Of a stretch of DNA of 64,000 bases, positions 1 to 64,000 are shown one piece after another. The position numbers and the translations under genes are program-made. The stretch is from NCBI GenBank assembly GCA_038040445.1, contig JBBPIG010000007.1:200310-264309 (forward strand). Direction: 5' to 3'. Every line of letters starts with the position of its first letter. Positions within the stretch are counted from its first letter, which is position 1. Below the pieces are notes generated by a model that was not told the DNA's origin, searched no databases, and saw only the letters and a list, made by a program, of their open reading frames with translations. The stretch is from Acidobacteriota bacterium. Lineage in GTDB: Bacteria > Acidobacteriota > Blastocatellia > UBA7656.

Positions 1-366
1 CTGGGAACGATGACTTACGGGATCGCGGCTTACGTGATCTGCCGCAAGAGCGACGCCGAAGTGAAGAAGGAGATCGATCGCATCTGCGACGTAAAGGACA
101 CGGCCGGTTATTTTGGCTTCAAGGATTTCACCACGCAGAGCAAGCTCGAGCGCGAGTTGTCGTTGCGTGATTACAGCGTGTCGAATCGCGGCTTGCGAAG
201 CGGGCTCACGGGGACGCCGGAGCAAATCGCCGAGCGGGTGATCGAGTTTCGCTACGCGGGCGTCGAGATATTCTTGATGCAGATGAGCCCGATGAGAGAA
301 GAGATGGAGCGCTTTGCCGAAGAGGTGATTCCTTTAGTAAACTCTGGCCTCGCCGACTCTGCGTGA
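1..366 (+). CDS. LLM-class flavin-dependent monooxygenase, C-terminal part
   Basis: The frame is open at the left edge of the window, so only the last ~121 codons are present. The C-terminal residues (LTGTPEQIAERV, then an amphipathic helix and EEVIPLV) are typical of luciferase-like, FMNH2-dependent monooxygenases such as alkanesulfonate monooxygenase SsuD. In those enzymes this segment follows the TIM barrel and carries the threonine-glycine-threonine-proline turn before the final helix. The flavin and substrate pocket lies upstream and cannot be judged, so the substrate is unknown. The stop is at 364-366 and a short A-rich repeat follows before the next gene. Confidence 0.75.
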   Translation: MGTMTYGIAAYVICRKSDAEVKKEIDRICDVKDTAGYFGFKDFTTQSKLERELSLRDYSVSNRGLRSGLTGTPEQIAERVIEFRYAGVEIFLMQMSPMREEMERFAEEVIPLVNSGLADSA

Positions 367-375
367 GCTCAATTT

Positions 376-401
376 AACGCAAAGACGCAAAGACGCCAAG
401 A
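376..401. repeat. Short direct repeat of a CGCAAAGA-like octamer
   Basis: Three near-identical 8-bp units (CGCAAAGA, CGCAAAGA, CGCCAAGA) stand between the monooxygenase stop and the next start. Similar A-rich units recur near 41.5 kb and at both ends of the long hairpin near 44.4 kb, so this looks like one member of a dispersed repeat set. Confidence 0.5.
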
Positions 402-415
402 AAGAAGGGAGCGCT

Positions 416-1480
416 ATGCTTTTGAGACTAGCAACAAGAGCATTTCTTTTCGTGATTGTATCAATGTTGGCAATCGAGCCGGCTGCGTTTTCACAGCAGA
501 GACCCACCCCACCTGCCGACCCTGTACAGGAGCGCTTGCGGGCAATCGAAGAAGCGATCAGTTTCCTTCAGCAGGCGTTGTCGAAGGACGTCGATGACCT
601 GATGTGGATGCGGGCGTTGGATGACGTTGCGGTGGTCGATAAGGTCCGCTACACAGGGCCACCACCGCGAGTTATTCCTAACCCGACGGGCCAGGGTGCG
701 GGTAATCCGGTCATCATCACCGCCTACACATTCATGCCGAAGAAGTATGCAGCGTCGGCGAAGCTGCCGCTCGTCGTCTACGTGCATGGCGGCGTTCATG
801 GCAATTTCGAATCGACGGCGGTGCACATCGTTCGAGAGATGGTCGAACAGGGCTACGCAGTTATCGCGCCCGACTATCGGGGAAGCACAGGCTACGGGCG
901 TGAGTTCTGGCGATTGATCGACTATGGCGGATTAGAAGTTGACGATGTGTTTGGGGGCAAACAGTGGATGCTTGAGAACCACACGAACGTCGATCCCGAG
1001 CGAGTCGGCATCATCGGCTGGAGCCACGGCGGATTGATAACGCTGATGAACATCTTCGACCATCCGAAGGACTTCAAAGTAGCGTATGCCGGAGTGCCGG
1101 TGAGTGATCTTGTCGCGCGAATGGGATACAAGAGTCAGAGTTATCGCGAACTGTTCTCGGCGCCCTATCACATAGGCAAGACCGCCGATGAGAACGTCGC
1201 CGAATACCGCAAGCGCTCGCCTGCGTGGAACGCCGAGAAGCTTCAGACGCCGCTATTGATTCACACAAACACGAACGATGAAGACGTGAACGCGCTGGAG
1301 GTCGAGCATCTGATTGCGAAGTTGAAAGCGGCAGGGAAGCAGTTCGAGTACAAGATCTATCAGAACGCTCCGGGTGGGCACGCGTTCAACCGGCTGGATA
1401 CGAAGCTTGCGAAGGAGTCGCGGGCGGAGGTGTATAGATTTCTGGCTAAGTATTTGAGCCCGCCGAATGCTGTGAAGTGA
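416..1480 (+). CDS. Secreted prolyl-oligopeptidase-like (S9/alpha-beta hydrolase) protein
   Basis: A 354-residue protein with an N-terminal signal peptide (basic start, hydrophobic stretch, Ala-rich end near residue 26), so it is probably exported. The C-terminal two thirds form an alpha/beta hydrolase of the S9 type: oxyanion region VYVHGG, nucleophile elbow GWSHGG, an acidic residue in NTNDEDV and the catalytic His in PGGHAF. All three triad residues can therefore be placed. No beta-propeller domain is present, as in the shorter dipeptidyl-peptidase/acylaminoacyl-peptidase-like enzymes. The substrate may be a peptide or an ester and cannot be decided from sequence. A GGGAG ribosome site precedes the ATG. 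Confidence 0.8.
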   Translation: MLLRLATRAFLFVIVSMLAIEPAAFSQQRPTPPADPVQERLRAIEEAISFLQQALSKDVDDLMWMRALDDVAVVDKVRYTGPPPRVIPNPTGQGAGNPVIITAYTFMPKKYAASAKLPLVVYVHGGVHGNFESTAVHIVREMVEQGYAVIAPDYRGSTGYGREFWRLIDYGGLEVDDVFGGKQWMLENHTNVDPERVGIIGWSHGGLITLMNIFDHPKDFKVAYAGVPVSDLVARMGYKSQSYRELFSAPYHIGKTADENVAEYRKRSPAWNAEKLQTPLLIHTNTNDEDVNALEVEHLIAKLKAAGKQFEYKIYQNAPGGHAFNRLDTKLAKESRAEVYRFLAKYLSPPNAVK

Positions 1481-1588
1481 TGGTTAGGGTCGAGTTGAAT
1501 TGAACTTTCTGTGAGATGGGTCTTGTCTTGGCTGCCGATCAGCAGGACAATGAAGTCACACATCTGATTAGGAGCGAGCGAGAGTTAC

Positions 1589-2206
1589 ATGTCGGCTGAA
1601 ACAAAACGGCGCTACACCCTTGACGAATACCTGGCTCTTGAACGCGAGTCGGACGCGAGGCTTGAGTTCTGGGACGGTGAGGTGTTCGTGATGAGCGGCG
1701 GCACGCTCGGGCATGAGCGGGCCATGGGCAACGCGTTCGATCTGTTTCGTATTCAACTACGCGGCAGTGAGTGCACAGTCTTTGGTAGTAACATGCAGAT
1801 CAAGGTGCCAACAGCGCCGCCCTATCGCTATGCCGACGGCAGTGTAACGTGCGGGAGAGTTGAAGTCGAAAGATTCAACGGGAACGATCTGCTACTGAAT
1901 CCAGTTCTGATCTATGAAGTCCTCTCGCCGAGCACGGAAGCGTATGATCGCGGCGACAAGTTCACGCACTACAAATCGATCGCAAGTCTTCGCGAATACC
2001 TGCTTATTGCCCAGCACCGGCCGCACATCACGCACTTCGTGAGGAACGATGATGGCACCTGGAGCTACTCGGAAGTGAATGGCCTTGACGCGAGCCTTTA
2101 CCTGCCCTCGTTGGGTGTGACTCTGAGGCTCAGCGATGTTTATCAGAATGTCGAGTTCGAAAGTAGTTCTGGCCCAACGGCCGCGCTTTCAGGAAAGCTC
2201 GATTGA
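1589..2206 (+). CDS. Uma2 family (DUF820) restriction-endonuclease-fold protein
   Basis: A 205-residue protein matching the Uma2/DUF820 family. It opens with YTLDEYLALE, then has EFWDGEVFVMSGG, and its core contains LIYEVLSPSTEAYDRGDKF followed by HYKSI and LREYLLI. The family has a PD-(D/E)xK nuclease-like fold, and the expected acidic and lysine residues are present. The biological role of Uma2 proteins is not established. They are abundant, scattered genes in cyanobacteria, Acidobacteria and Planctomycetes. It stands alone between two unrelated genes. A second member lies at 26.2 kb. Confidence 0.85.
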   Translation: MSAETKRRYTLDEYLALERESDARLEFWDGEVFVMSGGTLGHERAMGNAFDLFRIQLRGSECTVFGSNMQIKVPTAPPYRYADGSVTCGRVEVERFNGNDLLLNPVLIYEVLSPSTEAYDRGDKFTHYKSIASLREYLLIAQHRPHITHFVRNDDGTWSYSEVNGLDASLYLPSLGVTLRLSDVYQNVEFESSSGPTAALSGKLD

Positions 2207-2225
2207 CCTCTAACTCGAAAAAGCG

Positions 2226-2807
2226 TCACAGCCTTGAATAGTAAGCTTCGCCTGCGCAGGCGCGACAGATCGTTCGGCCGTCGTGTAAGACTTCGCGGCG
2301 GTCGTTGATTCCTTCGCCGCACTCATCACACAGCACCCTTGAAACCGGCCTTCCAGGCTGATCCTGTGGTGGGAGGCTCACTCGGACGCTTTCGAGTTTG
2401 AAGAGTTCCTCATCGGGCAGCAGCTTGTAAGCGCGAAGCTGACGCTGGTATTTGTTTTCGATCTCGGGGAAAGCGCAGTCGGCCGCCTCGCGTGATGAGT
2501 CGAGCGCGACGACGCGCACGGCTTCACCGGTCTTGACGTTAAGAAACGTCGAGGCAAGCTTGCCATAGTCGAAGAACTTCAACGTGCGTTTGCCAAGCCT
2601 GCACCCGGTGACAGTGTTGACCGCATCGGCGGCACATCGGTCTATCTCGACGAATACGATCAGATTCTTGCGGTCGGCGCCGCGTGGGTCTTCTATGCCA
2701 ACCGCGCGGCATCCGAGCATCGCCATCCGCACGCCAAGCACCTGCCCGGCGCACATATGCCCATGAGATTGTTCGGCTCGTTGAAGAAGTTCGTCGAGCG
2801 ACTCCAT
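2226..2807 (-). CDS. FmdE-like protein with C-terminal zinc-ribbon motif
   Basis: The start is taken at the internal ATG (MESLDELL). The longer GTG reading at 2825 begins inside a repeat arm. Residues ~10-110 match the FmdE family, named after a subunit-like protein of formylmethanofuran dehydrogenase: [15 protein letters not shown] with conserved His and Cys, a CAADAV segment and [15 protein letters not shown]. The C-terminus carries a four-cysteine zinc motif (CDEC and CRAC). No fmd/fwd or methanopterin genes are nearby, so the role is open. FmdE-family proteins outside methanogens are often linked to molybdenum or metal handling. It is the last gene of a minus-strand run that starts at 7080. 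Confidence 0.75.
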
Positions 2808-2817
2808 ATCGGGATTA

Positions 2818-2897
2818 TAGACCACGGATCACGCGGATTCGAGGGATTCTGCGCGGATCAGCGTAAATCCGTTCAATCCGCGTCATCCGTGGTCTAT
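2818..2897. repeat. Inverted repeat, 22-bp arms with one mismatch
   Basis: The left arm at 2818-2839 (TAGACCACGGATCACGCGG and continuing) is the reverse complement of the right arm at 2876-2897 with a single difference. The pair can form a long hairpin between the NamZ-like gene and the FmdE-like gene, and one arm covers the extreme 5' end of the longer FmdE reading. No T-run follows, so it is not a simple terminator. Confidence 0.7.
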
Positions 2898-2902
2898 TTT
2901 GT

Positions 2903-4072
2903 CTAGTCGTATAGAAGATAAGTTTCGCGCCGCGCGGCGAATTCATTCAAACCCACGCTCCAACTCTCTTCGATCTCGGCCACCGCGCTTCCTTCTTCTA
3001 TCTGCTCGCGTAGGCTCGAGCTTCCGTTGATCACATCAAACGGAAGCTTGTCGTAGACGTACTCATACGGCGGTTGCTTCCACTCGAAATGATCAGGATA
3101 GAGGCGACGAATTGTACTGACGATCGCCACGCCGGTGATGACAGGCTTGTATGCGCTCCGATCAGTCACGTGAATCTGAACGCCCCCGCAAAGATCATTG
3201 GCGAATTTGTGAAACGCCGGTTCGAAATGGAGCGGACGAAACACCACGCCGGGGAGGTTGTCTTGTTTCAACTCCTCGACCAGCTCCCAGGGATCGATGA
3301 AAGGCGCGCCAATGATCTCAAACGGTCGAGTGGCGCCTCGCCCCTCGGAGAGGTTCGTGCCTTCGATCATCACGCTGCCGGGGTAGACGACCGCGGTATC
3401 GACCGTGGGCATGTTCGGCGAAGGCATTACCCAGGGAAGCTCGGTGTCTTGATACCACATCTCGCGGCGCCAGCCTTCCATCTCGACTACCTCAAGCTCG
3501 CAGCCGATTCCGAATTCCCGATTGAACATCAACGCCAGCTCGCCAATCGTCATGCCGTGACGCATCGGGATCGGGAACATCCCGACGAACGATTGAAACT
3601 CAGATTCGAGCACGTTGGCTTCCATCTGAACTCCGTTGATAGGATTGGGCCGATCGAGCACGATGAATCGTTTGCCGAGTTCGCGCGCCGCCTCCATTGC
3701 CAGCGCCATCGTGTAGATGAAGGTGTAGACGCGCGTGCCGGCGTCCTGGATGTCGAAGACAAGGACGTCAACGCCCGCGAGCATTTCAGCGGAAGGCTTT
3801 CGCGTCTCGCCGTAGAGCGAATAAGCGGGCAGCCCCGTCCGCTTATCGCGGAACGTTCGCCACTCGATCATGTTGTCTTGAGTTTCGCCACGAATGCCGT
3901 GCTGCGGGCCGAAGAGCGCGGTGAGATTGATTCGAGGATGTTGATGAAATAAATCCGCAGCGTGCCGGAAGCGTGAGTCAATCGACGCGGGGTTGACGAT
4001 CAGCCCCACTCGCGCGGCGTCGAGCAAACCGAGCTTCGATTCGAGGATTATTTCGAGTCCAGTCTTTACCAT
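2903..4072 (-). CDS. DUF1343 protein, NamZ-like exo-beta-N-acetylmuramidase
   Basis: A 389-residue member of the DUF1343 family, whose characterised member NamZ releases terminal N-acetylmuramic acid from peptidoglycan fragments. Family signatures are all present: VGLIVNPAS near the start, [37 protein letters not shown] and [15 protein letters not shown], with the typical C-terminal half. No signal peptide is visible, so it may act in the cytoplasm, or a leader could be missing from this start. It lies downstream of an SDR, an MFS exporter and a peptidase C26 gene, separated from them by a repeat array. A link to cell-wall recycling is plausible, but no murQ or nagZ gene is in view. Confidence 0.85.
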
Positions 4073-4084
4073 TAAAGGCCTTCA

Positions 4085-4277
4085 GCTTTGAACTGGGGGT
4101 TCAGGGTTCCGGGTTCAGGGTTCCGGGTTCAGGTTTCAGGACTCAGGGTTCCAGTCTCGTAACCAAATATCAGAAACCAGAAACCCGAAACCCTGAACCC
4201 GAAACCCTGAACCCGAAACCCTGAACCCTGAACCCTGAACTCTGAACCCGGAACCCTGAACCCGAAACCCTGAACCT
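4085..4277. repeat. Heptamer array in inverted orientation (GAACCCT/GGTTCAGG type)
   Basis: From about 4090 to 4155 the strand carries degenerate GGTTCAG/GGTTCCG units, and from about 4170 to 4277 it carries the complementary series GAACCCT, GAACCCG, AAACCCT in strict 7-bp steps, at least twelve units. The two halves are reverse complements, so the locus can fold into a very long hairpin. It fills the whole gap between the SDR gene and the NamZ-like gene on the same strand. Confidence 0.85.
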
Positions 4278-4282
4278 CTTCC

Positions 4283-5056
4283 TTAACCACACAGCACCGA
4301 CCCCCCGTTTACATTAAGCACTTCACCGGTGATGTGGCTCGCGAGATCAGACGCGAGGAAGAGGATCGGCCCGGCGATTTCATCGGGTGTTGCGACTCGG
4401 CCGAGCGGAATCAACTCGCGAATCTTGCGGCGCTCTTTGGGATTGTTCAAAGCGTCCTCGGTCATGTCGGTCGCGACCCAACCGGGAGCTACACAGTTGA
4501 CGGTGATCCCGCGAGGCCCGAGCTCAGCCGCCAGCGATTTAGTCATCGAGATGATCGCGCCTTTTGTCGCCGCGTAGTGGGAATGAAACGGCTCGCCGCG
4601 CTGGCCCGCGGTCGAAGAGATGAGGATCATCGTGCCGCCTCGCTTCGGTATCATTACTCGGGCAGCCTCGTGACAACACGTGTAGATCGACTTGAGATTT
4701 ACGGTTATCGTTTCGTCCCATTCGCGCTCGGTCATCTCCTGGATCGCAGCTTCTTTCCAGATGCCCGCGTTTGCGACGAGGATATCGAGCGAACCGAAGC
4801 GAGCGACCGCGGTTTGAACCATCTTCCGGACGGCGGGTAAGCGCGAAACGTCCGCGCGAACGGGAACTGCCTCCGCGCCGAGCTTCTCACACTCGGCGGC
4901 GACGCGCAGGGCTGCACCGCGATCGCGGTTGTAGTTGAGAACCAATCCACGGATGCCGGCTCGAGCAAACTTGATTGCGGTAGCAGCGCCGATGCCGCGC
5001 GACGCTCCGGTGATGATAGCGACTTTGCCTGCGAGATTGATCATGTTACAGGCCAC
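4283..5056 (-). CDS. SDR family oxidoreductase (FabG-like)
   Basis: A 257-residue classical short-chain dehydrogenase/reductase. It has the Rossmann glycine motif TGASRGIG, the NAG motif in LVANAGI, catalytic Ser in ISSTAG and the YxxxK pair in YAATKGA, followed by the substrate-loop entry PGWVATDM. The cofactor loop (NYNRDR after the second strand) suggests NADP(H). It resembles 3-oxoacyl-ACP reductase FabG, but the same architecture serves many alcohol and sugar dehydrogenases. It starts 16 bp after the MFS gene and is probably in one operon with it. An internal ATG five codons in is an equally good start. Confidence 0.88.
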   Translation of the reverse strand: MACNMINLAGKVAIITGASRGIGAATAIKFARAGIRGLVLNYNRDRGAALRVAAECEKLGAEAVPVRADVSRLPAVRKMVQTAVARFGSLDILVANAGIWKEAAIQEMTEREWDETITVNLKSIYTCCHEAARVMIPKRGGTMILISSTAGQRGEPFHSHYAATKGAIISMTKSLAAELGPRGITVNCVAPGWVATDMTEDALNNPKERRKIRELIPLGRVATPDEIAGPILFLASDLASHITGEVLNVNGGSVLCG

Positions 5057-5072
5057 TAGTTCGAACGGCTTC

Positions 5073-6287
5073 TCAATCGCCGACTGCGCTTGCGGTTGCC
5101 AGATCCGACTCGACTATTCGGCGGTGAATGGGCTCGTCGCGCGGTAGAAGGTAAGCTAACACGACGGTGACCATCGTAACGGCCGAAGCGAAGATCAGCA
5201 CGTTGCGATAGCCGAACGCCGGCACGAACGTCGAAAGCGCCTGAGGTGCAAGCGCGCCCACTCCCCACGCCGCTCCCATCATCAATGCCGAGACGGTGCT
5301 GGTCTGACCGGGCACCAGTTCCTGAGCCATCGCTACGATGACCGGAATCGTGGCCAGCAACATGAATCCGCCAAGCCCGAGACAGACGACGCTCAACAGG
5401 CCGGTAGTTGCGAAAGAGCCAATCATCAACGGCCCCGCCAGCAAGCCCGAGTACAGGGTCACTGCGCGGCCGGAGAACCGCTCGGCGGTGAAGCCGCCGG
5501 CAATTCCGCCTACTCCTCCCAACAATAGAAACACAGTCAGCATGTTGCCCGTGTCCGTTAGCGAATAGCCCCGGTCCTCCAGCATGAAGGGCAGGTAGTT
5601 GTTGGTGGTCATCTGCAGGCCCGAGCGGATCACCGTGATTAGATAAAGCAGAGTGAGCGGCTTCCACGCAGTGCGCAGCGCGGCAAGCAGTTGCCACTTG
5701 ATCTTCTCAACCCCGGGCGCCGATGAGCTGTGCGCCGGGAGCGGCGGACATATTCGATAGAGCACGGCCGACATCAGCAAACCGGTTCCGACTAGGTAGT
5801 AGGAGTGCTCCAGACCGTAGGCCGAAACGACTCTGGTTATCACCAGCGGTCCGACTGCGAACCCGAGCGTGCCCACCGCTGAAAATAGCGCCATCCCGAC
5901 TCTGCGGCGGTCGCTTGCCGCTGTGGCCGCCATCGCCGCGCCTTGCGGATGAAAGGAGCCTATTCCTATCCCGCCGGCTACGAGCAAGACGATCAGAATC
6001 CCGTATGACGGCGCCAGCCCGATCATCGACACAAAGATGCCGGTGATCGCCGGGCCAAACACCGCGAAGGACCGCCTGAAGTATCGGTCTGAGATGAAGC
6101 CATAGACTGGCTGCATCAGCGAAGACGAAATCGCGTAGAGCGGCGCGAGCCAGAAGACCTGGGTCGCGGTGAGGCCGAGCTTGATTTTGATCAACGGCAG
6201 TAGCGGATAGATGATGCTCGAATAAGAATCGTTGACGAAGTGCCCTGCGCAAAGGGCGGCAAGTGTCAGCTTATCTCTTCTGCGCAT
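5073..6287 (-). CDS. MFS transporter, fosmidomycin-resistance (Fsr)-like
   Basis: A 404-residue protein of about twelve hydrophobic segments. The N-terminus (CAGHFVNDSYSSIIYPLLPL), the cytoplasmic loop GFISDRYFRR and GIGSFHPQGAA are characteristic of the Fsr branch of the major facilitator superfamily, which exports fosmidomycin and related small compounds. It sits in the inner membrane as a proton-coupled exporter by family analogy. It lies 31 bp after the peptidase C26 gene and 16 bp before the SDR gene on the same strand, so the three probably share a transcript. The natural substrate is unknown. Confidence 0.85.
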   Translation of the reverse strand: MRRRDKLTLAALCAGHFVNDSYSSIIYPLLPLIKIKLGLTATQVFWLAPLYAISSSLMQPVYGFISDRYFRRSFAVFGPAITGIFVSMIGLAPSYGILIVLLVAGGIGIGSFHPQGAAMAATAASDRRRVGMALFSAVGTLGFAVGPLVITRVVSAYGLEHSYYLVGTGLLMSAVLYRICPPLPAHSSSAPGVEKIKWQLLAALRTAWKPLTLLYLITVIRSGLQMTTNNYLPFMLEDRGYSLTDTGNMLTVFLLLGGVGGIAGGFTAERFSGRAVTLYSGLLAGPLMIGSFATTGLLSVVCLGLGGFMLLATIPVIVAMAQELVPGQTSTVSALMMGAAWGVGALAPQALSTFVPAFGYRNVLIFASAVTMVTVVLAYLLPRDEPIHRRIVESDLATASAVGD

Positions 6288-6318
6288 AGTGCCACGAAGT
6301 GATTAGGAGTGAGCGCTC

Positions 6319-7080
6319 TTATCTGTCAACTCTGACCGCGTCTTCGACGCGCGACGCCTGTCTGTCTCGCGCTACGACTATGAAGTGATTGAAGAGCGCT
6401 TGAGAGAGCAGATCGTCTTGCCAGCCGACCTCGGGATGCCATTGAACGCCGAGCACGAACTGATCGGGGCGCGTGTTGATGACTGCTTCGATGACTCCGT
6501 CGGGCGCCCAGGCAATAGGCTCGAGGTCCCGGCCGACAATATCGATAGCCTGATGATGATGGCTGTTGACGGTCGTGTGGGTTGAGTCGGCGAGCCTGGC
6601 GATGAGCGAGTCTTCGGTTATGTTGATCGAGTGCGAACGCCGCCAGAAGAGATCGCCTTGCATGTGCTTAAGCGGCTCCTTGACCTCGCTGTCTATGTCC
6701 TGAATGAGCGTACCGCCTCGGTAAACGTTCAGTGATTGAATGCCGAAGCAGATCGCGAGCACCGGCAGTTGTCTTGCTTCGGCCGCTGCGAGCAACAGCA
6801 TGTCGGTTTCGTCTCGACGGGGAACCACGGGTCCGAGTTTCGGTCTCGGCTCGTGCCCGTAACGGAGCGGATCGACGTCGTTGACCGCGCCCGAAAGGGC
6901 AATTGCGTCGACGTGCGCCATGACCGATTCGATGTAATCGGTTTCCGCAATCAACGGCAGCAGCAGCGGTGTGCCTCCCGCCGCATAGATCGCTTCGGCG
7001 TAAGTCTCGCGGAGCTCGTAGTAGAAAGTGTTCCAGTTATAACGGCAAGGTATGCCGATGATCGGCCTGTATTCGCTCAA
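6319..7080 (-). CDS. Gamma-glutamyl-gamma-aminobutyrate hydrolase family (peptidase C26)
   Basis: A 253-residue class I glutamine-amidotransferase-like hydrolase. It opens with PIIGIPCRYNW, has the substrate loop region LSGAVNDVDP, the nucleophile in LAICFGIQ and the catalytic His-x-Glu in QWHPEVGW. This is the PuuD/peptidase C26 pattern, in which gamma-glutamyl amide bonds are hydrolysed in the cytoplasm. No putrescine-pathway genes are nearby. Together with the NamZ-like gene and the exporter downstream, it could act on gamma-glutamyl compounds from other sources. It is the first gene of the minus-strand run, with an upstream region holding a TGTCAATT/AATTGACA palindrome. Confidence 0.85.
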   Translation of the reverse strand: MSEYRPIIGIPCRYNWNTFYYELRETYAEAIYAAGGTPLLLPLIAETDYIESVMAHVDAIALSGAVNDVDPLRYGHEPRPKLGPVVPRRDETDMLLLAAAEARQLPVLAICFGIQSLNVYRGGTLIQDIDSEVKEPLKHMQGDLFWRRSHSINITEDSLIARLADSTHTTVNSHHHQAIDIVGRDLEPIAWAPDGVIEAVINTRPDQFVLGVQWHPEVGWQDDLLSQALFNHFIVVARDRQASRVEDAVRVDR

Positions 7081-7177
7081 CTCGGGTTCCTTTCAAGCAT
7101 GGTTGCACTCAGGGAGCGACTGTCCCCGTGAGCTTCTGTTTTAGAGCAAGACTGAGAATAGCCCGCTGCACGAGACC

Positions 7178-7199
7178 TGTCAATTCTTCGTAATTGACA
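7178..7199. promoter_or_regulatory. Perfect 8-bp palindrome TGTCAATT/AATTGACA
   Basis: TGTCAATT and AATTGACA are separated by six bases in the space between the divergent peptidase C26 and thioredoxin genes. Each arm also contains a TTGACA box on one strand, so it may combine promoter and operator functions. No matching -10 box is obvious. Confidence 0.4.
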
Positions 7200-7265
7200 A
7201 GCCGGCTGTTGAAGCAACCAAGCTGTCGCGAGCCATAGTGGCGCCTTGGCCACATCATTGTCCTA

Positions 7266-7297
7266 GTTTTTCAATTAGCCTGGGCTAATGGAAAAAC
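7266..7297. promoter_or_regulatory. 15-bp dyad upstream of the thioredoxin-like gene
   Basis: GTTTTTCAATTAGCC is followed after two bases by GGCTAATGGAAAAAC, a dyad with one mismatch in 15. It is AT-rich in a GC-rich setting and lies 80 bp before the thioredoxin-like start. It could be an operator, or a terminator-like hairpin for leftward transcripts. Confidence 0.45.
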
Positions 7298-7375
7298 GAC
7301 AAAAACTATTGAGAAGCCGGTCTCGCCGCCCGATAATCGTCGAGCAAAGCCGCTCGCCCCCGAGCAGGACACTCG

Positions 7376-7936
7376 ATGAAAAAGACTCTTGCCTTGATTC
7401 TGGGGATCGCCATCGCATCGATCGCTATTTGCGCGCTTACCCACGCGCAGTCGAGCCCCGCGAGACGCACTCCGGTTCTAACGAACGACGATCTCAGTTC
7501 GGCAGCGCGCGAGGCAGTCCGTGCGCCCGCCGAGAGTGAGGCGCAACCTTCAACCCGCAGGGACCCCGAGGTTGTCCGCGGCCAAATCGCGTGGCAACGT
7601 GATCTTCGCCGCGCGCTCCAGATTGCGACCGCCGAAGGAAAGCTGATAGTAGCCGACGTGTACACAGACTGGTGCGGCTGGTGCAAGAAGATGGACAAGA
7701 CAATCTACACAGATCCGGCAATCGTTGCGCTGAGCCGGCAACAGGTGTTCGTCAAGGTGAACGCAGAGGACCGAGGAGAAGGTCAGAGCTTTGCTAAGGA
7801 CATGGGTGTCAACGGCTATCCGACTACGATAATTCTCGACGGACAAGGCAGAGTGTTGAACATCGCCGAAGGCTACATTCCGTCACCGCAGGCTTTTCTG
7901 GAATTCGTCGAACGAGCGCGCGGGCAAACAAGGTGA
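7376..7936 (+). CDS. Exported thioredoxin-fold protein (thioredoxin_7 type)
   Basis: A 186-residue protein with a signal peptide (MKKTLALILGIAIASIAI, cleavage after the Ala-rich end near residue 22). The mature part has a thioredoxin fold with redox motif WCGWCKKM preceded by VADVYTDW, then VFVKVNAED and the cis-proline turn GYPTTIILDG. This arrangement is the DUF255/thioredoxin_7 class found in periplasmic disulfide reductases and DsbD-like partners. It probably acts outside the cytoplasm. It stands alone between divergent and convergent neighbours. Confidence 0.85.
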   Translation: MKKTLALILGIAIASIAICALTHAQSSPARRTPVLTNDDLSSAAREAVRAPAESEAQPSTRRDPEVVRGQIAWQRDLRRALQIATAEGKLIVADVYTDWCGWCKKMDKTIYTDPAIVALSRQQVFVKVNAEDRGEGQSFAKDMGVNGYPTTIILDGQGRVLNIAEGYIPSPQAFLEFVERARGQTR

Positions 7937-7957
7937 TCTGCAATCGGTAGGACAACA

Positions 7958-8356
7958 TTATGCAGGTTGGGGCTTCAATCCACCTGCTCGCTTAGCTAGT
8001 TCGGCGATGTAAGAGGGCAGCTCAGCGAATCTGACATAGTTCTCGACGAAGGGTGGAATCTCTGAGTCCTCGACGTTTACGACAAGGGGCGTTACTCGCT
8101 TATGGAGTCCTAAAGCTGCACCCATTTCATATAAGACCCATGGGCTGTTGACGGAGTTGTCGGTGAGTATGACGATCACCTCATCGGCTTCCCTTAATGA
8201 ACGCGGGACTGACGCGGCTCCACTCTCTCCCCGCACCGTTTTTTCGACCGGGAAGACTCTAACCCCAGCTTCCTCGATCCGGCGTGCGAGATCCCGGGCA
8301 ACATCAATGTCTCTGTGGGTTGAACTGATGAATACTTTGTACGGCATATGTCCCAT
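7958..8356 (-). CDS. Single-domain TIR protein A
   Basis: A ~130-residue protein that is all TIR domain. The first strand is YKVFISSTHRD, then AADEVIVILTDNSV and SPWVLYEMGAALG, which carries the conserved WxxxE glutamate used by TIR NAD-cleaving enzymes. The box-like end is KRVTPLVV. Met4 is a slightly better start. It lies 25 bp after the second TIR gene on the same strand, so the two form one transcription unit. Stand-alone bacterial TIR proteins are often NADases or second-messenger synthases in phage defence (for example ThsB of Thoeris). No ThsA-like or nuclease partner is in view, so defence is only a possibility. Confidence 0.8.
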   Translation of the reverse strand: MGHMPYKVFISSTHRDIDVARDLARRIEEAGVRVFPVEKTVRGESGAASVPRSLREADEVIVILTDNSVNSPWVLYEMGAALGLHKRVTPLVVNVEDSEIPPFVENYVRFAELPSYIAELAKRAGGLKPQPA

Positions 8357-8381
8357 AGCTAGAGTCTGGTGTTTTGGCCGG

Positions 8382-8792
8382 TCACTTTATTCGCTTGGCC
8401 AATTGTATCAGGAATTCATCGAACTGGTTAAGGTCAATTGATTTTACGTCCTTCATTGGAGCGATTGCGTCGTGGTTGACTTGGTTCAGTATAGGCGTAA
8501 CACGTTTGTGTTGACCCGAGACGGCTCCTATTTCGTAGATAACCCAGTGTGACTTAACGCTCTTTGGCGACACTAAGACAATTGCCTCGTTGCAAGCATC
8601 GATTCCCCGGATGATCTCGCCGACAAGTGCATCGCCTCCTTTGAGATCATTCTTGTCTAGCCAGGTTGCGGCGCCGAGCGCCCTTATCTGCTTGTCTATC
8701 TGTTCCGCTATCCAGATATCCGTTGAAGAGTGGCTTATGAATACCAGGTATGGCCTGGCCTTTACTTTAGGTTTCGGGTGGCTCTTTGCCAT
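8382..8792 (-). CDS. Single-domain TIR protein B
   Basis: A 136-residue TIR-domain protein with a short basic N-tail. Motifs are YLVFISHSSTDIWIAEQI, then ACNEAIVLVSPKSV, SHWVIYEIGAVSG with the WxxxE glutamate, and KRVTPIL. It is clearly a distant paralogue of the next gene downstream, sharing the spacing and the HKRVTP box, but the second strand differs (TWLDKNDLKGGD). A GAGG box precedes the ATG closely. Both proteins lack any sensor or effector domain of their own and would have to work with each other or with partners elsewhere. Confidence 0.8.
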   Translation of the reverse strand: MAKSHPKPKVKARPYLVFISHSSTDIWIAEQIDKQIRALGAATWLDKNDLKGGDALVGEIIRGIDACNEAIVLVSPKSVKSHWVIYEIGAVSGQHKRVTPILNQVNHDAIAPMKDVKSIDLNQFDEFLIQLAKRIK

Positions 8793-8964
8793 TACCTCAT
8801 CTCTGACTGCTTTAGCTTACTCATTGAGACCTGTGGTAGTCAGGGCTGATTCTCTCAAACAGCGCGGGAAATGGCAACAGTCGTGGTAACGCCGGAGGAG
8901 TTTGACTCGGCCGCGACGCGGTGCTAGGTTGCTTGTTCTCAAACTGCTCTTTGTGAATCGTCAC

Positions 8965-9160
8965 GAATAGCTTCAGGTGCCCCGAGAGTCGGGGAGAATA
9001 GGGAAGCGGGTGAGATTCCCGCGCGGTCCCGCCACTGTGATGCTCTCGAAGCCGCCGGCCACCGAGCCACTGATCTTGTATCGGGAAGGCTGCCAGCGGC
9101 AAAGATGTGCGGTCGATTTTTGACCCGCGTCTGCGAGACTAAGTCAGGAGACCTGCCCGA
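8965..9160 (+). ncRNA. Cobalamin riboswitch upstream of btuF
   Basis: The element shows the conserved cobalamin-riboswitch core in order: GGGAAGCGGGTGAGATTCCC, then the B12 box region GGTCCCGCCACTGTGA, a variable arm with GCCACTGAT and GGGAAGGC, and the closing AAGTCAGGAGACCTGCC. It binds adenosylcobalamin or related cobalamins and switches downstream gene expression. A T-tailed hairpin follows 70 bases later, so control is probably at transcription. It precedes the vitamin B12 ABC transporter genes, as expected. Confidence 0.95.
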
Positions 9161-9229
9161 AGCGTGTTGCGAGCCGAACGCTCTCCGCGCGAGAGGGCAA
9201 GGCGCGCCGGAGCACCTTCTTTATCAGCT

Positions 9230-9276
9230 CCTGCTCGACCCATCGCGTGGATTGGTCGGCGGGGGCTTTTTCTTTT
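9230..9276 (+). terminator. Intrinsic terminator, expression platform of the first B12 riboswitch
   Basis: The 5' arm CCTGCTCGACC pairs with the 3' arm GGTCGGCGGGG (one bulged T and one wobble), and the sequence continues into CTTTTTCTTTT. With the cobalamin aptamer just upstream this is a classic ligand-controlled terminator: cobalamin binding should favour it and switch off B12 uptake. Confidence 0.7.
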
Positions 9277-10243
9277 GCACAGCCAAGGATCGATCACATT
9301 CAAAGAGTCTTCGCGGCAGGCTGGTTGTTCGCAGCGCGCCCATCGCCGAGCCCTCCTATTTGCCGGCATCGCACTTGCGGCGATGGCATGCACGGCTTGC
9401 GTTTCGAAGAGCGCGGCCCCCGATGGCACGCGACCCTTTGTCGATGAGATCGGACGCACGATCCAGGTCAAGTTGCACCCTCAGCGAATCGTCTCGCTCG
9501 CGCCCTCTGTCACCGAGACCCTGTTCGCGCTCGGGCTAGGCGATCGCATAGTCGGAGTCACCTCCTATTGTGACTACCCTGTGGAGGCAACGAGCAAGGA
9601 AAGGGTCGGCGACACGATGCGCCCTGGCATTGAACGCATAGTGGCGCTGAAGCCCGATCTGGTCATCGCCTCAACCGCAAGCCAACTCGAGGAATTTGTG
9701 CACAGCCTCGATCAGGCCGGGGTCCCAATCTATGTCAGCAACCCTCGAGATATGGAAGGGGTCCTCAAGTCTATCGAGATGACTGCCGAGTTGACCGGTG
9801 TTTCGGAACGCGGGCGGGATCTCTGCGATCAATTGCGCGCGCGCATCGAAGCGGTTCAAGCGCGCACAGACAGGCTGGAACGGCCGCGCGTCCTATTCGT
9901 GCTGAGCTCGAGCCCGCTGATAACCGCCGGCGGACGAAGCTTCATCAACGATCTGATCAATCGAGCCGGTGGCCGGTCGATCTCCGCCGATCAGAATAGC
10001 GACTACCCCCAGTACAGCCTCGAGACCGCGGTAGCCGGACGGCCTGAAGTCATCTTTCTCCAGACCGGTGACGCGGCATTTCCCAACCGGCTTAAGGAGA
10101 CCCCAGCGGCAACGTCGGGCAGAGTATTTCACCTTGACAACAATCTGCTTTTACGGCCAGGACCTCGCGTTGTCCAGGGGCTAGAGGAGATGGCGACGAG
10201 GATTCACCCGGAAGCGTTTGGAAAAAGCGAGAACCCCGAATGA
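9275..10243 (+). CDS. btuF: Vitamin B12 ABC transporter substrate-binding protein
   Basis: A periplasmic cobalamin-binding lipoprotein or exported protein. After a basic stretch comes a hydrophobic signal segment (LLFAGIALAAMAC) with an imperfect lipobox cysteine, then the class III binding-protein domain: VDEIGRTIQVKLHPQRIVSLAPSVTE is the hallmark opening (given here in part), followed by GVTSYCDYP, ALKPDLVIAS and the C-terminal lobe with GGRSFINDLI. The frame is open from a GTG at 9164, but a riboswitch terminator lies between 9230 and 9276, so translation should begin after it. The TTG at 9275 is the only usual in-frame start before the signal segment. Its stop overlaps the btuC start by four bases. 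Confidence 0.85.
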   Translation: MHSQGSITFKESSRQAGCSQRAHRRALLFAGIALAAMACTACVSKSAAPDGTRPFVDEIGRTIQVKLHPQRIVSLAPSVTETLFALGLGDRIVGVTSYCDYPVEATSKERVGDTMRPGIERIVALKPDLVIASTASQLEEFVHSLDQAGVPIYVSNPRDMEGVLKSIEMTAELTGVSERGRDLCDQLRARIEAVQARTDRLERPRVLFVLSSSPLITAGGRSFINDLINRAGGRSISADQNSDYPQYSLETAVAGRPEVIFLQTGDAAFPNRLKETPAATSGRVFHLDNNLLLRPGPRVVQGLEEMATRIHPEAFGKSENPE

Positions 10244-11292
10244 GCGCGACGGCAACCGTGGATATGAAACCGGAAGGCTTGCGCGAAAGGCTCACCGCGC
10301 GACGATTGGTGCTTACTCTCGTCGTGCTTGGCATCGTGCTCGTTTTGTTTGTTGCTATCGCGACCGCAGTCGGTAGCGAGCATGTGACCATCGGATCGGT
10401 TCTTAGAATCGTCGCCGCCGAGATCACTGGCCGCACAGCGGACGTCACACCTGAGCAACGAATCATCATCGCCGGAATTCGATTGCCACGGGTGTTGATG
10501 GCGATAGTGGTCGGCGCCGCGTTGTCGGTTGCCGGCGGGGCTTACCAGGCGCTGTTGCGGAATCCGCTTGGGGACCCTTACATCCTCGGCGTGTCCACCG
10601 GCGCCGCGCTTGGCGCGATATTGGCTACCGTTTTCGCTGAGACGCTACCGCTAAGCCGTCCGGCTGCGGCATTCATAGGCGCCGTCGCAACCATCGCTGT
10701 CGTGTACGTGCTCGGTCAGAGCCGCCATGGTGGAACCAGCGAACGATTGATACTTGCCGGGGTGATCGTCAACGCGTTCCTGTCGTCCGGCGTTATTTTT
10801 TTGGTGACCACCGCGTCAGGTTCTCGTCAGCGCAGTGTGCTCTCGTGGCTGATTGGCGACCTGAGCGGTGAATCCCGCCTGTTGCCGCTGGTCGGCCTGT
10901 TCGTTTTGGCGGGGATCGGAGTGATTTACGCGAATGCGCGCAGCTTGAATTTACTGATGACCGGCGAAGAAGAAGCGCTGGCGTTAGGCGTCGAAGTCAC
11001 CCGAGTGAAGGTCACGGTGTATCTCGCGGCGTCATTGATCACAGGCGCGGCGGTGGCTGTGAGCGGTGTGATCGGGTTTGTTGGTTTGATCGTCCCACAC
11101 GCGATTCGCCTCGCCGGAGGCAGCGACAACCGGCTGGTCATTCCTGCGTCGGCGCTGGTGGGAGGCGCATTCCTATTGCTTGCGGACACGGTCGCGCGCA
11201 CGGTGATCTCGCCTCGCGAGCTTCACATCGGGGTGATCACAGCGATGATAGGCGCACCGGTGTTCATTTACTTGCTGCGACGAACAAGCTGA
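10240..11292 (+). CDS. btuC: Vitamin B12 ABC transporter permease
   Basis: A 350-residue FecCD/BtuC-type permease with about ten membrane segments. Family markers are RLPRVLMAIVVGAALSVAGG, QALLRNPLGDPYILGVS, the loop GVEVTRVK that contacts the ATPase, and GFVGLIVPHAIRLAGG. It forms the inner-membrane channel for cobalamin with BtuD and receives substrate from BtuF. The start ATGA overlaps the btuF stop, pointing to coupled translation. Iron-siderophore permeases share this fold. The cobalamin assignment rests mainly on the riboswitch upstream. Confidence 0.92.
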   Translation: MSATATVDMKPEGLRERLTARRLVLTLVVLGIVLVLFVAIATAVGSEHVTIGSVLRIVAAEITGRTADVTPEQRIIIAGIRLPRVLMAIVVGAALSVAGGAYQALLRNPLGDPYILGVSTGAALGAILATVFAETLPLSRPAAAFIGAVATIAVVYVLGQSRHGGTSERLILAGVIVNAFLSSGVIFLVTTASGSRQRSVLSWLIGDLSGESRLLPLVGLFVLAGIGVIYANARSLNLLMTGEEEALALGVEVTRVKVTVYLAASLITGAAVAVSGVIGFVGLIVPHAIRLAGGSDNRLVIPASALVGGAFLLLADTVARTVISPRELHIGVITAMIGAPVFIYLLRRTS

Positions 11293-11310
11293 CGAAACGG
11301 GTTCCCGATC

Positions 11311-12093
11311 ATGCTCGAAGTGAGAAGCGTTCAATTCAGCTACGCCGAGCCGGTGCTCAACGAGCTGTCATTTGAAATTGGCGCCGGGCAGTTGCTTGCG
11401 GTGCTGGGGCCGAACGGGTCGGGCAAGAGCACATTGCTCAAGATCATAGTCGGGATACTCTCGCCCGCCAACGGCAGCGTTTTGATCGGCGGTCGCGATC
11501 TGTCATCGATGAATCGGCGTGAAGCCGCTCGTTTGATTGGCTACGTTGCGCAGGACTCGGCGGTGAGATTCCCACTCACCGCAATGGAGTTTGTGCTGCA
11601 AGGACGATTCGCTCAAGGCCGGCTGATAGGGTTCGAAAGCAGCGAAGACATTGAAGAGGCACGGCGCGCGATGGAACTGACCCGGACCACGCAGTTCGCA
11701 TCGCGCCGGCTGATTGAATTGTCGGGTGGAGAGCGACAACGAGTGATGCTGGCCCGCTCGCTGGCGGCGCGTCCCCGGTTGTTGGTTTTGGATGAACCGG
11801 TTGCGAATCTGGACATATCGCATCAAGTGAAGATGCTCGATTTGGTGCGAACGCTCACGAGCGAGCGCGAGATGTCGGCGATCGTCGTCACCCACGAGCT
11901 GAATCTGGCGGCCGATTTCGCGACAAGCGCGCTGCTTTTGAAGACGGGCTCGATGATCGCGTTCGGAACGCCGGAGGACGTGATGACCGAGCCGCTGCTG
12001 CGAAGCGTGTTTGAAACGAATTTGATAGTTGATGCAAATCCGGCGAGCGGCTCGCCCAGGGTAACGCTTATTCGAGACGTCCGTAGTCAGTAG
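11311..12093 (+). CDS. btuD: Vitamin B12 ABC transporter ATP-binding protein
   Basis: A 260-residue ABC ATPase of the FecE/BtuD type: Walker A GPNGSGKST, Q-loop YVAQDS, signature LSGGERQRV, Walker B RLLVLDEPVANLD and the switch His in VVTHELN. It lies 18 bp after btuC with the same orientation. The last codons and the stop codon (reading VRSQ then TAG) are made of the heptamer repeat that begins at this point, so the normal 3' end seems to have been replaced or extended by the repeat. Confidence 0.92.
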   Translation: MLEVRSVQFSYAEPVLNELSFEIGAGQLLAVLGPNGSGKSTLLKIIVGILSPANGSVLIGGRDLSSMNRREAARLIGYVAQDSAVRFPLTAMEFVLQGRFAQGRLIGFESSEDIEEARRAMELTRTTQFASRRLIELSGGERQRVMLARSLAARPRLLVLDEPVANLDISHQVKMLDLVRTLTSEREMSAIVVTHELNLAADFATSALLLKTGSMIAFGTPEDVMTEPLLRSVFETNLIVDANPASGSPRVTLIRDVRSQ

Positions 12094-12235
12094 TTCGTAG
12101 TCCGTAGCCAGTAGTCCGTAGTCAGTAATCCGCGGTCGAGCAGTCGCATTTTGATAGTCCACAGCCGTTTTGCTGGAACGGTGGTTGTTCTGGCGGCGAG
12201 CCACGGACCACGGACCACGGACTACGGACTAATTT
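12080..12235. repeat. Heptamer array in inverted orientation (GTCCGTA type), copy 1
   Basis: Left half 12080-12135: units GTCCGTA, GTCAGTA, GTTCGTA in 7-bp steps. Right half 12201-12232: the complement as ACGGACC/ACGGACT units. The intervening ~65 bases are unrelated. It lies between btuD and the second cobalamin riboswitch and supplies the btuD stop codon. Confidence 0.85.
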
Positions 12236-12237
12236 GC

Positions 12238-12470
12238 AAATCTGGATCGTTGTGCGGGGAAGGCGGTGAAAGACCGCCACTGTCCCGCAACTGTGATGCG
12301 CAACGAAACCGGCATCATGCCACTGCCTGCAAAGGTGGGAAGGCGCCGGCGTAGGAAGTCAGTAGTCCGTGGTCAGTAGTTGGTAGCTCGTTGTTCGAAA
12401 CGCTGCTTTGAGAGCTACGGACTACTGACCACGGACTTCGGACTAATTGGCGCTAAGTCAGGAACCCGCT
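12238..12470 (+). ncRNA. Cobalamin riboswitch upstream of the TonB receptor, with a repeat hairpin in a variable arm
   Basis: Conserved blocks are GGGGAAGGCGGTGAAAGACC, GCCACTGTCCCGCAACTGTGA, then GCCACTGCCTGC and GGTGGGAAGGCG, and finally AAGTCAGGAACCCGC. The core therefore matches a cobalamin riboswitch. Between GGGAAGGCG and AAGTCAGGA, where family members normally have a short variable stem, lie about 90 bases (12355-12447) of the GTCCGTA-type heptamer repeat in inverted orientation. They can form a hairpin of at least 16 perfect base pairs (AGTCCGTGGTCAGTAG with its complement). It controls the B12 receptor gene. Confidence 0.9.
12355..12447. repeat. Heptamer inverted repeat inside the riboswitch, copy 2
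   Basis: AGTCCGTGGTCAGTAG at about 12364-12379 and CTACTGACCACGGACT at about 12421-12436 are exact reverse complements. Flanking units extend the likeness to the array at 12080-12235 and to those at 44.3 and 45.6 kb. Confidence 0.85.
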
Positions 12471-12477
12471 CGGCGAT

Positions 12478-12500
12478 CCGCGGAAATAACTCTTTCGCGG
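12478..12500 (+). promoter_or_regulatory. Hairpin abutting the receptor ribosome-binding site
   Basis: CCGCGGAAA pairs with TTTCGCGG (one bulged G), and the strong ribosome site AAAGGAG follows at once. Lying between the riboswitch and the start codon, it may be part of the expression platform, here acting on translation rather than termination, since no T-run follows. Confidence 0.45.
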
Positions 12501-12512
12501 AAAGGAGAATCC

Positions 12513-14930
12513 ATGTCTGACCAATTATCAAGAAAGCTGTCCATCCAGTGTCTCGCTCTCACCATCATTTCAGTCCTCGCGCTCACCTCAATCGCAGTTG
12601 CCGGCGCGGGAAGCGGGCGGATTGAAGGAAGCGTAGTTGATCCAACAGGCGCGAAGGTCGCCGGCGCGCGCGTTGTGCTTCGCAATGCGACCGGACTCGT
12701 AGCTTACGAAACGCGCACAGACAACGAAGGTCACTTTTCAATCGCTGAGGTTGCCAACGACCGCTACCAGGTAACGGTCGAAGCGCCGGGGTTTTCCCAC
12801 AGGCGTCAAGCGGCAGTTGAGCTGCGGGCGGGCGCGACTGAAACGGTGAACGTACAGCTTGAGATTGCCGCCATTTCAGATCACCTGATAGTCACGGCGA
12901 CTCGGACCGCGACTTCGACAAACGAGTTAGGCGGCTCCATCACCGTTGTCACCAAAGAAGATCTGACCCGCAAGAATTACTCGCTCATCTCCGAACCACT
13001 GAGGCAGATTCCAGGACTCGCGGTTGTGCAAACGGGCGGGCGCGGCGGGTTGACGTCGATTTTCGCGCGCGGCGGCGAGTCGGACTACAACAAGGTGTTG
13101 ATAGACGGCGTGCCGGTCAATAGGGCGGGCGGCGCTTTTGATTTTGCCTTCCTCACACCCGAGAATGTCGAGCGAATAGAAGTTGTGCGCGGACCACAAA
13201 GCGCGGTATTCGGCTCCGACGCAATGACTAGTGCGATTCAGATCTTTACGCGGCGCGGCGTCACGCCCGTCCCAGAGTTTGAATTACAAGCGGAAGGAGG
13301 GAGCTTCGATTTTCACAGGGAGGCGGCACGGCTATCGGGGGTCGCCGGCTGGTTCGATTACTCCGCGGCCTTTGGTTATCAAACGACCGGCGGACGATTC
13401 CGAAATAGCGATTTCATCAATCGCTCGGCTTCGGCTAACCTCGGTTTTCGTCTTACGCAGCAGGGCGACCTGCGAATAACATCGCGTTGGAACAACGGGA
13501 CGCTCGGAGTGCCCGGACCTACGGCGATTCTGTTTGCCGATCCGGACGCAAGACAAAAGCATCGAGACCTTGCGCTTGCCGCCACGCTCAATCTGAAAAC
13601 GACCAAGCGGTTTCATCAGACTGCGCGGTTTGTTTATTCAGAGTTCGATACGAACAACTTTGATCCGAACGCTCAGGACCTGACAACGCCTGGCACGCCC
13701 CCGGCGGGGCCCGACGTCTTCGGTGGTGATTTCAGGTCAGCCTTTCAAGATCATCAGAAGCGCAGCGGCGTTCACTATCAGAGCATCGCCGCCGTCACAG
13801 GCTCGAACGTCCTGACCGCCGGGGTGGATTTCGAGCACGAGTCGGCCGTGATAACGAGCAGCAATGACTTCTCGCGCAGCCGAGTCTCGCCTGACAGGAA
13901 TAACCTCGGGCTTTATGTTCAGGAGCAAGCCGCCTGGCGCGAGCGTTTGTTTGTCACTGCGGGTGTGCGCTTCGAGCGCAACACGGGCGCCGTACCCGAT
14001 GACTTGAGGCTAGTGCTGGAGTCTCTGGGTTCGAGCGTGCCTTCAGGTGACATCGGATTCGGCTGGGCTACAAACCCTCGAGTAAGCGTTTCCCTGCTTG
14101 CGCGTGAGCATCAGGAGAGCGCGCTGGTAGGGGCGACCCGGCTCAAGGCGAGCTTCGGCACCGGTATCAAAGAGCCCACGCTTGATGAAGCCTTCGGCCC
14201 GAGCAGCGACGCACTCGGCAATCCCAGCCTCAAGCCAGAGCGCGCAATCAGCTTCGAGGTCGGTGTTGTGCAAGAGTTCTTCGGCCGCAGAGCGAGCGTG
14301 GAGCTGAATTACTACGACAACCGGTTTAGAAACTTAATCATCTTCGAATCAACGCCGGCGTTCGGGCCGATCCGGTTGCCCAGCGGCGTTCTTACTAACT
14401 TCGTCAACGCCGACCGCGCGTCCGGGCGCGGCCTGGAGTTGATCGCCAGCGCACGGCCCGGCGGCGTGTTGAGGCGCCTACGACTCCTCGGGACGTACAC
14501 CTTCCTGCGCTCCCGGTTAGACCGAGCGGCCGATGTGCTCGCGTTTCCGCCGCCAACTTTCGAGGCCGTGCTGGCGCCGAACCCCGAGCTTGGTCTCCCG
14601 CTGCTTCGCAGGCCGCGGCACTCGGGCAGTTTCGAGATCAGTTGGATCAGTCAGCGATTCGATGTCACGCTTGATGGCTCAATTGTTGGACGACGGCGAG
14701 ACTTCATACCTTTTCCGTTTGCGAAGTTTGACCATACCGGGCAGCCGGTATTCAACGAAGGTTACGGCAAGCTAAGCGTCGCGGGCTCCTATCGGTTCAA
14801 CAGATTTGTCAGCGCATTCGCCCGCGTGGACAACCTGTTGAATCAGGATTACCAGGAGGTGATCGGTTTTCCGGCTTACCGCTTGAACTTCAGCGGAGGT
14901 CTGCGGGTTAGAGTGGGAGCAAGCAAGTGA
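12513..14930 (+). CDS. btuB: TonB-dependent receptor for vitamin B12 (BtuB-like)
   Basis: The start is chosen at ATG 12513 behind AAAGGAG. A signal peptide (hydrophobic ILALTS region ending in VAGAG) leads to a carboxypeptidase-regulatory-like domain (residues ~30-115: IEGSVVDPTGAKVAGARVVL), then the plug domain (SISV-like ITVVTKEDL, GGRGGLTSIFARGG, DGVPVN, ERIEVVRGPQSAVFGSDA) and a 22-strand beta-barrel ending in an aromatic-rich last strand (LNFSGGLRVRVG). It is an outer-membrane, TonB-energised importer. The cobalamin riboswitch in its leader and the btuFCD genes before it identify the ligand as a cobamide. The N-terminal extension is typical of Acidobacteria and Bacteroidota receptors. 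Confidence 0.92.
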   Translation: MSDQLSRKLSIQCLALTIISVLALTSIAVAGAGSGRIEGSVVDPTGAKVAGARVVLRNATGLVAYETRTDNEGHFSIAEVANDRYQVTVEAPGFSHRRQAAVELRAGATETVNVQLEIAAISDHLIVTATRTATSTNELGGSITVVTKEDLTRKNYSLISEPLRQIPGLAVVQTGGRGGLTSIFARGGESDYNKVLIDGVPVNRAGGAFDFAFLTPENVERIEVVRGPQSAVFGSDAMTSAIQIFTRRGVTPVPEFELQAEGGSFDFHREAARLSGVAGWFDYSAAFGYQTTGGRFRNSDFINRSASANLGFRLTQQGDLRITSRWNNGTLGVPGPTAILFADPDARQKHRDLALAATLNLKTTKRFHQTARFVYSEFDTNNFDPNAQDLTTPGTPPAGPDVFGGDFRSAFQDHQKRSGVHYQSIAAVTGSNVLTAGVDFEHESAVITSSNDFSRSRVSPDRNNLGLYVQEQAAWRERLFVTAGVRFERNTGAVPDDLRLVLESLGSSVPSGDIGFGWATNPRVSVSLLAREHQESALVGATRLKASFGTGIKEPTLDEAFGPSSDALGNPSLKPERAISFEVGVVQEFFGRRASVELNYYDNRFRNLIIFESTPAFGPIRLPSGVLTNFVNADRASGRGLELIASARPGGVLRRLRLLGTYTFLRSRLDRAADVLAFPPPTFEAVLAPNPELGLPLLRRPRHSGSFEISWISQRFDVTLDGSIVGRRRDFIPFPFAKFDHTGQPVFNEGYGKLSVAGSYRFNRFVSAFARVDNLLNQDYQEVIGFPAYRLNFSGGLRVRVGASK

Positions 14931-14999
14931 CAGGGCACAGCTCACCTCAGACGCCAAGCCTGGCTGACAGGGTTCTTGCAGGCTGTTGGCTGACGATAG

Positions 15000-15203
15000 C
15001 TAGGCTGTTTGACCGTGAGCGCCTTCTCGCTTGAGCATTCGCTGATACATCTCGCGCAGGTGGAGGGCCAGTTCCAACCGCTTGCGCGAGATACCCATCA
15101 ACTTCTTGTTGCCTCGCTGACGGGCACCTTCGAACGTCGCGCGTAAAGACTTGATTTCGTCCTCTTGCGCTCGCAGCCGCTCTTTGAAGTAGTCTTCGGG
15201 CAT
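15000..15203 (-). CDS. Small charged coiled-coil protein, unknown
   Basis: A 67-residue, highly charged frame with no membrane segment. The sequence (LRAQEDEIKSLRATFEGARQ and following) should be helical, with heptad-like spacing of Leu and Ile, so a small coiled coil is likely. No family is recognised. The ribosome site is weak. The gene is isolated between the B12 receptor and the peptidoglycan-binding protein. It might be a real small cytoplasmic protein, but a chance frame is possible. Confidence 0.45.
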   Translation of the reverse strand: MPEDYFKERLRAQEDEIKSLRATFEGARQRGNKKLMGISRKRLELALHLREMYQRMLKREGAHGQTA

Positions 15204-15364
15204 CCCGATACAACCTAATCAGTCTTGTTCTTGTGAACTGAGGGGGGAGGCCAACCAGTTCCAACTTACGTACCCACTGCAAGGGGCGATTAATTCCGCG
15301 CGGTATTATACCTGAATTGCTTATCTCGTGAAACCGCAAGCCGCGATATCGAAACTCGGGTTGC

Positions 15365-15913
15365 TCACTGCCCGGGCCGCTTCTCGCTTACGGTGCTGAC
15401 CGGCGCCGCATAACCGTTGTTGCTGCGTTTCGGAACGCCCAACTTCTTAAGCAAAGGCGCCGAAGGTAACCCGGTTTGTGACAATCCGTTCTTAGCCTGA
15501 AACCGCTTCATCGCTTCGATCGTGGCATCGTCGTATAGCCCCGAAGCCGGGCCGTCCATGTGGCCGGCCTTGATCAACGCGTTTTGTATCTCGGTCACGC
15601 GTTCGGTTGGGATGCCGGGCGCCGGCCGTGAAGCGCCAGGAGCGACTGTAGGCTGCGGCTCGTACCTTCTACGATTTTGGCGGCGCGCGCGTGCGAGAAG
15701 ACGGCCGCGCTTCCCACGTACTGCGTATTTGCCGCGTCCGCGTTTTTCACGGCGCGCGACGGCTCGGCTTGCCCGGCCATGACGCGCGTCTCGCTTCAGG
15801 TGGCTACGAGAAGAGGCGCGGCTGGAGCGGGACTTCTTTGCAGCAGCTACATCGGCGCTTACCAGCGTCATCAACAACGCGATCACCAAAACGGAAGCCC
15901 ATTTTCGTCGCAT
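15365..15913 (-). CDS. Exported basic protein with C-terminal peptidoglycan-binding domain
   Basis: Start at the ATG of MRRKWASV. A signal peptide (VLVIALLMTLVSADVAAA) is followed by ~80 residues very rich in Arg, Lys, Ser and Ala, then a PG_binding_1 domain: ERVTEIQNALIKAGHMDGP, YDDATIEAMKRFQAKNGL and LLKKLGV. Such domains bind peptidoglycan in the periplasm. The basic segment may hold anionic polymers. No enzymatic domain is present. A strong promoter lies 64 bp upstream. Confidence 0.75.
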   Translation of the reverse strand: MRRKWASVLVIALLMTLVSADVAAAKKSRSSRASSRSHLKRDARHGRASRAVARREKRGRGKYAVRGKRGRLLARARRQNRRRYEPQPTVAPGASRPAPGIPTERVTEIQNALIKAGHMDGPASGLYDDATIEAMKRFQAKNGLSQTGLPSAPLLKKLGVPKRSNNGYAAPVSTVSEKRPGQ

Positions 15914-15976
15914 ACAATCCTCTGTCACGTGGGGAGAATCTGTTTTGCACTGCTGGCTGGGGCGGCCCGGTGCAGG

Positions 15977-16004
15977 ATTATATCACTAATATCGAAGTTG
16001 GCAA
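15977..16004 (-). promoter_or_regulatory. Sigma-70 type promoter for the peptidoglycan-binding gene
   Basis: Read on the minus strand, TTGCCA (-35, one mismatch to TTGACA), a 16-base spacer and a perfect TATAAT (-10) point toward the start at 15913. The expected transcript would carry a leader of about 55 bases. Confidence 0.65.
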
Positions 16005-16009
16005 CAAGA

Positions 16010-16255
16010 CCTCTTTGGAGCGCGCCGCCCTCGGCCGAAAATCTCGCCGGGCGTGTACCGGCGGACGCTTTGGCTGTCTCACCTCATGGTCGCACTTGCC
16101 AAGAGATCCCTCAGGCGATAGGCGGAGATGTTCCGTGAGTGCGCCTTTTTCATCATTGTGCCGCGCTTCTCCGGCAGTTGCTGTTTCACCGAGCCAAAGC
16201 GCCGCGTGGTGGAAGTCGGGGAAGTTGTTGGTCGAGAGCGGCGCACTCCAAATCT
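16010..16255. ncRNA. Candidate rod-shaped structured RNA, about 240 nt
   Basis: Segment 16014-16038 pairs with 16229-16253 over ~24 positions (TTTGGAG, GCGCCGC and CTCG blocks, with isolated C.A or G.U positions). Inside it, CGCTTTGGCT at 16066-16075 pairs exactly with AGCCAAAGCG at 16192-16201. A small hairpin CGCCGG/CCGGCG lies in one strand of the internal loop at 16045-16062. Two of the three irregular pairs become G.U if the RNA is read from the minus strand. The closing stem, large bubble with a hairpin on one side and long apical arm recall 6S RNA, and ymdB neighbours 6S RNA in some genomes, but no conserved primary motif was recognised. Family and strand are open. Confidence 0.5.
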
Positions 16256-16316
16256 CTGCGTTAGTCTTATCGATCGCTTTCATGATTTAATTGAATCAAG
16301 CACGACTGGAGGATGG

Positions 16317-17096
16317 ATGAAGGTCATCATAATAGGGGACGTGGTCGGCAAGCCGGGCCGCAAGATCCTCGCCGCGACGTTGACGAAATTGAAAGAACGG
16401 CACGAAGCGGAGTTCGTGGTTGCCAATGTCGAAAACGCCGCCGAAGGCGCCGGCGTAGTTCCGAAGGTCGGAGATGAGATTTTGAACGCCGGAGTCGATG
16501 TGATGACCTCGGGCAATCACATATTCGATAAGCGAGAAGTCATCCAGTACATAGAGAATCAGCCGCGTCTGCTTCGTCCCGCCAACTATGCGCCCGATGC
16601 TCCGGGAAAAGGGCTCTGGCTGGGTTCTACGGCATCGGGCACCCAGGTAGCGGTGATCAATATCCAAGGCCGCGTTTTCATGCCGCCCACCGATTGTCCC
16701 TTCAGGACCGCCGACCGCTTGTTAGCCGAGATCGGCAAGCGGGCATCGGTGATCATTGTCGATCATCACGCCGAAGCGACGTCGGAAAAACTGGCGATGG
16801 GGCGCTATCTTGACGGAAGAGTTTCAGTCGTAGTTGGCACACACACTCACGTTCAGACCGCGGACGAGCAGATACTGCCGGGCGGCACGGGCTACATAAC
16901 TGATCTGGGAATGACTGGCCCTTACGACAGCGTAATCGGCGTCGAGTCGCAATTGGTGATCACGCGTTTCGTGCGCGGGTTGCCGATTCGTTACCAGACT
17001 GCAAGCCAGAATCCTCAGTTGCACGGCGTGGTCGTGGAGATTGACGAGCGAACGGGGAAGTCCGTCGGCATTTTGAGGCTACAGGTCAAGGAGTAG
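16317..17096 (+). CDS. ymdB: YmdB-type metallophosphoesterase (TIGR00282)
   Basis: Start at ATG 16317 behind GGAGG. The frame is open further upstream but without likeness to the family. The 259-residue protein has the metal-binding signatures of the family: MKVIIIGDVVGKPGRK, VANVENAAEG, TSGNHIFDKR, VDHHAEATSEK and VVGTHTHVQTAD, ending with the typical GMTGPYDSVIG segment. YmdB is a cytoplasmic dimetal phosphodiesterase that acts on cyclic nucleotides such as 2',3'-cNMP and affects RNA metabolism in Bacillus. The gene often neighbours rny, which is absent here. The structured region just upstream may be its leader. Confidence 0.93.
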   Translation: MKVIIIGDVVGKPGRKILAATLTKLKERHEAEFVVANVENAAEGAGVVPKVGDEILNAGVDVMTSGNHIFDKREVIQYIENQPRLLRPANYAPDAPGKGLWLGSTASGTQVAVINIQGRVFMPPTDCPFRTADRLLAEIGKRASVIIVDHHAEATSEKLAMGRYLDGRVSVVVGTHTHVQTADEQILPGGTGYITDLGMTGPYDSVIGVESQLVITRFVRGLPIRYQTASQNPQLHGVVVEIDERTGKSVGILRLQVKE

Positions 17097-17289
17097 TTCG
17101 GCGTCTCTGGTTGATGAGCATCAGCAGTTGTTTGGCCCTCTCAAAAAAACAAACCCGCCAGCAAGTTTCTTCTGACTCGCTGACTGGTCTGTGTACGTCT
17201 CACGCCCACCGGCCAACATTCGCGCAGTGCATTAGCCAGGGCTTTTTATGCGGACTATTCGGACTGGTCTTTGACTGGATGTTTAGCGC

Positions 17290-17324
17290 GCTATGCCGCA
17301 CGTGCGTGCTGAGCGCGGCATAGC
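17290..17324. terminator. Perfect 10-bp hairpin between convergent genes
   Basis: GCTATGCCGC and GCGGCATAGC form a perfect stem between ymdB (plus) and the aminotransferase (minus), which converge here. No clear T-run follows on either strand, so terminator function is plausible but unproved. Confidence 0.45.
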
Positions 17325-17331
17325 TCCAGGA

Positions 17332-18678
17332 TTATTTCAGCGACCTCTCGATTGAAGCGTCGAGTGTGTGCACTGCGAAGTCCACCTGCTCCCGATCTAC
17401 TATCAACGGCGGCGAGAATCGCACTGCAGACTCTCCCGCGCCCTGGATCACAAGCCCGCGATTGAAGCATTCGATCACGATCTTGTCGCGCACCTCTGTC
17501 CACGGTTCTGTCGCGTCGCGGTCACGGGCGATCTCGACTCCGATCATCAAACCTAGACCACGAACCTCCGCGATTGGCGCATGCTTGTGTTGAAGCTCGC
17601 GCAAGCGGTCCATCATATAAGCGCCCATCTCGGCGGCGTTCTTCATCACGCCGTTCTCGAGTATCTCGAACGTCTTCATCGCGGCTGCGATTGCGACGGG
17701 ATTTCCGCCAAATGTGGAAGCGTGCGCGCCGGCGTGCCAGCGCATCAAGTCCTCTCGCGCGAGCGTCACGCCTAACGGCAGCCCGCCTCCGATGGCTTTC
17801 GCCATGCACATTATGTCGGGCACGACGCCGAAGTGCTCTACTGCCCACAGCTTTCCTGTACGGCCCATGCCAGATTGGACTTCATCGACGATGAGCGCGA
17901 TACCGTGCTCATCGCAGATTCGCCGAAGCTCTGGCAGGAAGTCCGCCGGCGGCACAACGTAGCCGCCTTCACCCTGGATCGGCTCGACTACGATCGCGGC
18001 GCAGTCTTCGGGTGAGACGGTGGTCTTGAAGATCGTTTGTTCGATGTAACGCGCGACACGGCGGCCGACGCTTTCTCCCGAACGGCGCTCGAGTGGAAAG
18101 CGAATCGGGTTCGCGTAAGGCACGTGCGTTACGTCGAGCGTCTGCGGGCCGAACCCCTTGCGCTGCGCCGCTCGCGATGCAGTCAACGAAAGAGTGCCAA
18201 AGGTGCGTCCGTGAAACGCCCCGCGAAAAGCGATGAACTTATTGCGGCCGGTTGAATAGATCACGGCCTTCAACGCCGCCTCCATGGCTTCAGCTCCCGA
18301 GTTGCAGTAGTGAACTTTCTTTGTGAAGTCGCCCGGCGTTACTTGAATCAATTTCTCGGCGAGCGCTGTTTGATGTGGATAGTAGTAGTCGGTGCCGGAT
18401 ATGTGAACAAACTCGCGCGCCTGGCGGCTGATCACTTCGGCGATCTCGGGATGTGCGTGCCCGAGCGCGGCGACCGCGACACCCGCGTTGAAATCGAGGA
18501 ACGTGTTGCCGTCAACGTCTTCGATGATCGCCCCGTAGCCGCGCTGCACCACAAGCGGGTAGCTTCGCGTGTAGCTTGGCGAAATATACTTCGCGTCACG
18601 ATTGAGTAGCTCTTTCGCTTTCGGTCCGGGAAGAGCGGTCTTTATCTCAGGCAGTGTTGTCTTAGTGATGGTTTGCAT
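17332..18678 (-). CDS. Class III PLP-dependent aminotransferase (GABA/acetylornithine type)
   Basis: A 448-residue fold-type I aminotransferase of class III. Seen motifs: FLDFNAGVAVAALGHAHP, YCNSGAEAMEAALK (phosphate-binding), FRGAFHGRT, PIQGEGGY, LIVDEVQSGMGRTG and the PLP lysine in MCMAKAIGGGLPLG, then THASTFGGNP-like AHASTFGGNP. Such enzymes use 4-aminobutyrate, acetylornithine, ornithine or lysine with 2-oxoglutarate. The sequence fits the acetyl-ornithine/4-aminobutyrate subgroup, and the substrate cannot be settled here. The protein is cytoplasmic and the gene is monocistronic. Confidence 0.9.
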   Translation of the reverse strand: MQTITKTTLPEIKTALPGPKAKELLNRDAKYISPSYTRSYPLVVQRGYGAIIEDVDGNTFLDFNAGVAVAALGHAHPEIAEVISRQAREFVHISGTDYYYPHQTALAEKLIQVTPGDFTKKVHYCNSGAEAMEAALKAVIYSTGRNKFIAFRGAFHGRTFGTLSLTASRAAQRKGFGPQTLDVTHVPYANPIRFPLERRSGESVGRRVARYIEQTIFKTTVSPEDCAAIVVEPIQGEGGYVVPPADFLPELRRICDEHGIALIVDEVQSGMGRTGKLWAVEHFGVVPDIMCMAKAIGGGLPLGVTLAREDLMRWHAGAHASTFGGNPVAIAAAMKTFEILENGVMKNAAEMGAYMMDRLRELQHKHAPIAEVRGLGLMIGVEIARDRDATEPWTEVRDKIVIECFNRGLVIQGAGESAVRFSPPLIVDREQVDFAVHTLDASIERSLK

Positions 18679-19353
18679 AGAACCTCCATGAACTCATTCT
18701 CGAATGAAACATTCATCGCAGGCGAAGCGCCTGCCTTTAATGGGTGTTTAATGGAGGGCTGGTCAGTCGGCGAAAAGATTTCTGCGGACTGTGCGGGGGG
18801 CGCATATGATCGTGCATCTCACCTTGGTCACCTCCCTTATCGAGTGCTGAAATCTTAACACCGAAAGGGGGCGGCGGCAAACATTCGGAGGTCAGTGATT
18901 CTGCCATCTCTTAGGCCCGTAAGGGTGCCGCCAGGCGAGCGCCGAGCGTCCGGTCAATTTTTATTTCATTTCCGGGGGTGCTTTCCGAAAAAGGTTCTTG
19001 CGCGGGGCATGCGGCCATGTTAGATTAAGTGTTCAAAAGATTTACTGGAACGGGAGCTGACTGGAACGGGCGCTAAGCGAGCAGGATATTTTGACCGCGG
19101 CCGGGGTTTGAGGTTTCGTAAGGGATGCCGGCCGTCATCCGATAAGCCTTACAGTGAGTTGTTAATTCATCCACCGCCTCGGCTTTACGCCAAGTGCGTT
19201 CTTCTCCCTTTGCAGAAAAAGTTTCTTGCTCTGGTCGCCGCCCATCAACGGGGTTGATGAGGGGCTCTTGTGGGACTGTAGATGAAAGCTTTCAATGAGC
19301 GTGTGCTCTCATTGATCCCGCTGGGGTAAAATTCTTCTGGGGACCATAGCGAA
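18679..19353. other. Intergenic region of 675 bp, no gene recognised
   Basis: No credible coding frame was found. Small hairpins are visible: GCAGGC/GCCTGC near 18720, and TCAATGAG/CTCATTGA near 19292-19315, just before the diguanylate cyclase. Divergent promoters for the aminotransferase and the cyclase must lie here, but no convincing -35/-10 pair could be picked. Confidence 0.4.
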
Positions 19354-20361
19354 ATGCAAGACGAGGCAGTTAGAACATCGATCTTTGAAGCTGCGATGCG
19401 GCTGCATGAATCGCTGGATGCGAGCGAGATCGTAGCCCGAGCGTTGGAGTTCCTTCCGAAGTTGGTGGACGCCCAGTCGTGGGCGGTGTTCATCAAGACA
19501 GAGCAGGCTAATCGGCTGGAGCTTGTCCGGGCGATCAACGCGACGGAACTGCCGGTCGGCCCGTTTGTAGAGATCGAACAGGCGCCGCTCCCGATAGCTC
19601 GCGCTGTCAATGAGCACAGGACGATCATAGCCAACAGCGGTGGCGAGCGCTCGTCGACGGGCACGCCGCTAGAGGATGAGCTTGCGGCGTTGTGCGTTCC
19701 ACTGATCGCGAATGGTCGTCTGGTCGGCGCGGTGCAGGCAAGCCGGAAAAGCGGTGAGGGCGATGCCTTCAATCAAGAGGAGGCGCGGATAGTTGAACTA
19801 ATGTGCGCTTCGCTGGCCAGGGCGTTGGCGAATGCAATCGACTACCACGACGCTACGCGGCAAACGCTGATTGATGACCTGACTCGGCTATACAACGTGC
19901 GCTATCTGTACCAGACGCTCGAGGGTGAGATCCGCAGAGCGCGCCGCTACGGGTCGGCGGTTTCAGTAGTGTTTATGGATCTGGACGGTTTCAAGCTGGT
20001 CAACGATGCTTATGGTCACCGGGCGGGGAGCGCCACTCTGACCGAAGTCGCCCAGGTTATTACCCGGTCGGTCCGAGATTCGGACTTTGTGGCCCGGTAC
20101 GGCGGCGATGAGTTTGTATTGATGCTGCCCGAGACCCCGGCCGAACGCGCGCTTCAGATGGCTGAAAGAGTGCGTTTGTGGATAGCGGGTCACCGCTTCA
20201 AAGGCGGCGTCGGGGCAGACATTTATTTGACGGCGAGCTTCGGCGTCGCAAGCTTTCCCGAGCACGCTACCCAGGCGGAAAAGCTGATCGAGCTTGCCGA
20301 TGCAGCGATGTACGAAGCCAAGCAGCGCGACAAGAACAACGTTCGGCTCGCCGCGTCCTAA
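19354..20361 (+). CDS. GAF-GGDEF diguanylate cyclase
   Basis: A 335-residue cytoplasmic protein. Residues ~10-160 form a GAF-like sensory domain (LHESLDASEIVARALEFLP opening). Residues ~165-330 are a GGDEF domain with the active-site motif RYGGDEF, DDLTRLYNVRYL linker, VVFMDLDGFKLVND metal-binding helix and SFGVASFPEHA. The inhibitory I-site RxxD (RDSD) stands exactly five residues before GGDEF, so feedback inhibition by cyclic di-GMP is expected. It makes c-di-GMP from GTP. It lies 91 bp before mreB on the same strand, so its output might be tied to cell-shape genes, though joint transcription is unproved. Confidence 0.9.
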   Translation: MQDEAVRTSIFEAAMRLHESLDASEIVARALEFLPKLVDAQSWAVFIKTEQANRLELVRAINATELPVGPFVEIEQAPLPIARAVNEHRTIIANSGGERSSTGTPLEDELAALCVPLIANGRLVGAVQASRKSGEGDAFNQEEARIVELMCASLARALANAIDYHDATRQTLIDDLTRLYNVRYLYQTLEGEIRRARRYGSAVSVVFMDLDGFKLVNDAYGHRAGSATLTEVAQVITRSVRDSDFVARYGGDEFVLMLPETPAERALQMAERVRLWIAGHRFKGGVGADIYLTASFGVASFPEHATQAEKLIELADAAMYEAKQRDKNNVRLAAS

Positions 20362-20452
20362 ATGCATTGTCAGGATCACTGGTATTGGCGCAACGGTCCG
20401 TGGATATTCTGGTTAAAGAAGCCAATATAAATTAGAGAAGCGAACATAAATA

Positions 20453-21502
<1,050 letters not shown>

Positions 21503-21570
21503 GATGGGGATAGGGCTTAGGGTTTGGGGGTTGGGCCACCCCCTAATCTCTGACCTCCACCCCTGTTCCT

Positions 21571-22419
21571 ATGAGTGCAAACACTGCACAGCAGAAAACA
21601 CCCTGGATACTAGCCGCACTGTTGCTCTCGCAGGTAGTGCTGATGTCGACAAACGCTCGGCATCCCGACAGTGAGCAATCCGTCCTGCGCATTTGGCTCG
21701 TGACGGCTTTCGCACCGATTGTCCACGCCGCCGACTCCGTTCTTTCCTCGATCAAAGGGACCGGCGCCAGCTACATCGATGTCCGGCACGCTCGCGAAGA
21801 GAACGTCGAGCTTCGCGAAAAAGTCGAGCGGTTGACAGCCGAGTTGAACAAGGAGCTCGAGCGTGCCGCCGCGCTCGATTCGCTGCGCAGGCAACTCGCC
21901 CTGCCAACGCACCCAGAGTATGGCAAGCTTGCTGCTAACGTGATCTCGCGCGACGCAAGCCTGTGGTTCCGCCGCTTGACCATAGATCGCGGAACGCTCG
22001 ACGGAGTTAAGCGCGACATGCCCGTGGCGACAGCCGGCGGCATCGTTGGTCGAGTCATCTCAGTAGGACCCAACTTTGCGATGGTGCAGGCGATCACCGA
22101 CAAACACGCCGGCGTGGGAGCGATGCTTCAAACCTCGCGCGCGATGGGAGAGGTTCGCGGGGTCGACAATGATCGTTGCGAGCTGAGGAACATCTCGTCC
22201 AGCGAGAACGTGGAACCCGGCGAGTCGATCGTGACGACCGGTCTCGATCGGATTTACCCAAAGGGGTTGCTGGTGGGCACAGTGGAGCGCGTTGAAGCTG
22301 ACCCCAACGGACCTTGGCACAAGATCATCGTCAAACCAGCGGCGCCTGTCGATCGCGTCGAGCATCTGTTGATACTTTTGGTTGACCAGAAGGATTTGAA
22401 GCTTGGTGAAGGGAAATGA
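21571..22419 (+). CDS. mreC: Rod shape-determining protein MreC
   Basis: A 282-residue single-pass inner-membrane protein: N-terminal membrane segment (WILAALLLSQVVLM), a periplasmic coiled coil (REENVELREKVERLTAELNK region) and two beta domains containing VISRDASLWFRRLTIDRG and GGIVGRVISVGP. It links MreB filaments with MreD and PBP2. It lies 68 bp after mreB and is followed by a heptamer repeat hairpin. Confidence 0.95.
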   Translation: MSANTAQQKTPWILAALLLSQVVLMSTNARHPDSEQSVLRIWLVTAFAPIVHAADSVLSSIKGTGASYIDVRHAREENVELREKVERLTAELNKELERAAALDSLRRQLALPTHPEYGKLAANVISRDASLWFRRLTIDRGTLDGVKRDMPVATAGGIVGRVISVGPNFAMVQAITDKHAGVGAMLQTSRAMGEVRGVDNDRCELRNISSSENVEPGESIVTTGLDRIYPKGLLVGTVERVEADPNGPWHKIIVKPAAPVDRVEHLLILLVDQKDLKLGEGK

Positions 22420-22420
22420 A

Positions 22421-22502
22421 CAGTGATGCGTGATGCGTGACGCGTGACCAAGAACGCTAGCCCGAGACGGGACTCAACGGACGCATCACGGATCACGATT
22501 CG
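22421..22502. repeat. Heptamer inverted repeat (GTGATGC type), copy 1
   Basis: Left arm GTGATGC, GTGATGC, GTGACGC, GTGACC in 7-bp steps just after the mreC stop. Right arm ACGCATCACGGATCACG about 50 bases on. It sits between mreC and mreD inside what should be one transcript. Confidence 0.8.
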
Positions 22503-22516
22503 AGGTAGCCTAAAGA

Positions 22517-23044
22517 GTGCAGACCTTCAAAATCGCCCTGACCATTGTCGTTGCGCTCTTGCTACAGATGCTTCTTCCCAATTATGTGAGGTTCTTTCAA
22601 TACATCGACCTGGCCCTGCTGGTGACGGTGTACTTCAGTCTGCAGCGCGCGCCAGTGATTGGGATGGTGACTGGAATGATAGCGGGGCTCGGCGGAGATG
22701 CGGTTGGAGGGGGCATCCTCGGCGTTGGAGGATTCTCCAAGACGCTGATAGGCTATCTCGTGGGCGCCGCGAGCGTGAGGCTTTCGCTCGAGAATCCGCT
22801 GGCGCGGTTGTCAGTCGTTGCCGTCGCTTCGGCCGGAAACACGGTGTTGTTTGTAGGGCTGAACCAGATGCTTGAACAGACGCTGCCGCATGTTTCCACG
22901 TGGGCGGAGTTCGGCGCGACGATAGGGTGGAAGATGCTAGGCGATACCGTGGCATCGATCATTCTGTTTGTGGTGCTCGACCGGGTTTTCTCAGAACAGG
23001 CGACCGCGCGGCGCATGGCGATAAGGAAGCGATTCTATGAGTAG
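22517..23044 (+). CDS. mreD: Rod shape-determining protein MreD
   Basis: A 175-residue polytopic membrane protein with five or six hydrophobic segments, starting with GTG (VQTFKIALTIVVALLLQMLL). Position between mreC and mrdA, size and hydropathy identify MreD, as the family has little sequence conservation. It stabilises the MreC/PBP2 assembly in the inner membrane. Its stop overlaps the mrdA start by eight bases. Confidence 0.85.
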   Translation: MQTFKIALTIVVALLLQMLLPNYVRFFQYIDLALLVTVYFSLQRAPVIGMVTGMIAGLGGDAVGGGILGVGGFSKTLIGYLVGAASVRLSLENPLARLSVVAVASAGNTVLFVGLNQMLEQTLPHVSTWAEFGATIGWKMLGDTVASIILFVVLDRVFSEQATARRMAIRKRFYE

Positions 23045-24992
23045 CACCAACGCGAGAGAAGAAGGATTCAATCTGGAACTGCGAGTGTACTTGATCCAGT
23101 ACCTGGTGCTGGCCGTGTTTATCGCGCTCGGCATTCGCTTCTACGTCCTTCAAGTCGCGCGGCACGAAGATTACCAGGCGCGCGCCGAGAACAATCGAAT
23201 CCGCGACATTCCAATCCCTGCGTCGCGCGGCGCGATATTTGACCGCAACGAGAACCTGCTGGTCGACAACGCGTCCGCGTTCAACGTAGTAGTCACTCCG
23301 GAGGACATAACCAACAAGGAGGACACGGTCAATGCCCTGGTTCAAAATCTGGATATTGATCGAGGCGAGTTGTTGGTTGAGTTGAATGATCCCCTGCGCC
23401 CGAAATCACAGCCGATACTGGTCAAGCAGAATGCCTCGCTCGCCGATCGAGCGTGGGTTGCGGCTCACGAACTCGAGCATCCTGAGATAACGATCGACCA
23501 ACAGCCGCAGCGGGTCTACAAGTACGGCAAGCTGGCCGCGCACCTTCTCGGCTACATCGGCCAGGTCAACCCGAAGCAACTCGAGAATCCGGAATTCAAA
23601 GCAGCGGGATACAAATCGGGCGACATCGTCGGACAGGACGGGATCGAAAAAAAATACGACCGCGAGCTCCGAGGCCAGGACGGGATGCGTCGCGTGATCG
23701 TCGATAGCCGAGGCATGCCCAAGGCCGAGCTCGCCCGCATCGAGCCGATTAAGGGTCAGGACATCATCCTCACGCTGGATCTCGATCTACAGAAGGTTGC
23801 AGAGCAACAGTTCTATTCCAAGAACGAGACCGGTGCGGCGGTAGTGCTGAACCCGCAGAACGGCGAGATACTCGCGATGGTTTCGGTCCCCAGCTTCGAC
23901 CCGAATGTGTTCGCGCGCAACGTCGTGTCGACCGGGAGCCGCAAGGAAGTGGCCGCGATCGTCAATGATCCGTCGCACCCGATGTACAACAAGGCGATTC
24001 AGGGTATCTATCCAACGGGCTCGACCTGGAAGATCTTGATGGCCACCGCGGCGCTCGAAGAAGGAACCATTACGCTGAAGAACTCCCGGATCGTGTGCGG
24101 AGGCGGCATCCAGGTAGGCAATCGCTTCGTTCACTGCGGCAAGAATCACGGCATGCCAGACATCCATGCCGCGATAGTGCACTCGTGCGACGGCTATTTC
24201 TACAGGCTTGGACTCAAGATGGGCGTCGACATAATCCACGACTGGGTGACCCGTTTCGGTATGGGGCAGCGAACCGGAGTCGATCTGCCCGGCGAAGTGA
24301 GAGGAATAATCCCGAGCCGCGAATGGAAGAAGCGGGTCAATCCTCGCGATCCGGTATGGAAGGACTTTGACACCGTGCTCGCATCGATCGGGCAGGGCTC
24401 GGTTGCGGTCCCGCCGATTCAATTGATTCGAGCCGAAGCCGGAATCGTGATCGGTGGCGAGTTCCACACGCCGCATTTATTCAAACAAGCGAAGGAGACG
24501 CAGCTTGGTGCGGTCAAGTACTACGACGACAAGCCCACCGAAGTGAAACTGTCAGAACTCACGATCGAGACAGTTGACTACGGCATGTGGGGAGTGATCA
24601 ACGAGGGCGGCACGGCCAGCGGCGTTGGGTTTCCGCGCGAGATCAACGCAGGCGGCAAGACCGGCACCGCGCAGGTGATCGCCAAGGAAAAGGTACGCGG
24701 AAAAGAACATAAGGACCATTCGTGGTTCATAAGTTTCGCTCCCATGCACACCGATCAGAAGCCGGAGATCGGGGTTGTTTGCATAACTGAAAACGGGGGC
24801 TGGGGAGCTTCAGCATCTGCTCCAAAGGTGAAGATGATCGAAGCCGCCTACTTTTCAAAGAAGCTTGGCCGCCCGATACTTCCCGAGTTGGTCGCGCTGA
24901 AAACGCAGCCGAAACGGGAGACAACTCGTCCGGCTACGGGCGCTCCGGCAAAGCCCAATGCCGATCCTAAGCGCCGCCCGGGCACGCCGTGA
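23037..24992 (+). CDS. mrdA: Penicillin-binding protein 2
   Basis: A 651-residue class B PBP with a single N-terminal membrane anchor (YLVLAVFIALGIRFYVLQV), a dimerisation/pedestal domain with ASRGAIFDRN, and the transpeptidase domain. The active-site serine lies in YPTGSTWK (SxxK), the second motif is SCD (in HSCDGYF, comparable with SAD in E. coli PBP2), and the third is GKTGTAQ. It crosslinks peptidoglycan during cell elongation with RodA. A Lys/Pro-rich tail ends the protein. Confidence 0.95.
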   Translation: MSSTNAREEGFNLELRVYLIQYLVLAVFIALGIRFYVLQVARHEDYQARAENNRIRDIPIPASRGAIFDRNENLLVDNASAFNVVVTPEDITNKEDTVNALVQNLDIDRGELLVELNDPLRPKSQPILVKQNASLADRAWVAAHELEHPEITIDQQPQRVYKYGKLAAHLLGYIGQVNPKQLENPEFKAAGYKSGDIVGQDGIEKKYDRELRGQDGMRRVIVDSRGMPKAELARIEPIKGQDIILTLDLDLQKVAEQQFYSKNETGAAVVLNPQNGEILAMVSVPSFDPNVFARNVVSTGSRKEVAAIVNDPSHPMYNKAIQGIYPTGSTWKILMATAALEEGTITLKNSRIVCGGGIQVGNRFVHCGKNHGMPDIHAAIVHSCDGYFYRLGLKMGVDIIHDWVTRFGMGQRTGVDLPGEVRGIIPSREWKKRVNPRDPVWKDFDTVLASIGQGSVAVPPIQLIRAEAGIVIGGEFHTPHLFKQAKETQLGAVKYYDDKPTEVKLSELTIETVDYGMWGVINEGGTASGVGFPREINAGGKTGTAQVIAKEKVRGKEHKDHSWFISFAPMHTDQKPEIGVVCITENGGWGASASAPKVKMIEAAYFSKKLGRPILPELVALKTQPKRETTRPATGAPAKPNADPKRRPGTP

Positions 24993-25078
24993 TTACTGGA
25001 CGCTGTAGCGAAACATGCAGGCGATTTCAAGAAACTCCGAGTTGGCCCTGAGGCTGGCACCCGACCCGATACGCCGCG

Positions 25079-26167
25079 ATGGTTGATATCCAAAGGAAAT
25101 TCAAAGACGTAGATTGGTTGCTGTTGCTGGCGCCGATAGCTCTAACCGCGTTTGGCTGCGTGGGGATAAGCAGCAGCGCGCCGGACGGCAGCTTCGTTAA
25201 GAAGCAAATCTTCTCGCTCGGGATCGGCCTGGCGATCGCGATAGCGATAATGTTCACCGACTACCGCAAGATCGTCATGAATATCGCGCCGTTTTTCTAT
25301 GCCGCGGTCTTGATTCTGCTTGTTGTGGTGTTGGTTTGGGGAACGCAGATCAACGGAAACAAAGCATGGCTGCGTATTGCCGGTTTCAGCTTGCAACCGA
25401 GCGAGTTCGCGAAAGCCGCGACCATTCTTATGCTCGCTCGTCACCTGGCTCATCAGCGCCAGACATCGCTTTCGATCAAAGACATGCTCATCATGGCCGC
25501 GATAGTCATGCCGCCGCTTATACTGGTTTACGCCGAGCACGACACGGGCACGACGCTCACCTTCGGAGCGATACTTGGAACGTTCTACTTTCTTGGGGGC
25601 ATGCGGAAAGTATTTTTGGGGATCGGCGTTGTCGCGGTAGCCGTCGGATTGGTTGCGGTGTATCCCCACCTCAAGCGCTACCAGATCGAACGCATCAACG
25701 TAATCATTCACCCGGAGGAGGCCGACCCGAGGGGATTCGGATACCAGACGATTCAATCGGTGATAGCGGTCGGTTCAGGCGGCGTGCTAGGGAAGGGAAT
25801 CGGCCACGGCACTCAAGGCCGCCTGGGGTTCTTGCCGTTCGCGTGGACGGACTTCATTGCCGCGGTGATCGCCGAAGAGACCGGACTGATCGGAGTGCTG
25901 CTGATGATGGTGCTGTACCTGGTGCTCATCTGGCGGCTGATAGCGGTGGCTAAAGCCTCGCGCGAGCGGTCAGGCTCGCTGATCGTGATGGGCTTCGTGG
26001 GATTGATAGCGTTTCACATTCTGTGCAATCTTGGGATGGTCGTGGCGCTGATGCCCATAATGGGAATCCCGCTCCCGCTGATGAGCTACGGCGGCACCGC
26101 GGTGATGGCTATGTTCATAGGTGTGGGGTTGGCGCTGAGCGTGAGGATGAGACGGTTTGTGAATTAA
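25079..26167 (+). CDS. rodA: Peptidoglycan glycosyltransferase RodA
   Basis: A 362-residue SEDS-family membrane protein with about ten segments. Family marks are AWLRIAGFSLQPSEFAKAA, the aspartate-bearing loop EHDTGTTLTFGA, GFGYQTIQSVIAVGSGG with GKGIGHGTQG, and the end LPLMSYGGTAVMAMFIGVGL. It polymerises lipid II glycans with PBP2. It is 86 bp after mrdA. Confidence 0.95.
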   Translation: MVDIQRKFKDVDWLLLLAPIALTAFGCVGISSSAPDGSFVKKQIFSLGIGLAIAIAIMFTDYRKIVMNIAPFFYAAVLILLVVVLVWGTQINGNKAWLRIAGFSLQPSEFAKAATILMLARHLAHQRQTSLSIKDMLIMAAIVMPPLILVYAEHDTGTTLTFGAILGTFYFLGGMRKVFLGIGVVAVAVGLVAVYPHLKRYQIERINVIIHPEEADPRGFGYQTIQSVIAVGSGGVLGKGIGHGTQGRLGFLPFAWTDFIAAVIAEETGLIGVLLMMVLYLVLIWRLIAVAKASRERSGSLIVMGFVGLIAFHILCNLGMVVALMPIMGIPLPLMSYGGTAVMAMFIGVGLALSVRMRRFVN

Positions 26168-26206
26168 GTGGCTACTCGTAGCGACCCTTCGTTAGACGGA
26201 GGTATT

Positions 26207-26809
26207 GTGACAGCACAGATTCTAGAACAAGAAAGGCCGTTCACCGTGGCTCTGGATTTCCATTCTGTCAGATTGACGGAAGAGCAGTTTTATCAACTCT
26301 GTCAGGACAACGACGACCTGCGTCTTGAACTCACTGCAGAGGGAGAGCTGATCATTATGCCTCCAACTGGCGGAACCACAGGTTCGCGCAATGCAGACAT
26401 CACTTTTCAGATTGTGCTTTGGGCAAAGAAGGACGGCACGGGGCTGAGTTTCGACTCTTCGACCATGTTTATTTTACCCAACGGCGCCAAGCGTTCTCCA
26501 GATGCCTCCTGGGTCAGCCGAGAAAGATGGGACGCACTCTCTGAAGAACAGCGCGAGAGGTTTGTTCCGCTCTGTCCTGACTTCGTTTTGGAGTTGCGCT
26601 CTGCGACGGATCGGTTGTCGTTTCTGCAGGACAAGACGCAGGAATATATCGCGAACGGCGCGCAGTTGGGACTGTTGATCGATCCCCAATCGAAACAAGC
26701 CTATGTCTACCGTCCGAATCAGCCCGTCGAATGCCTAGACAATCCGCAGAGCATCTCAGGTGAGCCGGCGCTGCCAGGTTTTGCTTTGGACCTGAAGGAT
26801 ATTTGGTGA
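26207..26809 (+). CDS. Uma2 family (DUF820) protein within the elongasome operon
   Basis: The GTG at 26207 has a GGAGG site four bases upstream, better than the GTG at 26168 that abuts the rodA stop. About 200 residues: FTVALDFHSVRLTEEQFYQL, GELIIMPPTGG, SSTMFILPNGAKRSPDASWV, then PDFVLELRSATDRL, with YIANGAQLGLLIDP and the Lys in the expected nuclease-fold places. Function unknown for the family. It is only weakly related to the Uma2 gene at 1.6 kb. It overlaps the next start by four bases, so it is transcribed and translated with rodA and the radical SAM gene. Confidence 0.85.
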   Translation: MTAQILEQERPFTVALDFHSVRLTEEQFYQLCQDNDDLRLELTAEGELIIMPPTGGTTGSRNADITFQIVLWAKKDGTGLSFDSSTMFILPNGAKRSPDASWVSRERWDALSEEQRERFVPLCPDFVLELRSATDRLSFLQDKTQEYIANGAQLGLLIDPQSKQAYVYRPNQPVECLDNPQSISGEPALPGFALDLKDIW

Positions 26810-29703
26810 TCAACACACAAAATGACTATCGAGCAGCATTAGACTCGATTCTTCCGCTTGTCGAGAAGCCCGCGCGCTACGTGGGCGGTGAATGGAACGC
26901 CATCCACAAATCGCCCGGCGAAGTTCATACCCGCATCGCGCTTTGCTTCCCGGACACTTACGAGATCGGGATGAGCCACCTCGGCCTCAAGATACTCTAC
27001 AGCCTTTTGAACAAGCGCGACGGATGGGCGGCCGAGCGCGTGTACGCGGCGTGGCCCGACATGGAGGCAAAGCTCCGTGAGCGCGGAATACCGCTGCTCT
27101 CGCTTGAAAGCTATACGCCGCTTCGCGATTTCGACGTTGTCGGCTTCTCGCTCCAGTACGAGATGACCTACACCAACGTGCTGACGATGCTTGATCTGGG
27201 CGGCATCCCGATTCATACGCAAGCGCGCTCGCTTGTTGACCCGCTGGTTATCGCCGGAGGGCCGACCGTGTATTCCTGCGAACCGGTAGCCGACTTCATC
27301 GACGTGTTCGTCATCGGCGACGGCGAAGAGACGTTCCCCGAATTGGTTTCGCGCTACATGGAGTTGAGAGACTCCGATATGGATCTTACCCGCGAGCAGT
27401 TGCTGAAAGAGATCGCTCGAATTGAGGGTATGTACGTGCCGTCGCTGTATCCGACCTCGGTGAGCCCGCATCACGGTCTGCTCATCGTCAACCAACCGGA
27501 CGACGCGGATATCCCGTTTCCGATTCGCCGGCGGGTGGTCCAGGACATCAATCAGTATCCGTTTCCTTCGGACTCGCCCGTGCCGGCGATCGAAGCGGTG
27601 CATGACCGCGTGGCAATCGAGATCGCGCGAGGTTGCGTCGACGGCTGCCGGTTTTGTCAGGCGGGCACGATCTACCGCCCGGTCCGCGAGCGCGACCCGA
27701 AGCAGATCGTCGAGACGATCATTGACGGCATCGAAAAAGGCGGCTACGACGAGACGAGCCTGACCTCGCTTTCGACGGCTGACTACACTTGCCTTGAGCC
27801 GCTGGTGAAGATGCTTGGGAGCGAGCTCGAGCGCCGCAACGTCAGCTTCTCAGTTTCATCGCTGCGCGCGTCGGGCGTCACCGAGTCGCTCGCTCGCGAG
27901 ATCGCCCGTGTCCGCAAGACCGGCTTCACGATCGCGCCCGAAGCGGGCACTCAGCGGATGCGCGATGTGATCAACAAGAACATCACCGAGCAGGACGTAA
28001 TGAACTCTTGCTCCGTTGCGTTTGAGCAAGGCTGGTCCGCGATGAAGATGTATTTCATGATCGGGCTGCCGACCGAAACAGATGAAGACGTGAGCGGCAT
28101 CGCCGAGCTTGGCAGAAAAGTGCGCGAGCTTGGCAAGAACAAGTACAACAAGAACGTGAAGGCTACGTGTTCGGCTTCGTACTTTGTGCCAAAGCCGCAC
28201 ACGCCCTTCCAGTGGTGCAAGCAAGAGGACATGGACTCGATCAAGCGCAAACAGCGAATGCTGAAGGAGCTTGGCCGCCGCTATCGCATCGACGTGAAAG
28301 TGCATCACGCGGAGACGTCGCTGCTCGAAGGAATAATCTCGCGCGGCGATCGCGCGCTGTGCAAGGTGATCGAGCGAGCGTGGAGAATGGGTTGCCGGTT
28401 TGACGGCTGGACCGAGCATTTCGATTTCGGGAAGTGGATGGAGGCGTTCAGAATCGAGGGCGTGGAGATCGAGCCTTATCTTCAGGAGTTCCCGGTCCGG
28501 GAGTTCAACAAGCCCGGCGCGCCGCTCGTTCAGCTTCCGTGGGACCACATCGACACGCTTGTGAAGCGCGAGTTCAACGCCCGCGAGTACATCAAGGGAA
28601 TCAAGGCGAAGATATCACCGCCGTGCGAGCTGCCGGTGAAGATCATCGACGGCCGGCCCACGGCGATCGCTCCCTCGCACGAGGAGTTCGAGCGAGTAGC
28701 TTCCCAACCGTTGCTCTGCTATGCATGCGGGCTGGAGTGCGATCTGACCAAGTCTCGAGAGCACCTTGGCAAGGCCTATGCGCTGCATGTGGAAGTTCGA
28801 AGTTATCAGGAACGGATAGCAGCGGTGAAGGAAGTTATCGAGCAGCCGCTTGTTGAGCTTCAGGGGTTGGCCCCGACGCCCAACCCCACACCCCCAACCC
28901 CCCTCTTCCGCTATCGCGCGACGTTCGAAAAAGGTGAAGAAGTAAAGTACCTTTCCCATCTCGACCTGACGCGAGCGTTGCCTCGCTCGTTCAGACGTGC
29001 GAAGATCAAGCTTGGATACAGTCAGGGGTACCACCCGATGCCGTTGATTCAGTACGGGCCGGCGCTTGGGGTGGGGACAGTGGGTTATAACGAATTGATC
29101 GACTTCGATTCGCACGATGAACTCGAGGAACGGCAGTTCCTCGACAGGATCAATGCAGTCTTACCACCCGGTTTAAGTTTCAAGTCACTGCTGCGGCTGC
29201 GGGCCGGAGCGCAGTCGCTGATAAAAGAGGTCAACCGCGCGGAGTACTCGGTGAATCTCGACGCACCGGAGATCGAGGCGGCATTTCAAAGAATATGCGG
29301 TGAACGAGCTGAGTTCGCCGCGATCGACGCGCCCGATATTCATCGGAATCTGGCAGACGGTTTCATGGCGCGCGGCTCGTGCGTGATTGAGCGCGTGCGC
29401 AAGGACAAGCGTCAGCGAGTTGATGTGCGGCGCTACACAAAAGCTCTGAGTCTGGTCGAGGACCTGAACAGTCTTAGTATTGTGACTGAAGTTTCGCCGA
29501 ACGGCGGCGTGAAGCCGATTGAGGTCGTGGCCGCTGTTTACGGCTTGACCGAGATTGAGACGACTTCTCTCAGTTCCCGCGTGCGACGGCTGCGGTTGTA
29601 TTGGGAGGATGAAACAAGCGACCCCGCAAGCTGGACAAATGGAGTCACCGCTCTGATGAGCGAGCAAGGAGACAAGTTGCGAGTGACCACGAGTCACTCA
29701 TAG
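26806..29703 (+). CDS. B12-binding-type radical SAM protein fused to DUF2344 (TIGR03960-TIGR03936)
   Basis: Start taken at GTG 26806, six bases after GAAGGA. Residues ~20-200 hold a B12-binding-like Rossmann domain (RIALCFPDTYEIGMSH). Residues ~240-560 are a radical SAM barrel with the cluster motif ARGCVDGCRFCQAG, and a Cys-rich end follows near residue 640. After a Pro/Thr/Asn linker (residues ~686-701) comes the DUF2344 domain (FRYRATFEKGEEVKYLSHLD, GYSQGYHPMPLIQYGPAL). The fused form is common, and genes for it stand next to RNase E/G genes in many bacteria, as here. Reaction unknown. An RNA target is suggested by the context only. Confidence 0.9.
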   Translation: MINTQNDYRAALDSILPLVEKPARYVGGEWNAIHKSPGEVHTRIALCFPDTYEIGMSHLGLKILYSLLNKRDGWAAERVYAAWPDMEAKLRERGIPLLSLESYTPLRDFDVVGFSLQYEMTYTNVLTMLDLGGIPIHTQARSLVDPLVIAGGPTVYSCEPVADFIDVFVIGDGEETFPELVSRYMELRDSDMDLTREQLLKEIARIEGMYVPSLYPTSVSPHHGLLIVNQPDDADIPFPIRRRVVQDINQYPFPSDSPVPAIEAVHDRVAIEIARGCVDGCRFCQAGTIYRPVRERDPKQIVETIIDGIEKGGYDETSLTSLSTADYTCLEPLVKMLGSELERRNVSFSVSSLRASGVTESLAREIARVRKTGFTIAPEAGTQRMRDVINKNITEQDVMNSCSVAFEQGWSAMKMYFMIGLPTETDEDVSGIAELGRKVRELGKNKYNKNVKATCSASYFVPKPHTPFQWCKQEDMDSIKRKQRMLKELGRRYRIDVKVHHAETSLLEGIISRGDRALCKVIERAWRMGCRFDGWTEHFDFGKWMEAFRIEGVEIEPYLQEFPVREFNKPGAPLVQLPWDHIDTLVKREFNAREYIKGIKAKISPPCELPVKIIDGRPTAIAPSHEEFERVASQPLLCYACGLECDLTKSREHLGKAYALHVEVRSYQERIAAVKEVIEQPLVELQGLAPTPNPTPPTPLFRYRATFEKGEEVKYLSHLDLTRALPRSFRRAKIKLGYSQGYHPMPLIQYGPALGVGTVGYNELIDFDSHDELEERQFLDRINAVLPPGLSFKSLLRLRAGAQSLIKEVNRAEYSVNLDAPEIEAAFQRICGERAEFAAIDAPDIHRNLADGFMARGSCVIERVRKDKRQRVDVRRYTKALSLVEDLNSLSIVTEVSPNGGVKPIEVVAAVYGLTEIETTSLSSRVRRLRLYWEDETSDPASWTNGVTALMSEQGDKLRVTTSHS
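28864..28906. repeat. GGGGTTGG/CCAACCCC repeat hairpin inside a coding frame
   Basis: GGGGTTGG is followed by CCCAACC, CCACACC and CCCAACC in 7-bp steps. The stretch lies in frame and encodes the linker APTPNPTPPTP between the radical SAM and DUF2344 domains. A similar GGGGTTGG/ACCCCC string follows mreB near 21520-21545. Confidence 0.6.
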
Positions 29704-30063
29704 ATATCTAAAACGGTTTGTGCCGTTAAGCAGCGCGGTAAGTTTTGACATTCGCCTCCTCGCGAGCGACGCGATGATCGCCGATTTGAACGTTATGAGT
29801 GAGGCGAGCGCGACCGGTTTGAGAGCGAGTTCGCTAGAACTGTAGCGCGGAGTAATCGAAGTGTGACGCGGGCGCTAACGCTTGTCAGCGACATTCGCTC
29901 ACTTTGAGCTCGTAGCAAAAGGCTTTCAAGAGGCTCAAAGACCTGAAACTCAGTTCATCTGCTCGAAGCTACTCTGTGATCTGAGACCAGAAGTCCGGTC
30001 GTCACCTGCCGAAGGCGCGTTGCGCTTACCACCTCTTGCTGCACGGCAACATCAGGAGAATTC
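29704..30063 (+). other. Leader region of the RNase E/G gene, no gene recognised
   Basis: A 360-bp gap with no family-like frame. RNase E transcripts are autoregulated through long 5' leaders in some Proteobacteria, so a regulatory role is conceivable, but no specific structure was established here. An AGGAG site stands just before the ATG at 30064. Confidence 0.35.
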
Positions 30064-33054
30064 ATGGCAAAAGAGTTAATCATTAGTGCAAACGTGCACG
30101 AGAAGAAGGTCGCCATGCTTGAAGATGGCATAGTGACCGAGTTCTACGTCGAACGCAGGGACGAGAATCAAGGCGTTGTCGGCAACCTGTACAAGGGCCG
30201 GGTGATGAAGGTGCTGCCTGGAATGCAGTCGGCCTTCGTCGACATCGGGCTGGAGCGCGACGCGTTCTTATACGTCTCGGATTTCACCGAGTTCATGGAG
30301 GAGGAGGAAGAGATCGACTTCCGTGAAGTGGGTGATGATCAGCGCGTTCCTCCTCGAATCGACGACCGACCGCGGCGAAGCGACCCGCGCAGACCCGAAC
30401 CGGTTTCGGCTGGCGCCAAACCTGCGCCCGCGCATGAACGTGCGCGCGAAGAGGAACCACCTGCCGAGAGGCCCGTGCGCATCGAAGACGCGGTCGAGCA
30501 GTTGGCCGAGATCGCAGATGAGAGCCTCATTCCGCCGCCGCCTCCTGAAGAGGATCTTCCCGAGAATGACCAGGGCGTCGCGCAGCCGGCTGTCGGGGCA
30601 TTCTCAATCGAACGCGTGACCGACGATGAGACTTATCGCTCCGAGGAAACCGCCGCCTCTAAGAGACCAGCGCAGGCCGCCGAACTTGAAGCTGCGGAAC
30701 CGGATGCGAAGCCCCGGCGCGGCCGAGCAAGGAAGCCGGTTGAGCCCCGAAAGAAACTAACGAAGGCTGAGGAGAAGCCGGCCAAGGCAACGACACGAAA
30801 GGCTGCGCCCAAACCTGGCCCGAGGCGATCCCGGCGGCGCGACGAAAACGAACAAGCAGCGGAGCGCGAGAGCGCGACCCAGTTTCAACGCGTTACCGAT
30901 GAGGACATGCGGGAGGACGCGGGAGAGCTTCTGAAGGATGCGATCGTTCAAGAGAAGATCATCGAGCAGGTCCACAACGCCGAGTACCAAACTGCCAGTT
31001 TCCAACCCGAGCCCGAGCCTGAGTGGCGAGTAGGCAGCCTGCGCTCTTTGGCGGAAAGCGACTCAGGTTTCCAGCGCGTCGTGGATGAGAATGCCGAGGC
31101 TGCCGCGCGGCAAAATGTGGCGCGTTCCGAGGCCGACATCGAGCAGGAAGGCTCAATCACCGGACAGCACGATGAGACTAAAGTTTCTCCCTTCCGGCAT
31201 ATTTCCGATGTTGTGCGCGGGCTCTACGGCCGGATTCAATCCGGTGCTTCGGGCGAAGCAACCGAATCGACTGAGGCGGCCGGTTCACCCCAGTTTCTGG
31301 AGAACGGCACGACTGAAGGCTCATCCTCGACTGCGAGCGAGGACCCGAGCGAAAACAGGGAGAGTCACCGAGAGTCGTCATCGGAAGAAGACCGCGAAGC
31401 CGAAGTGCGCGACCGCGGGCCTCGCGGTGAGTTTGCCGTGCGCCGCGGCGGAAGAGGACGTCGCGGCCGCGGGGGTCGCCGCGAAGGTCCGGCTACAGCA
31501 GCAGGGGCCGCTCCCGGCGAGGAGGAATCAGCGGCTACCGCCGTCGCGCCGGAAGAGGGCGAGGCCAAAGTCGAGGAAGCTCCAAAGCAGGAAGAGACTG
31601 CTCGTCCGGCGGAGTCCCGGCCAGTTGAAGAGCGGCCAGTTGAAGCCAAGCCGGTCGAGGCGAGGCCGGTTGAAACTCGACCGAGTGAAGCACGGGTTCC
31701 GAGTCCTGGTCCCCAACGCAGACCCGATCCGCGCAGACCAGACCCGCGTAGGCCAGATCCGCGCAGACCAGATCCACGCAGACCAGATCAGCGCAGACCG
31801 GAAGTCGGTCCTTCCCGGCGACCCGATCGAGGCGGCGCTCCAACGATCAGCGACCTCCTGCACGAAGGACAGGAGATTCTCGTTCAGATCGCCAAGGAGC
31901 CGATCGCCAAAAAAGGCGCTCGCATCACGTCTCACATAGCGCTGCCCGGCAGATTTATTGTGTACATGCCGACGGTCAACCACATCGGCGTCTCGCGCAA
32001 GATACCCAACGACGCTGAACGCGTAAGGTTGAAGCGAATCGTGACCGCTCTGCGTGACCGCGAAGGCGCCACCGGCGGCTTCATAGCGCGGACCGCGTGC
32101 GCGGGCGTTTCCGAGCAAGAGCTCGGCGATGATATGCGCTACTTGCTGCGCACCTGGGCCGACGTTCGAAAGAAGACCGAACGCGTCAAGGCGCCGGCAC
32201 TGGTGCATCGAGACCTCGATCTGGTGCAGCGAATCTTGCGCGATCAGATGTCCGATGAGTTCACCGCCATTCGAATCGACAACGAAGTCGAGTACGCGCG
32301 AATAGTCGAGTTTGTGAATCGCGTTCAGCCTAAGCTGGTAAAGCGGGTGAAGCTGTACACCGCCGACCAGCCGATTCTCGAAAAGTATGGTGTGCAAGCT
32401 GAAATCGACAAAGCTGTTCGCCCGCGCGTGTGGTTGAAATCAGGCGGCTACATCGTGATCAATCAAACGGAAGCGCTGGTCGCGATCGACGTGAATACAG
32501 GCAAATTTGTCGGCAAGTCGGACAAGCTCGAGGACACCATCACCAGAACCAACCTCGAAGCTGCAAAAGAAATCGTGCGTCAGGTAAGGCTGCGCGATCT
32601 TGGCGGGATCATCGTGCTCGACCTCATCGATATGGAGGAGCGCAAGAACCGCCAAAAGGTAATGATGGCGTTGCAGCAGGAGTTGTCGCACGACCGCTCG
32701 CCGTCCAAGATTCTTTCGATCAACGACTTCGGGCTGGTCGCTATTACTCGCAAACGAGTCAAGCAGTCCCTCGAACGTACGCTCTGTACGCCGTGTCCGT
32801 ATTGTCAGGGAGCGGGCATGGTGAAGTCAGCGCAGACGATGTGCTTCGAGATACTGGAGCAAGCCAAAGCGATGAGTAAGCAGTTGGCCGGTTCGAGCGA
32901 CGTGATGCTGCGAGTCTCGCCGCACGTAGCCGAATCGCTGCGCACGACTGAGCGTGAAGTTATGGAGGAGGTCGAAGCTCATTTCGGAACACCGGTGACG
33001 ATCGAGCCCGACCCGAATCTCCATCAGGAGCAGTTCGACTTCGCGGTCATGTGA
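30064..33054 (+). CDS. rng: Ribonuclease E/G with a ~510-residue insertion in the S1 domain
   Basis: A 996-residue protein. Residues 1-80 are the first half of the RNase E/G S1 domain (ISANVHEKKVAMLEDG, NLYKGRVMKVLPGMQSAFVDIG, ERDAFLYVSDF). Residues ~80-592 are disordered, rich in Glu, Arg, Pro, Ala, with 5-residue repeats (RPVEx and RRPDP, encoded by 15-bp repeats at 31618-31800). S1 resumes at residue 593 (PTISDLLHEGQEILVQI), then the catalytic core with the metal-binding aspartates in EALVAIDVNTG and IVLDLIDM, and the zinc-link cysteines in CTPCPYCQG. Without the insertion it has the size of RNase G. It cuts single-stranded RNA. The insertion could act as an RNA or partner scaffold. Confidence 0.93.
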   Translation: MAKELIISANVHEKKVAMLEDGIVTEFYVERRDENQGVVGNLYKGRVMKVLPGMQSAFVDIGLERDAFLYVSDFTEFMEEEEEIDFREVGDDQRVPPRIDDRPRRSDPRRPEPVSAGAKPAPAHERAREEEPPAERPVRIEDAVEQLAEIADESLIPPPPPEEDLPENDQGVAQPAVGAFSIERVTDDETYRSEETAASKRPAQAAELEAAEPDAKPRRGRARKPVEPRKKLTKAEEKPAKATTRKAAPKPGPRRSRRRDENEQAAERESATQFQRVTDEDMREDAGELLKDAIVQEKIIEQVHNAEYQTASFQPEPEPEWRVGSLRSLAESDSGFQRVVDENAEAAARQNVARSEADIEQEGSITGQHDETKVSPFRHISDVVRGLYGRIQSGASGEATESTEAAGSPQFLENGTTEGSSSTASEDPSENRESHRESSSEEDREAEVRDRGPRGEFAVRRGGRGRRGRGGRREGPATAAGAAPGEEESAATAVAPEEGEAKVEEAPKQEETARPAESRPVEERPVEAKPVEARPVETRPSEARVPSPGPQRRPDPRRPDPRRPDPRRPDPRRPDQRRPEVGPSRRPDRGGAPTISDLLHEGQEILVQIAKEPIAKKGARITSHIALPGRFIVYMPTVNHIGVSRKIPNDAERVRLKRIVTALRDREGATGGFIARTACAGVSEQELGDDMRYLLRTWADVRKKTERVKAPALVHRDLDLVQRILRDQMSDEFTAIRIDNEVEYARIVEFVNRVQPKLVKRVKLYTADQPILEKYGVQAEIDKAVRPRVWLKSGGYIVINQTEALVAIDVNTGKFVGKSDKLEDTITRTNLEAAKEIVRQVRLRDLGGIIVLDLIDMEERKNRQKVMMALQQELSHDRSPSKILSINDFGLVAITRKRVKQSLERTLCTPCPYCQGAGMVKSAQTMCFEILEQAKAMSKQLAGSSDVMLRVSPHVAESLRTTEREVMEEVEAHFGTPVTIEPDPNLHQEQFDFAVM

Positions 33055-33096
33055 GAACCAGAGCGCCGGAATCTTGGCTACCGCGATCATACAGCA

Positions 33097-33123
33097 AAGG
33101 GGGCGCCCACGCGGCGCCCCTTC
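33097..33123 (+). terminator. Intrinsic terminator after the RNase E/G gene
   Basis: GGGGCGCC and GGCGCCCC form a perfect 8-bp GC stem with a five-base loop (CACGC), followed by TTCATT. It lies 45 bases after the stop. The T-run is short, so strength is uncertain. Confidence 0.6.
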
Positions 33124-33174
33124 ATTCATGCGGTGGATTTTTGCCCGGCCGCGAAGGTGACTTTGACCCTATCT

Positions 33175-33819
33175 CTATTGGGTAGACCGGGCGGACACTG
33201 AAGCCGAAGTCGTTTTCGCCTGGAAGTGCTGCCAATAATCCTCTACGTATTTCTTTATTTCCCCGTGACCAAATCGCGTGTAGAAATCGTAATTCTTCAT
33301 TTCCTGGTAAGCCTTATTGTAATCCCATCCATCGTGGTTGAATCTATACATCGCTCCCATAAGACCGGTTCTGTGGCGGCCGCCTGCACAGTGAACATAA
33401 AAGGGCCAATTGCCTTCTTCTGTAGTTATTTTCAAAAACTCGTCAATCGTTTCGTTCTTCGGATAATCCTTATCACTCATTGGGATATTGAAGTAGTGCA
33501 TCCTAGCCGCTTCAGTGGCTGACTTAGCAAAGGGCATAGGGTCATCGCGAAGGTCGATGATTACCTTCACTCCTAAAGCTGCGAGCGCCTTGTACTCATC
33601 ATCCTTCGGCTGAGCCCCGCGGAAAAAATGGTCATCCATCTGTCCGAAGTTCTTTATCGCGACATTTGCAAAGCTCTTCGAGGGACTGGTCGTGATGGAG
33701 GAATTCGACGGAGCGAAGGAATAAATCGCGAATGCCAGAATCAAAAGAGGCGCACTGATAGCGGCGACCTTGAATTTTGGAATTGCGATATAGATCTTTT
33801 TCAGCGACGATCTGTACAT
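33175..33819 (-). CDS. Membrane-anchored dual-specificity/tyrosine phosphatase-like protein
   Basis: Start set at MYRSSLKK, behind an AGGGG box. The ~214-residue protein has an N-terminal membrane segment (AISAPLLILAFAIYSFA) and an extracytoplasmic phosphatase domain: FRGAQPKDDEYKALAALGV, VIIDLRDD and the complete P-loop signature HCAGGRHRTG (HCxxGxxRT), with MSDKDYPKNE before it. The cysteine nucleophile and arginine are intact, so it should be active on phosphoproteins, phosphoinositides or inositol phosphates. It is alone between two intergenic gaps. Confidence 0.82.
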   Translation of the reverse strand: MYRSSLKKIYIAIPKFKVAAISAPLLILAFAIYSFAPSNSSITTSPSKSFANVAIKNFGQMDDHFFRGAQPKDDEYKALAALGVKVIIDLRDDPMPFAKSATEAARMHYFNIPMSDKDYPKNETIDEFLKITTEEGNWPFYVHCAGGRHRTGLMGAMYRFNHDGWDYNKAYQEMKNYDFYTRFGHGEIKKYVEDYWQHFQAKTTSASVSARSTQ

Positions 33820-34079
33820 GACTGCCCCTATCTGACAGTAGAAGTACAAATAGCGTACCGTGAGCCTCAAAGTTTTGGCGGCCTTTTATCGCGGTTTACA
33901 AGCAGATGTACACATCTCCGGGCGGGCAAGCCGCCTCCCCTGTTCGGTAGTAATACAGAGCAGTGCATGAGAATTGCGATTCCGACAAGGTTATGCGAAC
34001 AGCTTTAATCCACCAGGCGAGAAAGATGCGGAGGATTATGGCATCGCTGGCGGCGCGGTGCGGTGAGCAAAGACAGTAT

Positions 34080-34556
34080 TTAGAACAGCGGCCTAAGGCC
34101 AAACCCTACGCCGATGATACCCAGGAGTAACCCGAGATAGCCGGCATATTTGTTCTTAGCAACAAGTGCCAGAAATGTGATGGTGGTGGCTATCAGAAGA
34201 AGGACGGCCGCATAGGTGGAAAACTTTACAGCGTATCTGGCGTTGATACTCTGTTGTTTCAGCTCCTGAGCATGCTGTCGAAGCACATCCTGCTCTTCTG
34301 TGTACTGCTGTCTCAGGTTTGGGTCCTCTTCGGCCGAAGCTTTCACAATCTTGACTTGATAGTCAGACCAAACTTCCGCGGCCTCAATCCTGAGTTCAAG
34401 AGATCGGTTCGCTTGATAGACTAACAGAATGATACTGGCAAGAGTGAGCAACCCTAGAATCGCTGCGAAGAGAGCATTTCTGTCGGTTCGTGAAGTAGCA
34501 CGAGTTTGCTCAGCAGTAGAGCTATCAACGATGTCGTTAATTGGCATTTCGCGCAT
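34080..34556 (-). CDS. DUF4337-like membrane protein
   Basis: Starts at MREMPIND. The open frame further upstream shows no protein-like character. About 158 residues: a first membrane segment (LFAAILGLLTLASIILLVYQA), a charged helical stretch with EAAEVWSDYQVKIVKASAEE, then two closely spaced membrane segments at the C-terminus (YAAVLLLIATTITFLALV and LGLLLGIIGVGFGL). This matches the layout of DUF4337 proteins, whose function is unknown. It sits in the inner membrane with the coiled part probably in the cytoplasm. Confidence 0.7.
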   Translation of the reverse strand: MREMPINDIVDSSTAEQTRATSRTDRNALFAAILGLLTLASIILLVYQANRSLELRIEAAEVWSDYQVKIVKASAEEDPNLRQQYTEEQDVLRQHAQELKQQSINARYAVKFSTYAAVLLLIATTITFLALVAKNKYAGYLGLLLGIIGVGFGLRPLF

Positions 34557-34683
34557 TATAACAGACTCGGAAAATGACCGGGAAGGATGCCGTAACGGCT
34601 TGTGTAGACAGCCGCGCTGCAGGAACGCATCTGAGTTGCAAAACTTGATCCGGCGGCGAACGCTGTCGGATCGAAATAAGTGC

Positions 34684-34712
34684 TTGGCTAGGCTTCCGAA
34701 TTGTGCTATAAG
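34684..34712 (+). promoter_or_regulatory. Promoter candidate for the fungalysin gene
   Basis: TTGGCT (-35), a 17-base spacer and TATAAG (-10) on the plus strand. The predicted transcript would start near 34720, giving a long leader of about 310 bases before the protease start at 35033. The leader shows no recognised riboswitch. Confidence 0.5.
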
Positions 34713-35032
34713 ACACACCGTTGGGATTGTGCGATACAACACGCTGTTTTGAATCGCTCAGCGGAAGAGCGGAGTCACCGCAAGCCGAGAGCTTTCCTTC
34801 CTGCTGAGAACCGAGCCCTTAGCGGATGCTGGCTGGCGGCGTGCAGCATGACTGCCGGCTTAGTTAGCCGTAGACCCATTCACCGCAACAAGCCTGTGTG
34901 AGCCCTCACGCTTCTGCATAGTGAGAAGCTTACGCAAACAGAACGACAATAGTAAGGTCTGCCGGCCTTGTAAGAGGAGGTACAGGCGGCCTCACGTCCA
35001 TTCTTCAATTCAAGAGCGAAAGGAGAAACAAT

Positions 35033-37588
35033 ATGCGTAAGACATGGTTTGCATTGTTCCTGGTTGCCCTGATCGCACCGTCGATCACTAAACTCAACGC
35101 TTCAAGCGCCGATTCCGGCGCAACCGCGGAGCTCGCCGTCAGTCCCTGGCAAGCCGCCATTATCGGGTTGCCGGATTACGACGTACGCCGCGAGCTTGCG
35201 GAGATTCAAGCGCTTTCAAGCTCGGGACCGTCGTCCGATGGCGCAGTTGTCCAGGCGCGAAGGGATGCGATTGAAGACTTTCGCGCATCTCTTTCACCGG
35301 AAAGCCGCGACAGTCTGCGATATGAAATCAACGAAGCGGGCGTGCCGAAGGCGCTCTTCAATCTCTCCGAACCGTTGTCCGGGCCATCAAGCGGATCCGG
35401 CGATCAGATTGCCCGAGGTTTTCTTAGACGGCACAGCGTTCTTTTCGGGCTCACGGGCGGGGACGTTCGCCGCCTTACGCTCGAAAGCGAAGACCATGAT
35501 CAGGGCATTACCTTCCTGCATTACCGGCAGACGATAAACGGTGTGGCGGTGTTTCAGGGACAGGTTCAGGTCGTTGTCGGGGCCGCCGGAGAAATACTAT
35601 CCGTGATGGAGGGCATGGTTATTCCGGATGGCAAGGTCGATACAACGCCGGCGTTGCCGGAGAAAGACGCCCTCGCCGAGGCGTTCACGTATTCAGGCCG
35701 CAAAGCCCCGGCTGAGCTCGAGACTGTGACAGCCCGTGCCACCCCCGGAGAGCGCGCGACATATCGAAACCCGCTCGGCTCGGGCTTTGACGACATAATG
35801 TCAGACCTGCGAGTCATGCGCGTGGGTGACCGGGGAGTACTTGCCTGGCACTCTTATCTTGAGGCGGGCTCGAGCGAGTGGTACGAGATATGTGTGGACG
35901 CAAACACCGGTGCGCTGCTGTTTCGCTACAACCTCTATGCTGATGTGGCGCAAGGAACGGTGGCCACGCGCGACCCAATAGCTACGCCGCGCACGCTCGA
36001 ATCTTTCGTAGGCAACACGACGATAAACACGGCGGCGGGATGGATGGGTACCTCGACCGTCACGACGGGCAACAACGTTGAGGCCTACCTGGATACCGAC
36101 GCGAACAACGTTGCCGATCCCAACAACACGACCGGGTTGTCTAACGGACACGCTTCTTCCGCTACGCAGAATTTCACGTTTCCGTTTACGCTGGGAGTTG
36201 ACCCACGCACACAGAGGCCGGCAGTCGTGACGAACCTTTTCTACTTCTGCAACGTCATGCACGATTTCACGTACGGGCTCGGCTTTACAGAAACGGCGAG
36301 GAATTTCCAAACCAACAACTTCGGACGCGGCGGTGTGGGCAACGACTCCGTCAGGGCCGAAGCTCAGGACGGATCGGGTACAAACAACGCCAACTTTGCC
36401 ACGCCTCCCGAGGGCAGCCGCCCGCGCATGCAGCAGTTCCTCTTTACGCAGGGCACAACCAGCCTGGCAGACGATCGCGACAGCTCGCAAGACGGGGACG
36501 TTGTGTTCCACGAGTATGGCCACGGTGTGTCCAATCGCCTGGTAGGCGGGGGTAGCACAGCTTGCCTCGGCGGAACGCAAGCAGGCGCCATGGGCGAGGG
36601 CTGGTCCGACTACTGGGCAATCACGTTCTATAACGACGGCCGCGTGGGTGAGTACTGCACCAACAACACAACTAACGGCATACGGCGCGCGGCCTACACC
36701 GTCCCGGCCAATCCGATCCACGACTCGTACGCAGACGTCGGGAACCAGGGATTTCAAGTGCATCGCGACGGAGAAGTCTGGGCGGCGACATTGTGGGACC
36801 TTCGCACCACGTTGGGCGCCGCGATAGCCGACCGGCTGGTGCTGGAAGGCATGAAGTTTACGCCTTGCAGCCCGTCGTTCCTGAACGCGCGCGATGGAAT
36901 ACTGCAAGCCGACCAGGCCATCAACGGCAACGCAAACAGGTGCACTATATGGACAGTCTTTGCCCGGCACGGTATGGGCGTGTCGGCAACCGGCAACAAC
37001 GGCACCACTCACAACGCAGCAACCGATGTCCCGGGGGATTGCGGTGGCGGGACCGTTGTATTCTTCGATAACTTTGAGACCAGCCTCGGTTGGGTGACCA
37101 ACGCCAGCGGAACCGATACCGCAACATCGGGGCAGTGGGAGCGCGGCAACCCCGAGGACACCAACTCCGCTGGGCCAAAGCAACTCGGCACAACCATTAG
37201 CGGTGTCAATGACCTGGTGACTGCGCGCCTCGCGGGCGCGTCGGCGGGAGTCAATGACGTAGACGGCGGGACGACGTCGATCCAGTCGCCCCTGATCGCT
37301 TTGCCTTCGACGGGCACTCTGACGTTGTCATTCAGCTTCTACCTCGCTCACGGAACTAACGCGACTAGCGCCGACTTCTTGCGAGTGAGCATCGTAGGAA
37401 CGACTACGACTCAGGTGTTCCAGCGGCTCGGGGCGGCGGTGAATTTGAACGGCGCGTGGGCCTCGACCAGCGTCAGCCTCAACACCTTCGCCGGCCAGAC
37501 CGTAAGAATCCGGATCGAGGCTGCTGATGCTTCAACGGCTAGCCTCGTTGAGGCAGGCATCGACGACGTGAGGGTGACTCAGCAGTAG
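35033..37588 (+). CDS. Secreted fungalysin (M36) metallopeptidase
   Basis: An 851-residue exported protease behind a good AAAGGAG site. A signal peptide is followed by a propeptide of the FTP/PepSY type (residues ~95-270, including HYRQTINGVAVFQGQVQVVV), then the M36 catalytic domain with the zinc motif VFHEYGHGVSNRL (HExxH) and the third zinc ligand in GEGWSDYWA. Residues ~690-851 form a C-terminal beta-rich domain (VVFFDNFETSLGW opening, ending IDDVRVTQ) of the kind used for folding or surface attachment. It probably degrades proteins outside the cell after removal of the propeptide. Confidence 0.9.
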   Translation: MRKTWFALFLVALIAPSITKLNASSADSGATAELAVSPWQAAIIGLPDYDVRRELAEIQALSSSGPSSDGAVVQARRDAIEDFRASLSPESRDSLRYEINEAGVPKALFNLSEPLSGPSSGSGDQIARGFLRRHSVLFGLTGGDVRRLTLESEDHDQGITFLHYRQTINGVAVFQGQVQVVVGAAGEILSVMEGMVIPDGKVDTTPALPEKDALAEAFTYSGRKAPAELETVTARATPGERATYRNPLGSGFDDIMSDLRVMRVGDRGVLAWHSYLEAGSSEWYEICVDANTGALLFRYNLYADVAQGTVATRDPIATPRTLESFVGNTTINTAAGWMGTSTVTTGNNVEAYLDTDANNVADPNNTTGLSNGHASSATQNFTFPFTLGVDPRTQRPAVVTNLFYFCNVMHDFTYGLGFTETARNFQTNNFGRGGVGNDSVRAEAQDGSGTNNANFATPPEGSRPRMQQFLFTQGTTSLADDRDSSQDGDVVFHEYGHGVSNRLVGGGSTACLGGTQAGAMGEGWSDYWAITFYNDGRVGEYCTNNTTNGIRRAAYTVPANPIHDSYADVGNQGFQVHRDGEVWAATLWDLRTTLGAAIADRLVLEGMKFTPCSPSFLNARDGILQADQAINGNANRCTIWTVFARHGMGVSATGNNGTTHNAATDVPGDCGGGTVVFFDNFETSLGWVTNASGTDTATSGQWERGNPEDTNSAGPKQLGTTISGVNDLVTARLAGASAGVNDVDGGTTSIQSPLIALPSTGTLTLSFSFYLAHGTNATSADFLRVSIVGTTTTQVFQRLGAAVNLNGAWASTSVSLNTFAGQTVRIRIEAADASTASLVEAGIDDVRVTQQ

Positions 37589-37600
37589 AACTGACTTTCA

Positions 37601-37640
37601 AAGAGGCGGGAAGAGCATCTCCCGCCTCTTCTTTGGTTTT
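37601..37640 (+). terminator. Intrinsic terminator after the fungalysin gene
   Basis: AAGAGGCGGGA and TCCCGCCTCTT form a perfect 11-bp stem with an eight-base loop, followed by CTTTGGTTTT. It lies 13 bases after the stop. Confidence 0.85.
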
Positions 37641-37666
37641 ACGAGGGACGTGGCATTGACGGCTAC

Positions 37667-37790
37667 TCACTGAAACGCCTTTCGGTCGTCGACAGTTTTC
37701 AGTCCTACATCTCTCATGTGCTCGGAATCAGGAAACAAACTGCAGGGCGCCCAACTTGTGGTACAGGTTTTCGTCAAAGAGGAGTTTCAC
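37667..37790 (-). pseudogene. Broken DUF5615 (PIN-like) toxin
   Basis: A GTG overlaps the stop of the DUF433 gene (GTGA) and opens a frame reading VKLLFDENLYHKLGALQFVS, then stops at 37728. DUF5615 toxins begin with just such a KLLFDENL string. Shifting the frame by one base at the T-run restores family sequence, FPDSEHMRDVGLKTVDD, which then ends at a stop at 37667 instead of continuing for ~60 more residues with the catalytic acidic residues. One extra T plus a missing 3' half explain the gene. It is therefore a remnant of the toxin of a DUF433/DUF5615 pair. Confidence 0.75.
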
Positions 37791-38011
37791 GCCGGGATAG
37801 TCACGAGTCTGCGCTCTCGATCGGCAGCAAACGCTAAGCACGCTTTGATGTCCTCAAGCGTGAGATCGGGAAAATCATCCAGTATTTCATGTTCTGTCAT
37901 CCCCGAGGCGAGGTAATCGAGAACGTCATAGACCGTGATACGAAGACCCCGGATACACGGCTTGCCTCCGCGTTTGCCGGGCTCGATTGTAATATATTCT
38001 TCGTAATTCAT
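37787..38011 (-). CDS. DUF433 antitoxin
   Basis: A 74-residue DUF433 protein: YITIEPGKRGGKPCIRGLRI, then TVYDVLDYLASGMTEHEILDDFPDL and LEDIKACLAFAAD. The winged-helix-like fold and small size match VapB-type antitoxins that pair with DUF5615 PIN-like toxins. The normal partner gene directly downstream is present only as a broken remnant, overlapping this stop by four bases, so the antitoxin survives without a working toxin. Confidence 0.88.
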   Translation of the reverse strand: MNYEEYITIEPGKRGGKPCIRGLRITVYDVLDYLASGMTEHEILDDFPDLTLEDIKACLAFAADRERRLVTIPA

Positions 38012-38249
38012 AGCCTGAGGTTAGCCGTGGGCAGTTTCGAGGTCAAGCGACGAAGAACAATAGACCGGCAGTTTATGAGTTGGTTTTCATCGCACCATCA
38101 AAAGATCCAACTCTTCTCGCTGGCCCGAATTGCAATTTGATGCACGCCTGACCCTCAGTCGAGTCTCGTAGCGGTATAGTCAACGGCTGCGCTTCAGCGG
38201 CGGATCGCGCCATATCCATGTTGCTCACAGCGTCCGCCGGAAGCGCTTG
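38012..38249. other. Gap between the DUF433 gene and the HNH cassette
   Basis: The left ~165 bases show no recognised gene or structure. The right part holds the attC-like element listed separately. Confidence 0.4.
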
Positions 38250-38255
38250 TTAGCG
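38178..38255 (-). repeat. Integron attC-like recombination site
   Basis: Read on the minus strand it begins CGCTAACAAGCGCTTCC, then GGCGGACGC, a ~25-base variable terminal part, and closes TCCGCC, GCTG, AAGCGC, AGCC, GTTGAC. The arms pair as AAC/GTT, GCGCTT/AAGCGC and GGCGGA/TCCGCC with unequal spacers (2 versus 4 bases), as in folded attC sites. The TAACAAGCGC opening is typical of attC sites in gene cassettes. The stop codon TAA of the HNH gene lies inside the outer box, also usual for cassettes. The closing box GTTGACT departs from GTTRRRY at one position. Confidence 0.6.
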
Positions 38256-38762
38256 AACACCCAGCTCAGCGTAGTGCGCCTCGAATGCACGCAGCCAGTC
38301 CTTCTCCGCCGCTGTCAGAGGACGCTCCGCTTGTCGCGCCAACAGAACGAACAGCGAGGCGAGGCCATCCCAATGCTCCGGCTCACCATGCTTGCCCTTG
38401 ACTGTCCAAGGATTGCTGACCTTGAGATACTCGTCCGCCGAACGGGCGTTCTTGCGTGTGTTGCAGCGGCCACAAGAGGTTTTGAAGTTACTGATGTCGT
38501 GCGCGCCGCCGGTGGAGAATGCCTCCTCGTGATCGATGCACGCACCAAGCTCGTCGAGAAGCGGGGCCTTGTCGCGTCGCCAGTTGTTGTTCCACATCGC
38601 GATCGGCACACCGGGCAGCTTCGAGTTCACAGTCTCCGACAGAAGCTTGAACGCCAGCGGAAAAACCGTCGGTCGGCGGCACCAGGAGCACAGCCAGCGA
38701 TCCCGGAAGAAGACCTCGACTTGATCGGCCCTTGGGACGGGAAGCCGCTGCCTCTCTGACAT
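38250..38762 (-). CDS. HNH endonuclease, apparent integron cassette gene
   Basis: Start at MSERQRLP, because a near-perfect Shine-Dalgarno GGAGGTGAT precedes this ATG by three bases. The frame also runs upstream into an integrase fragment. The 170-residue protein has zinc cysteines CSWC and CGRC and an HNH core IDHEEAFSTGGAHDISNFKTSC. Such nucleases cut or nick DNA, and specificity is unknown. It ends within an attC-like element, so ORF plus attC look like one mobile cassette. Neighbours are broken genes. There is no methylase. Confidence 0.8.
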   Translation of the reverse strand: MSERQRLPVPRADQVEVFFRDRWLCSWCRRPTVFPLAFKLLSETVNSKLPGVPIAMWNNNWRRDKAPLLDELGACIDHEEAFSTGGAHDISNFKTSCGRCNTRKNARSADEYLKVSNPWTVKGKHGEPEHWDGLASLFVLLARQAERPLTAAEKDWLRAFEAHYAELGVR

Positions 38763-38786
38763 CCAATCACCTCCGTGCTTCGCTAC

Positions 38787-38864
38787 AACATGAATCCACT
38801 CTACGTAGAACCTCTCAGTGCGTTTGCTGTAATGTCGGGCGCGAATCGCGTGGCGTACCTGACA
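38787..38864 (-). pseudogene. N-terminal fragment of an integron/Xer-type tyrosine recombinase
   Basis: The frame upstream of the HNH gene reads VRHAIRARHYSKRTERFYVEWI, the SAM-like N-terminal core-binding helix of integron integrases and related tyrosine recombinases. The likeness stops right after WIH, where the sequence is GTT, and the HNH leader takes over. No start, core domain or catalytic tyrosine is present, so this is a fragment only. Confidence 0.6.
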
Positions 38865-38895
38865 CGCGCAGTGCCGGTCTGCATGACGGCTCATT

Positions 38896-39581
38896 TCATA
38901 TTAGCGTATACCTCGTCGCCCGCGCCTGGCCATGCTTAGCAATCTGCCCGTCCTGAGTCAATTCTCGCAAGCGCACCTTGAGGGTGTTCTTGTTCGCGCC
39001 AGTAAGCCGCTCTAAATCTGAAATCGTCAGTCGTTCGTGTTCCCTTAACAGCTTCAAGATCGTCAACGACAACGGTGGCAGTGTCGGCGCCGCGATGCGC
39101 TCGCGTTCCAGCTTCTCAGCCAGATTGTCTTTCTGTTTTTTCAGACAGCGCAGGAAGAAGACTAGCCAAGTTTCCCAATCGGGCTTTGCCTGTTTGAGTG
39201 TCCTCTGAGTCTTGCGCAGCGCCGCGTAGTAGAGGTCCTTGTTCTCTTCGATGAAGCTCTCGAGCGAAGCGTATTCCACGCAAGCGTACCCGCCGCGCAG
39301 CAACAGCAAGGTCGTCAGGATGCGCGACAGCCTTCCGTTTCCGTCCTGAAACGGTTGGCGAGCAGCGTTTCGATCTGTCGATCGGTGAGCTTGACTCCTT
39401 CGATGCGAGTCGAAGAGCCGATGCTTTCAATTGTGGCGACGTGCCGCAATGCCCGAAGCCGCTCCGGCGACAGCGTCTTCAACGCTTCCCAACGGCCTTC
39501 AAACTCATCTACCTCGGCGATCAACTGCAAGACTTCGTGGGATGCTCGCAGCTTGAGCGCCGGTGTTTTGTCTGTCACCAT
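38896..39581 (-). pseudogene. Fic family protein with an internal deletion
   Basis: N-terminal part (39581 to ~39356): Fic_N domain with HVATIESIGSSTRIEGVKLT, including the STRIEG inhibitory helix motif ([ST]xxxE[GN]), ending at IETLLAN. The sequence then jumps, with a change of frame, into PFQDGNGRLSRILTT (39354 onward), the second part of the Fic catalytic motif, followed by LLLLRGGY, YYAALRKTQ and a C-terminal winged helix (LTISDLERLTGANKNTLKVRL) to 38896. About a hundred or more residues, including the catalytic His, are missing. Fic proteins AMPylate target proteins. This copy must be inactive. Confidence 0.8.
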
Positions 39582-39656
39582 ACCCGCAAATATACCCGAT
39601 TCTACCCGATTCCGCTTCGGGTCATTTGGTGTGATTCGCGGCAAAACGCGCGTCAA

Positions 39657-41465
39657 TTACTTGCTGACTTTCAGCCACGCTTCTCGAATCTTCACCTGGT
39701 CGGGCGATGGGTTGGGCAGCTCGGCTATCTTGTAGCTGGTGTCGCTGCGCGTGCCGACCTCTACATCGCGCGTGAGATCTTCACCTCCGCGCTTGATCGA
39801 TAGTTTAACTGCCTGGCCGACTCTTTCGCCTAACTTTGAAATCAGGGCCTGAGGGTCTTTACGCAGGTCTACGCCGTCTGCGCTTAAAACAACATCTCCG
39901 ACCCGCAAGCCGGCTTTTGCAGCCTGGCCGCCTGCGACGACGCGTGTGATCCGCACGCCTTCACTGCTTCGATCAAGTCCCACTCCAATGGCCGGACTCT
40001 TGCGCGAAGCCGTTTCGGCTTGATAGCCGGCGTAACCGAGAATCGTGTCGTAGGGCGGTACCTCGACTCCGGCAACATACCTGCGGAAGAACTCGTGATA
40101 GTCGCGCTTCGACAAGCGGTTGATGACCCCGATGATATCCTCGGTCGTGAATCCCTTGCCCTTTTGATAGAACTCTCGATACAGCGCGCGCATTACGTCG
40201 TCAAGACCCGCCGCGCCACGGGTGTCGTGAAGTATCGAGAGGTCGAGCAGCGCACCGAGGTTCTGGCCTTGCGTGTAGTACGAAATTCCAAACGCCACCG
40301 GCGTGTCATAACCTACCCACGTCGAGACGGAAGAGTTAGCCGGCGAGATGTGCGAGCGAGCCTCGTTGCTTTCGACGCCGTTGATTGCGCCTTCGACGCT
40401 TTGCAGGAACTGCTCGCGATTGCGCAACCCGGCCCGGTAGAGCGCGATGCTGCCGTAATAGTTGGTGAAGCCTTCGGAGACCCAGAGCAGCGGCGTTTCG
40501 TTCTCGCGAGAGTAATCGTAAGGCCACATCTCGGCGGGCCGGATACGCTTGACGTTCCAGGCGTGGAAGAACTCGTGCGAAGCAGTGCCAATCATGGCTT
40601 CGGGTATCGGGCCGAACGCGAACGCAACGAAGGAGTTCAAATGCTCGAGCGCGCCGCCGGCGTTTGATTCCGGCCGCAAGAAGAAATAGAAGTACACGTA
40701 CTTCTCATAAGGCAGGCCGCCGAAGATCGAGCTCTGAGCGTTGGCGACTTTGGTGAGCATCTCGGCGAACCTGTCGGCCCTGTCCTTCGCGAGCGCGCCT
40801 ACCGGGGTGGTCACCAGATAGTGAGACTTCCCTTCGACCTGGAACGTGGTGAGATCGAACTTGCCCATCTCCGTCGGACAGTCAACCAGCGTATCGTAGT
40901 CGGGCGCGCTGAAAGTCATCGGGTCGGATGTCTCCTTGAGCGCGGAGATAATCTTCCAGTCCGGCGGTAGTTCGAAGCGGACGGTGCTGGGACTGGACCG
41001 GTGTCTGGCGGCTTCGAGGAACAACTCGGTCCCGGTGAAGAACGCGAAGTCGTTTGTGATCTTCGCCTGATTCAAAGCGAGCACGTTAGCTCGATAGTCG
41101 AACTCGACTTTGATCGAATCGAGGCCCCTGGTTTCGATTCGCCACGTCTGCTTGCGAATCATCTGAGGTTCGAGCCGATTGGCCTTTGCGTCGGTGACCT
41201 TGAAGCGCAGAACGTTCTTGAGGTAATTCTCGACGGTGTACCAGCCCGGCGTCCATGTCGGGAGCGAGAGCTCGATACGAGGCTCATTGATGTTCTTCAC
41301 GTCGGCGGTGACGTGGAAGAGCTGGCCTTCGACGCTTGCAATCGAGACGGTGTAGTCGATTTGAAACGCCTCGCGCTTTTGAGCCAGCGCCGTATGAAAA
41401 ATCGTAAAGAGTATTGCGAGAGTGCAAAGAAATGTGGAAGTTCGTGATTTCATTTTTGTAACCAT
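39657..41465 (-). CDS. Secreted M61 family (glycyl aminopeptidase-like) protease with PDZ domain
   Basis: Start set at MVTKMKSR. A signal peptide (TFLCTLAILFTIFHTALAQ) leads to an N-terminal beta domain (~30-200), then the M61 zinc-peptidase domain with SHEFFHAWNVKRIRP (HExxH) and the glutamate-bearing WVSEGFTNYYGS. Near residue 500 a PDZ domain begins (GVRITRVVAGGQAAKAGLRVGDVVLSADG region) and closes the protein. M61 enzymes such as the Sphingomonas glycyl aminopeptidase act on peptides in the periplasm. The stop lies just beyond the remnant Fic start, with no shared function implied. Confidence 0.9.
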   Translation of the reverse strand: MVTKMKSRTSTFLCTLAILFTIFHTALAQKREAFQIDYTVSIASVEGQLFHVTADVKNINEPRIELSLPTWTPGWYTVENYLKNVLRFKVTDAKANRLEPQMIRKQTWRIETRGLDSIKVEFDYRANVLALNQAKITNDFAFFTGTELFLEAARHRSSPSTVRFELPPDWKIISALKETSDPMTFSAPDYDTLVDCPTEMGKFDLTTFQVEGKSHYLVTTPVGALAKDRADRFAEMLTKVANAQSSIFGGLPYEKYVYFYFFLRPESNAGGALEHLNSFVAFAFGPIPEAMIGTASHEFFHAWNVKRIRPAEMWPYDYSRENETPLLWVSEGFTNYYGSIALYRAGLRNREQFLQSVEGAINGVESNEARSHISPANSSVSTWVGYDTPVAFGISYYTQGQNLGALLDLSILHDTRGAAGLDDVMRALYREFYQKGKGFTTEDIIGVINRLSKRDYHEFFRRYVAGVEVPPYDTILGYAGYQAETASRKSPAIGVGLDRSSEGVRITRVVAGGQAAKAGLRVGDVVLSADGVDLRKDPQALISKLGERVGQAVKLSIKRGGEDLTRDVEVGTRSDTSYKIAELPNPSPDQVKIREAWLKVSK

Positions 41466-41506
41466 CTGGTTTGGTCCTGAGCAGCATTGCCTTGCAGCTT
41501 CGGAAG

Positions 41507-41560
41507 ATTGGGGTTTCGCGCAAAAGTCGCAAAACCGGAAAGCGCAAAGTCGCAAAGCGC
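41507..41560. repeat. Degenerate GCAAAGTC/GCAAAGCG repeat upstream of the M61 gene
   Basis: GCAAAAGTCGCAAAACCG followed by GCGCAAAGTCGCAAAGCGCG, in 8-9 bp steps, lies between the M61 gene and the oxidoreductase gene. It resembles the unit at 376-401. Confidence 0.45.
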
Positions 41561-41567
41561 GCCAGTT

Positions 41568-42521
41568 TCAACCCGCGAACAGGACTCCTGCTTTCTCGGC
41601 GTGCTCGCGAATCTTATCCGTAACATCGACCGCCAGCGCCAGGGCTCGGCGGCCGTCCTCGCCGGTCACTTTCACAGGTGAGCCTTCAACGGCGGCGAGA
41701 AACGATTCGATCTCGAGGCGAAGCGGTTCCGCGCGCTCGACAGGAAGCAACCGGCTCTCGAACTCGGGCCGTCCCCCGGGGCGTGGTTTCACGGCGACAA
41801 CCGCGGCCTCCTGGACGGCATAGTCGATCGAGACGTACTCGCCCGGCTGGAAGAACCTGAGCTTGCGCACCCGCTCTGCTGAAACGCGGCTCGCAGTCAA
41901 GTTCGCGACGCTGCCGTTGGCGAATTCTATGCGCGCATTCGCAATGTCTATCCGCGGCGTCAGGATCGGAACGCCGGCCGCGCGGACTTCGGACACTTCA
42001 CTGCCGGCGAATGCCAGCAGAACGTCGATGTCGTGGATCATCAAATCCATTACCACGTCGATGTCCAGGCTGCGCGGCGTGAATATGCTAAGGCGATGCG
42101 CTTCGAAGAATCGCGGCCGAGTGAGTATCTGAGCGGCGGCGGTGACTGCCGGGTTGAATCGTTCAAGGTGACCGACCTGCAGGACTGCTCCGCTGCGCCT
42201 GGCCGCTTCGATGATTTGATCGGCTTCATCGACCGTACGAGCGATGGGCTTCTCGACCAGCACCGCTATTCGGGCCTGGAGAAGCTCACAAACGATCGCA
42301 TGATGAGACTCTGTCGGCACGGCCACGCTCACCGCGTCTACCTTTCCGATGAGCTCGCGATAGTCTGAGAGAAACGATGCGCCGAAGCGTTCGGCCACAG
42401 GACGTCCGTGCGATTCATCGACGTCGCAGACCGCGGCGAGGTGCGAGCCCTCGACTTCGGAATAGACTCGCGCGTGCTCACGGCCGAAGACTCCCGCCCC
42501 GACGACGGCAACTCTGAGCAT
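41568..42521 (-). CDS. Gfo/Idh/MocA family oxidoreductase
   Basis: Starts at MLRVAVVG behind AAGGTGAG. A 317-residue NAD(P)-dependent oxidoreductase: Rossmann motif VVGAGVFGREHARVY, CDVDESHGRPVAERFGA, then VPTESHHAIVCELL and the catalytic EKPIART lysine motif, with the C-terminal substrate domain containing MIHDIDVLLAF. Family members oxidise or reduce sugars, UDP-sugars, inositol and similar compounds. Substrate not identifiable. It is adjacent and divergent to a GT39 transferase, which may suggest a role in sugar or envelope chemistry, but nothing proves it. Confidence 0.88.
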   Translation of the reverse strand: MLRVAVVGAGVFGREHARVYSEVEGSHLAAVCDVDESHGRPVAERFGASFLSDYRELIGKVDAVSVAVPTESHHAIVCELLQARIAVLVEKPIARTVDEADQIIEAARRSGAVLQVGHLERFNPAVTAAAQILTRPRFFEAHRLSIFTPRSLDIDVVMDLMIHDIDVLLAFAGSEVSEVRAAGVPILTPRIDIANARIEFANGSVANLTASRVSAERVRKLRFFQPGEYVSIDYAVQEAAVVAVKPRPGGRPEFESRLLPVERAEPLRLEIESFLAAVEGSPVKVTGEDGRRALALAVDVTDKIREHAEKAGVLFAG

Positions 42522-42623
42522 TATTCTCACCTTCTCGCTTTCGCGGTTCTTCCGCGATACTTGACTTGACCTGATTTCACCGCGTACCTACACTGAAAAA
42601 CTAATATGAAGGCTCATCAGTAA

Positions 42624-44306
42624 GTGCGAGGCTCAACACTCGACAGCAAAGCAAAGATAATAGTGGAACCACAACCCTCTGCCAAGCAGCGGCCATTTGC
42701 GCTCATAGCCGTGCTGGCAGCTTCAGCATTCGCGTTCTTCTTCGGGTTAGGACGGCTCGGGTTTCTTGGACCCGATGAGCCGCGCTACGCAGAAGTGGCT
42801 CGCGAGATGTTTGCCGGCGGCGACTACATATCGACCAGGCTATGCGGGTGTTTGTGGTTTGAAAAGCCCGCGTTGCTCTACTGGTTGTCGGCAACCGGTT
42901 ATCGTTTGTTCGGCGTGAACGAACTGGCCGCGCGACTGCCGTCGGCCCTTGCGGCGTTGGCAACCGTTGCTCTTCTGTACGCGGCGCTGCGTCGCTTGGC
43001 GTTGCCTCGCCTCGCTCCGGCTGCATCGCTGGTGTTAGCGACGAGCGGCATCTTCATAGCGTACGCGCGGGTTGCCACGCCTGACATGATTCTCGCCGCG
43101 ACGATGTCTGCGGCGTTGCTCGCGGCTCTGCTCTTCACAAAGGCGAGCGGTCGAGCGCGGTCGATCTACTGGATGCTTTCCTGCCTGTTTATGGGATTGG
43201 CGGTGCTGGCGAAAGGACTCGTCGGCGTCGTTCTGGTTCTTGCGATACTTGCCGTGTACTTCTGGGTGGCCGGACAGCTAAGGTCGGTGAGATGGCGCGA
43301 TTGCCTGGTTGGGCTTGTAGTGTTTCTCGCGGTTGCGGGAACCTGGTACGTTCCGGTCACAATGCGGCATGGCTGGTCTTTCATCGAAGAGTTCTTCATC
43401 AGGCATCACTTCGAACGCTACACGACGAACGAATTCGGCCATCCGCAACCGTTCTACTTTTTCTTGTTGGTAGCGCTCGCCGGAACCGCGCCGTGGGCAT
43501 TCATGCTAGTGCCCGCGGCGGGGCGACTGCGATCGCTCAGGCCGAGGAATGACAATCGAGACTCGCTACTGACTCTGGCGTGGGTATGGGTCGCCGTGCC
43601 GCTGGTGTTCTTTTCCGTGTCAGAGTCGAAGCTTCCCGGATACATCTTGCCGATCTTCCCTGCGCTGGCTGTGATCATCGGCGCTGAAGTCGAACGCGTT
43701 TGGCAGGGCGATCGAAGCCGAGCTCTGAGAGCCGCGCTGTGGATGACTGCTCTCGCTTTGGCCGGCATAGGTTTCGCCTTTGTGATCTACCTGCATCGCG
43801 AACCGATCGAGACCGGCGGGTGGCAGGCGGTGCTTGCGGGGTTGCCTCTGGCGATGGCGCTGGCGTCAGCCGTAGCGCTTGCGATGCATAAGAGCCGCGC
43901 CTTCATTACGGGCGCGGCGGGAGTAGTGGTGAGCTTGATCCTCGCGTCTGTGATCCTGCTGGTTCCCGGGCTGGGCAACGAGGTTAGCCTGAAGTCGCTT
44001 TCACTCGAGGCGGCGGCAGCTCTGAGGCCACGCGAGAAGATCGGGTTCTATCTTAAGAAGGAGTTCGCACCTGTTTTCTACGCCGAAGGCCGCGTTCTTT
44101 GCGATCATAGGAGAGGAACGACGTTTTACGCGTTGCATCAAGGCATGGTGGCGGATGCACTCGAGTCGGAGCCGAGTCTGATCTTGATCACTGATTCGAA
44201 ATGGCGGGAGGGTCTGGAAAAGGATTCCAGGTTTACGACCGAGTTCATCGCCTCGCAAGGCGAGTCTCTCGCGTTAAGAGTCGCGCTGAAAAAACAACAG
44301 AACTAA
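42624..44306 (+). CDS. GT39-family (ArnT-like) membrane glycosyltransferase
   Basis: A 560-residue polytopic protein starting with GTG. The first luminal loop carries LGFLGPDEPRYAEVAREM with the acidic residues that coordinate the lipid-linked donor, then YISTRLCGCLWFEKPALLYWL, RLPSALAALATVALLY and repeated membrane helices (about twelve). This is the dolichyl-phosphate-mannose/ArnT type of glycosyltransferase, which moves a sugar from polyprenyl phosphate onto lipid A or protein outside the inner membrane. Acceptor and sugar are unknown. It converges on the hydrolase gene across a long repeat hairpin. Confidence 0.88.
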   Translation: MRGSTLDSKAKIIVEPQPSAKQRPFALIAVLAASAFAFFFGLGRLGFLGPDEPRYAEVAREMFAGGDYISTRLCGCLWFEKPALLYWLSATGYRLFGVNELAARLPSALAALATVALLYAALRRLALPRLAPAASLVLATSGIFIAYARVATPDMILAATMSAALLAALLFTKASGRARSIYWMLSCLFMGLAVLAKGLVGVVLVLAILAVYFWVAGQLRSVRWRDCLVGLVVFLAVAGTWYVPVTMRHGWSFIEEFFIRHHFERYTTNEFGHPQPFYFFLLVALAGTAPWAFMLVPAAGRLRSLRPRNDNRDSLLTLAWVWVAVPLVFFSVSESKLPGYILPIFPALAVIIGAEVERVWQGDRSRALRAALWMTALALAGIGFAFVIYLHREPIETGGWQAVLAGLPLAMALASAVALAMHKSRAFITGAAGVVVSLILASVILLVPGLGNEVSLKSLSLEAAAALRPREKIGFYLKKEFAPVFYAEGRVLCDHRRGTTFYALHQGMVADALESEPSLILITDSKWREGLEKDSRFTTEFIASQGESLALRVALKKQQN

Positions 44307-44454
44307 ACACAAAGGCACAAAGACACGAACGAGTCCGTAGTCCGTAGTCCGTGGTCAGTAGTCCGTAGCAATGAGAACTAACAACTGGCTACGGACTACG
44401 GACTACGGACTACGGACTACGGACTCGTCCGTGTCTTTGTGCCTTTGTGGTTGG
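44305..44454. repeat. Compound heptamer hairpin between convergent genes (GTCCGTA type, copy 3)
   Basis: Outer arms ACACAAAGGCACAAAGACAC (44305-44328) and its complement (about 44430-44452) enclose inner arms of GTCCGTA units (44333-44368) and six or more ACGGACT units (44390-44425). Arms of ~60 bases could pair almost throughout. The element lies exactly between the stops of the GT39 gene and the hydrolase gene. Confidence 0.9.
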
Positions 44455-44460
44455 GTCGAT

Positions 44461-45489
44461 TTACCTTGCCCGGGCCAACTGACCGGGCTTGTCTGGCGTT
44501 GGCGGAATGGCTTCCTTGAAGAACGCCACGACGCGAGCGTCGTACTCCGATGATGCTTTGTCATAAAGCCGAACGAGGCGCGATTGCTCGACTTCCACAA
44601 TCTGCTTTGGGTCCTTGGTGGCGTTGTGCAAGTCGCGCGTCATGCCTGCGAGGCCGCCGCTATTCTTGCCGGTTATGAAAAGGAACTTGCGCCCCGATGC
44701 TGTGGCTACCGAATCAACGGCGGGCGCCGAGTCCTCACGTCTCATCAGGTAAAGCTGCATCGCAAGCTTGGTGAGTTGACTGGTCCAACGAGAATCGACG
44801 AGGCGGTTCGCGGCGTCGCTGTCGCTGCCGACAATCGTCTTTAGCTGATAACTCATGAAGTGAGAAACATCTGGATACACCGAATCGACCGCCACTGCCT
44901 TGATCATCGGATCTTGTGTTGAAGCGATGAGCGAGATGTAGCCGCCGACGTCAACGCCATACAAACCTACACGCCCGTCGAGAAGCTCCTGTCCGGTCTC
45001 ATTTGTCCGGCCTCTAAGAAACTTGATTGCCGATAGCAAGTCGTCCTTCTCATACGTGCCCAGTCCGGACCAGTTCACCGGGCTCTCGCCGTGTCCTCGC
45101 AGATCGTAGACCACCACGTTATAGCCGGCCTTCCACAGCTCGAACGCAAGCGTCAGCAACTCGGAACGGTTCGACCCGTAGCCGTGGCTCAGGATAATCG
45201 AAGGCGCGGGTTTGCCACGGCTTAGTAACCAGCCGACCGTTTGAGTCGAGTCCGAGTTTTTCCATTTCTCTTCGAACCACATTGGCTTCTGCAATATCAG
45301 TTGAAAGTCGCGCGGCGAGCCGTAAAGCTCGGTGTGGGGCGGGTGAGTCATACGATGGATGAAATAAAAATCAAGCGCGACGACGCCGACTGCGAAAACC
45401 AACACGGCAGGGATAAAGACCCACAGGACACGCTTGAGCATGAGACGGGTATTCTTTGAGATTATCATGGCATTCATCCGGGCATTCAT
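44461..45489 (-). CDS. Membrane-anchored alpha/beta hydrolase-fold protein lacking the usual triad
   Basis: About 340 residues with an N-terminal membrane anchor (LWVFIPAVLVFAVGVVALDF) and an alpha/beta hydrolase fold: SIILSHGYGSNRSE, YDLRGHGES and GLYGVDVGGY. In relatives the last motif is GxSxG. Here Asp stands at the nucleophile place. The usual acid loop reads TGKNSGG (Ser for Asp), and where the catalytic His is expected the sequence is SRLVRLYDKASSEYD with no His. The protein therefore looks like a pseudoenzyme, or uses another chemistry. Several Met codons near the start (45489, 45477, 45468) are possible. Confidence 0.75.
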   Translation of the reverse strand: MNARMNAMIISKNTRLMLKRVLWVFIPAVLVFAVGVVALDFYFIHRMTHPPHTELYGSPRDFQLILQKPMWFEEKWKNSDSTQTVGWLLSRGKPAPSIILSHGYGSNRSELLTLAFELWKAGYNVVVYDLRGHGESPVNWSGLGTYEKDDLLSAIKFLRGRTNETGQELLDGRVGLYGVDVGGYISLIASTQDPMIKAVAVDSVYPDVSHFMSYQLKTIVGSDSDAANRLVDSRWTSQLTKLAMQLYLMRREDSAPAVDSVATASGRKFLFITGKNSGGLAGMTRDLHNATKDPKQIVEVEQSRLVRLYDKASSEYDARVVAFFKEAIPPTPDKPGQLARAR

Positions 45490-45614
45490 CCGGGCATCCG
45501 GCTATTGGGGCGGCTTCACGGGAGGGGCAGGATGTTCTGGAAGGCCTCGAACTGGAACAACTACAGGGGCGAGTATACATTGAGCCGAACTATTTTCAAG
45601 AGTTTATCGAGGAA

Positions 45615-45735
45615 GCAGGTAGTCCGTAGTCCGTGGTCCGTAGTCCGTGGTCCGTAGTCCGTTGACTAGAAAGTTGCAAGCTGACAAACTGACCATCACC
45701 ACGGACTACGGACTACGGACCACTGGCCGCTGACT
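45615..45735. repeat. Heptamer inverted repeat (GTCCGTA type), copy 4
   Basis: Left half GTCCGTA, GTCCGTG, GTCCGTA in 7-bp steps from 45618. Right half ACGGACTACGGACTACGGAC near 45700-45720. The element fills the divergent gap between the hydrolase gene and ruvA, so it sits where promoters would be expected. Confidence 0.85.
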
Positions 45736-45755
45736 ACAGACTCCGGGAGACTAAT

Positions 45756-46370
45756 TTGATCGCGCAATTGTCCGGCAAGATCATCCATAAACAACCTAAT
45801 GCGGTTATTATCGATGTCGGAGGCGTCGGCTATGACGTCACGATTCCCGTTTCGACGTTTTATGAACTCGGTGAACCCGGCACGGACGTGTCTCTCAAGA
45901 TTCACACCCACGTACGCGAAGACGTGATCCAGTTGTTCGGTTTTTGGACGGGCCGGGAGAAGGAGCTATTCTTGAAGCTCACCAGCGTCAGCGGCGTCGG
46001 TCCCAAGCTCGCCATAACGATGCTCTCCGGCATGCCCGCCGGGGAGTTGATCGGCGCCATAACCAGCAATGAATTCGTCAGGCTCACCTCGATACCGGGT
46101 GTTGGCCGCAAAACCGCCGAGCGGGTGGTCGTCGAGCTGCGCGATAAGCTGGCGGTAATCTCACTCGAGGCGCGCGAGGCCGAGCGTGCCGCTTCGCGCG
46201 ACTTGCCGCCGGGCGAGGCGGCCGTTAGGGACGATACAGCCGCGGCGCTCATGGCGTTGGGCTATCCAAAGGCGATTGCAGAACGAGCTGTTTCATTCGC
46301 GATTCGTGAAGAAGGTGAGCGGACCATTGAGGCTGTATTGAAGCGCGCGCTCCGGCGGCTTTCGAGTTAG
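45756..46370 (+). CDS. ruvA: Holliday junction helicase subunit RuvA
   Basis: A 204-residue protein with a TTG start behind GGGAGA: domain I OB-fold (IAQLSGKIIHKQPNAVIIDV, VGYDVTIP), domain II with two helix-hairpin-helix motifs (LTSVSGVGPKLAITML and LTSIPGVGRKTAERVVVEL) and domain III (ALMALGYPKAIAERAV). It binds Holliday junctions and loads RuvB. Neither ruvB nor ruvC is adjacent in this window. A GTCCGTA repeat lies directly upstream. Confidence 0.95.
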   Translation: MIAQLSGKIIHKQPNAVIIDVGGVGYDVTIPVSTFYELGEPGTDVSLKIHTHVREDVIQLFGFWTGREKELFLKLTSVSGVGPKLAITMLSGMPAGELIGAITSNEFVRLTSIPGVGRKTAERVVVELRDKLAVISLEAREAERAASRDLPPGEAAVRDDTAAALMALGYPKAIAERAVSFAIREEGERTIEAVLKRALRRLSS

Positions 46371-46514
46371 ATCCGGCGAGCCTTGACCCAATTCGTTCCG
46401 ATCACCCGCCCGTGCATTGCTCGGTTCAACTCGTCCGGGTTACAATGTGACGCGAACCTACAACGTCGCGCGAGGCGACGATTTTTAGGTCGCTCTAGTC
46501 CTGGAGATCCTACT

Positions 46515-47063
46515 ATGAAACCATTTCTATTTCTCGTAGTCGCTATCGCGCTCGCGGCGCCCGCGTTGTCTATGCAGGGCGAACAAGCCAAAGAAGCGGC
46601 GCCCGCTTCGTCAGGCGATGAACTGAAGGCGCTGCCGGCGATCAATCTTCAGGACTTCGATGGCAAAGCGATATCGTCGGATCGGTTCAAGGGCGACATC
46701 ATAGTGCTGGACTTCTGGGCTACCTGGTGCGTACCCTGCATCGCGGAAATACCGACCCTTAACCGGCTACAGGAGAAGTACGGCGCTAAGGGTGTCAAGG
46801 TTGTAGGCGTGACAATGGCATCGGGCGAGGCGAAAGAGGTGAAGCCATTCGTCGGGCGCAACAAGATGAAGTACACCGTGCTGATGGGCGATGACGACCA
46901 GGTCTACGATCTAAACGTGGTAGCTTTTCCCACCACCTATCTCGTCACCCGGGACATGAAAGTGTTTCGCAGATACATCGGCGCGGGGCCAAGAAAAGCG
47001 GCGGAGATTGAAGCAGACATTCAGAAGCTGTTAAGCAACGAACTGAACGGCTCCAGACAGTAG
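46515..47063 (+). CDS. TlpA-like exported thioredoxin
   Basis: Start at MKPFLFLV behind GGAG. The open frame further upstream is not protein-like. A signal peptide (LFLVVAIALAAPALSM) leads to a TlpA/ResA-type domain: PAINLQDFDGKAISSDRFKG, VLDFWATWCVPCIAEIPTL with CVPC as redox site, then VKVVGVTMASGE and the cis-proline in AFPTTYLV. Such proteins reduce cytochrome c or other cysteine partners in the periplasm. It is between ruvA and a convergent Fis-type gene. Confidence 0.88.
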   Translation: MKPFLFLVVAIALAAPALSMQGEQAKEAAPASSGDELKALPAINLQDFDGKAISSDRFKGDIIVLDFWATWCVPCIAEIPTLNRLQEKYGAKGVKVVGVTMASGEAKEVKPFVGRNKMKYTVLMGDDDQVYDLNVVAFPTTYLVTRDMKVFRRYIGAGPRKAAEIEADIQKLLSNELNGSRQ

Positions 47064-47111
47064 CCCTCGCCCTTCATTAATCCGGCTAGACTCAAGCTCT
47101 CGCGCCGTCAG

Positions 47112-47381
47112 CTAACCCTTACTTTTCGCCGCTGCCGCCTTCTGAGCGCGAGGCCGCCGATGCCGTGCTCCCACCATATGGCCATTCTGGTAATACTTCT
47201 CGACTCGCTTTGAAAGCGTATTGCGATGGATGCGAAGCTCCTCTGCGGTTTTTGATAGATTCCCTTTGGTTCGTTTGAGTACCGAGAGTATGAAATACTT
47301 TTCGAATTCCGCCACCGCATCTTCAAATAGAATTCCTCGCTCCACCATTTCCGTCACGAGGGCTTCGAGCCTGCTCTTCAT
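47112..47381 (-). CDS. Fis-type helix-turn-helix protein
   Basis: An 89-residue protein whose central part is a Fis-family C-terminal HTH: EKYFILSVLKRTKGNLSKTA, ELRIHRNTLSKRVEKY, as at the C-terminus of NtrC-type activators and in Fis. The tail is rich in Arg, Lys and Ala. It lacks AAA+ and receiver domains. It may act as a small nucleoid-associated or regulatory DNA-binding protein. It is 28 bp after cvpA on the same strand. Confidence 0.85.
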   Translation of the reverse strand: MKSRLEALVTEMVERGILFEDAVAEFEKYFILSVLKRTKGNLSKTAEELRIHRNTLSKRVEKYYQNGHMVGARHRRPRAQKAAAAKSKG

Positions 47382-47409
47382 CTCAGTTCTCCTCTAGCAT
47401 CTCCGCTAT

Positions 47410-47931
47410 TCAGCTCTTTTGTCCCCAAAGCTGCTTGACTGTTTCATAGCCCTTCAAGAATCGTTGCCTCAACTCGGGTGAAGTCATATAAGCGATCACT
47501 CTCGTTCCTTCGAGTAGGGCCGGTCCGAATGTCGCTCGCTCTACGGCCTCGAGTTTCCAGGGAAAGGCAGTTAACGCGAGATAAATCACCGAACAGATGA
47601 GCCAACCCCTTATGACCCCGAAACCCGCGCCGAGCGCGTGATCTGCCCACCCGAGCCGGCGCCGCTTGAGCCCTCGCCGCAACCACCACGACAAAAGGCT
47701 CCCCGCTATGAGTACAAGCAAGAACACCGCTACGAAGCCGAACAGGTCCGCAAGCCGCGCATTTACAAAAATGCGCAGCACGCTGGCAGCGTACGTGTAA
47801 GTGTGCGCTGCCAGAACCAGCCCGGCTACGGTGAACGCAACCGAAACTATTACTCTGATGATTCCTTTTGTGGACCCTGAGGCGACCGATGCCACCACGA
47901 TTAGCAGGACGAAGTAGTCGAGAACCGTCAT
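47410..47931 (-). CDS. cvpA: CvpA family membrane protein
   Basis: A 173-residue protein with four membrane segments (VLDYFVLLIVVASVASG, VIVSVAFTVAGLVLAAHTY, LFGFVAVFLLVLIAGSLL, GVIRGWLICSVIYLALTAF). The GxxxG-like glycine-rich first segments and the RGWLICSVI motif are usual for CvpA/colicin V production proteins, inner-membrane proteins with a role in envelope homeostasis. It follows purC in the same direction, a frequent neighbourhood of purine genes, with a repeat array in between. Confidence 0.85.
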   Translation of the reverse strand: MTVLDYFVLLIVVASVASGSTKGIIRVIVSVAFTVAGLVLAAHTYTYAASVLRIFVNARLADLFGFVAVFLLVLIAGSLLSWWLRRGLKRRRLGWADHALGAGFGVIRGWLICSVIYLALTAFPWKLEAVERATFGPALLEGTRVIAYMTSPELRQRFLKGYETVKQLWGQKS

Positions 47932-47937
47932 AGCTAT

Positions 47938-48022
47938 TGCCGATTGCAGATTGCGGATGGCGGATTCTTCGAACTAAGCAGTCGTTCTGAAATCCGCAAT
48001 CCGCAATCCCCAATCCGCAATC
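47938..48022. repeat. Heptamer inverted repeat (GCAATCC/GGATTGC type) overlapping the purC 3' end
   Basis: Plus-strand left arm GATTGCAGATTGCGGATGGCG; right arm GCAATCC, GCAATCC, CCAATCC, GCAATC in 7-bp steps. The right arm lies inside the purC frame and encodes its last residues. The left arm is just upstream of cvpA. Confidence 0.85.
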
Positions 48023-48900
48023 GAGTGGCCCGTCAAAAGCCTGTATGCCTCAAGATACTTTTCGCTCGTCCGCGCTATCACCGTCTCAGGCAGGTTCGGT
48101 CCCGGAGGCTGCTTGTCCCACTTAACCGTCTCGAGGTAGTCCCGCAGATACTGCTTATCGAATGACTGCTGTCCTCGACCCGGCTGGTAAGACTCTTTGG
48201 GCCAGAACCTGGATGAGTCCGGCGTCAGCGCTTCATCAACCAGAATCACCTTTCCATCTTTGACGCCGAACTCGAACTTCGTGTCGGCGATCATTATGCC
48301 TCGCGAATCCGCGTATTCCGCCGCTCGCGAATAGAGTGTGAGTGTCAACTCCTTAAGCTCGCGCGTGGCATCCGCGCCGATGCGGTCCGCCATTTCGCGC
48401 TCGCTGATGTTGATGTCGTGCCCGGTCTCGGCTTTGGTAGCCGGCGTGAAGATCGGCTCGGCAAGCTTATCAGACTCCCTCAGCCCGGCCGGCAGCCTTA
48501 TCCCGCATACTTCACCGGTCTGCTGATACTCTTTCCAGCCCGAGCCAGCGAGATAACCTCGGGCGACGCACTCGATCGGAAACACATCGGCGCGCACCAC
48601 CAGCATAGATCGCCCTTCGAGCTGATCCCGGTACGACTCCAGTGGCGCCGGGTAAGTATCGACGTCGGTCGAGATCAGATGATTCGGAACGACGTCCTTA
48701 AGGAAGTCAAACCAGAACAACGACAGCGCAGTGAGCACCGCGCCTTTGTATGGAATCGGGTTCGGCAGCACCACGTCAAAGGCAGAGATGCGGTCGCTGA
48801 CGACAATCAACAACTTGTCGCCGATCGCATAAACGTCTCTAACTTTGCCGCGTCTGAAAAACTCGACACCAGGGATATCAGTTTGCGTGACGAGGTTAAT
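47974..48900 (-). CDS. purC: SAICAR synthetase (phosphoribosylaminoimidazole-succinocarboxamide synthase)
   Basis: Catalyses ATP-dependent joining of CAIR and aspartate in purine synthesis. Motifs: RRGKVRDVYAIGDKLLIVVS (ATP lid), SDRISAFDVVLPNPIPYKG, VRADVFPIECVARGYLAGSG, ADTKFEFGV and DEALTPDSSRFW. The conserved N-terminal strand begins upstream of any ATG, GTG or TTG. In-frame codons from an ATT at 48898-48900 read (M)NLVTQTDIPGVEFF, preceded by an AGAGG-like site and, further up, an in-frame stop, so an ATT start is proposed. Standard calling would start at TTG 48813 and lose 29 conserved residues. The C-terminal SIADWGLRIADFRTTA comes from the repeat. Confidence 0.9.
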   Translation of the reverse strand: MNLVTQTDIPGVEFFRRGKVRDVYAIGDKLLIVVSDRISAFDVVLPNPIPYKGAVLTALSLFWFDFLKDVVPNHLISTDVDTYPAPLESYRDQLEGRSMLVVRADVFPIECVARGYLAGSGWKEYQQTGEVCGIRLPAGLRESDKLAEPIFTPATKAETGHDINISEREMADRIGADATRELKELTLTLYSRAAEYADSRGIMIADTKFEFGVKDGKVILVDEALTPDSSRFWPKESYQPGRGQQSFDKQYLRDYLETVKWDKQPPGPNLPETVIARTSEKYLEAYRLLTGHSIADWGLRIADFRTTA

Positions 48901-49076
48901 AGTCGCGCCTCTTCTATTGGATTAGCGTCAACTCGCGTGGAACTGCTACTGATGAACTAAGGGCTGCGTGATGGCACTCCGCATTATCAGCGTGAGCCTA
49001 ATCGATGTCAAGCACTAACAGCACGAAGGATCAACTTTGTTTAAATTATTTTTGCGCGAACGTTTTTTTGTCTCGA

Positions 49077-49106
49077 TTGCCCGTGTTCCAACCTTCCTTG
49101 TATACT
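49077..49106 (+). promoter_or_regulatory. Promoter candidate for uvrB
   Basis: TTGCCC (-35), an 18-base spacer and TATACT (-10) within the AT-richer gap between the divergent purC and uvrB genes. The leader would be about 80 bases. No LexA-like operator was recognised. Confidence 0.45.
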
Positions 49107-49193
49107 TTTCCGTCGTGTATTTTCCGGCTCGCGCCCGTCATGATGGCGAGGTCACCGGTTCAGGGAAGGACAAAAAGGTAGGCGCGTCCAATC

Positions 49194-51179
49194 ATGGACT
49201 TCAAGCTCGTATGTGACTACGTTCCGCAGGGCGACCAGCCTCAGGCGATCGAGCAGCTCGTGCGCGCGCTAAACGAAGGCGTTCAACATCAGGTGCTGCT
49301 TGGCGTGACCGGGAGCGGCAAGACCTTCACAATGGCCGCCGTCGTAGAGCGCATTAACCGGCCCGTGCTGGTGATGGCGCACAACAAAACGCTGGCGGCG
49401 CAGCTCTATCAGGAGTTCAAGTCCTTCTTCCCGCACAATGCCACCGAATACTTCGTCAGCTACTACGACTACTATCAGCCGGAGGCCTACATCCCCTCCA
49501 CCGACACCTATATCGAGAAGGAATCCACCGTCAACGAAGACATAGACCGGCTGCGCCTTTCGGCTACGCGGACTTTGTTCGAGCGCCGCGACTGCATAAT
49601 CGTGGCAAGCGTCTCGTGCATTTACGGGTTGGGTGATCCGGATGCTTACTACGGCATGATCGCGTTCGTAGAGCGCGGCCAGCAACTGTCGCGCACCGCG
49701 CTGCTGAAGAAGCTCGTCGAGATTCAATATCAGCGCAACGACACGTCGTTCGAGCGCGGAATGTTCAGAGTGCGCGGCGACGTTGTCGAAATCTATCCGG
49801 TCTATCAGGAGAGCGCGGTCCGCATCGAGTTCTGGGGAGACGAGATTGAATCGATCTCGACCATCGATCCGCTGCTGGGGGAGGTGATCGAGACCCACGA
49901 GCGGCTGCCGATCTATCCGAAGTCTCACTTTGTAATGCCTCAGGACAGAGTGCGGCGCGCAATCAGGACCATCAAGGAAGAGCTTGACTGGTGGGAGCCG
50001 CAGCTCATCGAGCAAGGCAAGCTGCTGGAGGCTCAACGACTGCACCAGCGCACCCTTTATGATATCGAGATGCTGAAGGAGCTTGGCTACTGTCACGGGA
50101 TCGAGAACTACTCGCGTCACCTGACGGGGCGTTTGCCCGGCGAGCCGCCGCCGACTTTGCTTGATTATCTTCCGCGCGACGCGTTGGTGATCGTCGACGA
50201 GAGCCACCAAACAATTCCGCAAGTTCGAGGTATGTACCACGGCGATCAGTCTCGCAAGAAAACCCTGGTCGAGTACGGCTTCCGCTTGCCTTCGGCGATG
50301 GACAACCGCCCGCTCAACTTTGAGGAGTGGGAGCGGCGCATGAGCCAGTTGGTATTCGTGTCGGCGACGCCGGGTCCTTACGAGTTGTCGAAAACCTCCG
50401 GCGAGTTCGTTGAGCAGGTCATCCGTCCGACCGGGTTGATTGATCCCGTCGTGGACGTGCGGCCGGTCAGAGGGCAGATCGACGATCTCTTGAATGAGGT
50501 CCGAATGCGCGCGGCCCGAAACGAACGAGTCCTGGTTACGACTCTCACGAAAAAGATGGCCGAGAATCTTACGGAGTACTATGCCGAGCTTGGCGTGCGA
50601 GTGCGCTACCTGCACTCTGAGATTCAGACGCTCGACCGGATCAAGATACTTCGAGACCTGCGCGCGGGTGAATTCGATGTGCTCGTGGGGATAAACCTGT
50701 TGCGCGAAGGATTGGACCTTCCCGAGGTGTCGCTAGTAGCGATCCTCGACGCCGATAAGGAAGGCTTCTTGCGCTCGGAGATGTCTTTGATTCAAACGAT
50801 CGGGCGGGCGGCGCGCAACCTCAACGGCCAGGCTATCCTTTACGCGGATCGAATGACTGATTCAATGCGCCGAGCGCTCGGTGAGACGCAGCGCCGCCGT
50901 GAGAGGCAAGCTGCTTACAACCGGGAGCACGGTATTACTCCGGCATCAATCGTGAAAGCGATCGCTTCGACTCTGGTGTCGATCGTCGAAGCGGACTATT
51001 TCAAGCTACCGAGCGTGGCTGAAGAAGCGGAGGAGTATTCGGCTGAGAACATCGGGGCGACAATTCAAAGACTCGAGGGACAGATGCGCACGCACGCCGC
51101 GAGGTATGAGTTCGAGCGCGCGGCCGAGTTGCGCGATCGAATCAAGCACCTGCGGAGCCGCCGGCTTGAGGTGGCGTGA
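49194..51179 (+). CDS. uvrB: Excinuclease ABC subunit B
   Basis: A 661-residue DNA-repair helicase-like protein: Walker [13 protein letters not shown], the damage-probing beta-hairpin region [24 protein letters not shown] box in VIVDESHQT, motif [20 protein letters not shown] and QTIGRAARN, and a C-terminal UVR coiled-coil motif ([19 protein letters not shown]). It loads onto damaged DNA with UvrA and recruits UvrC. Full length with no anomaly. Confidence 0.97.
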
Positions 51180-51189
51180 GGTAACGGGT

Positions 51190-51765
51190 ATGAGTAAAAA
51201 CGCGGGTCGTGCTGTTCTCGGTTCGATTGGCTTCGGAATCGGAACCTTAGTCGCGACTTCCTTGGCGTTTTGCGGATTTCCCTTTGTTGGATTGATTCTC
51301 GGAGGTGCCATCGCGGGAGCATTACTGGCCTGGAAGGTTAGGGATTTCGGTTTGATCCTGCTCGCCGCCTTTGCAGCAGATTTGGGCTTGCTTCTTGGCG
51401 GACTCGTGGTTGTGATGTCCTTCGCCGTTTTGGCGTATGGCAAGGGGGAAGACGTGTTAGGTCCGCCGGCGTTAGTTGTCCTGCTAGGCTTTTGTTTTGT
51501 CTTCATCCTCGGATTCGCGGTTGCCGGCGCTAGTATCTCGGCTGGTACGGCCTTTCGGCTATTATCGCTCAAAGGTAGCGTTAAGGCGTTTGCCGTAGGA
51601 GGAGTTATTGGAGGTGCCATCATAGTTGCGTCTGAGCTCATGAACGTTACGACCCGCGCGGTGGTCCTCCTGGCGGTGACAGTCTCAGTTATTGTCGCGG
51701 GTGCATTGTGCGGAGCATCGCTGAACTCAACCAAAGAAGTCTCATTATCAATCTATGAGCGTTGA
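51190..51765 (+). CDS. Hypothetical polytopic membrane protein
   Basis: About 191 residues with six hydrophobic segments rich in Gly and Ala (for example SIGFGIGTLVATSLAFCGF, LILLAAFAADLGLLLGGLV, AVVLLAVTVSVIVAGAL). It starts 11 bp after the uvrB stop, so it may be cotranscribed. No family recognised and no catalytic motif seen. It could be a small-molecule channel or simply a lineage-specific membrane protein. Confidence 0.6.
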   Translation: MSKNAGRAVLGSIGFGIGTLVATSLAFCGFPFVGLILGGAIAGALLAWKVRDFGLILLAAFAADLGLLLGGLVVVMSFAVLAYGKGEDVLGPPALVVLLGFCFVFILGFAVAGASISAGTAFRLLSLKGSVKAFAVGGVIGGAIIVASELMNVTTRAVVLLAVTVSVIVAGALCGASLNSTKEVSLSIYER

Positions 51766-51931
51766 TCAACGACTTCGATGGTCAGTCGTAGTATTTTTTT
51801 GACGCGGCGCTTGATCCGTTCCTGGTGATGTCGCCTGATTGCGCGTGATCGCATACTTAACTTGCGGTAGAGTCTAACGTATTGTGGAGAGAACCCAACG
51901 CGTTGAAGTCAGATGGGCCAAAGGACAAATC

Positions 51932-52150
51932 ATGGAAAGCACCGACATAAACTACCAACAGGCATTGATGAACGAGATTGAAGGATTGCCGCAAGAAGCA
52001 TTTCCCAACCTCTTGCAGATCGTGCGTCTATTCAAAGAGAGCGTGTTGGTTCAGAGCCGGCAAGCGGCTTTGGCGCTTCAGGGCGAATTTGATCAGTGGG
52101 AGCGGCTTAGCGATGAAGCCCTCATTGAATTCGAGAAGGGGCTGCCGTAA
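51932..52150 (+). CDS. Putative antitoxin of a MazF module
   Basis: A 72-residue protein starting at MESTDINYQQ behind AAAGGA. It is helical and acidic (LMNEIEGLPQEAFPNLLQIV, EFDQWERLSDEALIEFEKGLP), with no clear DNA-binding domain. The stop overlaps the mazF-type ATG (TAATG), the usual arrangement of a coupled antitoxin-toxin pair. No named antitoxin family is claimed. The call depends on position and size. Confidence 0.65.
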   Translation: MESTDINYQQALMNEIEGLPQEAFPNLLQIVRLFKESVLVQSRQAALALQGEFDQWERLSDEALIEFEKGLP

Positions 52151-52487
52151 TGGAAATCGGCGACGTCTACACCGTCGGGATTCCTCCTAGCAATGGCCAC
52201 GAGCAGGCTGGTGCGCGACCCGCCATCATCGCGCAAGCTCCGAAGTTCGGAGATCAGCTACCAACCGTGCTCATCGTCCCTCTAACCTCGCGCTTGACGG
52301 CCCAGACGTTTCCCGGCACGTTCTTGATCCAGCCCGATTCCGATAACAACCTGAATACGACTTCTGTTGCCCTAGTATTCCAGTTGCGTGCTATCGACAG
52401 CGACGGGTTAGGCGAAGGCTCGGACGACTCAGCGCGTCTGACCTCTCTCAGGTACACCATCAAATGAAGGCGTTGTTACAGATCTAA
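52150..52487 (+). pseudogene. MazF/PemK-type endoribonuclease with a frameshift near the 3' end
   Basis: The first ~85 codons are a good PemK/MazF toxin: GDVYTVGIPPSNGHEQAGARPAII-like opening (residues 4-27), VLIVPLTSRL, FPGTFLIQPD and ALVFQLRAID. After RAID the frame runs on as SDGLGEGSDDSARL to a stop at 52467. The other frame from ~52402 instead reads RLGRLSASDLSQVHHQMKAL and stops at 52485-52487, the normal MazF C-terminus. One lost base around 52402-52406 explains this. The total of 338 bases is one short of 113 codons. The toxin, an mRNA-cutting RNase, probably has an altered last helix. A sequencing error cannot be excluded. Confidence 0.75.
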
Positions 52488-52542
52488 TTAGCTCAACTCC
52501 GGTCGCGCCTGACACTGGGACCAGTGGTTGGCCGCATCGTAG

Positions 52543-53724
52543 ATGGTTATGACTCAATTCACCTTCATCACAGCAGGCGAATCCCACGGCAAAGGCCTGG
52601 TCGCCATCATCGAAGGCCTGCCTGCCGGGCTGCCGATCGATTCCGCCTTCATCAACCGCGAACTCTGGCGGCGGCAGCAAGGCTACGGCCGCGGCGGCAG
52701 GATGAAGATTGAAAGCGATGAGGTTGAGATTCTTTCAGGCGTTCGGCACGGACAGACTCTCGGCTCGCCGGTCTCGCTGCTGATTCGCAATCGTGACTTC
52801 GAGAATTGGCAAGACGTGATGGCGACCGAACCTCGCGAATTCGCCGACGAAAAGCGCGCTCGAAAGCTTACCCGGCCGAGGCCCGGGCACACGGATCTCG
52901 CGGGCGGGCTCAAGTACGATACTCACGATCTTCGAGACATACTCGAACGAGCCAGCGCGCGTGAGACCGCAGCGCGCGTCGCGGCCGGCGCATTCGCCAA
53001 GCTGCTGCTAAAAGAGATCGGCGTCGAAATAGCGAGTCACACGGCGAGGATTGGCGGTGTGCCGGATAAGCCTATCAAAGCGACCTGGGAGCAGATCGCC
53101 AGCATCCCACACGATTCTCCGTTGCGATGTGCAGACAAAGAAGCCGAAGCGAAGATGATCGCTCTCATCGATGCGACGAAGGAAGCAAAGGACACGTTGG
53201 GAGGGATCTTCGAAGTCGTCGCCCGTAGCGTTGCGGGGCTTGGCTCGCACACGCAGTGGAACCAAAAGATCGACGGCCGCTTAGCTCAGGCCATCATGTG
53301 CATACCGGCGGTGAAAGCGGTTGAGATCGGCGCGGGCGTCGAGGTCAGCCGCGGCACCGGGTCGCAGATACACGACGAAATTGGCTATAATTCGGCTGAA
53401 CGCGGCTTCACCCGGCCAACCAATCGGGCAGGCGGGATCGAGGGCGGCATCACAAACGGCGAAGAAATACGGATAAGCGGTCACTTGAAACCAATATCGA
53501 CTTTGAGGCAGCCGCTCGCGAGCGTTGATGTGGTCACCAAGGAAGAATCAGCCGCCGCGTTCGAACGTTCGGACATCGTCGCCGTCCCCGCGGCTGGGGT
53601 GATCGGTGAGGCGATGGTTGCGATCGTTTTGGCCGATGCTGCGCGCGAGAAGTTTGGCGGAGACAGCCTCGGAGAGATGAAGCGAAACTTCGAGGGATAT
53701 TTGGAACAGTTGAAACGTTACTGA
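52543..53724 (+). CDS. aroC: Chorismate synthase
   Basis: A 393-residue FMN-dependent enzyme of the shikimate pathway that converts EPSP to chorismate. Family signatures are [70 protein letters not shown] and [21 protein letters not shown] at 52549 is an equally good start. It is alone, followed by a palindromic inverted repeat. Confidence 0.96.
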
Positions 53725-53725
53725 G

Positions 53726-53802
53726 GTAGCGTAGACTTTAGTCTGTGTTGGGTGATCGCTCTTATAGCGGAGTCGCCCGACACAGACTAAAGTCTATGCT
53801 AC
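53726..53802. repeat. Inverted repeat, 23-bp arms built on AGACTTTAGTCT
   Basis: GTAGCGTAGACTTTAGTCTG with the following TGT (53726-53748) and its complement (53780-53802) differ at one position. The core AGACTTTAGTCT is itself a palindrome in each arm. The element begins two bases after the aroC stop and ends 14 bases before the next start. Confidence 0.75.
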
Positions 53803-53816
53803 GCCGGAGCAGCGCG

Positions 53817-54164
53817 ATGACTGTGATGATTGTATCGAGTCACGACCGTCAGGGGCCGAACAGCAGGCACGAGATTGATCGCGAGGTTGAAGAGCTGCGC
53901 CGCTCGATCAACGCCAGGCGCACTCACGGCATCCTATACTATCTGCTTCTGGTGGCAATTTTTTTCATCGGCTTCGTGATGGGCTACGCGACACACAGCC
54001 TTGTGGGGGCTGCTATAATCTTGGTCGGACTTGCGATCGTAGCGTGGAGAGAGGTGACCGGATTTAGAGGACGGACCGCGATGCTAAACCACTTGCTCGG
54101 AGAGAAGCTTGCTGAGCGGCGCCAATATGACGAGAGACCTAAGGAGTTTGAGATAGAGCAATGA
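53817..54164 (+). CDS. Small membrane protein upstream of def
   Basis: About 115 residues, starting at MTVMIVSS behind GGAG, downstream of the inverted repeat. A charged N-terminal part (EIDREVEELRRSINARRTHG) precedes two membrane segments (ILYYLLLVAIFFIGFVMGY and LVGAAIILVGLAIVAW) and a charged tail. No family recognised. It overlaps the def start (ATGA), so translation is probably coupled. Confidence 0.6.
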   Translation: MTVMIVSSHDRQGPNSRHEIDREVEELRRSINARRTHGILYYLLLVAIFFIGFVMGYATHSLVGAAIILVGLAIVAWREVTGFRGRTAMLNHLLGEKLAERRQYDERPKEFEIEQ

Positions 54165-54670
54165 TACTGAATGTTGTTAAGTACGGAGATCCGATTCTCA
54201 CCAAACTTGCGGAAGAAGTGACCGAGTTTGATGAGAATCTGCGCAAACTCGTCGACGATATGTTTGAAACTATGTACGGGGCGCCAGGCGTTGGTCTTGC
54301 TGCTCCTCAAGTAGGTGTGCTCAAGCGCTTGTTCGTGATGGATTGCAGCACCGGCAAGGACAAGAAGCAGAAGGCCGTGCTGATCAATCCGGTGATCGAA
54401 ACCGAAGAAGGCGAGCAAATTGGTGACGAGGGCTGCCTGAGCTTCCCGGGTATGTTTCTCGAGATCAAGCGGCCGCAGCGTGTTGTAGTTCGCGCTCGTG
54501 ACACGGATGGCAGCGAGATGACTCTTGACGTAATGGACCTTCAAGCTCGCTGCGTCTCGCACGAAACGGATCACCTCGACGGCGAGCTGTTCATCAATTA
54601 TCTGAGCCCGCTGAAGCGTGACCTGACGAAGCGAAAAATCAAGAAGCGCATCAAGCAGGGTGATTGGTGA
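54161..54670 (+). CDS. def: Peptide deformylase
   Basis: A 169-residue metal-dependent enzyme that removes the formyl group from nascent proteins. The three family motifs are intact: GVGLAAPQVGV, EGCLSFPG and the metal site HETDHLDG. The length fits type I enzymes. fmt is not next to it, but a terminator follows closely. Confidence 0.96.
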   Translation: MILNVVKYGDPILTKLAEEVTEFDENLRKLVDDMFETMYGAPGVGLAAPQVGVLKRLFVMDCSTGKDKKQKAVLINPVIETEEGEQIGDEGCLSFPGMFLEIKRPQRVVVRARDTDGSEMTLDVMDLQARCVSHETDHLDGELFINYLSPLKRDLTKRKIKKRIKQGDW

Positions 54671-54724
54671 CCAGGCGCCACTCAAAGTCCCGCTCAGTCT
54701 AGGCCCCACTCATTCTAAGTCCTG

Positions 54725-54760
54725 GAAGCCCATCGCTCGAGCGGTGGGCTTCTTGCTTTT
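54725..54760 (+). terminator. Intrinsic terminator after def
   Basis: GAAGCCCATCGCT and AGCGGTGGGCTTC form a 13-bp stem with one wobble pair around CG, followed by TTGCTTTT. Confidence 0.8.
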
Positions 54761-54981
54761 GCCCACGACCCCGCTCGATCAACCCGGGAAGGCGTTCTCC
54801 GCCGTTATGGCTCGTACCGATGTTCATTCATCCGCACTTTTTGACTCCGCAATCTTCAATCGAGAAGCAATAAGCCGAGGATGGCCGGTCAGTCGGCTGT
54901 GGTATCGAAGTTGTAAGAATTAGCTGGAACCATGAGCCGATTCAATCAGCGGATCAGCCGAAAACGCGGGAAGTGCCTAGA
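54761..54981. other. Noncoding gap before the phoH promoter
   Basis: Part of the 455-bp gap between def and phoH. No coding frame or recognised RNA seen. Confidence 0.4.
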
Positions 54982-55010
54982 TTGACATGCCGCCCCGGCT
55001 GTAGTAGGTT
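54982..55010 (+). promoter_or_regulatory. Promoter candidate for the phoH operon
   Basis: A perfect TTGACA, a 17-base spacer and a weak -10 (TAGGTT) on the plus strand, 115-140 bases before phoH. Confidence 0.45.
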
Positions 55011-55084
55011 TCGACTATGACGGGCTGCAACCGGCCTATGACTTGTGAAGTTCGAGAGCGATAAGAGAAAGCACTAAACTGTCC

Positions 55085-55123
55085 GCGCTTATGAGCCTGA
55101 AGGGCTGGATGAGCGCCTTTTTT
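55085..55123 (+). terminator. Attenuator-like terminator directly before phoH
   Basis: GCGCTTATGAGCC pairs with GGGCTGGATGAGCGC in two stem blocks (8 and 4 bp) separated by a small internal loop, and the stem runs into CTTTTTT. The T-run ends two bases before the phoH ATG at 55126, so the hairpin also covers the ribosome-binding region. Confidence 0.6.
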
Positions 55124-55125
55124 GT

Positions 55126-56109
55126 ATGGGAGATAAACCAGCAGTCTTGAAGACCGTCACTCTACCCGAAGAAGGAATAAGGGCGCTGTTCGGCCCCTAC
55201 GACGAGAATATCAAACACCTCGAAAGCTTGATCGGCGTGCGCGTCAACTTGCGCGGCAGCGAACTGACGATCGAAGGCGATGAGCACGACGTCAAGGTGG
55301 TGGAAAAAATCCTCGAAGACTACGCCGCGCTGTTTGAAGAAGGACGCCGGATGTCCAACGACGAGCTGAAGTCCGCCTTCAAGCAAATCGCGGAAGATCG
55401 CGCTTTTACGCTTCGCGATTACTTCACAAGAACTCGGATCAATCCGACAGGCAAGAAGCAAGTCACAGCGCGCTCGGCGAATCAGCGCCGGTACATCGAG
55501 GCGATCGAGAAAAAAGACATAGTCTTCGGCATCGGTGTCGCCGGTACCGGAAAAACATATCTCGCAGTTGCAATGGCGGTTCAGGAGCTGATGCAGAAGC
55601 GAGTGAACCGGATCGTGCTTGCGCGGCCGGCGGTCGAAGCCGGCGAAAAGCTCGGGTTTCTACCGGGCGACCTCCAGGACAAAGTCGATCCTTATTTGCG
55701 CCCGCTCTACGATGCGCTATTCGATCTTGTCGATTTCGAGAAAGTGACCCGGCTGCTGGAGAAGCGAGTGATAGAAGTCGCGCCGCTGGCGTTCATGCGA
55801 GGGCGAACGCTGTCGGATGCGTTCATCATTCTGGACGAAGCGCAGAACACAACCTCTGAGCAGATGAAGATGTTCCTTACTCGCATAGGCTTTGGATCGA
55901 AGGCTGTGATCACCGGCGACATAACTCAAATTGACTTACCTGCGGGACGGCGGTCCGGGCTGGTCGAAGCGCAGCGAGTAGTCGGGGATGTGGATGGAAT
56001 AGAGTTCATCTATTTCAATGAAAAAGACGTTGTGCGACACCACCTGGTTCAGATGATAGTCCTGGCGTACGACAAACACTCTAAGATAAAGTTCGAAGAC
56101 AAGCTATGA
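55126..56109 (+). CDS. phoH: PhoH family ATPase
   Basis: A 327-residue protein: N-terminal KH-like region ([20 protein letters not shown]), then a P-loop domain with [19 protein letters not shown] (Walker A), [18 protein letters not shown] and [11 protein letters not shown] (Walker B), ending with [11 protein letters not shown]. PhoH-type proteins are linked to RNA metabolism and often stand before ybeY, as here. A TTG at 55147 is an alternative start. The gene opens the phoH-pgpH-ybeY-corC operon. Confidence 0.93.
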
Positions 56110-56111
56110 AG

Positions 56112-56172
56112 TGATGCGTGATGCGTGAAGGGATTGTGCTCCTCTCACGCATCACCCATCACGCATCACTCC
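56112..56172. repeat. Heptamer inverted repeat (GTGATGC type), copy 2
   Basis: GTGATGC, GTGATGC, GTGAAGG on the left and ACGCATCACCCATCACGCAT on the right, separated by ~15 bases. It begins at the phoH stop and ends two bases before the pgpH start. Confidence 0.85.
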
Positions 56173-56174
56173 TT

Positions 56175-58544
56175 ATGTCCAAGCCCGTAGCAACCGTGCG
56201 TCCTCGACTTTCGGCCCGCCTGGCAAAGGGTCTGAAAGCCTTCTCGGCCAGCTTGTCGGATCAGGCTGTGATTGACGCGGGTGTCGGGCTCTTCATCATC
56301 GTCGCTCTGTCCATTCTCCTGCTTCGCGAATACCAGCGCCCTCAGGTCGAACAACTGCCGGCAGGCAGCATCTCGTCCTCTACCATCATCGCGCCCGACG
56401 ACTTGAAGATCGAGGACGCCGCCGAAACCAAGCTTCTTCGCGAGAAGGCAGCCGTTTCAGTGTTGCCGGTTTTCGATTTCAACATCAGGAGTGCGCGAGA
56501 ATCCCGGAGCAGCCTCGAACAACTGTTTGCCGCCGGACGCGAGGCGCCGCCTGACGCAGCAGTCGAGGCCCTGCACGACAAGATCGAGGAAGGGATCGGG
56601 ATTCCGCTGGACCCGGATCAAATCAGAGTGCTTCAGAAGCACCGGTTCAGCTCGGAGCTCGAACGGTTGATGATCGAGCACTTCGAATCGGTGATGATGA
56701 TGCCGATCGTCAACGGCCGCACGCAGCTTCGGCGGTTGGGCGGAAGTGGAATCATTCGTCGAGATCTGAAGACGGGTCAGGAGGTTACTGTCACCGATCT
56801 TTCTTCGATTCAAGATAAACTGACCGCCAGCGCTTCGCTCAAGTCCGAGAGAGTGATTTGGCCGGCTGAGTACGATGCAGCCGACCGGAGAATGCTTGGC
56901 GAGATCCTCGGTTCCCTGATCGTACCGAATCTCGAATACAACGACGCCGAGACCGAAAAGCGGAGGAGTTTGAACCGTGACGCCGTTCCGCCGGCGATCC
57001 TCACTGTTGAGCGCGGTAAGCCTATCGTTTCGAGCGGCGAGACGGTAACGCCGGCAAAAGCGATGCTTCTCAGTGAAGCTGCGGCCCATCGCCCGGTAGG
57101 CCAGCGCGCGCTCGAATTCGCCGGAACGGTCATAATAGTGATGCTGCTCCTGTTGGTGTTGTGGCAGTACATGGTCCGATACCAGCGGCGTCATATTCGT
57201 GTGCGCAGGCATTTCCTGCTTCAGATCGCTTGTTTTGTTGTTACGCTCGGGCTCGGGCGGCTCTTCTTCACCTTCGCTTCGGCAATGAGCCAATGGTCAA
57301 CCCATACGCCGTTTGATTCGCCGACCGGCTATCGCTATCTTGCGCCGCTGGCAGTCGGGGCAGTGATGGTTACGATCCTGACGGATGCCAACGCCGCGTT
57401 CATCTTCTCGGCGATTCTGTCGGTATTTGTCGGGGTCTTTTCGGGCAACGTACATATGGCTGCGTTCACGCTGATGTCGAGCGCCGGAGCGATCTACCAC
57501 TTGCAGAATTGCAGAGATCGAACCACGCTGGTAGCCGCGGGACTGTGGATCGGAGCTATCAACGCTGCTACAACGCTGGCGCTTGACCTGCTCGGCGCCA
57601 ACGAGGCAAGCCTGCGTCTTCTTCTGTTCGACTCGTTCTGCGGATTCGCCGGGGGCGTGCTCGCGACGATGGCCGCTTCCATACTGCTTCCGCTGTTCGA
57701 GTGGCTGTTTCAGATAACCACCAGCATCAAGCTGCTCGAGCTCTCGAACTTGAATCTGCCGCTGCTCAAGCAACTGGCCGAGCGCGCTCCTGGAACTTAT
57801 CACCACTCGATCATGGTGGGGTTGCTGGCCGAAGCCGGCGCGGAAGCCATCGGCGGAGACGCGCTGTTTGCCCGCGTCGCCTGTTATTACCACGACATAG
57901 GCAAGAGTGTGCGGCCGAGCTACTTCATCGAGAACCAGTCATACATGGATAACCGGCACGACAAGCTCTCGCCCAAGATGTCTTCGATCGTGCTTGCCAA
58001 CCACGTTAAGCAGGGCGTTGAAATAGCGAAACAGCACAAGCTCCCGCCCAGAATCATCGAGATCATTCCTCAGCACCACGGCACGGGTCTGATGAAGTTT
58101 TTTTACTACAAGGCGCGCAAGGCCACCGATGACGACTCCAACGCTCTGGAACAGGAGTTCCGCTATCCCGGCCCCAAACCGAGGACCAAAGAAGCGGTGA
58201 TAATCATGATCGCAGACTCCGTCGAAGCGGCCGCTCGCACCGTGGCAGAGCCGACGCCGACCAAGCTTCGTAACATGGTGGACCTGATCAGCACTCGTCT
58301 GCGGGACGACGGGCAATTCGATGAATGCGACATCACCTTGCGCGACCTCCGTCTGGTCGCCGAGAGTTTCGTGAAGGTGTTAATGGGAATTCATCATCAC
58401 CGCATCGCTTACCCGGGTTATGACTTCAACCAGTTGTCGCAAGTCGCGCCCGCCGTGGAAGTGTTCGATTCGGGCGGTCATCCGGCGGCTACCGGCGCAA
58501 AGACCGCTCCGGCGCCAAAACTCAGAGAGGCTCGTGGCGATTGA
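56175..58544 (+). CDS. pgpH: PgpH/YqfF-type 7TM-HD phosphodiesterase
   Basis: Start at MSKPVATV. An upstream in-frame ATG at 56118 lies inside the repeat. The 789-residue protein has an N-terminal membrane segment (AVIDAGVGLFIIVALSILLL), a large extracytoplasmic 7TMR-HDED domain, seven membrane helices (~residues 320-520) and a cytoplasmic HD domain with YHHSIMVGLLAEAGAEAIGG, CYYHDIGKSVRPSYF and IPQHHGTGL. In Firmicutes PgpH hydrolyses cyclic di-AMP. That activity is an inference here, since no diadenylate cyclase is in the window. Confidence 0.92.
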   Translation: MSKPVATVRPRLSARLAKGLKAFSASLSDQAVIDAGVGLFIIVALSILLLREYQRPQVEQLPAGSISSSTIIAPDDLKIEDAAETKLLREKAAVSVLPVFDFNIRSARESRSSLEQLFAAGREAPPDAAVEALHDKIEEGIGIPLDPDQIRVLQKHRFSSELERLMIEHFESVMMMPIVNGRTQLRRLGGSGIIRRDLKTGQEVTVTDLSSIQDKLTASASLKSERVIWPAEYDAADRRMLGEILGSLIVPNLEYNDAETEKRRSLNRDAVPPAILTVERGKPIVSSGETVTPAKAMLLSEAAAHRPVGQRALEFAGTVIIVMLLLLVLWQYMVRYQRRHIRVRRHFLLQIACFVVTLGLGRLFFTFASAMSQWSTHTPFDSPTGYRYLAPLAVGAVMVTILTDANAAFIFSAILSVFVGVFSGNVHMAAFTLMSSAGAIYHLQNCRDRTTLVAAGLWIGAINAATTLALDLLGANEASLRLLLFDSFCGFAGGVLATMAASILLPLFEWLFQITTSIKLLELSNLNLPLLKQLAERAPGTYHHSIMVGLLAEAGAEAIGGDALFARVACYYHDIGKSVRPSYFIENQSYMDNRHDKLSPKMSSIVLANHVKQGVEIAKQHKLPPRIIEIIPQHHGTGLMKFFYYKARKATDDDSNALEQEFRYPGPKPRTKEAVIIMIADSVEAAARTVAEPTPTKLRNMVDLISTRLRDDGQFDECDITLRDLRLVAESFVKVLMGIHHHRIAYPGYDFNQLSQVAPAVEVFDSGGHPAATGAKTAPAPKLREARGD

Positions 58545-58986
58545 AGTAGTAAACCGGCAACGTCTCGCGCGCATAGACGCAAGCCGGGTCGCGAGGCTCG
58601 CCGACGCTACGCTGGGCGCGGTTGGAAAGCCGGGCGCGAGCCTGACCGTTGCATTTGTTCGCGACCGCGTCATGAGAGACTTGAATCGAAAGTTCAGAGC
58701 AAGCGATCGAGCGACGGATGTGCTCTCTTTTCCGGCTGAGCCTGAGCGGCCAGGCGCGGGAGATGAAGACTTCACTGGCGACAACGCGCCGGAATACCTT
58801 GGTGACATCGCGGTTTCAACCGACACGGCGCTAAGACAGGCCAATGAAGCGGGCCACTCGTTCGAGCGCGAAGTGGACGAATTGGTGATGCACGGCGTGG
58901 TTCACCTGTGCGGCTACGATCACGAGACTGATCGCGGCGAAATGAACCGGCTTGAATTGAAGCTGCGGAGAAAGCTGCTGGATTAA
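58534..58986 (+). CDS. ybeY: Endoribonuclease YbeY
   Basis: Starts with GTG (VAIEVVNRQRLARID) inside the last codons of pgpH, with AGAGAGG just before it. The 150-residue protein has RASDRATDVLSFP, EYLGDIAVS and the zinc motif HGVVHLCGYDHETD. YbeY is a metal-dependent RNase used in 16S rRNA 3' maturation and ribosome quality control. Its neighbours PhoH and CorC are the usual ones. Confidence 0.95.
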   Translation: MAIEVVNRQRLARIDASRVARLADATLGAVGKPGASLTVAFVRDRVMRDLNRKFRASDRATDVLSFPAEPERPGAGDEDFTGDNAPEYLGDIAVSTDTALRQANEAGHSFEREVDELVMHGVVHLCGYDHETDRGEMNRLELKLRRKLLD

Positions 58987-58987
58987 A

Positions 58988-59155
58988 TGATGCGTAATGC
59001 GTGATGCGTGAAGCGTGATGCGTGACCGGAGGGTTGGGGCCACATGGCGTTACTGGCGAGCGCATGCTAAGCCTGGACCTTTGAAGTCGCGCTTCTGTCA
59101 CGAATCACGCATCACGCATCACGCATCACGAATCACGAGCCACGCATCACTTCTC
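58988..59155. repeat. Heptamer inverted repeat (GTGATGC type), copy 3
   Basis: Left part GATGCGT, AATGCGT, GATGCGT, GAAGCGT, GATGCGT (58988-59024). Right part ATCACGC, ATCACGC, ATCACGC, ATCACGA and variants (59104-59152). About 80 unrelated bases lie between. It fills the gap between ybeY and corC. Confidence 0.85.
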
Positions 59156-59157
59156 TT

Positions 59158-60456
59158 ATGTTAACTGAGCTAATAGCGACCGGCGTTGTGTTGTTCTTGC
59201 TGGTCTTTCTTTCCACAATCGAGAGCGCGTATGAATCGCTGAGCGAGGTTTCACTCAGGGTCCTGAGCAGCGAGCGCGAGGATAGTCCGCAGCGGGTGCG
59301 GTTTTTTCGCGAGTTGATGGAACACCGCCGGCGGTTCGGACTGATACTTATCCTTGGCACCCAGCTCTCGATAGCAGCGATCGCGATCCTACTCGCCGAT
59401 GTATTCATTGATGCCGGCGCCCGCTTGCCGTTGCTGCTGGCCTTTGTTGCCGCGTTCGTAGTCGTAGTGCTCTTTCGACAGCTCTTGCCCCGCCTCATAA
59501 CTCAAAACCATCCGGACGATGTGTTCTGGGCGCTGCTTCCCATGTTTCAGGTGTTCTATCGTTTCTTCTCGGTTTTCGTCGCGCCGGTGACCGGACTTCT
59601 CAACCGGATGAGAAAGCCGGAGCCGGAAGAAGCGATCACGGAAGAAGAAGAGGCTGAAGAAACCAAAGAAGAGATCCAGGCTTTTATCGACGTTGGCGAA
59701 GAAGCGGGAATAATCGAGGAGTCCGAGGGTGAGATGATTCAATCCATCATCGAATTCAGCGATACGCGTGTAGCCGAGGTCATGCGCCCAAGGCCCCAGA
59801 TCATCGCAATCGAGGCCACCGCCACCGTAGCCGACGCCAGACAGTTGATGATCGAGTCGAAACACTCCCGGATTCCCGTCTACCGTGATCAGATCGACAC
59901 CATCGAAGGTATGGTCTACGTCCGCGATTTGCTGGCGTTCTGCGATGCCGAAAAGATGACCAAGCCGGTTACCAAATGCATGCGTCCCGTTTACTTCGTG
60001 CCCGAAAGCAAGTCCGTTCGAGAGCTGCTCGAAGAGATGCAAAAGGCAAAAGTCCAGATAGCGATGGTCATTGACGAGTACGGAGGAGTGGCGGGATTGG
60101 TGACCCTCGAGGACATAATCGAAGAGATACTCGGCGAGATCGAAGACGAGGACGACGTCACGACGGCTGACGAGGTAGTTCAGTCGGAAGACGGCTCTTA
60201 TTTGATCGATGGAAGCGCTGAGATAAGGAAAGTCGAGTTGCTTTACGACAAAGAACTCGAGGCTGACGATTTCACGACGGTTGCCGGGTTGATCATCAAC
60301 GAACTGGGTCACGTACCCGCCATCGGCGAGAAGCTCGATTTCAAAGGACTGCGCTTCGAAGTAGTCGATGCCGACAGCAAACGGGTGGACCGCGTCCGGC
60401 TCAGTATTATCGACGAACCCGCTGCCGATGAAGCCGAATCCGCCGCGAACGATTAG
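59158..60456 (+). CDS. CorC/HlyC (CNNM-CBS) family transporter-like protein
   Basis: A 432-residue protein: N-terminal DUF21/CNNM domain with three to four membrane segments (~1-150; LIATGVVLFLLVFLSTIESAY), an acidic linker (EEEEAEETKEE), a CBS pair (~200-320, with VMRPRPQIIAIEATA, HSRIPVYRDQ and VIDEYGGVAGLVTLEDIIEE) and a C-terminal CorC_HlyC FAD-like domain (YLIDGSAEIRKVELL, DFTTVAGLI). Such proteins take part in Mg2+ or Co2+ resistance. It ends the phoH operon and converges on uppS. Confidence 0.93.
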   Translation: MLTELIATGVVLFLLVFLSTIESAYESLSEVSLRVLSSEREDSPQRVRFFRELMEHRRRFGLILILGTQLSIAAIAILLADVFIDAGARLPLLLAFVAAFVVVVLFRQLLPRLITQNHPDDVFWALLPMFQVFYRFFSVFVAPVTGLLNRMRKPEPEEAITEEEEAEETKEEIQAFIDVGEEAGIIEESEGEMIQSIIEFSDTRVAEVMRPRPQIIAIEATATVADARQLMIESKHSRIPVYRDQIDTIEGMVYVRDLLAFCDAEKMTKPVTKCMRPVYFVPESKSVRELLEEMQKAKVQIAMVIDEYGGVAGLVTLEDIIEEILGEIEDEDDVTTADEVVQSEDGSYLIDGSAEIRKVELLYDKELEADDFTTVAGLIINELGHVPAIGEKLDFKGLRFEVVDADSKRVDRVRLSIIDEPAADEAESAAND

Positions 60457-60543
60457 ACGCCGGACTGATTCGGCGCCACGAGACTACGCCGGGGATTCTT
60501 GATGTTAAGCACGTTCATTTGCGGGCATCCCAGGTCACCGCGC

Positions 60544-61341
60544 TTAAGCCGGCACTCCTTCCAGTTGCTCGACGCGCCCGTAACGCCGGTCGCGTTTCTG
60601 ATAATCAATAAGCGCGGCGAACAGGTCTCGTTCGCCGAAGTCCGGCCAGAGCGTATCGGTCACGTGAATTTCGGCGTACGCAATCTGCCATAGCAAGAAG
60701 TTGCTGATGCGCATCTCGCCGCTCGTGCGAATGAGCAGATCCGGATCGGGCAGCTCTCGAGTGTAGAGACTGCGATTGACAATCTCCTCGTCGATTTCAT
60801 CCGGCTGGAGCCGTCCCGCTGCCACTTCGCGGGCCAGTTTTCGAAAGGCATCGACGATCTCGGCGCGCCCGCCGTAGTTGACCGCGATGTTCAGGCGAAG
60901 CCCGGTATTCTGAAAAGTCGAAAGCTCCGCCTTGCGAATCTGTTCGAGCACCGAGAGGTGAAGCTCCTCGCTGCGCCCAATCATTCGAAACTGAATGTTG
61001 TTCTCTTTGAGCGAGTGCAGCTCTCTGCGCAGGTACTCCACCAACAGGTCCATCAACGCGCGAATCTCGTAGCGTGGCCGCTTCCAATTCTCAGTTGAAA
61101 AGGCGTACAGCGTAAGGCACTCGATGCCCAGTCGCGCCGCTGTCTCGACCGTCCTTCGCACGGCGTCCGCGCCCGCGCGATGCCCCATGAGTCGCGGCAG
61201 GCTTCGCTTTGCAGCCCACCTTCCGTTGCCATCCATGATGACTGCGACGTGCCTCGGCAGTCTCGCCAGGTCCAACTCCTGCAGCAGGTCTTCGTTTGTC
61301 GCCGGATCGATTGTTGCCAGATCAAAACTTCGCATAGCCAT
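60544..61341 (-). CDS. uppS: Undecaprenyl diphosphate synthase (cis-prenyl transferase)
   Basis: Start at MAMRSFDL, nine bases after GGGGGAG. A ~265-residue cis-prenyltransferase: HVAVIMDGNGRWAAKR with the catalytic Asp, GHRAGADAVR, LYAFSTENWKRP, NYGGRAEIVDA and DLLIRTSGEMRISNFLLWQ. It makes the C55 lipid carrier for peptidoglycan from FPP and IPP. cdsA and dxr, frequent neighbours, are not visible. Confidence 0.95.
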   Translation of the reverse strand: MAMRSFDLATIDPATNEDLLQELDLARLPRHVAVIMDGNGRWAAKRSLPRLMGHRAGADAVRRTVETAARLGIECLTLYAFSTENWKRPRYEIRALMDLLVEYLRRELHSLKENNIQFRMIGRSEELHLSVLEQIRKAELSTFQNTGLRLNIAVNYGGRAEIVDAFRKLAREVAAGRLQPDEIDEEIVNRSLYTRELPDPDLLIRTSGEMRISNFLLWQIAYAEIHVTDTLWPDFGERDLFAALIDYQKRDRRYGRVEQLEGVPA

Positions 61342-61418
61342 ATGTTCCAACTCCCCCTTGATTCCCGTGATTTCAAAACGACACTGCTTAACCCGAGTCT
61401 CTGCGCAAAGAGGTTCCC

Positions 61419-61961
61419 TTAGTGCTGCGGGGCCCCAATCTCGATTCGCTTCTTTCCGTAGAAGACAACGTCCAGAATATCTCCGATCGAATCGCCCTCT
61501 GAGAATCTCATCTGAGAAGGGAGCGCATCTGCGGGCAAGTCAAACGCGATTTCGGTTGTGCAAGAGGCGCCCGCCGGAATCGGGCCGTTGCATTTGTTAC
61601 TCTGGGTAGACTCGAGCGTCTGTTGCCCGTCGACCGACAGGTGAAACTCTCTCCCCCGATCGTCAACCAGTATCGCGGACGCCTTCTTGAAGGTGTAGTC
61701 GACGCGCTTAGCGTGATTCGCAATCTTGAGCGTCACCACGTGGTAGACCCCTCGCGCGTTGGTCTGAGTGTCTCCGCTTCCGAGAGCGCTCGCCTTGCGA
61801 ACTCCAAGCACCGAGAACGCGAAATCGTCGTACTGAATTTCTTGATTCAGCCCGACAGCTTGATCTCGGCGGTTCAGTGCAGCCAGCATCGCCAGCCGCG
61901 AGAGGCCGATGGCCGCTACGATTGCGGCGGTAACGGCAAGTCCTTTGTAGTGTCCTTCCAT
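61419..61961 (-). CDS. Membrane-anchored DUF4352-like protein
   Basis: Starts at MEGHYKGL. A ~180-residue protein with one N-terminal membrane segment (LAVTAAIVAAIGLSRLAMLA) and an exported beta-sandwich: IQYDDFAFSVLGVRKA, VYHVVTLKIANHAKRVDYTF and REFHLSVDGQ, resembling DUF4352 immunoglobulin-like domains. These are thought to mediate protein contacts at the cell surface. No enzymatic motif. It is 77 bp upstream of uppS on the same strand. Confidence 0.7.
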   Translation of the reverse strand: MEGHYKGLAVTAAIVAAIGLSRLAMLAALNRRDQAVGLNQEIQYDDFAFSVLGVRKASALGSGDTQTNARGVYHVVTLKIANHAKRVDYTFKKASAILVDDRGREFHLSVDGQQTLESTQSNKCNGPIPAGASCTTEIAFDLPADALPSQMRFSEGDSIGDILDVVFYGKKRIEIGAPQH

Positions 61962-62086
61962 GCAATCCAACAAGAAGACGAAATACAAAACAGGAGGCGA
62001 AATACAGAAGTCGTCTTACTCTAATAGACTCCACCAACAAAAAAGTGAGCAAGCAGTGAGAAAACTGTGAGAAGCAACGGCTGGTG

Positions 62087-63574
62087 TCACTTCGCCGTCA
62101 ATACCGCCGGTTTTCTTCGCCGGGTCCCGGACGGCAAAGCGCTTTCGTCACCGCTGTCGGATTGCGGATTGCTCCTGGCGTCCGGGTTCTGATCCGAGTC
62201 AACACCGGACGGATGAGAGCCGAACCCTGTCAGAACCGCTTCGAGCATCGGCAGCAGCGAGGTGACCCGTTTGGCGCGGATCAACCAGTCCCACAGGGGT
62301 TCCAACTTCTTCCACCCACCGGCGTACGCGACGTGCCTCAACCCTTCTTTGAGGCCGGGCTTCGCGCAGGCGCCGCGCAATATCGAGCCCCACTTGTAGA
62401 ACTTCCTGTACGCTTGCCAGTAGCCCGCTTCCAGAGCTTCGGGCGTCATCTTCGCCGGCCGGAACACCACGTGACGAGTGTCAAACAGGTCCCAGTCATC
62501 GCTCATCATTCGTTCCTGTGCCTGCATCCGCTGGTACAGCGCAGTGCTCGGATACGGCGTCAGAATGTGAAACGTAGCCGTCTCGATTCCTTGCTCGATG
62601 GCCCACTCGACGGTGCGTTCGAACACCGTTTCGTCATCATCGTCCATGCCAAAGACGAAGCTTCCGTTGATCATCACTCCTGCCTCATGCAGCCTGTGAA
62701 TCGCAGCCGTGTAGTCCCTATCCAGATTCTGATACTTGTTTTGTTGGATCAGGTTGTTGCGGTTCAGCGTCTCAAAGCCGACGAATAGACTTCGAAGGCC
62801 GCTGTCCGCTGCTTTCTCCACCAAGCGCGGAGCCAGCACCGAGTTGACTGTTCCCGCTGCTTGCCACAATCGCTTCATTCCCTTCATTCCATCGAAGAGC
62901 GCCGATGCGAAGCGCGGGTCTCCAAACAGGTGGTCATCCAGAAAGTAGAGGTGCCGTCCGGGCAGCCTTTCGATCTCGGCCAGCGCTTTATCGACCTGCT
63001 GAGTGTAGAAGCCTTTGCCTCCTTCGAAGAACGCGACCTTATAGCAGAAATCGCAAGTGTGCGGACATCCGCGCGAAACGACTATCGAGTTGGGAACCAA
63101 GTAGAGATGACGCTTGATTAGCTCACGCCGAACCGGCGGTATATCGATCAGAGTTCGGGTCGTCGAGCGATAGACGCGGCCCGGTTTTCCCTCGCGATAG
63201 TCTTTCAAGAACGTCGGCCACGTATCCTCGCCAGGGCCGAGAAAGATTGTGTCGGCGTGGCGCATTGCTTCCTCGGGCAGCGACGTGACGTGCAGACCGC
63301 CAAGCGCAACGTGCGCGCCTTTCTTTCTATAGTGATCGGCAATCGAGTAAGCGCGCTTCGCCGAAGTGATGTACACCTGAATCACTACCAGGTCCGGCTC
63401 GTCGTTCAGATCGAGTTTCTCGACGTGCTCATCTTGCAGCTCGACAGAAGTCCCGGCCGGCAGGTAGCCGGCGAGTGTGGCGAGTCCCAGCGGTGGAAAC
63501 AGCGAGTACTTAATCGGCCGCCAGAAGGGACTCGTCGCCTCGGTGAGCGCCGGAAGGATCATTTTGACTTTCAT
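62087..63574 (-). CDS. B12-binding-domain radical SAM enzyme
   Basis: Start at MKVKMILP behind AGGAG (ten bases). The ~495-residue protein has an N-terminal cobalamin-binding-type Rossmann domain (PPLGLATLAGYLP, DLVVIQVYITSAKRAYSIA, HVALGGLHVTSLPEEA, FLGPGEDTWP) and a radical SAM core with VSRGCPHTCDFCYK, then HLYFLDDHLFGDPRFA and GSFVFGMDDDD. This is the class B methylase layout shared by BchE and hopanoid methylase HpnP. The substrate is unknown. The Ser/Pro/Arg-rich tail (last ~45 residues) looks disordered. B12 uptake genes elsewhere in the window fit its cofactor. Confidence 0.85.
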   Translation of the reverse strand: MKVKMILPALTEATSPFWRPIKYSLFPPLGLATLAGYLPAGTSVELQDEHVEKLDLNDEPDLVVIQVYITSAKRAYSIADHYRKKGAHVALGGLHVTSLPEEAMRHADTIFLGPGEDTWPTFLKDYREGKPGRVYRSTTRTLIDIPPVRRELIKRHLYLVPNSIVVSRGCPHTCDFCYKVAFFEGGKGFYTQQVDKALAEIERLPGRHLYFLDDHLFGDPRFASALFDGMKGMKRLWQAAGTVNSVLAPRLVEKAADSGLRSLFVGFETLNRNNLIQQNKYQNLDRDYTAAIHRLHEAGVMINGSFVFGMDDDDETVFERTVEWAIEQGIETATFHILTPYPSTALYQRMQAQERMMSDDWDLFDTRHVVFRPAKMTPEALEAGYWQAYRKFYKWGSILRGACAKPGLKEGLRHVAYAGGWKKLEPLWDWLIRAKRVTSLLPMLEAVLTGFGSHPSGVDSDQNPDARSNPQSDSGDESALPSGTRRRKPAVLTAK

Positions 63575-63713
63575 CTGCGCCAATCTCCTGTTAATACAGT
63601 GCGTGGCATTCCGAGCAACCCGAGCCAGTCGATCGGGCTCTAAGCACATTCTATCGGTCTGCATCGCCGGAAAAATGAGCCATCAGTGATTAAGTTGTGA
63701 GAAGATTCAAAGG

Positions 63714-64000
63714 ATGAGTCAGGTCAGCACTTCGGTTAGCAGTTATCGCTTCGACGACTTCTTCCTCGACGCAGGCAACCGGCAACTCTCGCGCAACCGT
63801 GAACCCGTCGCGCTGAACTCGAAGTATCTCGACGTGCTGGTGCTGCTCGTCAGTCGCGCGGGTCAGTTGGTCGAGAAGCAGCGAATCTTCGAAGAGGTAT
63901 GGGACGGCGTGTTCGTAACGGACGCCGCGCTGACTCAGTGCATCAAGGACATTCGCAAGCAACTCGGCGACGACGCTTCGAGTCCCCGGTACATTAAGAC
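63714..64000 (+). CDS. CadC/ToxR-type winged-helix protein, N-terminal part
   Basis: Starts at ATG 63714 and stays open to the window end. The visible 95 residues form an OmpR/PhoB-type winged helix: YRFDDFFLDAGNRQLSRN, LNSKYLDVLVLLVSRAGQLV, FEEVWDGVFVTDAALTQCIK and IRKQLGDDASSPRYIK. In Acidobacteria such N-terminal domains are often followed by a membrane segment and TPR or TolB-like repeats. That part is outside the window. Confidence 0.8.
   Translation, partial: MSQVSTSVSSYRFDDFFLDAGNRQLSRNREPVALNSKYLDVLVLLVSRAGQLVEKQRIFEEVWDGVFVTDAALTQCIKDIRKQLGDDASSPRYIK

Follow-up and report, generated by a model that had tools for sequence, protein, structure and literature searches.

The scaffold of RNase E is usually described as an arm at the C-terminus. 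Insertions within the S1 domain of the enzyme have also been described, with lengths of 50-150 aa in alpha-proteobacteria and plants (PMC4245959) and of about 50 aa in Wolbachia (PMC5436854). In Caulobacter, RhlB binds to an S1/5'-sensor fragment in which the insert is contained, and in the crystal structure the insert protrudes into the RNA-binding site, where its acidic side chains were proposed to mimic RNA (PMC4245959). In plant RNase E, deletion of the S1 insert lowers activity (cited in PMC4245959). In alpha-proteobacteria, the GWW motif is a binder of PNPase (PMC12489471), and alternating charge patches drive the formation of RNase E condensates (PMC12691583). For the Fibrobacteres/Acidobacteria group, a survey in 2011 listed a protein of 511 aa with no degradosome predicted (PMC3071783). 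No paper covering both RNase E and Acidobacteriota was found in our literature search, and a mention in the review by Ait-Bara and Carpousis (2015) is possible.

The gene examined here is located at positions 30064-33054 (+) of the window, which is the whole 64,000-nucleotide stretch of DNA analysed, and it consists of one open frame of 996 aa with an ATG start and no internal stops. It is the sole RNase E/G gene of the 6.75-Mb genome. The protein matched PF10150 with 330.8 bits (cut-off 25.5), which assigns it to the Rne/Rng core family, and TIGR00757 (Rne/Rng) with 479 bits (cut-off 326). Among the Pfam/NCBIfam matches, RNase_E_G at residues 627-899 (PF10150; 31942-32760, +) covers the rest of S1, the 5' sensor and the RNase H-like and DNase I-like core with Asp809 and Asp853, and RNase_E_G_Thio at residues 910-992 (PF20833; 32791-33039, +) is the thioredoxin-like small domain, which includes the zinc-link CPYC (Cys911 and Cys914; 32794-32805, +). 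The two catalytic Asp residues and the two Cys residues of the CPxC zinc-link, all typical of Rne/Rng, were invariant across an alignment of 105 homologues; we take Asp809 and Asp853 to be the counterparts of E. coli D303 and D346. The family matches and this invariance agree with the initial annotation, made from the sequence alone, in which the rest of the core was described as complete with catalytic Asp and zinc-link Cys, and the gene product is a genuine RNase E with an intact core. No C-terminal arm is present, since the chain stops at residue 996, four residues past the small-domain match, and the protein lacks the large disordered extension after the catalytic core by which the E. coli type is defined. 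The adjoining upstream gene (window 26803-29703, +) codes for a 966-aa fusion of TIGR03960 (B12-binding radical SAM) and TIGR03936 (radical SAM-associated), and an Rfam scan of the RNase E gene and the upstream gap gave no matches.

The S1 domain of this protein is split by a very long insert. When the protein was compared with E. coli RNase E by phmmer, two pieces were aligned (residues 4-74 and 590-972 with E. coli 10-80 and 92-471), and the gap between them corresponds to about a dozen residues in E. coli and to about 500 extra residues in the window protein. After excision of the insert in silico, S1 and the 5' sensor (spliced residues 4-202) gave one unbroken alignment with an E value of about 8e-28. 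The first part of S1 (residues ~36-76; 30169-30291, +), with AlphaFold2 pLDDT mostly >85, contains strands 42-50, 56-60 and 67-70 before the insert, and the second part (residues 594-626; 31843-31941, +), delimited by phmmer, the spliced alignment and AlphaFold2, contains strands 604-611 and 620-622. Strands 1-3 thus end at residue ~76 and S1 is resumed at ~594, leaving about 517 residues between them (residues ~77-593; 30292-31842, +) in the loop between strands 3 and 4. The split had first been placed at residues 80-592, which was right within a few residues. The contiguous spliced alignment and the strands predicted with high confidence on both sides indicate a complete S1; since Foldseek did not join the two S1 parts across the insert, the integrity of the domain rests on that alignment and on pLDDT.

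The insert is charged and predicted to be disordered. Its FoldIndex value was -0.22, compared with +0.14 for the core, and disorder-promoting residues make up 75% of it. In the AlphaFold2 model based on the 105-homologue alignment, pLDDT was mostly >90 in the core on both sides and about 30-55 in the insert, except for one helix at residues ~286-311. In both models this helix reached pLDDT 70-87, and apart from it no piece of the insert, and none of its other motifs, was folded with confidence. With a 40-row alignment the core was poorly modelled (mean pLDDT 54), and with a deeper alignment that included short-loop homologues the mean pLDDT was 68 and the pTM 0.62. The presence of a large disordered stretch inside S1, as originally proposed, is therefore supported by FoldIndex and by the low pLDDT. 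The insert alone gave no family match in Pfam or PHROG.

Several short parts can be distinguished within the insert, all on the forward strand. It starts with the acidic segment FMEEEEEIDFREV (30292-30333), and a negative net charge over the first 25 residues was seen in 121/121 inserts. This is followed by RIEDAVEQLAEIADE, a moderately conserved and, according to AlphaFold2, weakly helical island (residues 139-152; 30478-30519), by FSIERVTDDE, which reads as a degenerate FERxxDE copy (residues 180-189; 30601-30630), and by the basic island KPRRGRARKPVE (residues 215-226; 30706-30741). Further conserved parts are the FERxxDE copy FQRVTDE (residues 274-280; 30883-30903), the helical motif GELLKDAIVQEKIIEQVHNAEY (residues ~286-311; 30919-30996), the VGSL motif (residues 323-326; 31030-31041), the FERxxDE copy FQRVVDE (residues 336-342; 31069-31089) and the Arg-rich, RGG-like island DREAEVRDRGPRGEFAVRRGGRGRRGRGGRR (residues 442-471; 31387-31476). 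The segment SPFRHISDVVRGLYGRIQ (residues 375-392; 31186-31239) is amphipathic and restricted to the family of the window, and it has the highest hydrophobic moment of the insert. The KDA motif was also considered as a membrane-targeting amphipathic helix and was rejected with a hydrophobic moment of just 0.1-0.4.

A search for conserved short motifs in the relatives revealed an array with a fixed order across the class, namely FERxxDE, the helix GELLKDAxxQEKI, VGSL, FERxxDE and AEFAxRRGGRGRRR. The patterns used were [FYL]xR[VI]x[DE][DE], GE[LM][LF]KDAxxQE[KR]I, VGS[LFV] and AExR...EFAxRRGGRGRRR. In 32 class inserts, FERxxDE was found 54 times (0.6 in shuffles), the KDA-helix in 22 inserts (0.00), VGSL 22 times (0.4) and the EFA-Arg motif 22 times (0.2); the patterns were chosen after inspection of the inserts and the shuffle counts keep relatedness in, which is partly answered by the out-of-family test given below. 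With these strict patterns, several families of the class retain only part of the array. Elsewhere in the genome the motif array was absent, so that only RNase E carries it, and the FERxxDE DNA pattern gave only three scattered matches across the genome. The initial annotation had emphasized the repeats RRPDP and RPVEx. The 15-bp tandem array coding for RRPDP is real (5.5 copies; 31717-31799), but within the insert the emphasis was misplaced, since RRPDP and RPVEx (residues ~518-545; 31615-31698) belong to its most poorly conserved stretches, with copy numbers that vary even within the genus, and their reading as functional repeats was rejected for this poor conservation.

In the out-of-family test, the 64 positions of the insert with the highest conservation outside the family of the window were 86% identical between the window protein and L070 of the same genus, compared with 53% for the 318 least conserved positions; the corresponding values against L068 were 76% and 22%. 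Positions conserved outside the family are also conserved inside it. Against L070, dN/dS was 0.024 for the core and 0.194 for the whole insert and, within the insert, 0.057 for the islands and 0.268 for the remainder, values that are approximate because dS was about 1.2-1.4, which is above 1; the islands were picked partly with these same rows. In addition, the last 70 residues were net-basic in 84/121 inserts (12 expected from shuffles).

The insert is found throughout the class. The class comprises genomes G001-G057 and is Blastocatellia as judged by named relatives, including Pyrinomonadaceae and Chloracidobacterium. All 51 relatives readable across S1, from nine families, share the insertion point, with inserts of 249-550 aa, and an uninterrupted S1, which would have spoken against the initial annotation, was found in none of them; outside these 51, G005 and G038 were unreadable at S1, G052 and G056 had no match, and G036 and G051 were not included. 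In one same-family genome (L100, G005:C22), the RNase E match is in two frames near the contig end, probably owing to a sequencing frameshift. On a core-only tree of 105 RNase E/G rows from the phylum, all 56 rows with an insert of at least 100 aa fell in one clade (SH-aLRT 98), although the tree was obtained by a quick search with long branches elsewhere, and deep relations outside this clade are uncertain. Inserts of at least 100 aa arose once, within Acidobacteriota, as a single change of state on the core tree. The 121 distinct Acidobacteriota inserts range from 105 to 787 aa, and the S1 loop has 8-90 aa in other lineages of the phylum; the relatives of the long-insert clade have loops of 31-90 aa and then 23-24 aa. 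Within the clade, lengths are 117-311 aa in about a dozen families, 250-550 aa in the class of the window and 465-787 aa in f16, which by named relatives is Terriglobia (e.g. Edaphobacter lichenicola L202, insert 784 aa). Each genome of the clade has one RNase E/G gene. The inserts of Terriglobia contain a different repeated motif, LPGES[IL]S[KR][YFH], in 30 inserts and often twice. Strongly conserved repeats of [IV]LPGES[IL]SK[YF] were seen in the Terriglobia inserts of 429-787 aa (L101-L110, L186-L212 and L237), where the second LPGES copy reads WDGG..LPGESLSRHR; no known function was found for the motif. L104, L120, L152, L153, L156 and L222 seemed to have N-terminal arms of 250-890 aa, but these were rejected, as they are without a usable start codon and look out of frame, and L111, with an N-terminal arm of about 100 aa, may be the sole remaining candidate. 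An Acidimicrobiia-binned contig (L215, VFZH01000029.1) carries an RNase E/G with 57% identity to those of Acidobacteriota and is probably mis-binned.

Taking these results together, we consider it probable that the window gene codes for a genuine RNase E with a scaffold arm placed in the loop that joins S1 strands 3 and 4 rather than behind the core. The idea of a scaffold in S1 came from the initial annotation, and it is supported by the disorder, the in-order motifs, the Arg-rich RGG-like island and the single gene copy, though not in its reliance on RRPDP and RPVEx. In the mechanism that we propose, the FERxxDE copies (two or more), the GELLKDA helix and VGSL would be docking peptides for degradosome proteins, the RRGGRGRRR island would hold RNA, and the arm in S1 would replace the usual C-terminal arm. 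Because the arm leaves from S1, partners and RNA would be held beside the 5' sensor and the RNA entry path, and there would be four arms per tetramer, provided that the enzyme forms tetramers like its E. coli counterpart. The binding of RhlB by the insert-bearing Caulobacter fragment may serve as a precedent for a scaffold inserted in S1. PNPase and RNase J are present in the genome and RNase Y was not detected there, which makes RNase E a plausible centre of RNA decay. In the PNPase of the genome (L121:1327-3786, -), the S1 domain is followed by a disordered C-terminal tail rich in Arg, Asp and Pro, and its N-terminal extension of about 70 residues is implausible, the true start probably being MELKQSV.

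A different reading is that the insert acts as a regulatory gate, in which it folds back on the enzyme and the acidic start and the acidic-hydrophobic FERxxDE copies mimic RNA at the S1/5'-sensor cleft, restraining cleavage until they are displaced. The constant acidity of the first 25 residues fits this reading, as do the entry of the Caulobacter insert into the RNA site with its proposed acidic mimicry (PMC4245959) and the reduced activity of plant RNase E after insert deletion (cited in PMC4245959). However, the short loops of other lineages also start acidic, so that a length of 500 residues is not accounted for by acidity, binding in trans is a better fit for the helix motif and the Arg-rich island, and a confident structure was predicted for none of the motifs other than the helix. 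We therefore regard a gate as rather unlikely. Alternatively, the insert may work mainly as a condensate driver through charge blocks and multivalency, like a BR-body component, with little specific docking. Charge blockiness was above shuffles in 15/15 inserts tested (z 2.5 to 10 for 20-residue blocks), and charge patches have this role in alpha-proteobacterial RNase E (PMC12691583). Charge patterning alone, however, does not need the conserved order and letters of the motifs, and by a 5-residue charge-block measure the window insert itself was not above chance (z 0.7), which makes a mainly condensate-driving arm distinctly unlikely. Self-gating and condensate roles may nevertheless coexist with a scaffold.

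It could also be that a tolerant surface loop grew by neutral expansion and does nothing more than leave S1 undisturbed, which would suit the wide range of lengths (105-787 aa), the fast evolution of most of the insert (dN/dS 0.27 outside the islands) and the ongoing length change seen in the tandem RRPDP array, but the motif islands are strongly constrained class-wide and the arm was lost in 0/51 class relatives, so this explanation is very improbable. An artefact (assembly error, frameshift, intein or mobile insertion) is refuted by independent genomes, since the insert lies at the same site and in an open frame in every relative whose gene could be read, the isolate Edaphobacter lichenicola L202 among them, has no family match and is under purifying selection (dN/dS 0.19), and a frameshift or misassembly need not be invoked.

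With the scaffold arm as the preferred reading, we tentatively raise the possibility of an Acidobacteriota degradosome in which the whole client-docking arm extends from the catalytic S1 and places the partners at the RNA entry/5'-sensor side. This position would have arisen independently of the arms found at the C-terminus in Pseudomonadota and in other Acidobacteriota, and the docking motifs would be lineage-specific, with FERxxDE/KDA-helix in Blastocatellia and LPGESxSKY in Terriglobia. Since the two motif sets differ, no universal client is implied. The data point to a scaffold-sized part of RNase E in a dominant soil phylum, located elsewhere than at the C-terminus, and they suggest a degradosome built where so large an arm is undescribed. 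Two questions thereby become testable: does it matter where a scaffold lies with respect to the path of the RNA, and is the S1 loop a place where degradosomes generally evolve? Partners could be sought with the conserved peptides of the insert as ready-made baits.

Compared with known RNase E architectures, the window protein has several distinct features. First, the arm of E. coli and other Pseudomonadota is, like the insert, large and disordered, with short linear motifs and Arg-rich segments, and a like function can be inferred; however, that arm follows the core, whereas the present one lies inside S1 and has no recognisable E. coli-type motifs. Second, C-terminal-arm paralogues occur in the same phylum (L053, L057 and L046), also with a disordered Arg-rich arm, and two-copy families often bear such an arm of 124-302 aa on one copy. 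In contrast to the window protein, these have the arm at the C-terminus, an S1 loop of 10-18 aa and at least two RNase E/G genes per genome. WW, as in the GWW-type PNPase motif, was found in 0/129 S1 inserts and in 5/14 C-terminal arms of other Acidobacteriota; the Arg-rich arms of L053, L057, L046, L054 and L125 carry [HRL]WW[RV], reminiscent of the alpha-proteobacterial GWW. Third, plant chloroplast RNase E also has an insertion within S1, but a much smaller one. Plants had been named as the only precedent, which has to be corrected because alpha-proteobacteria have smaller inserts as well (50-150 aa; PMC4245959). In Caulobacter crescentus (PDB 4OXP), sequence alignment places the break in the same S1 loop, with the second S1 part starting at 4OXP residue ~167, and the insert is likewise charged, predicted to be disordered and partly helical. 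Its helices lie at the RNA cleft in the crystal, whereas the insert of the window is known here from sequence and prediction. Alpha-proteobacteria combine an insert of 50-150 aa with a C-terminal arm, whereas the window protein has about 517 aa, well outside that size range, with a motif array and no C-terminal arm. Because smaller S1 inserts were already described, the insert reported here is a known kind of insertion, and what is new is a much enlarged variant with a motif array.
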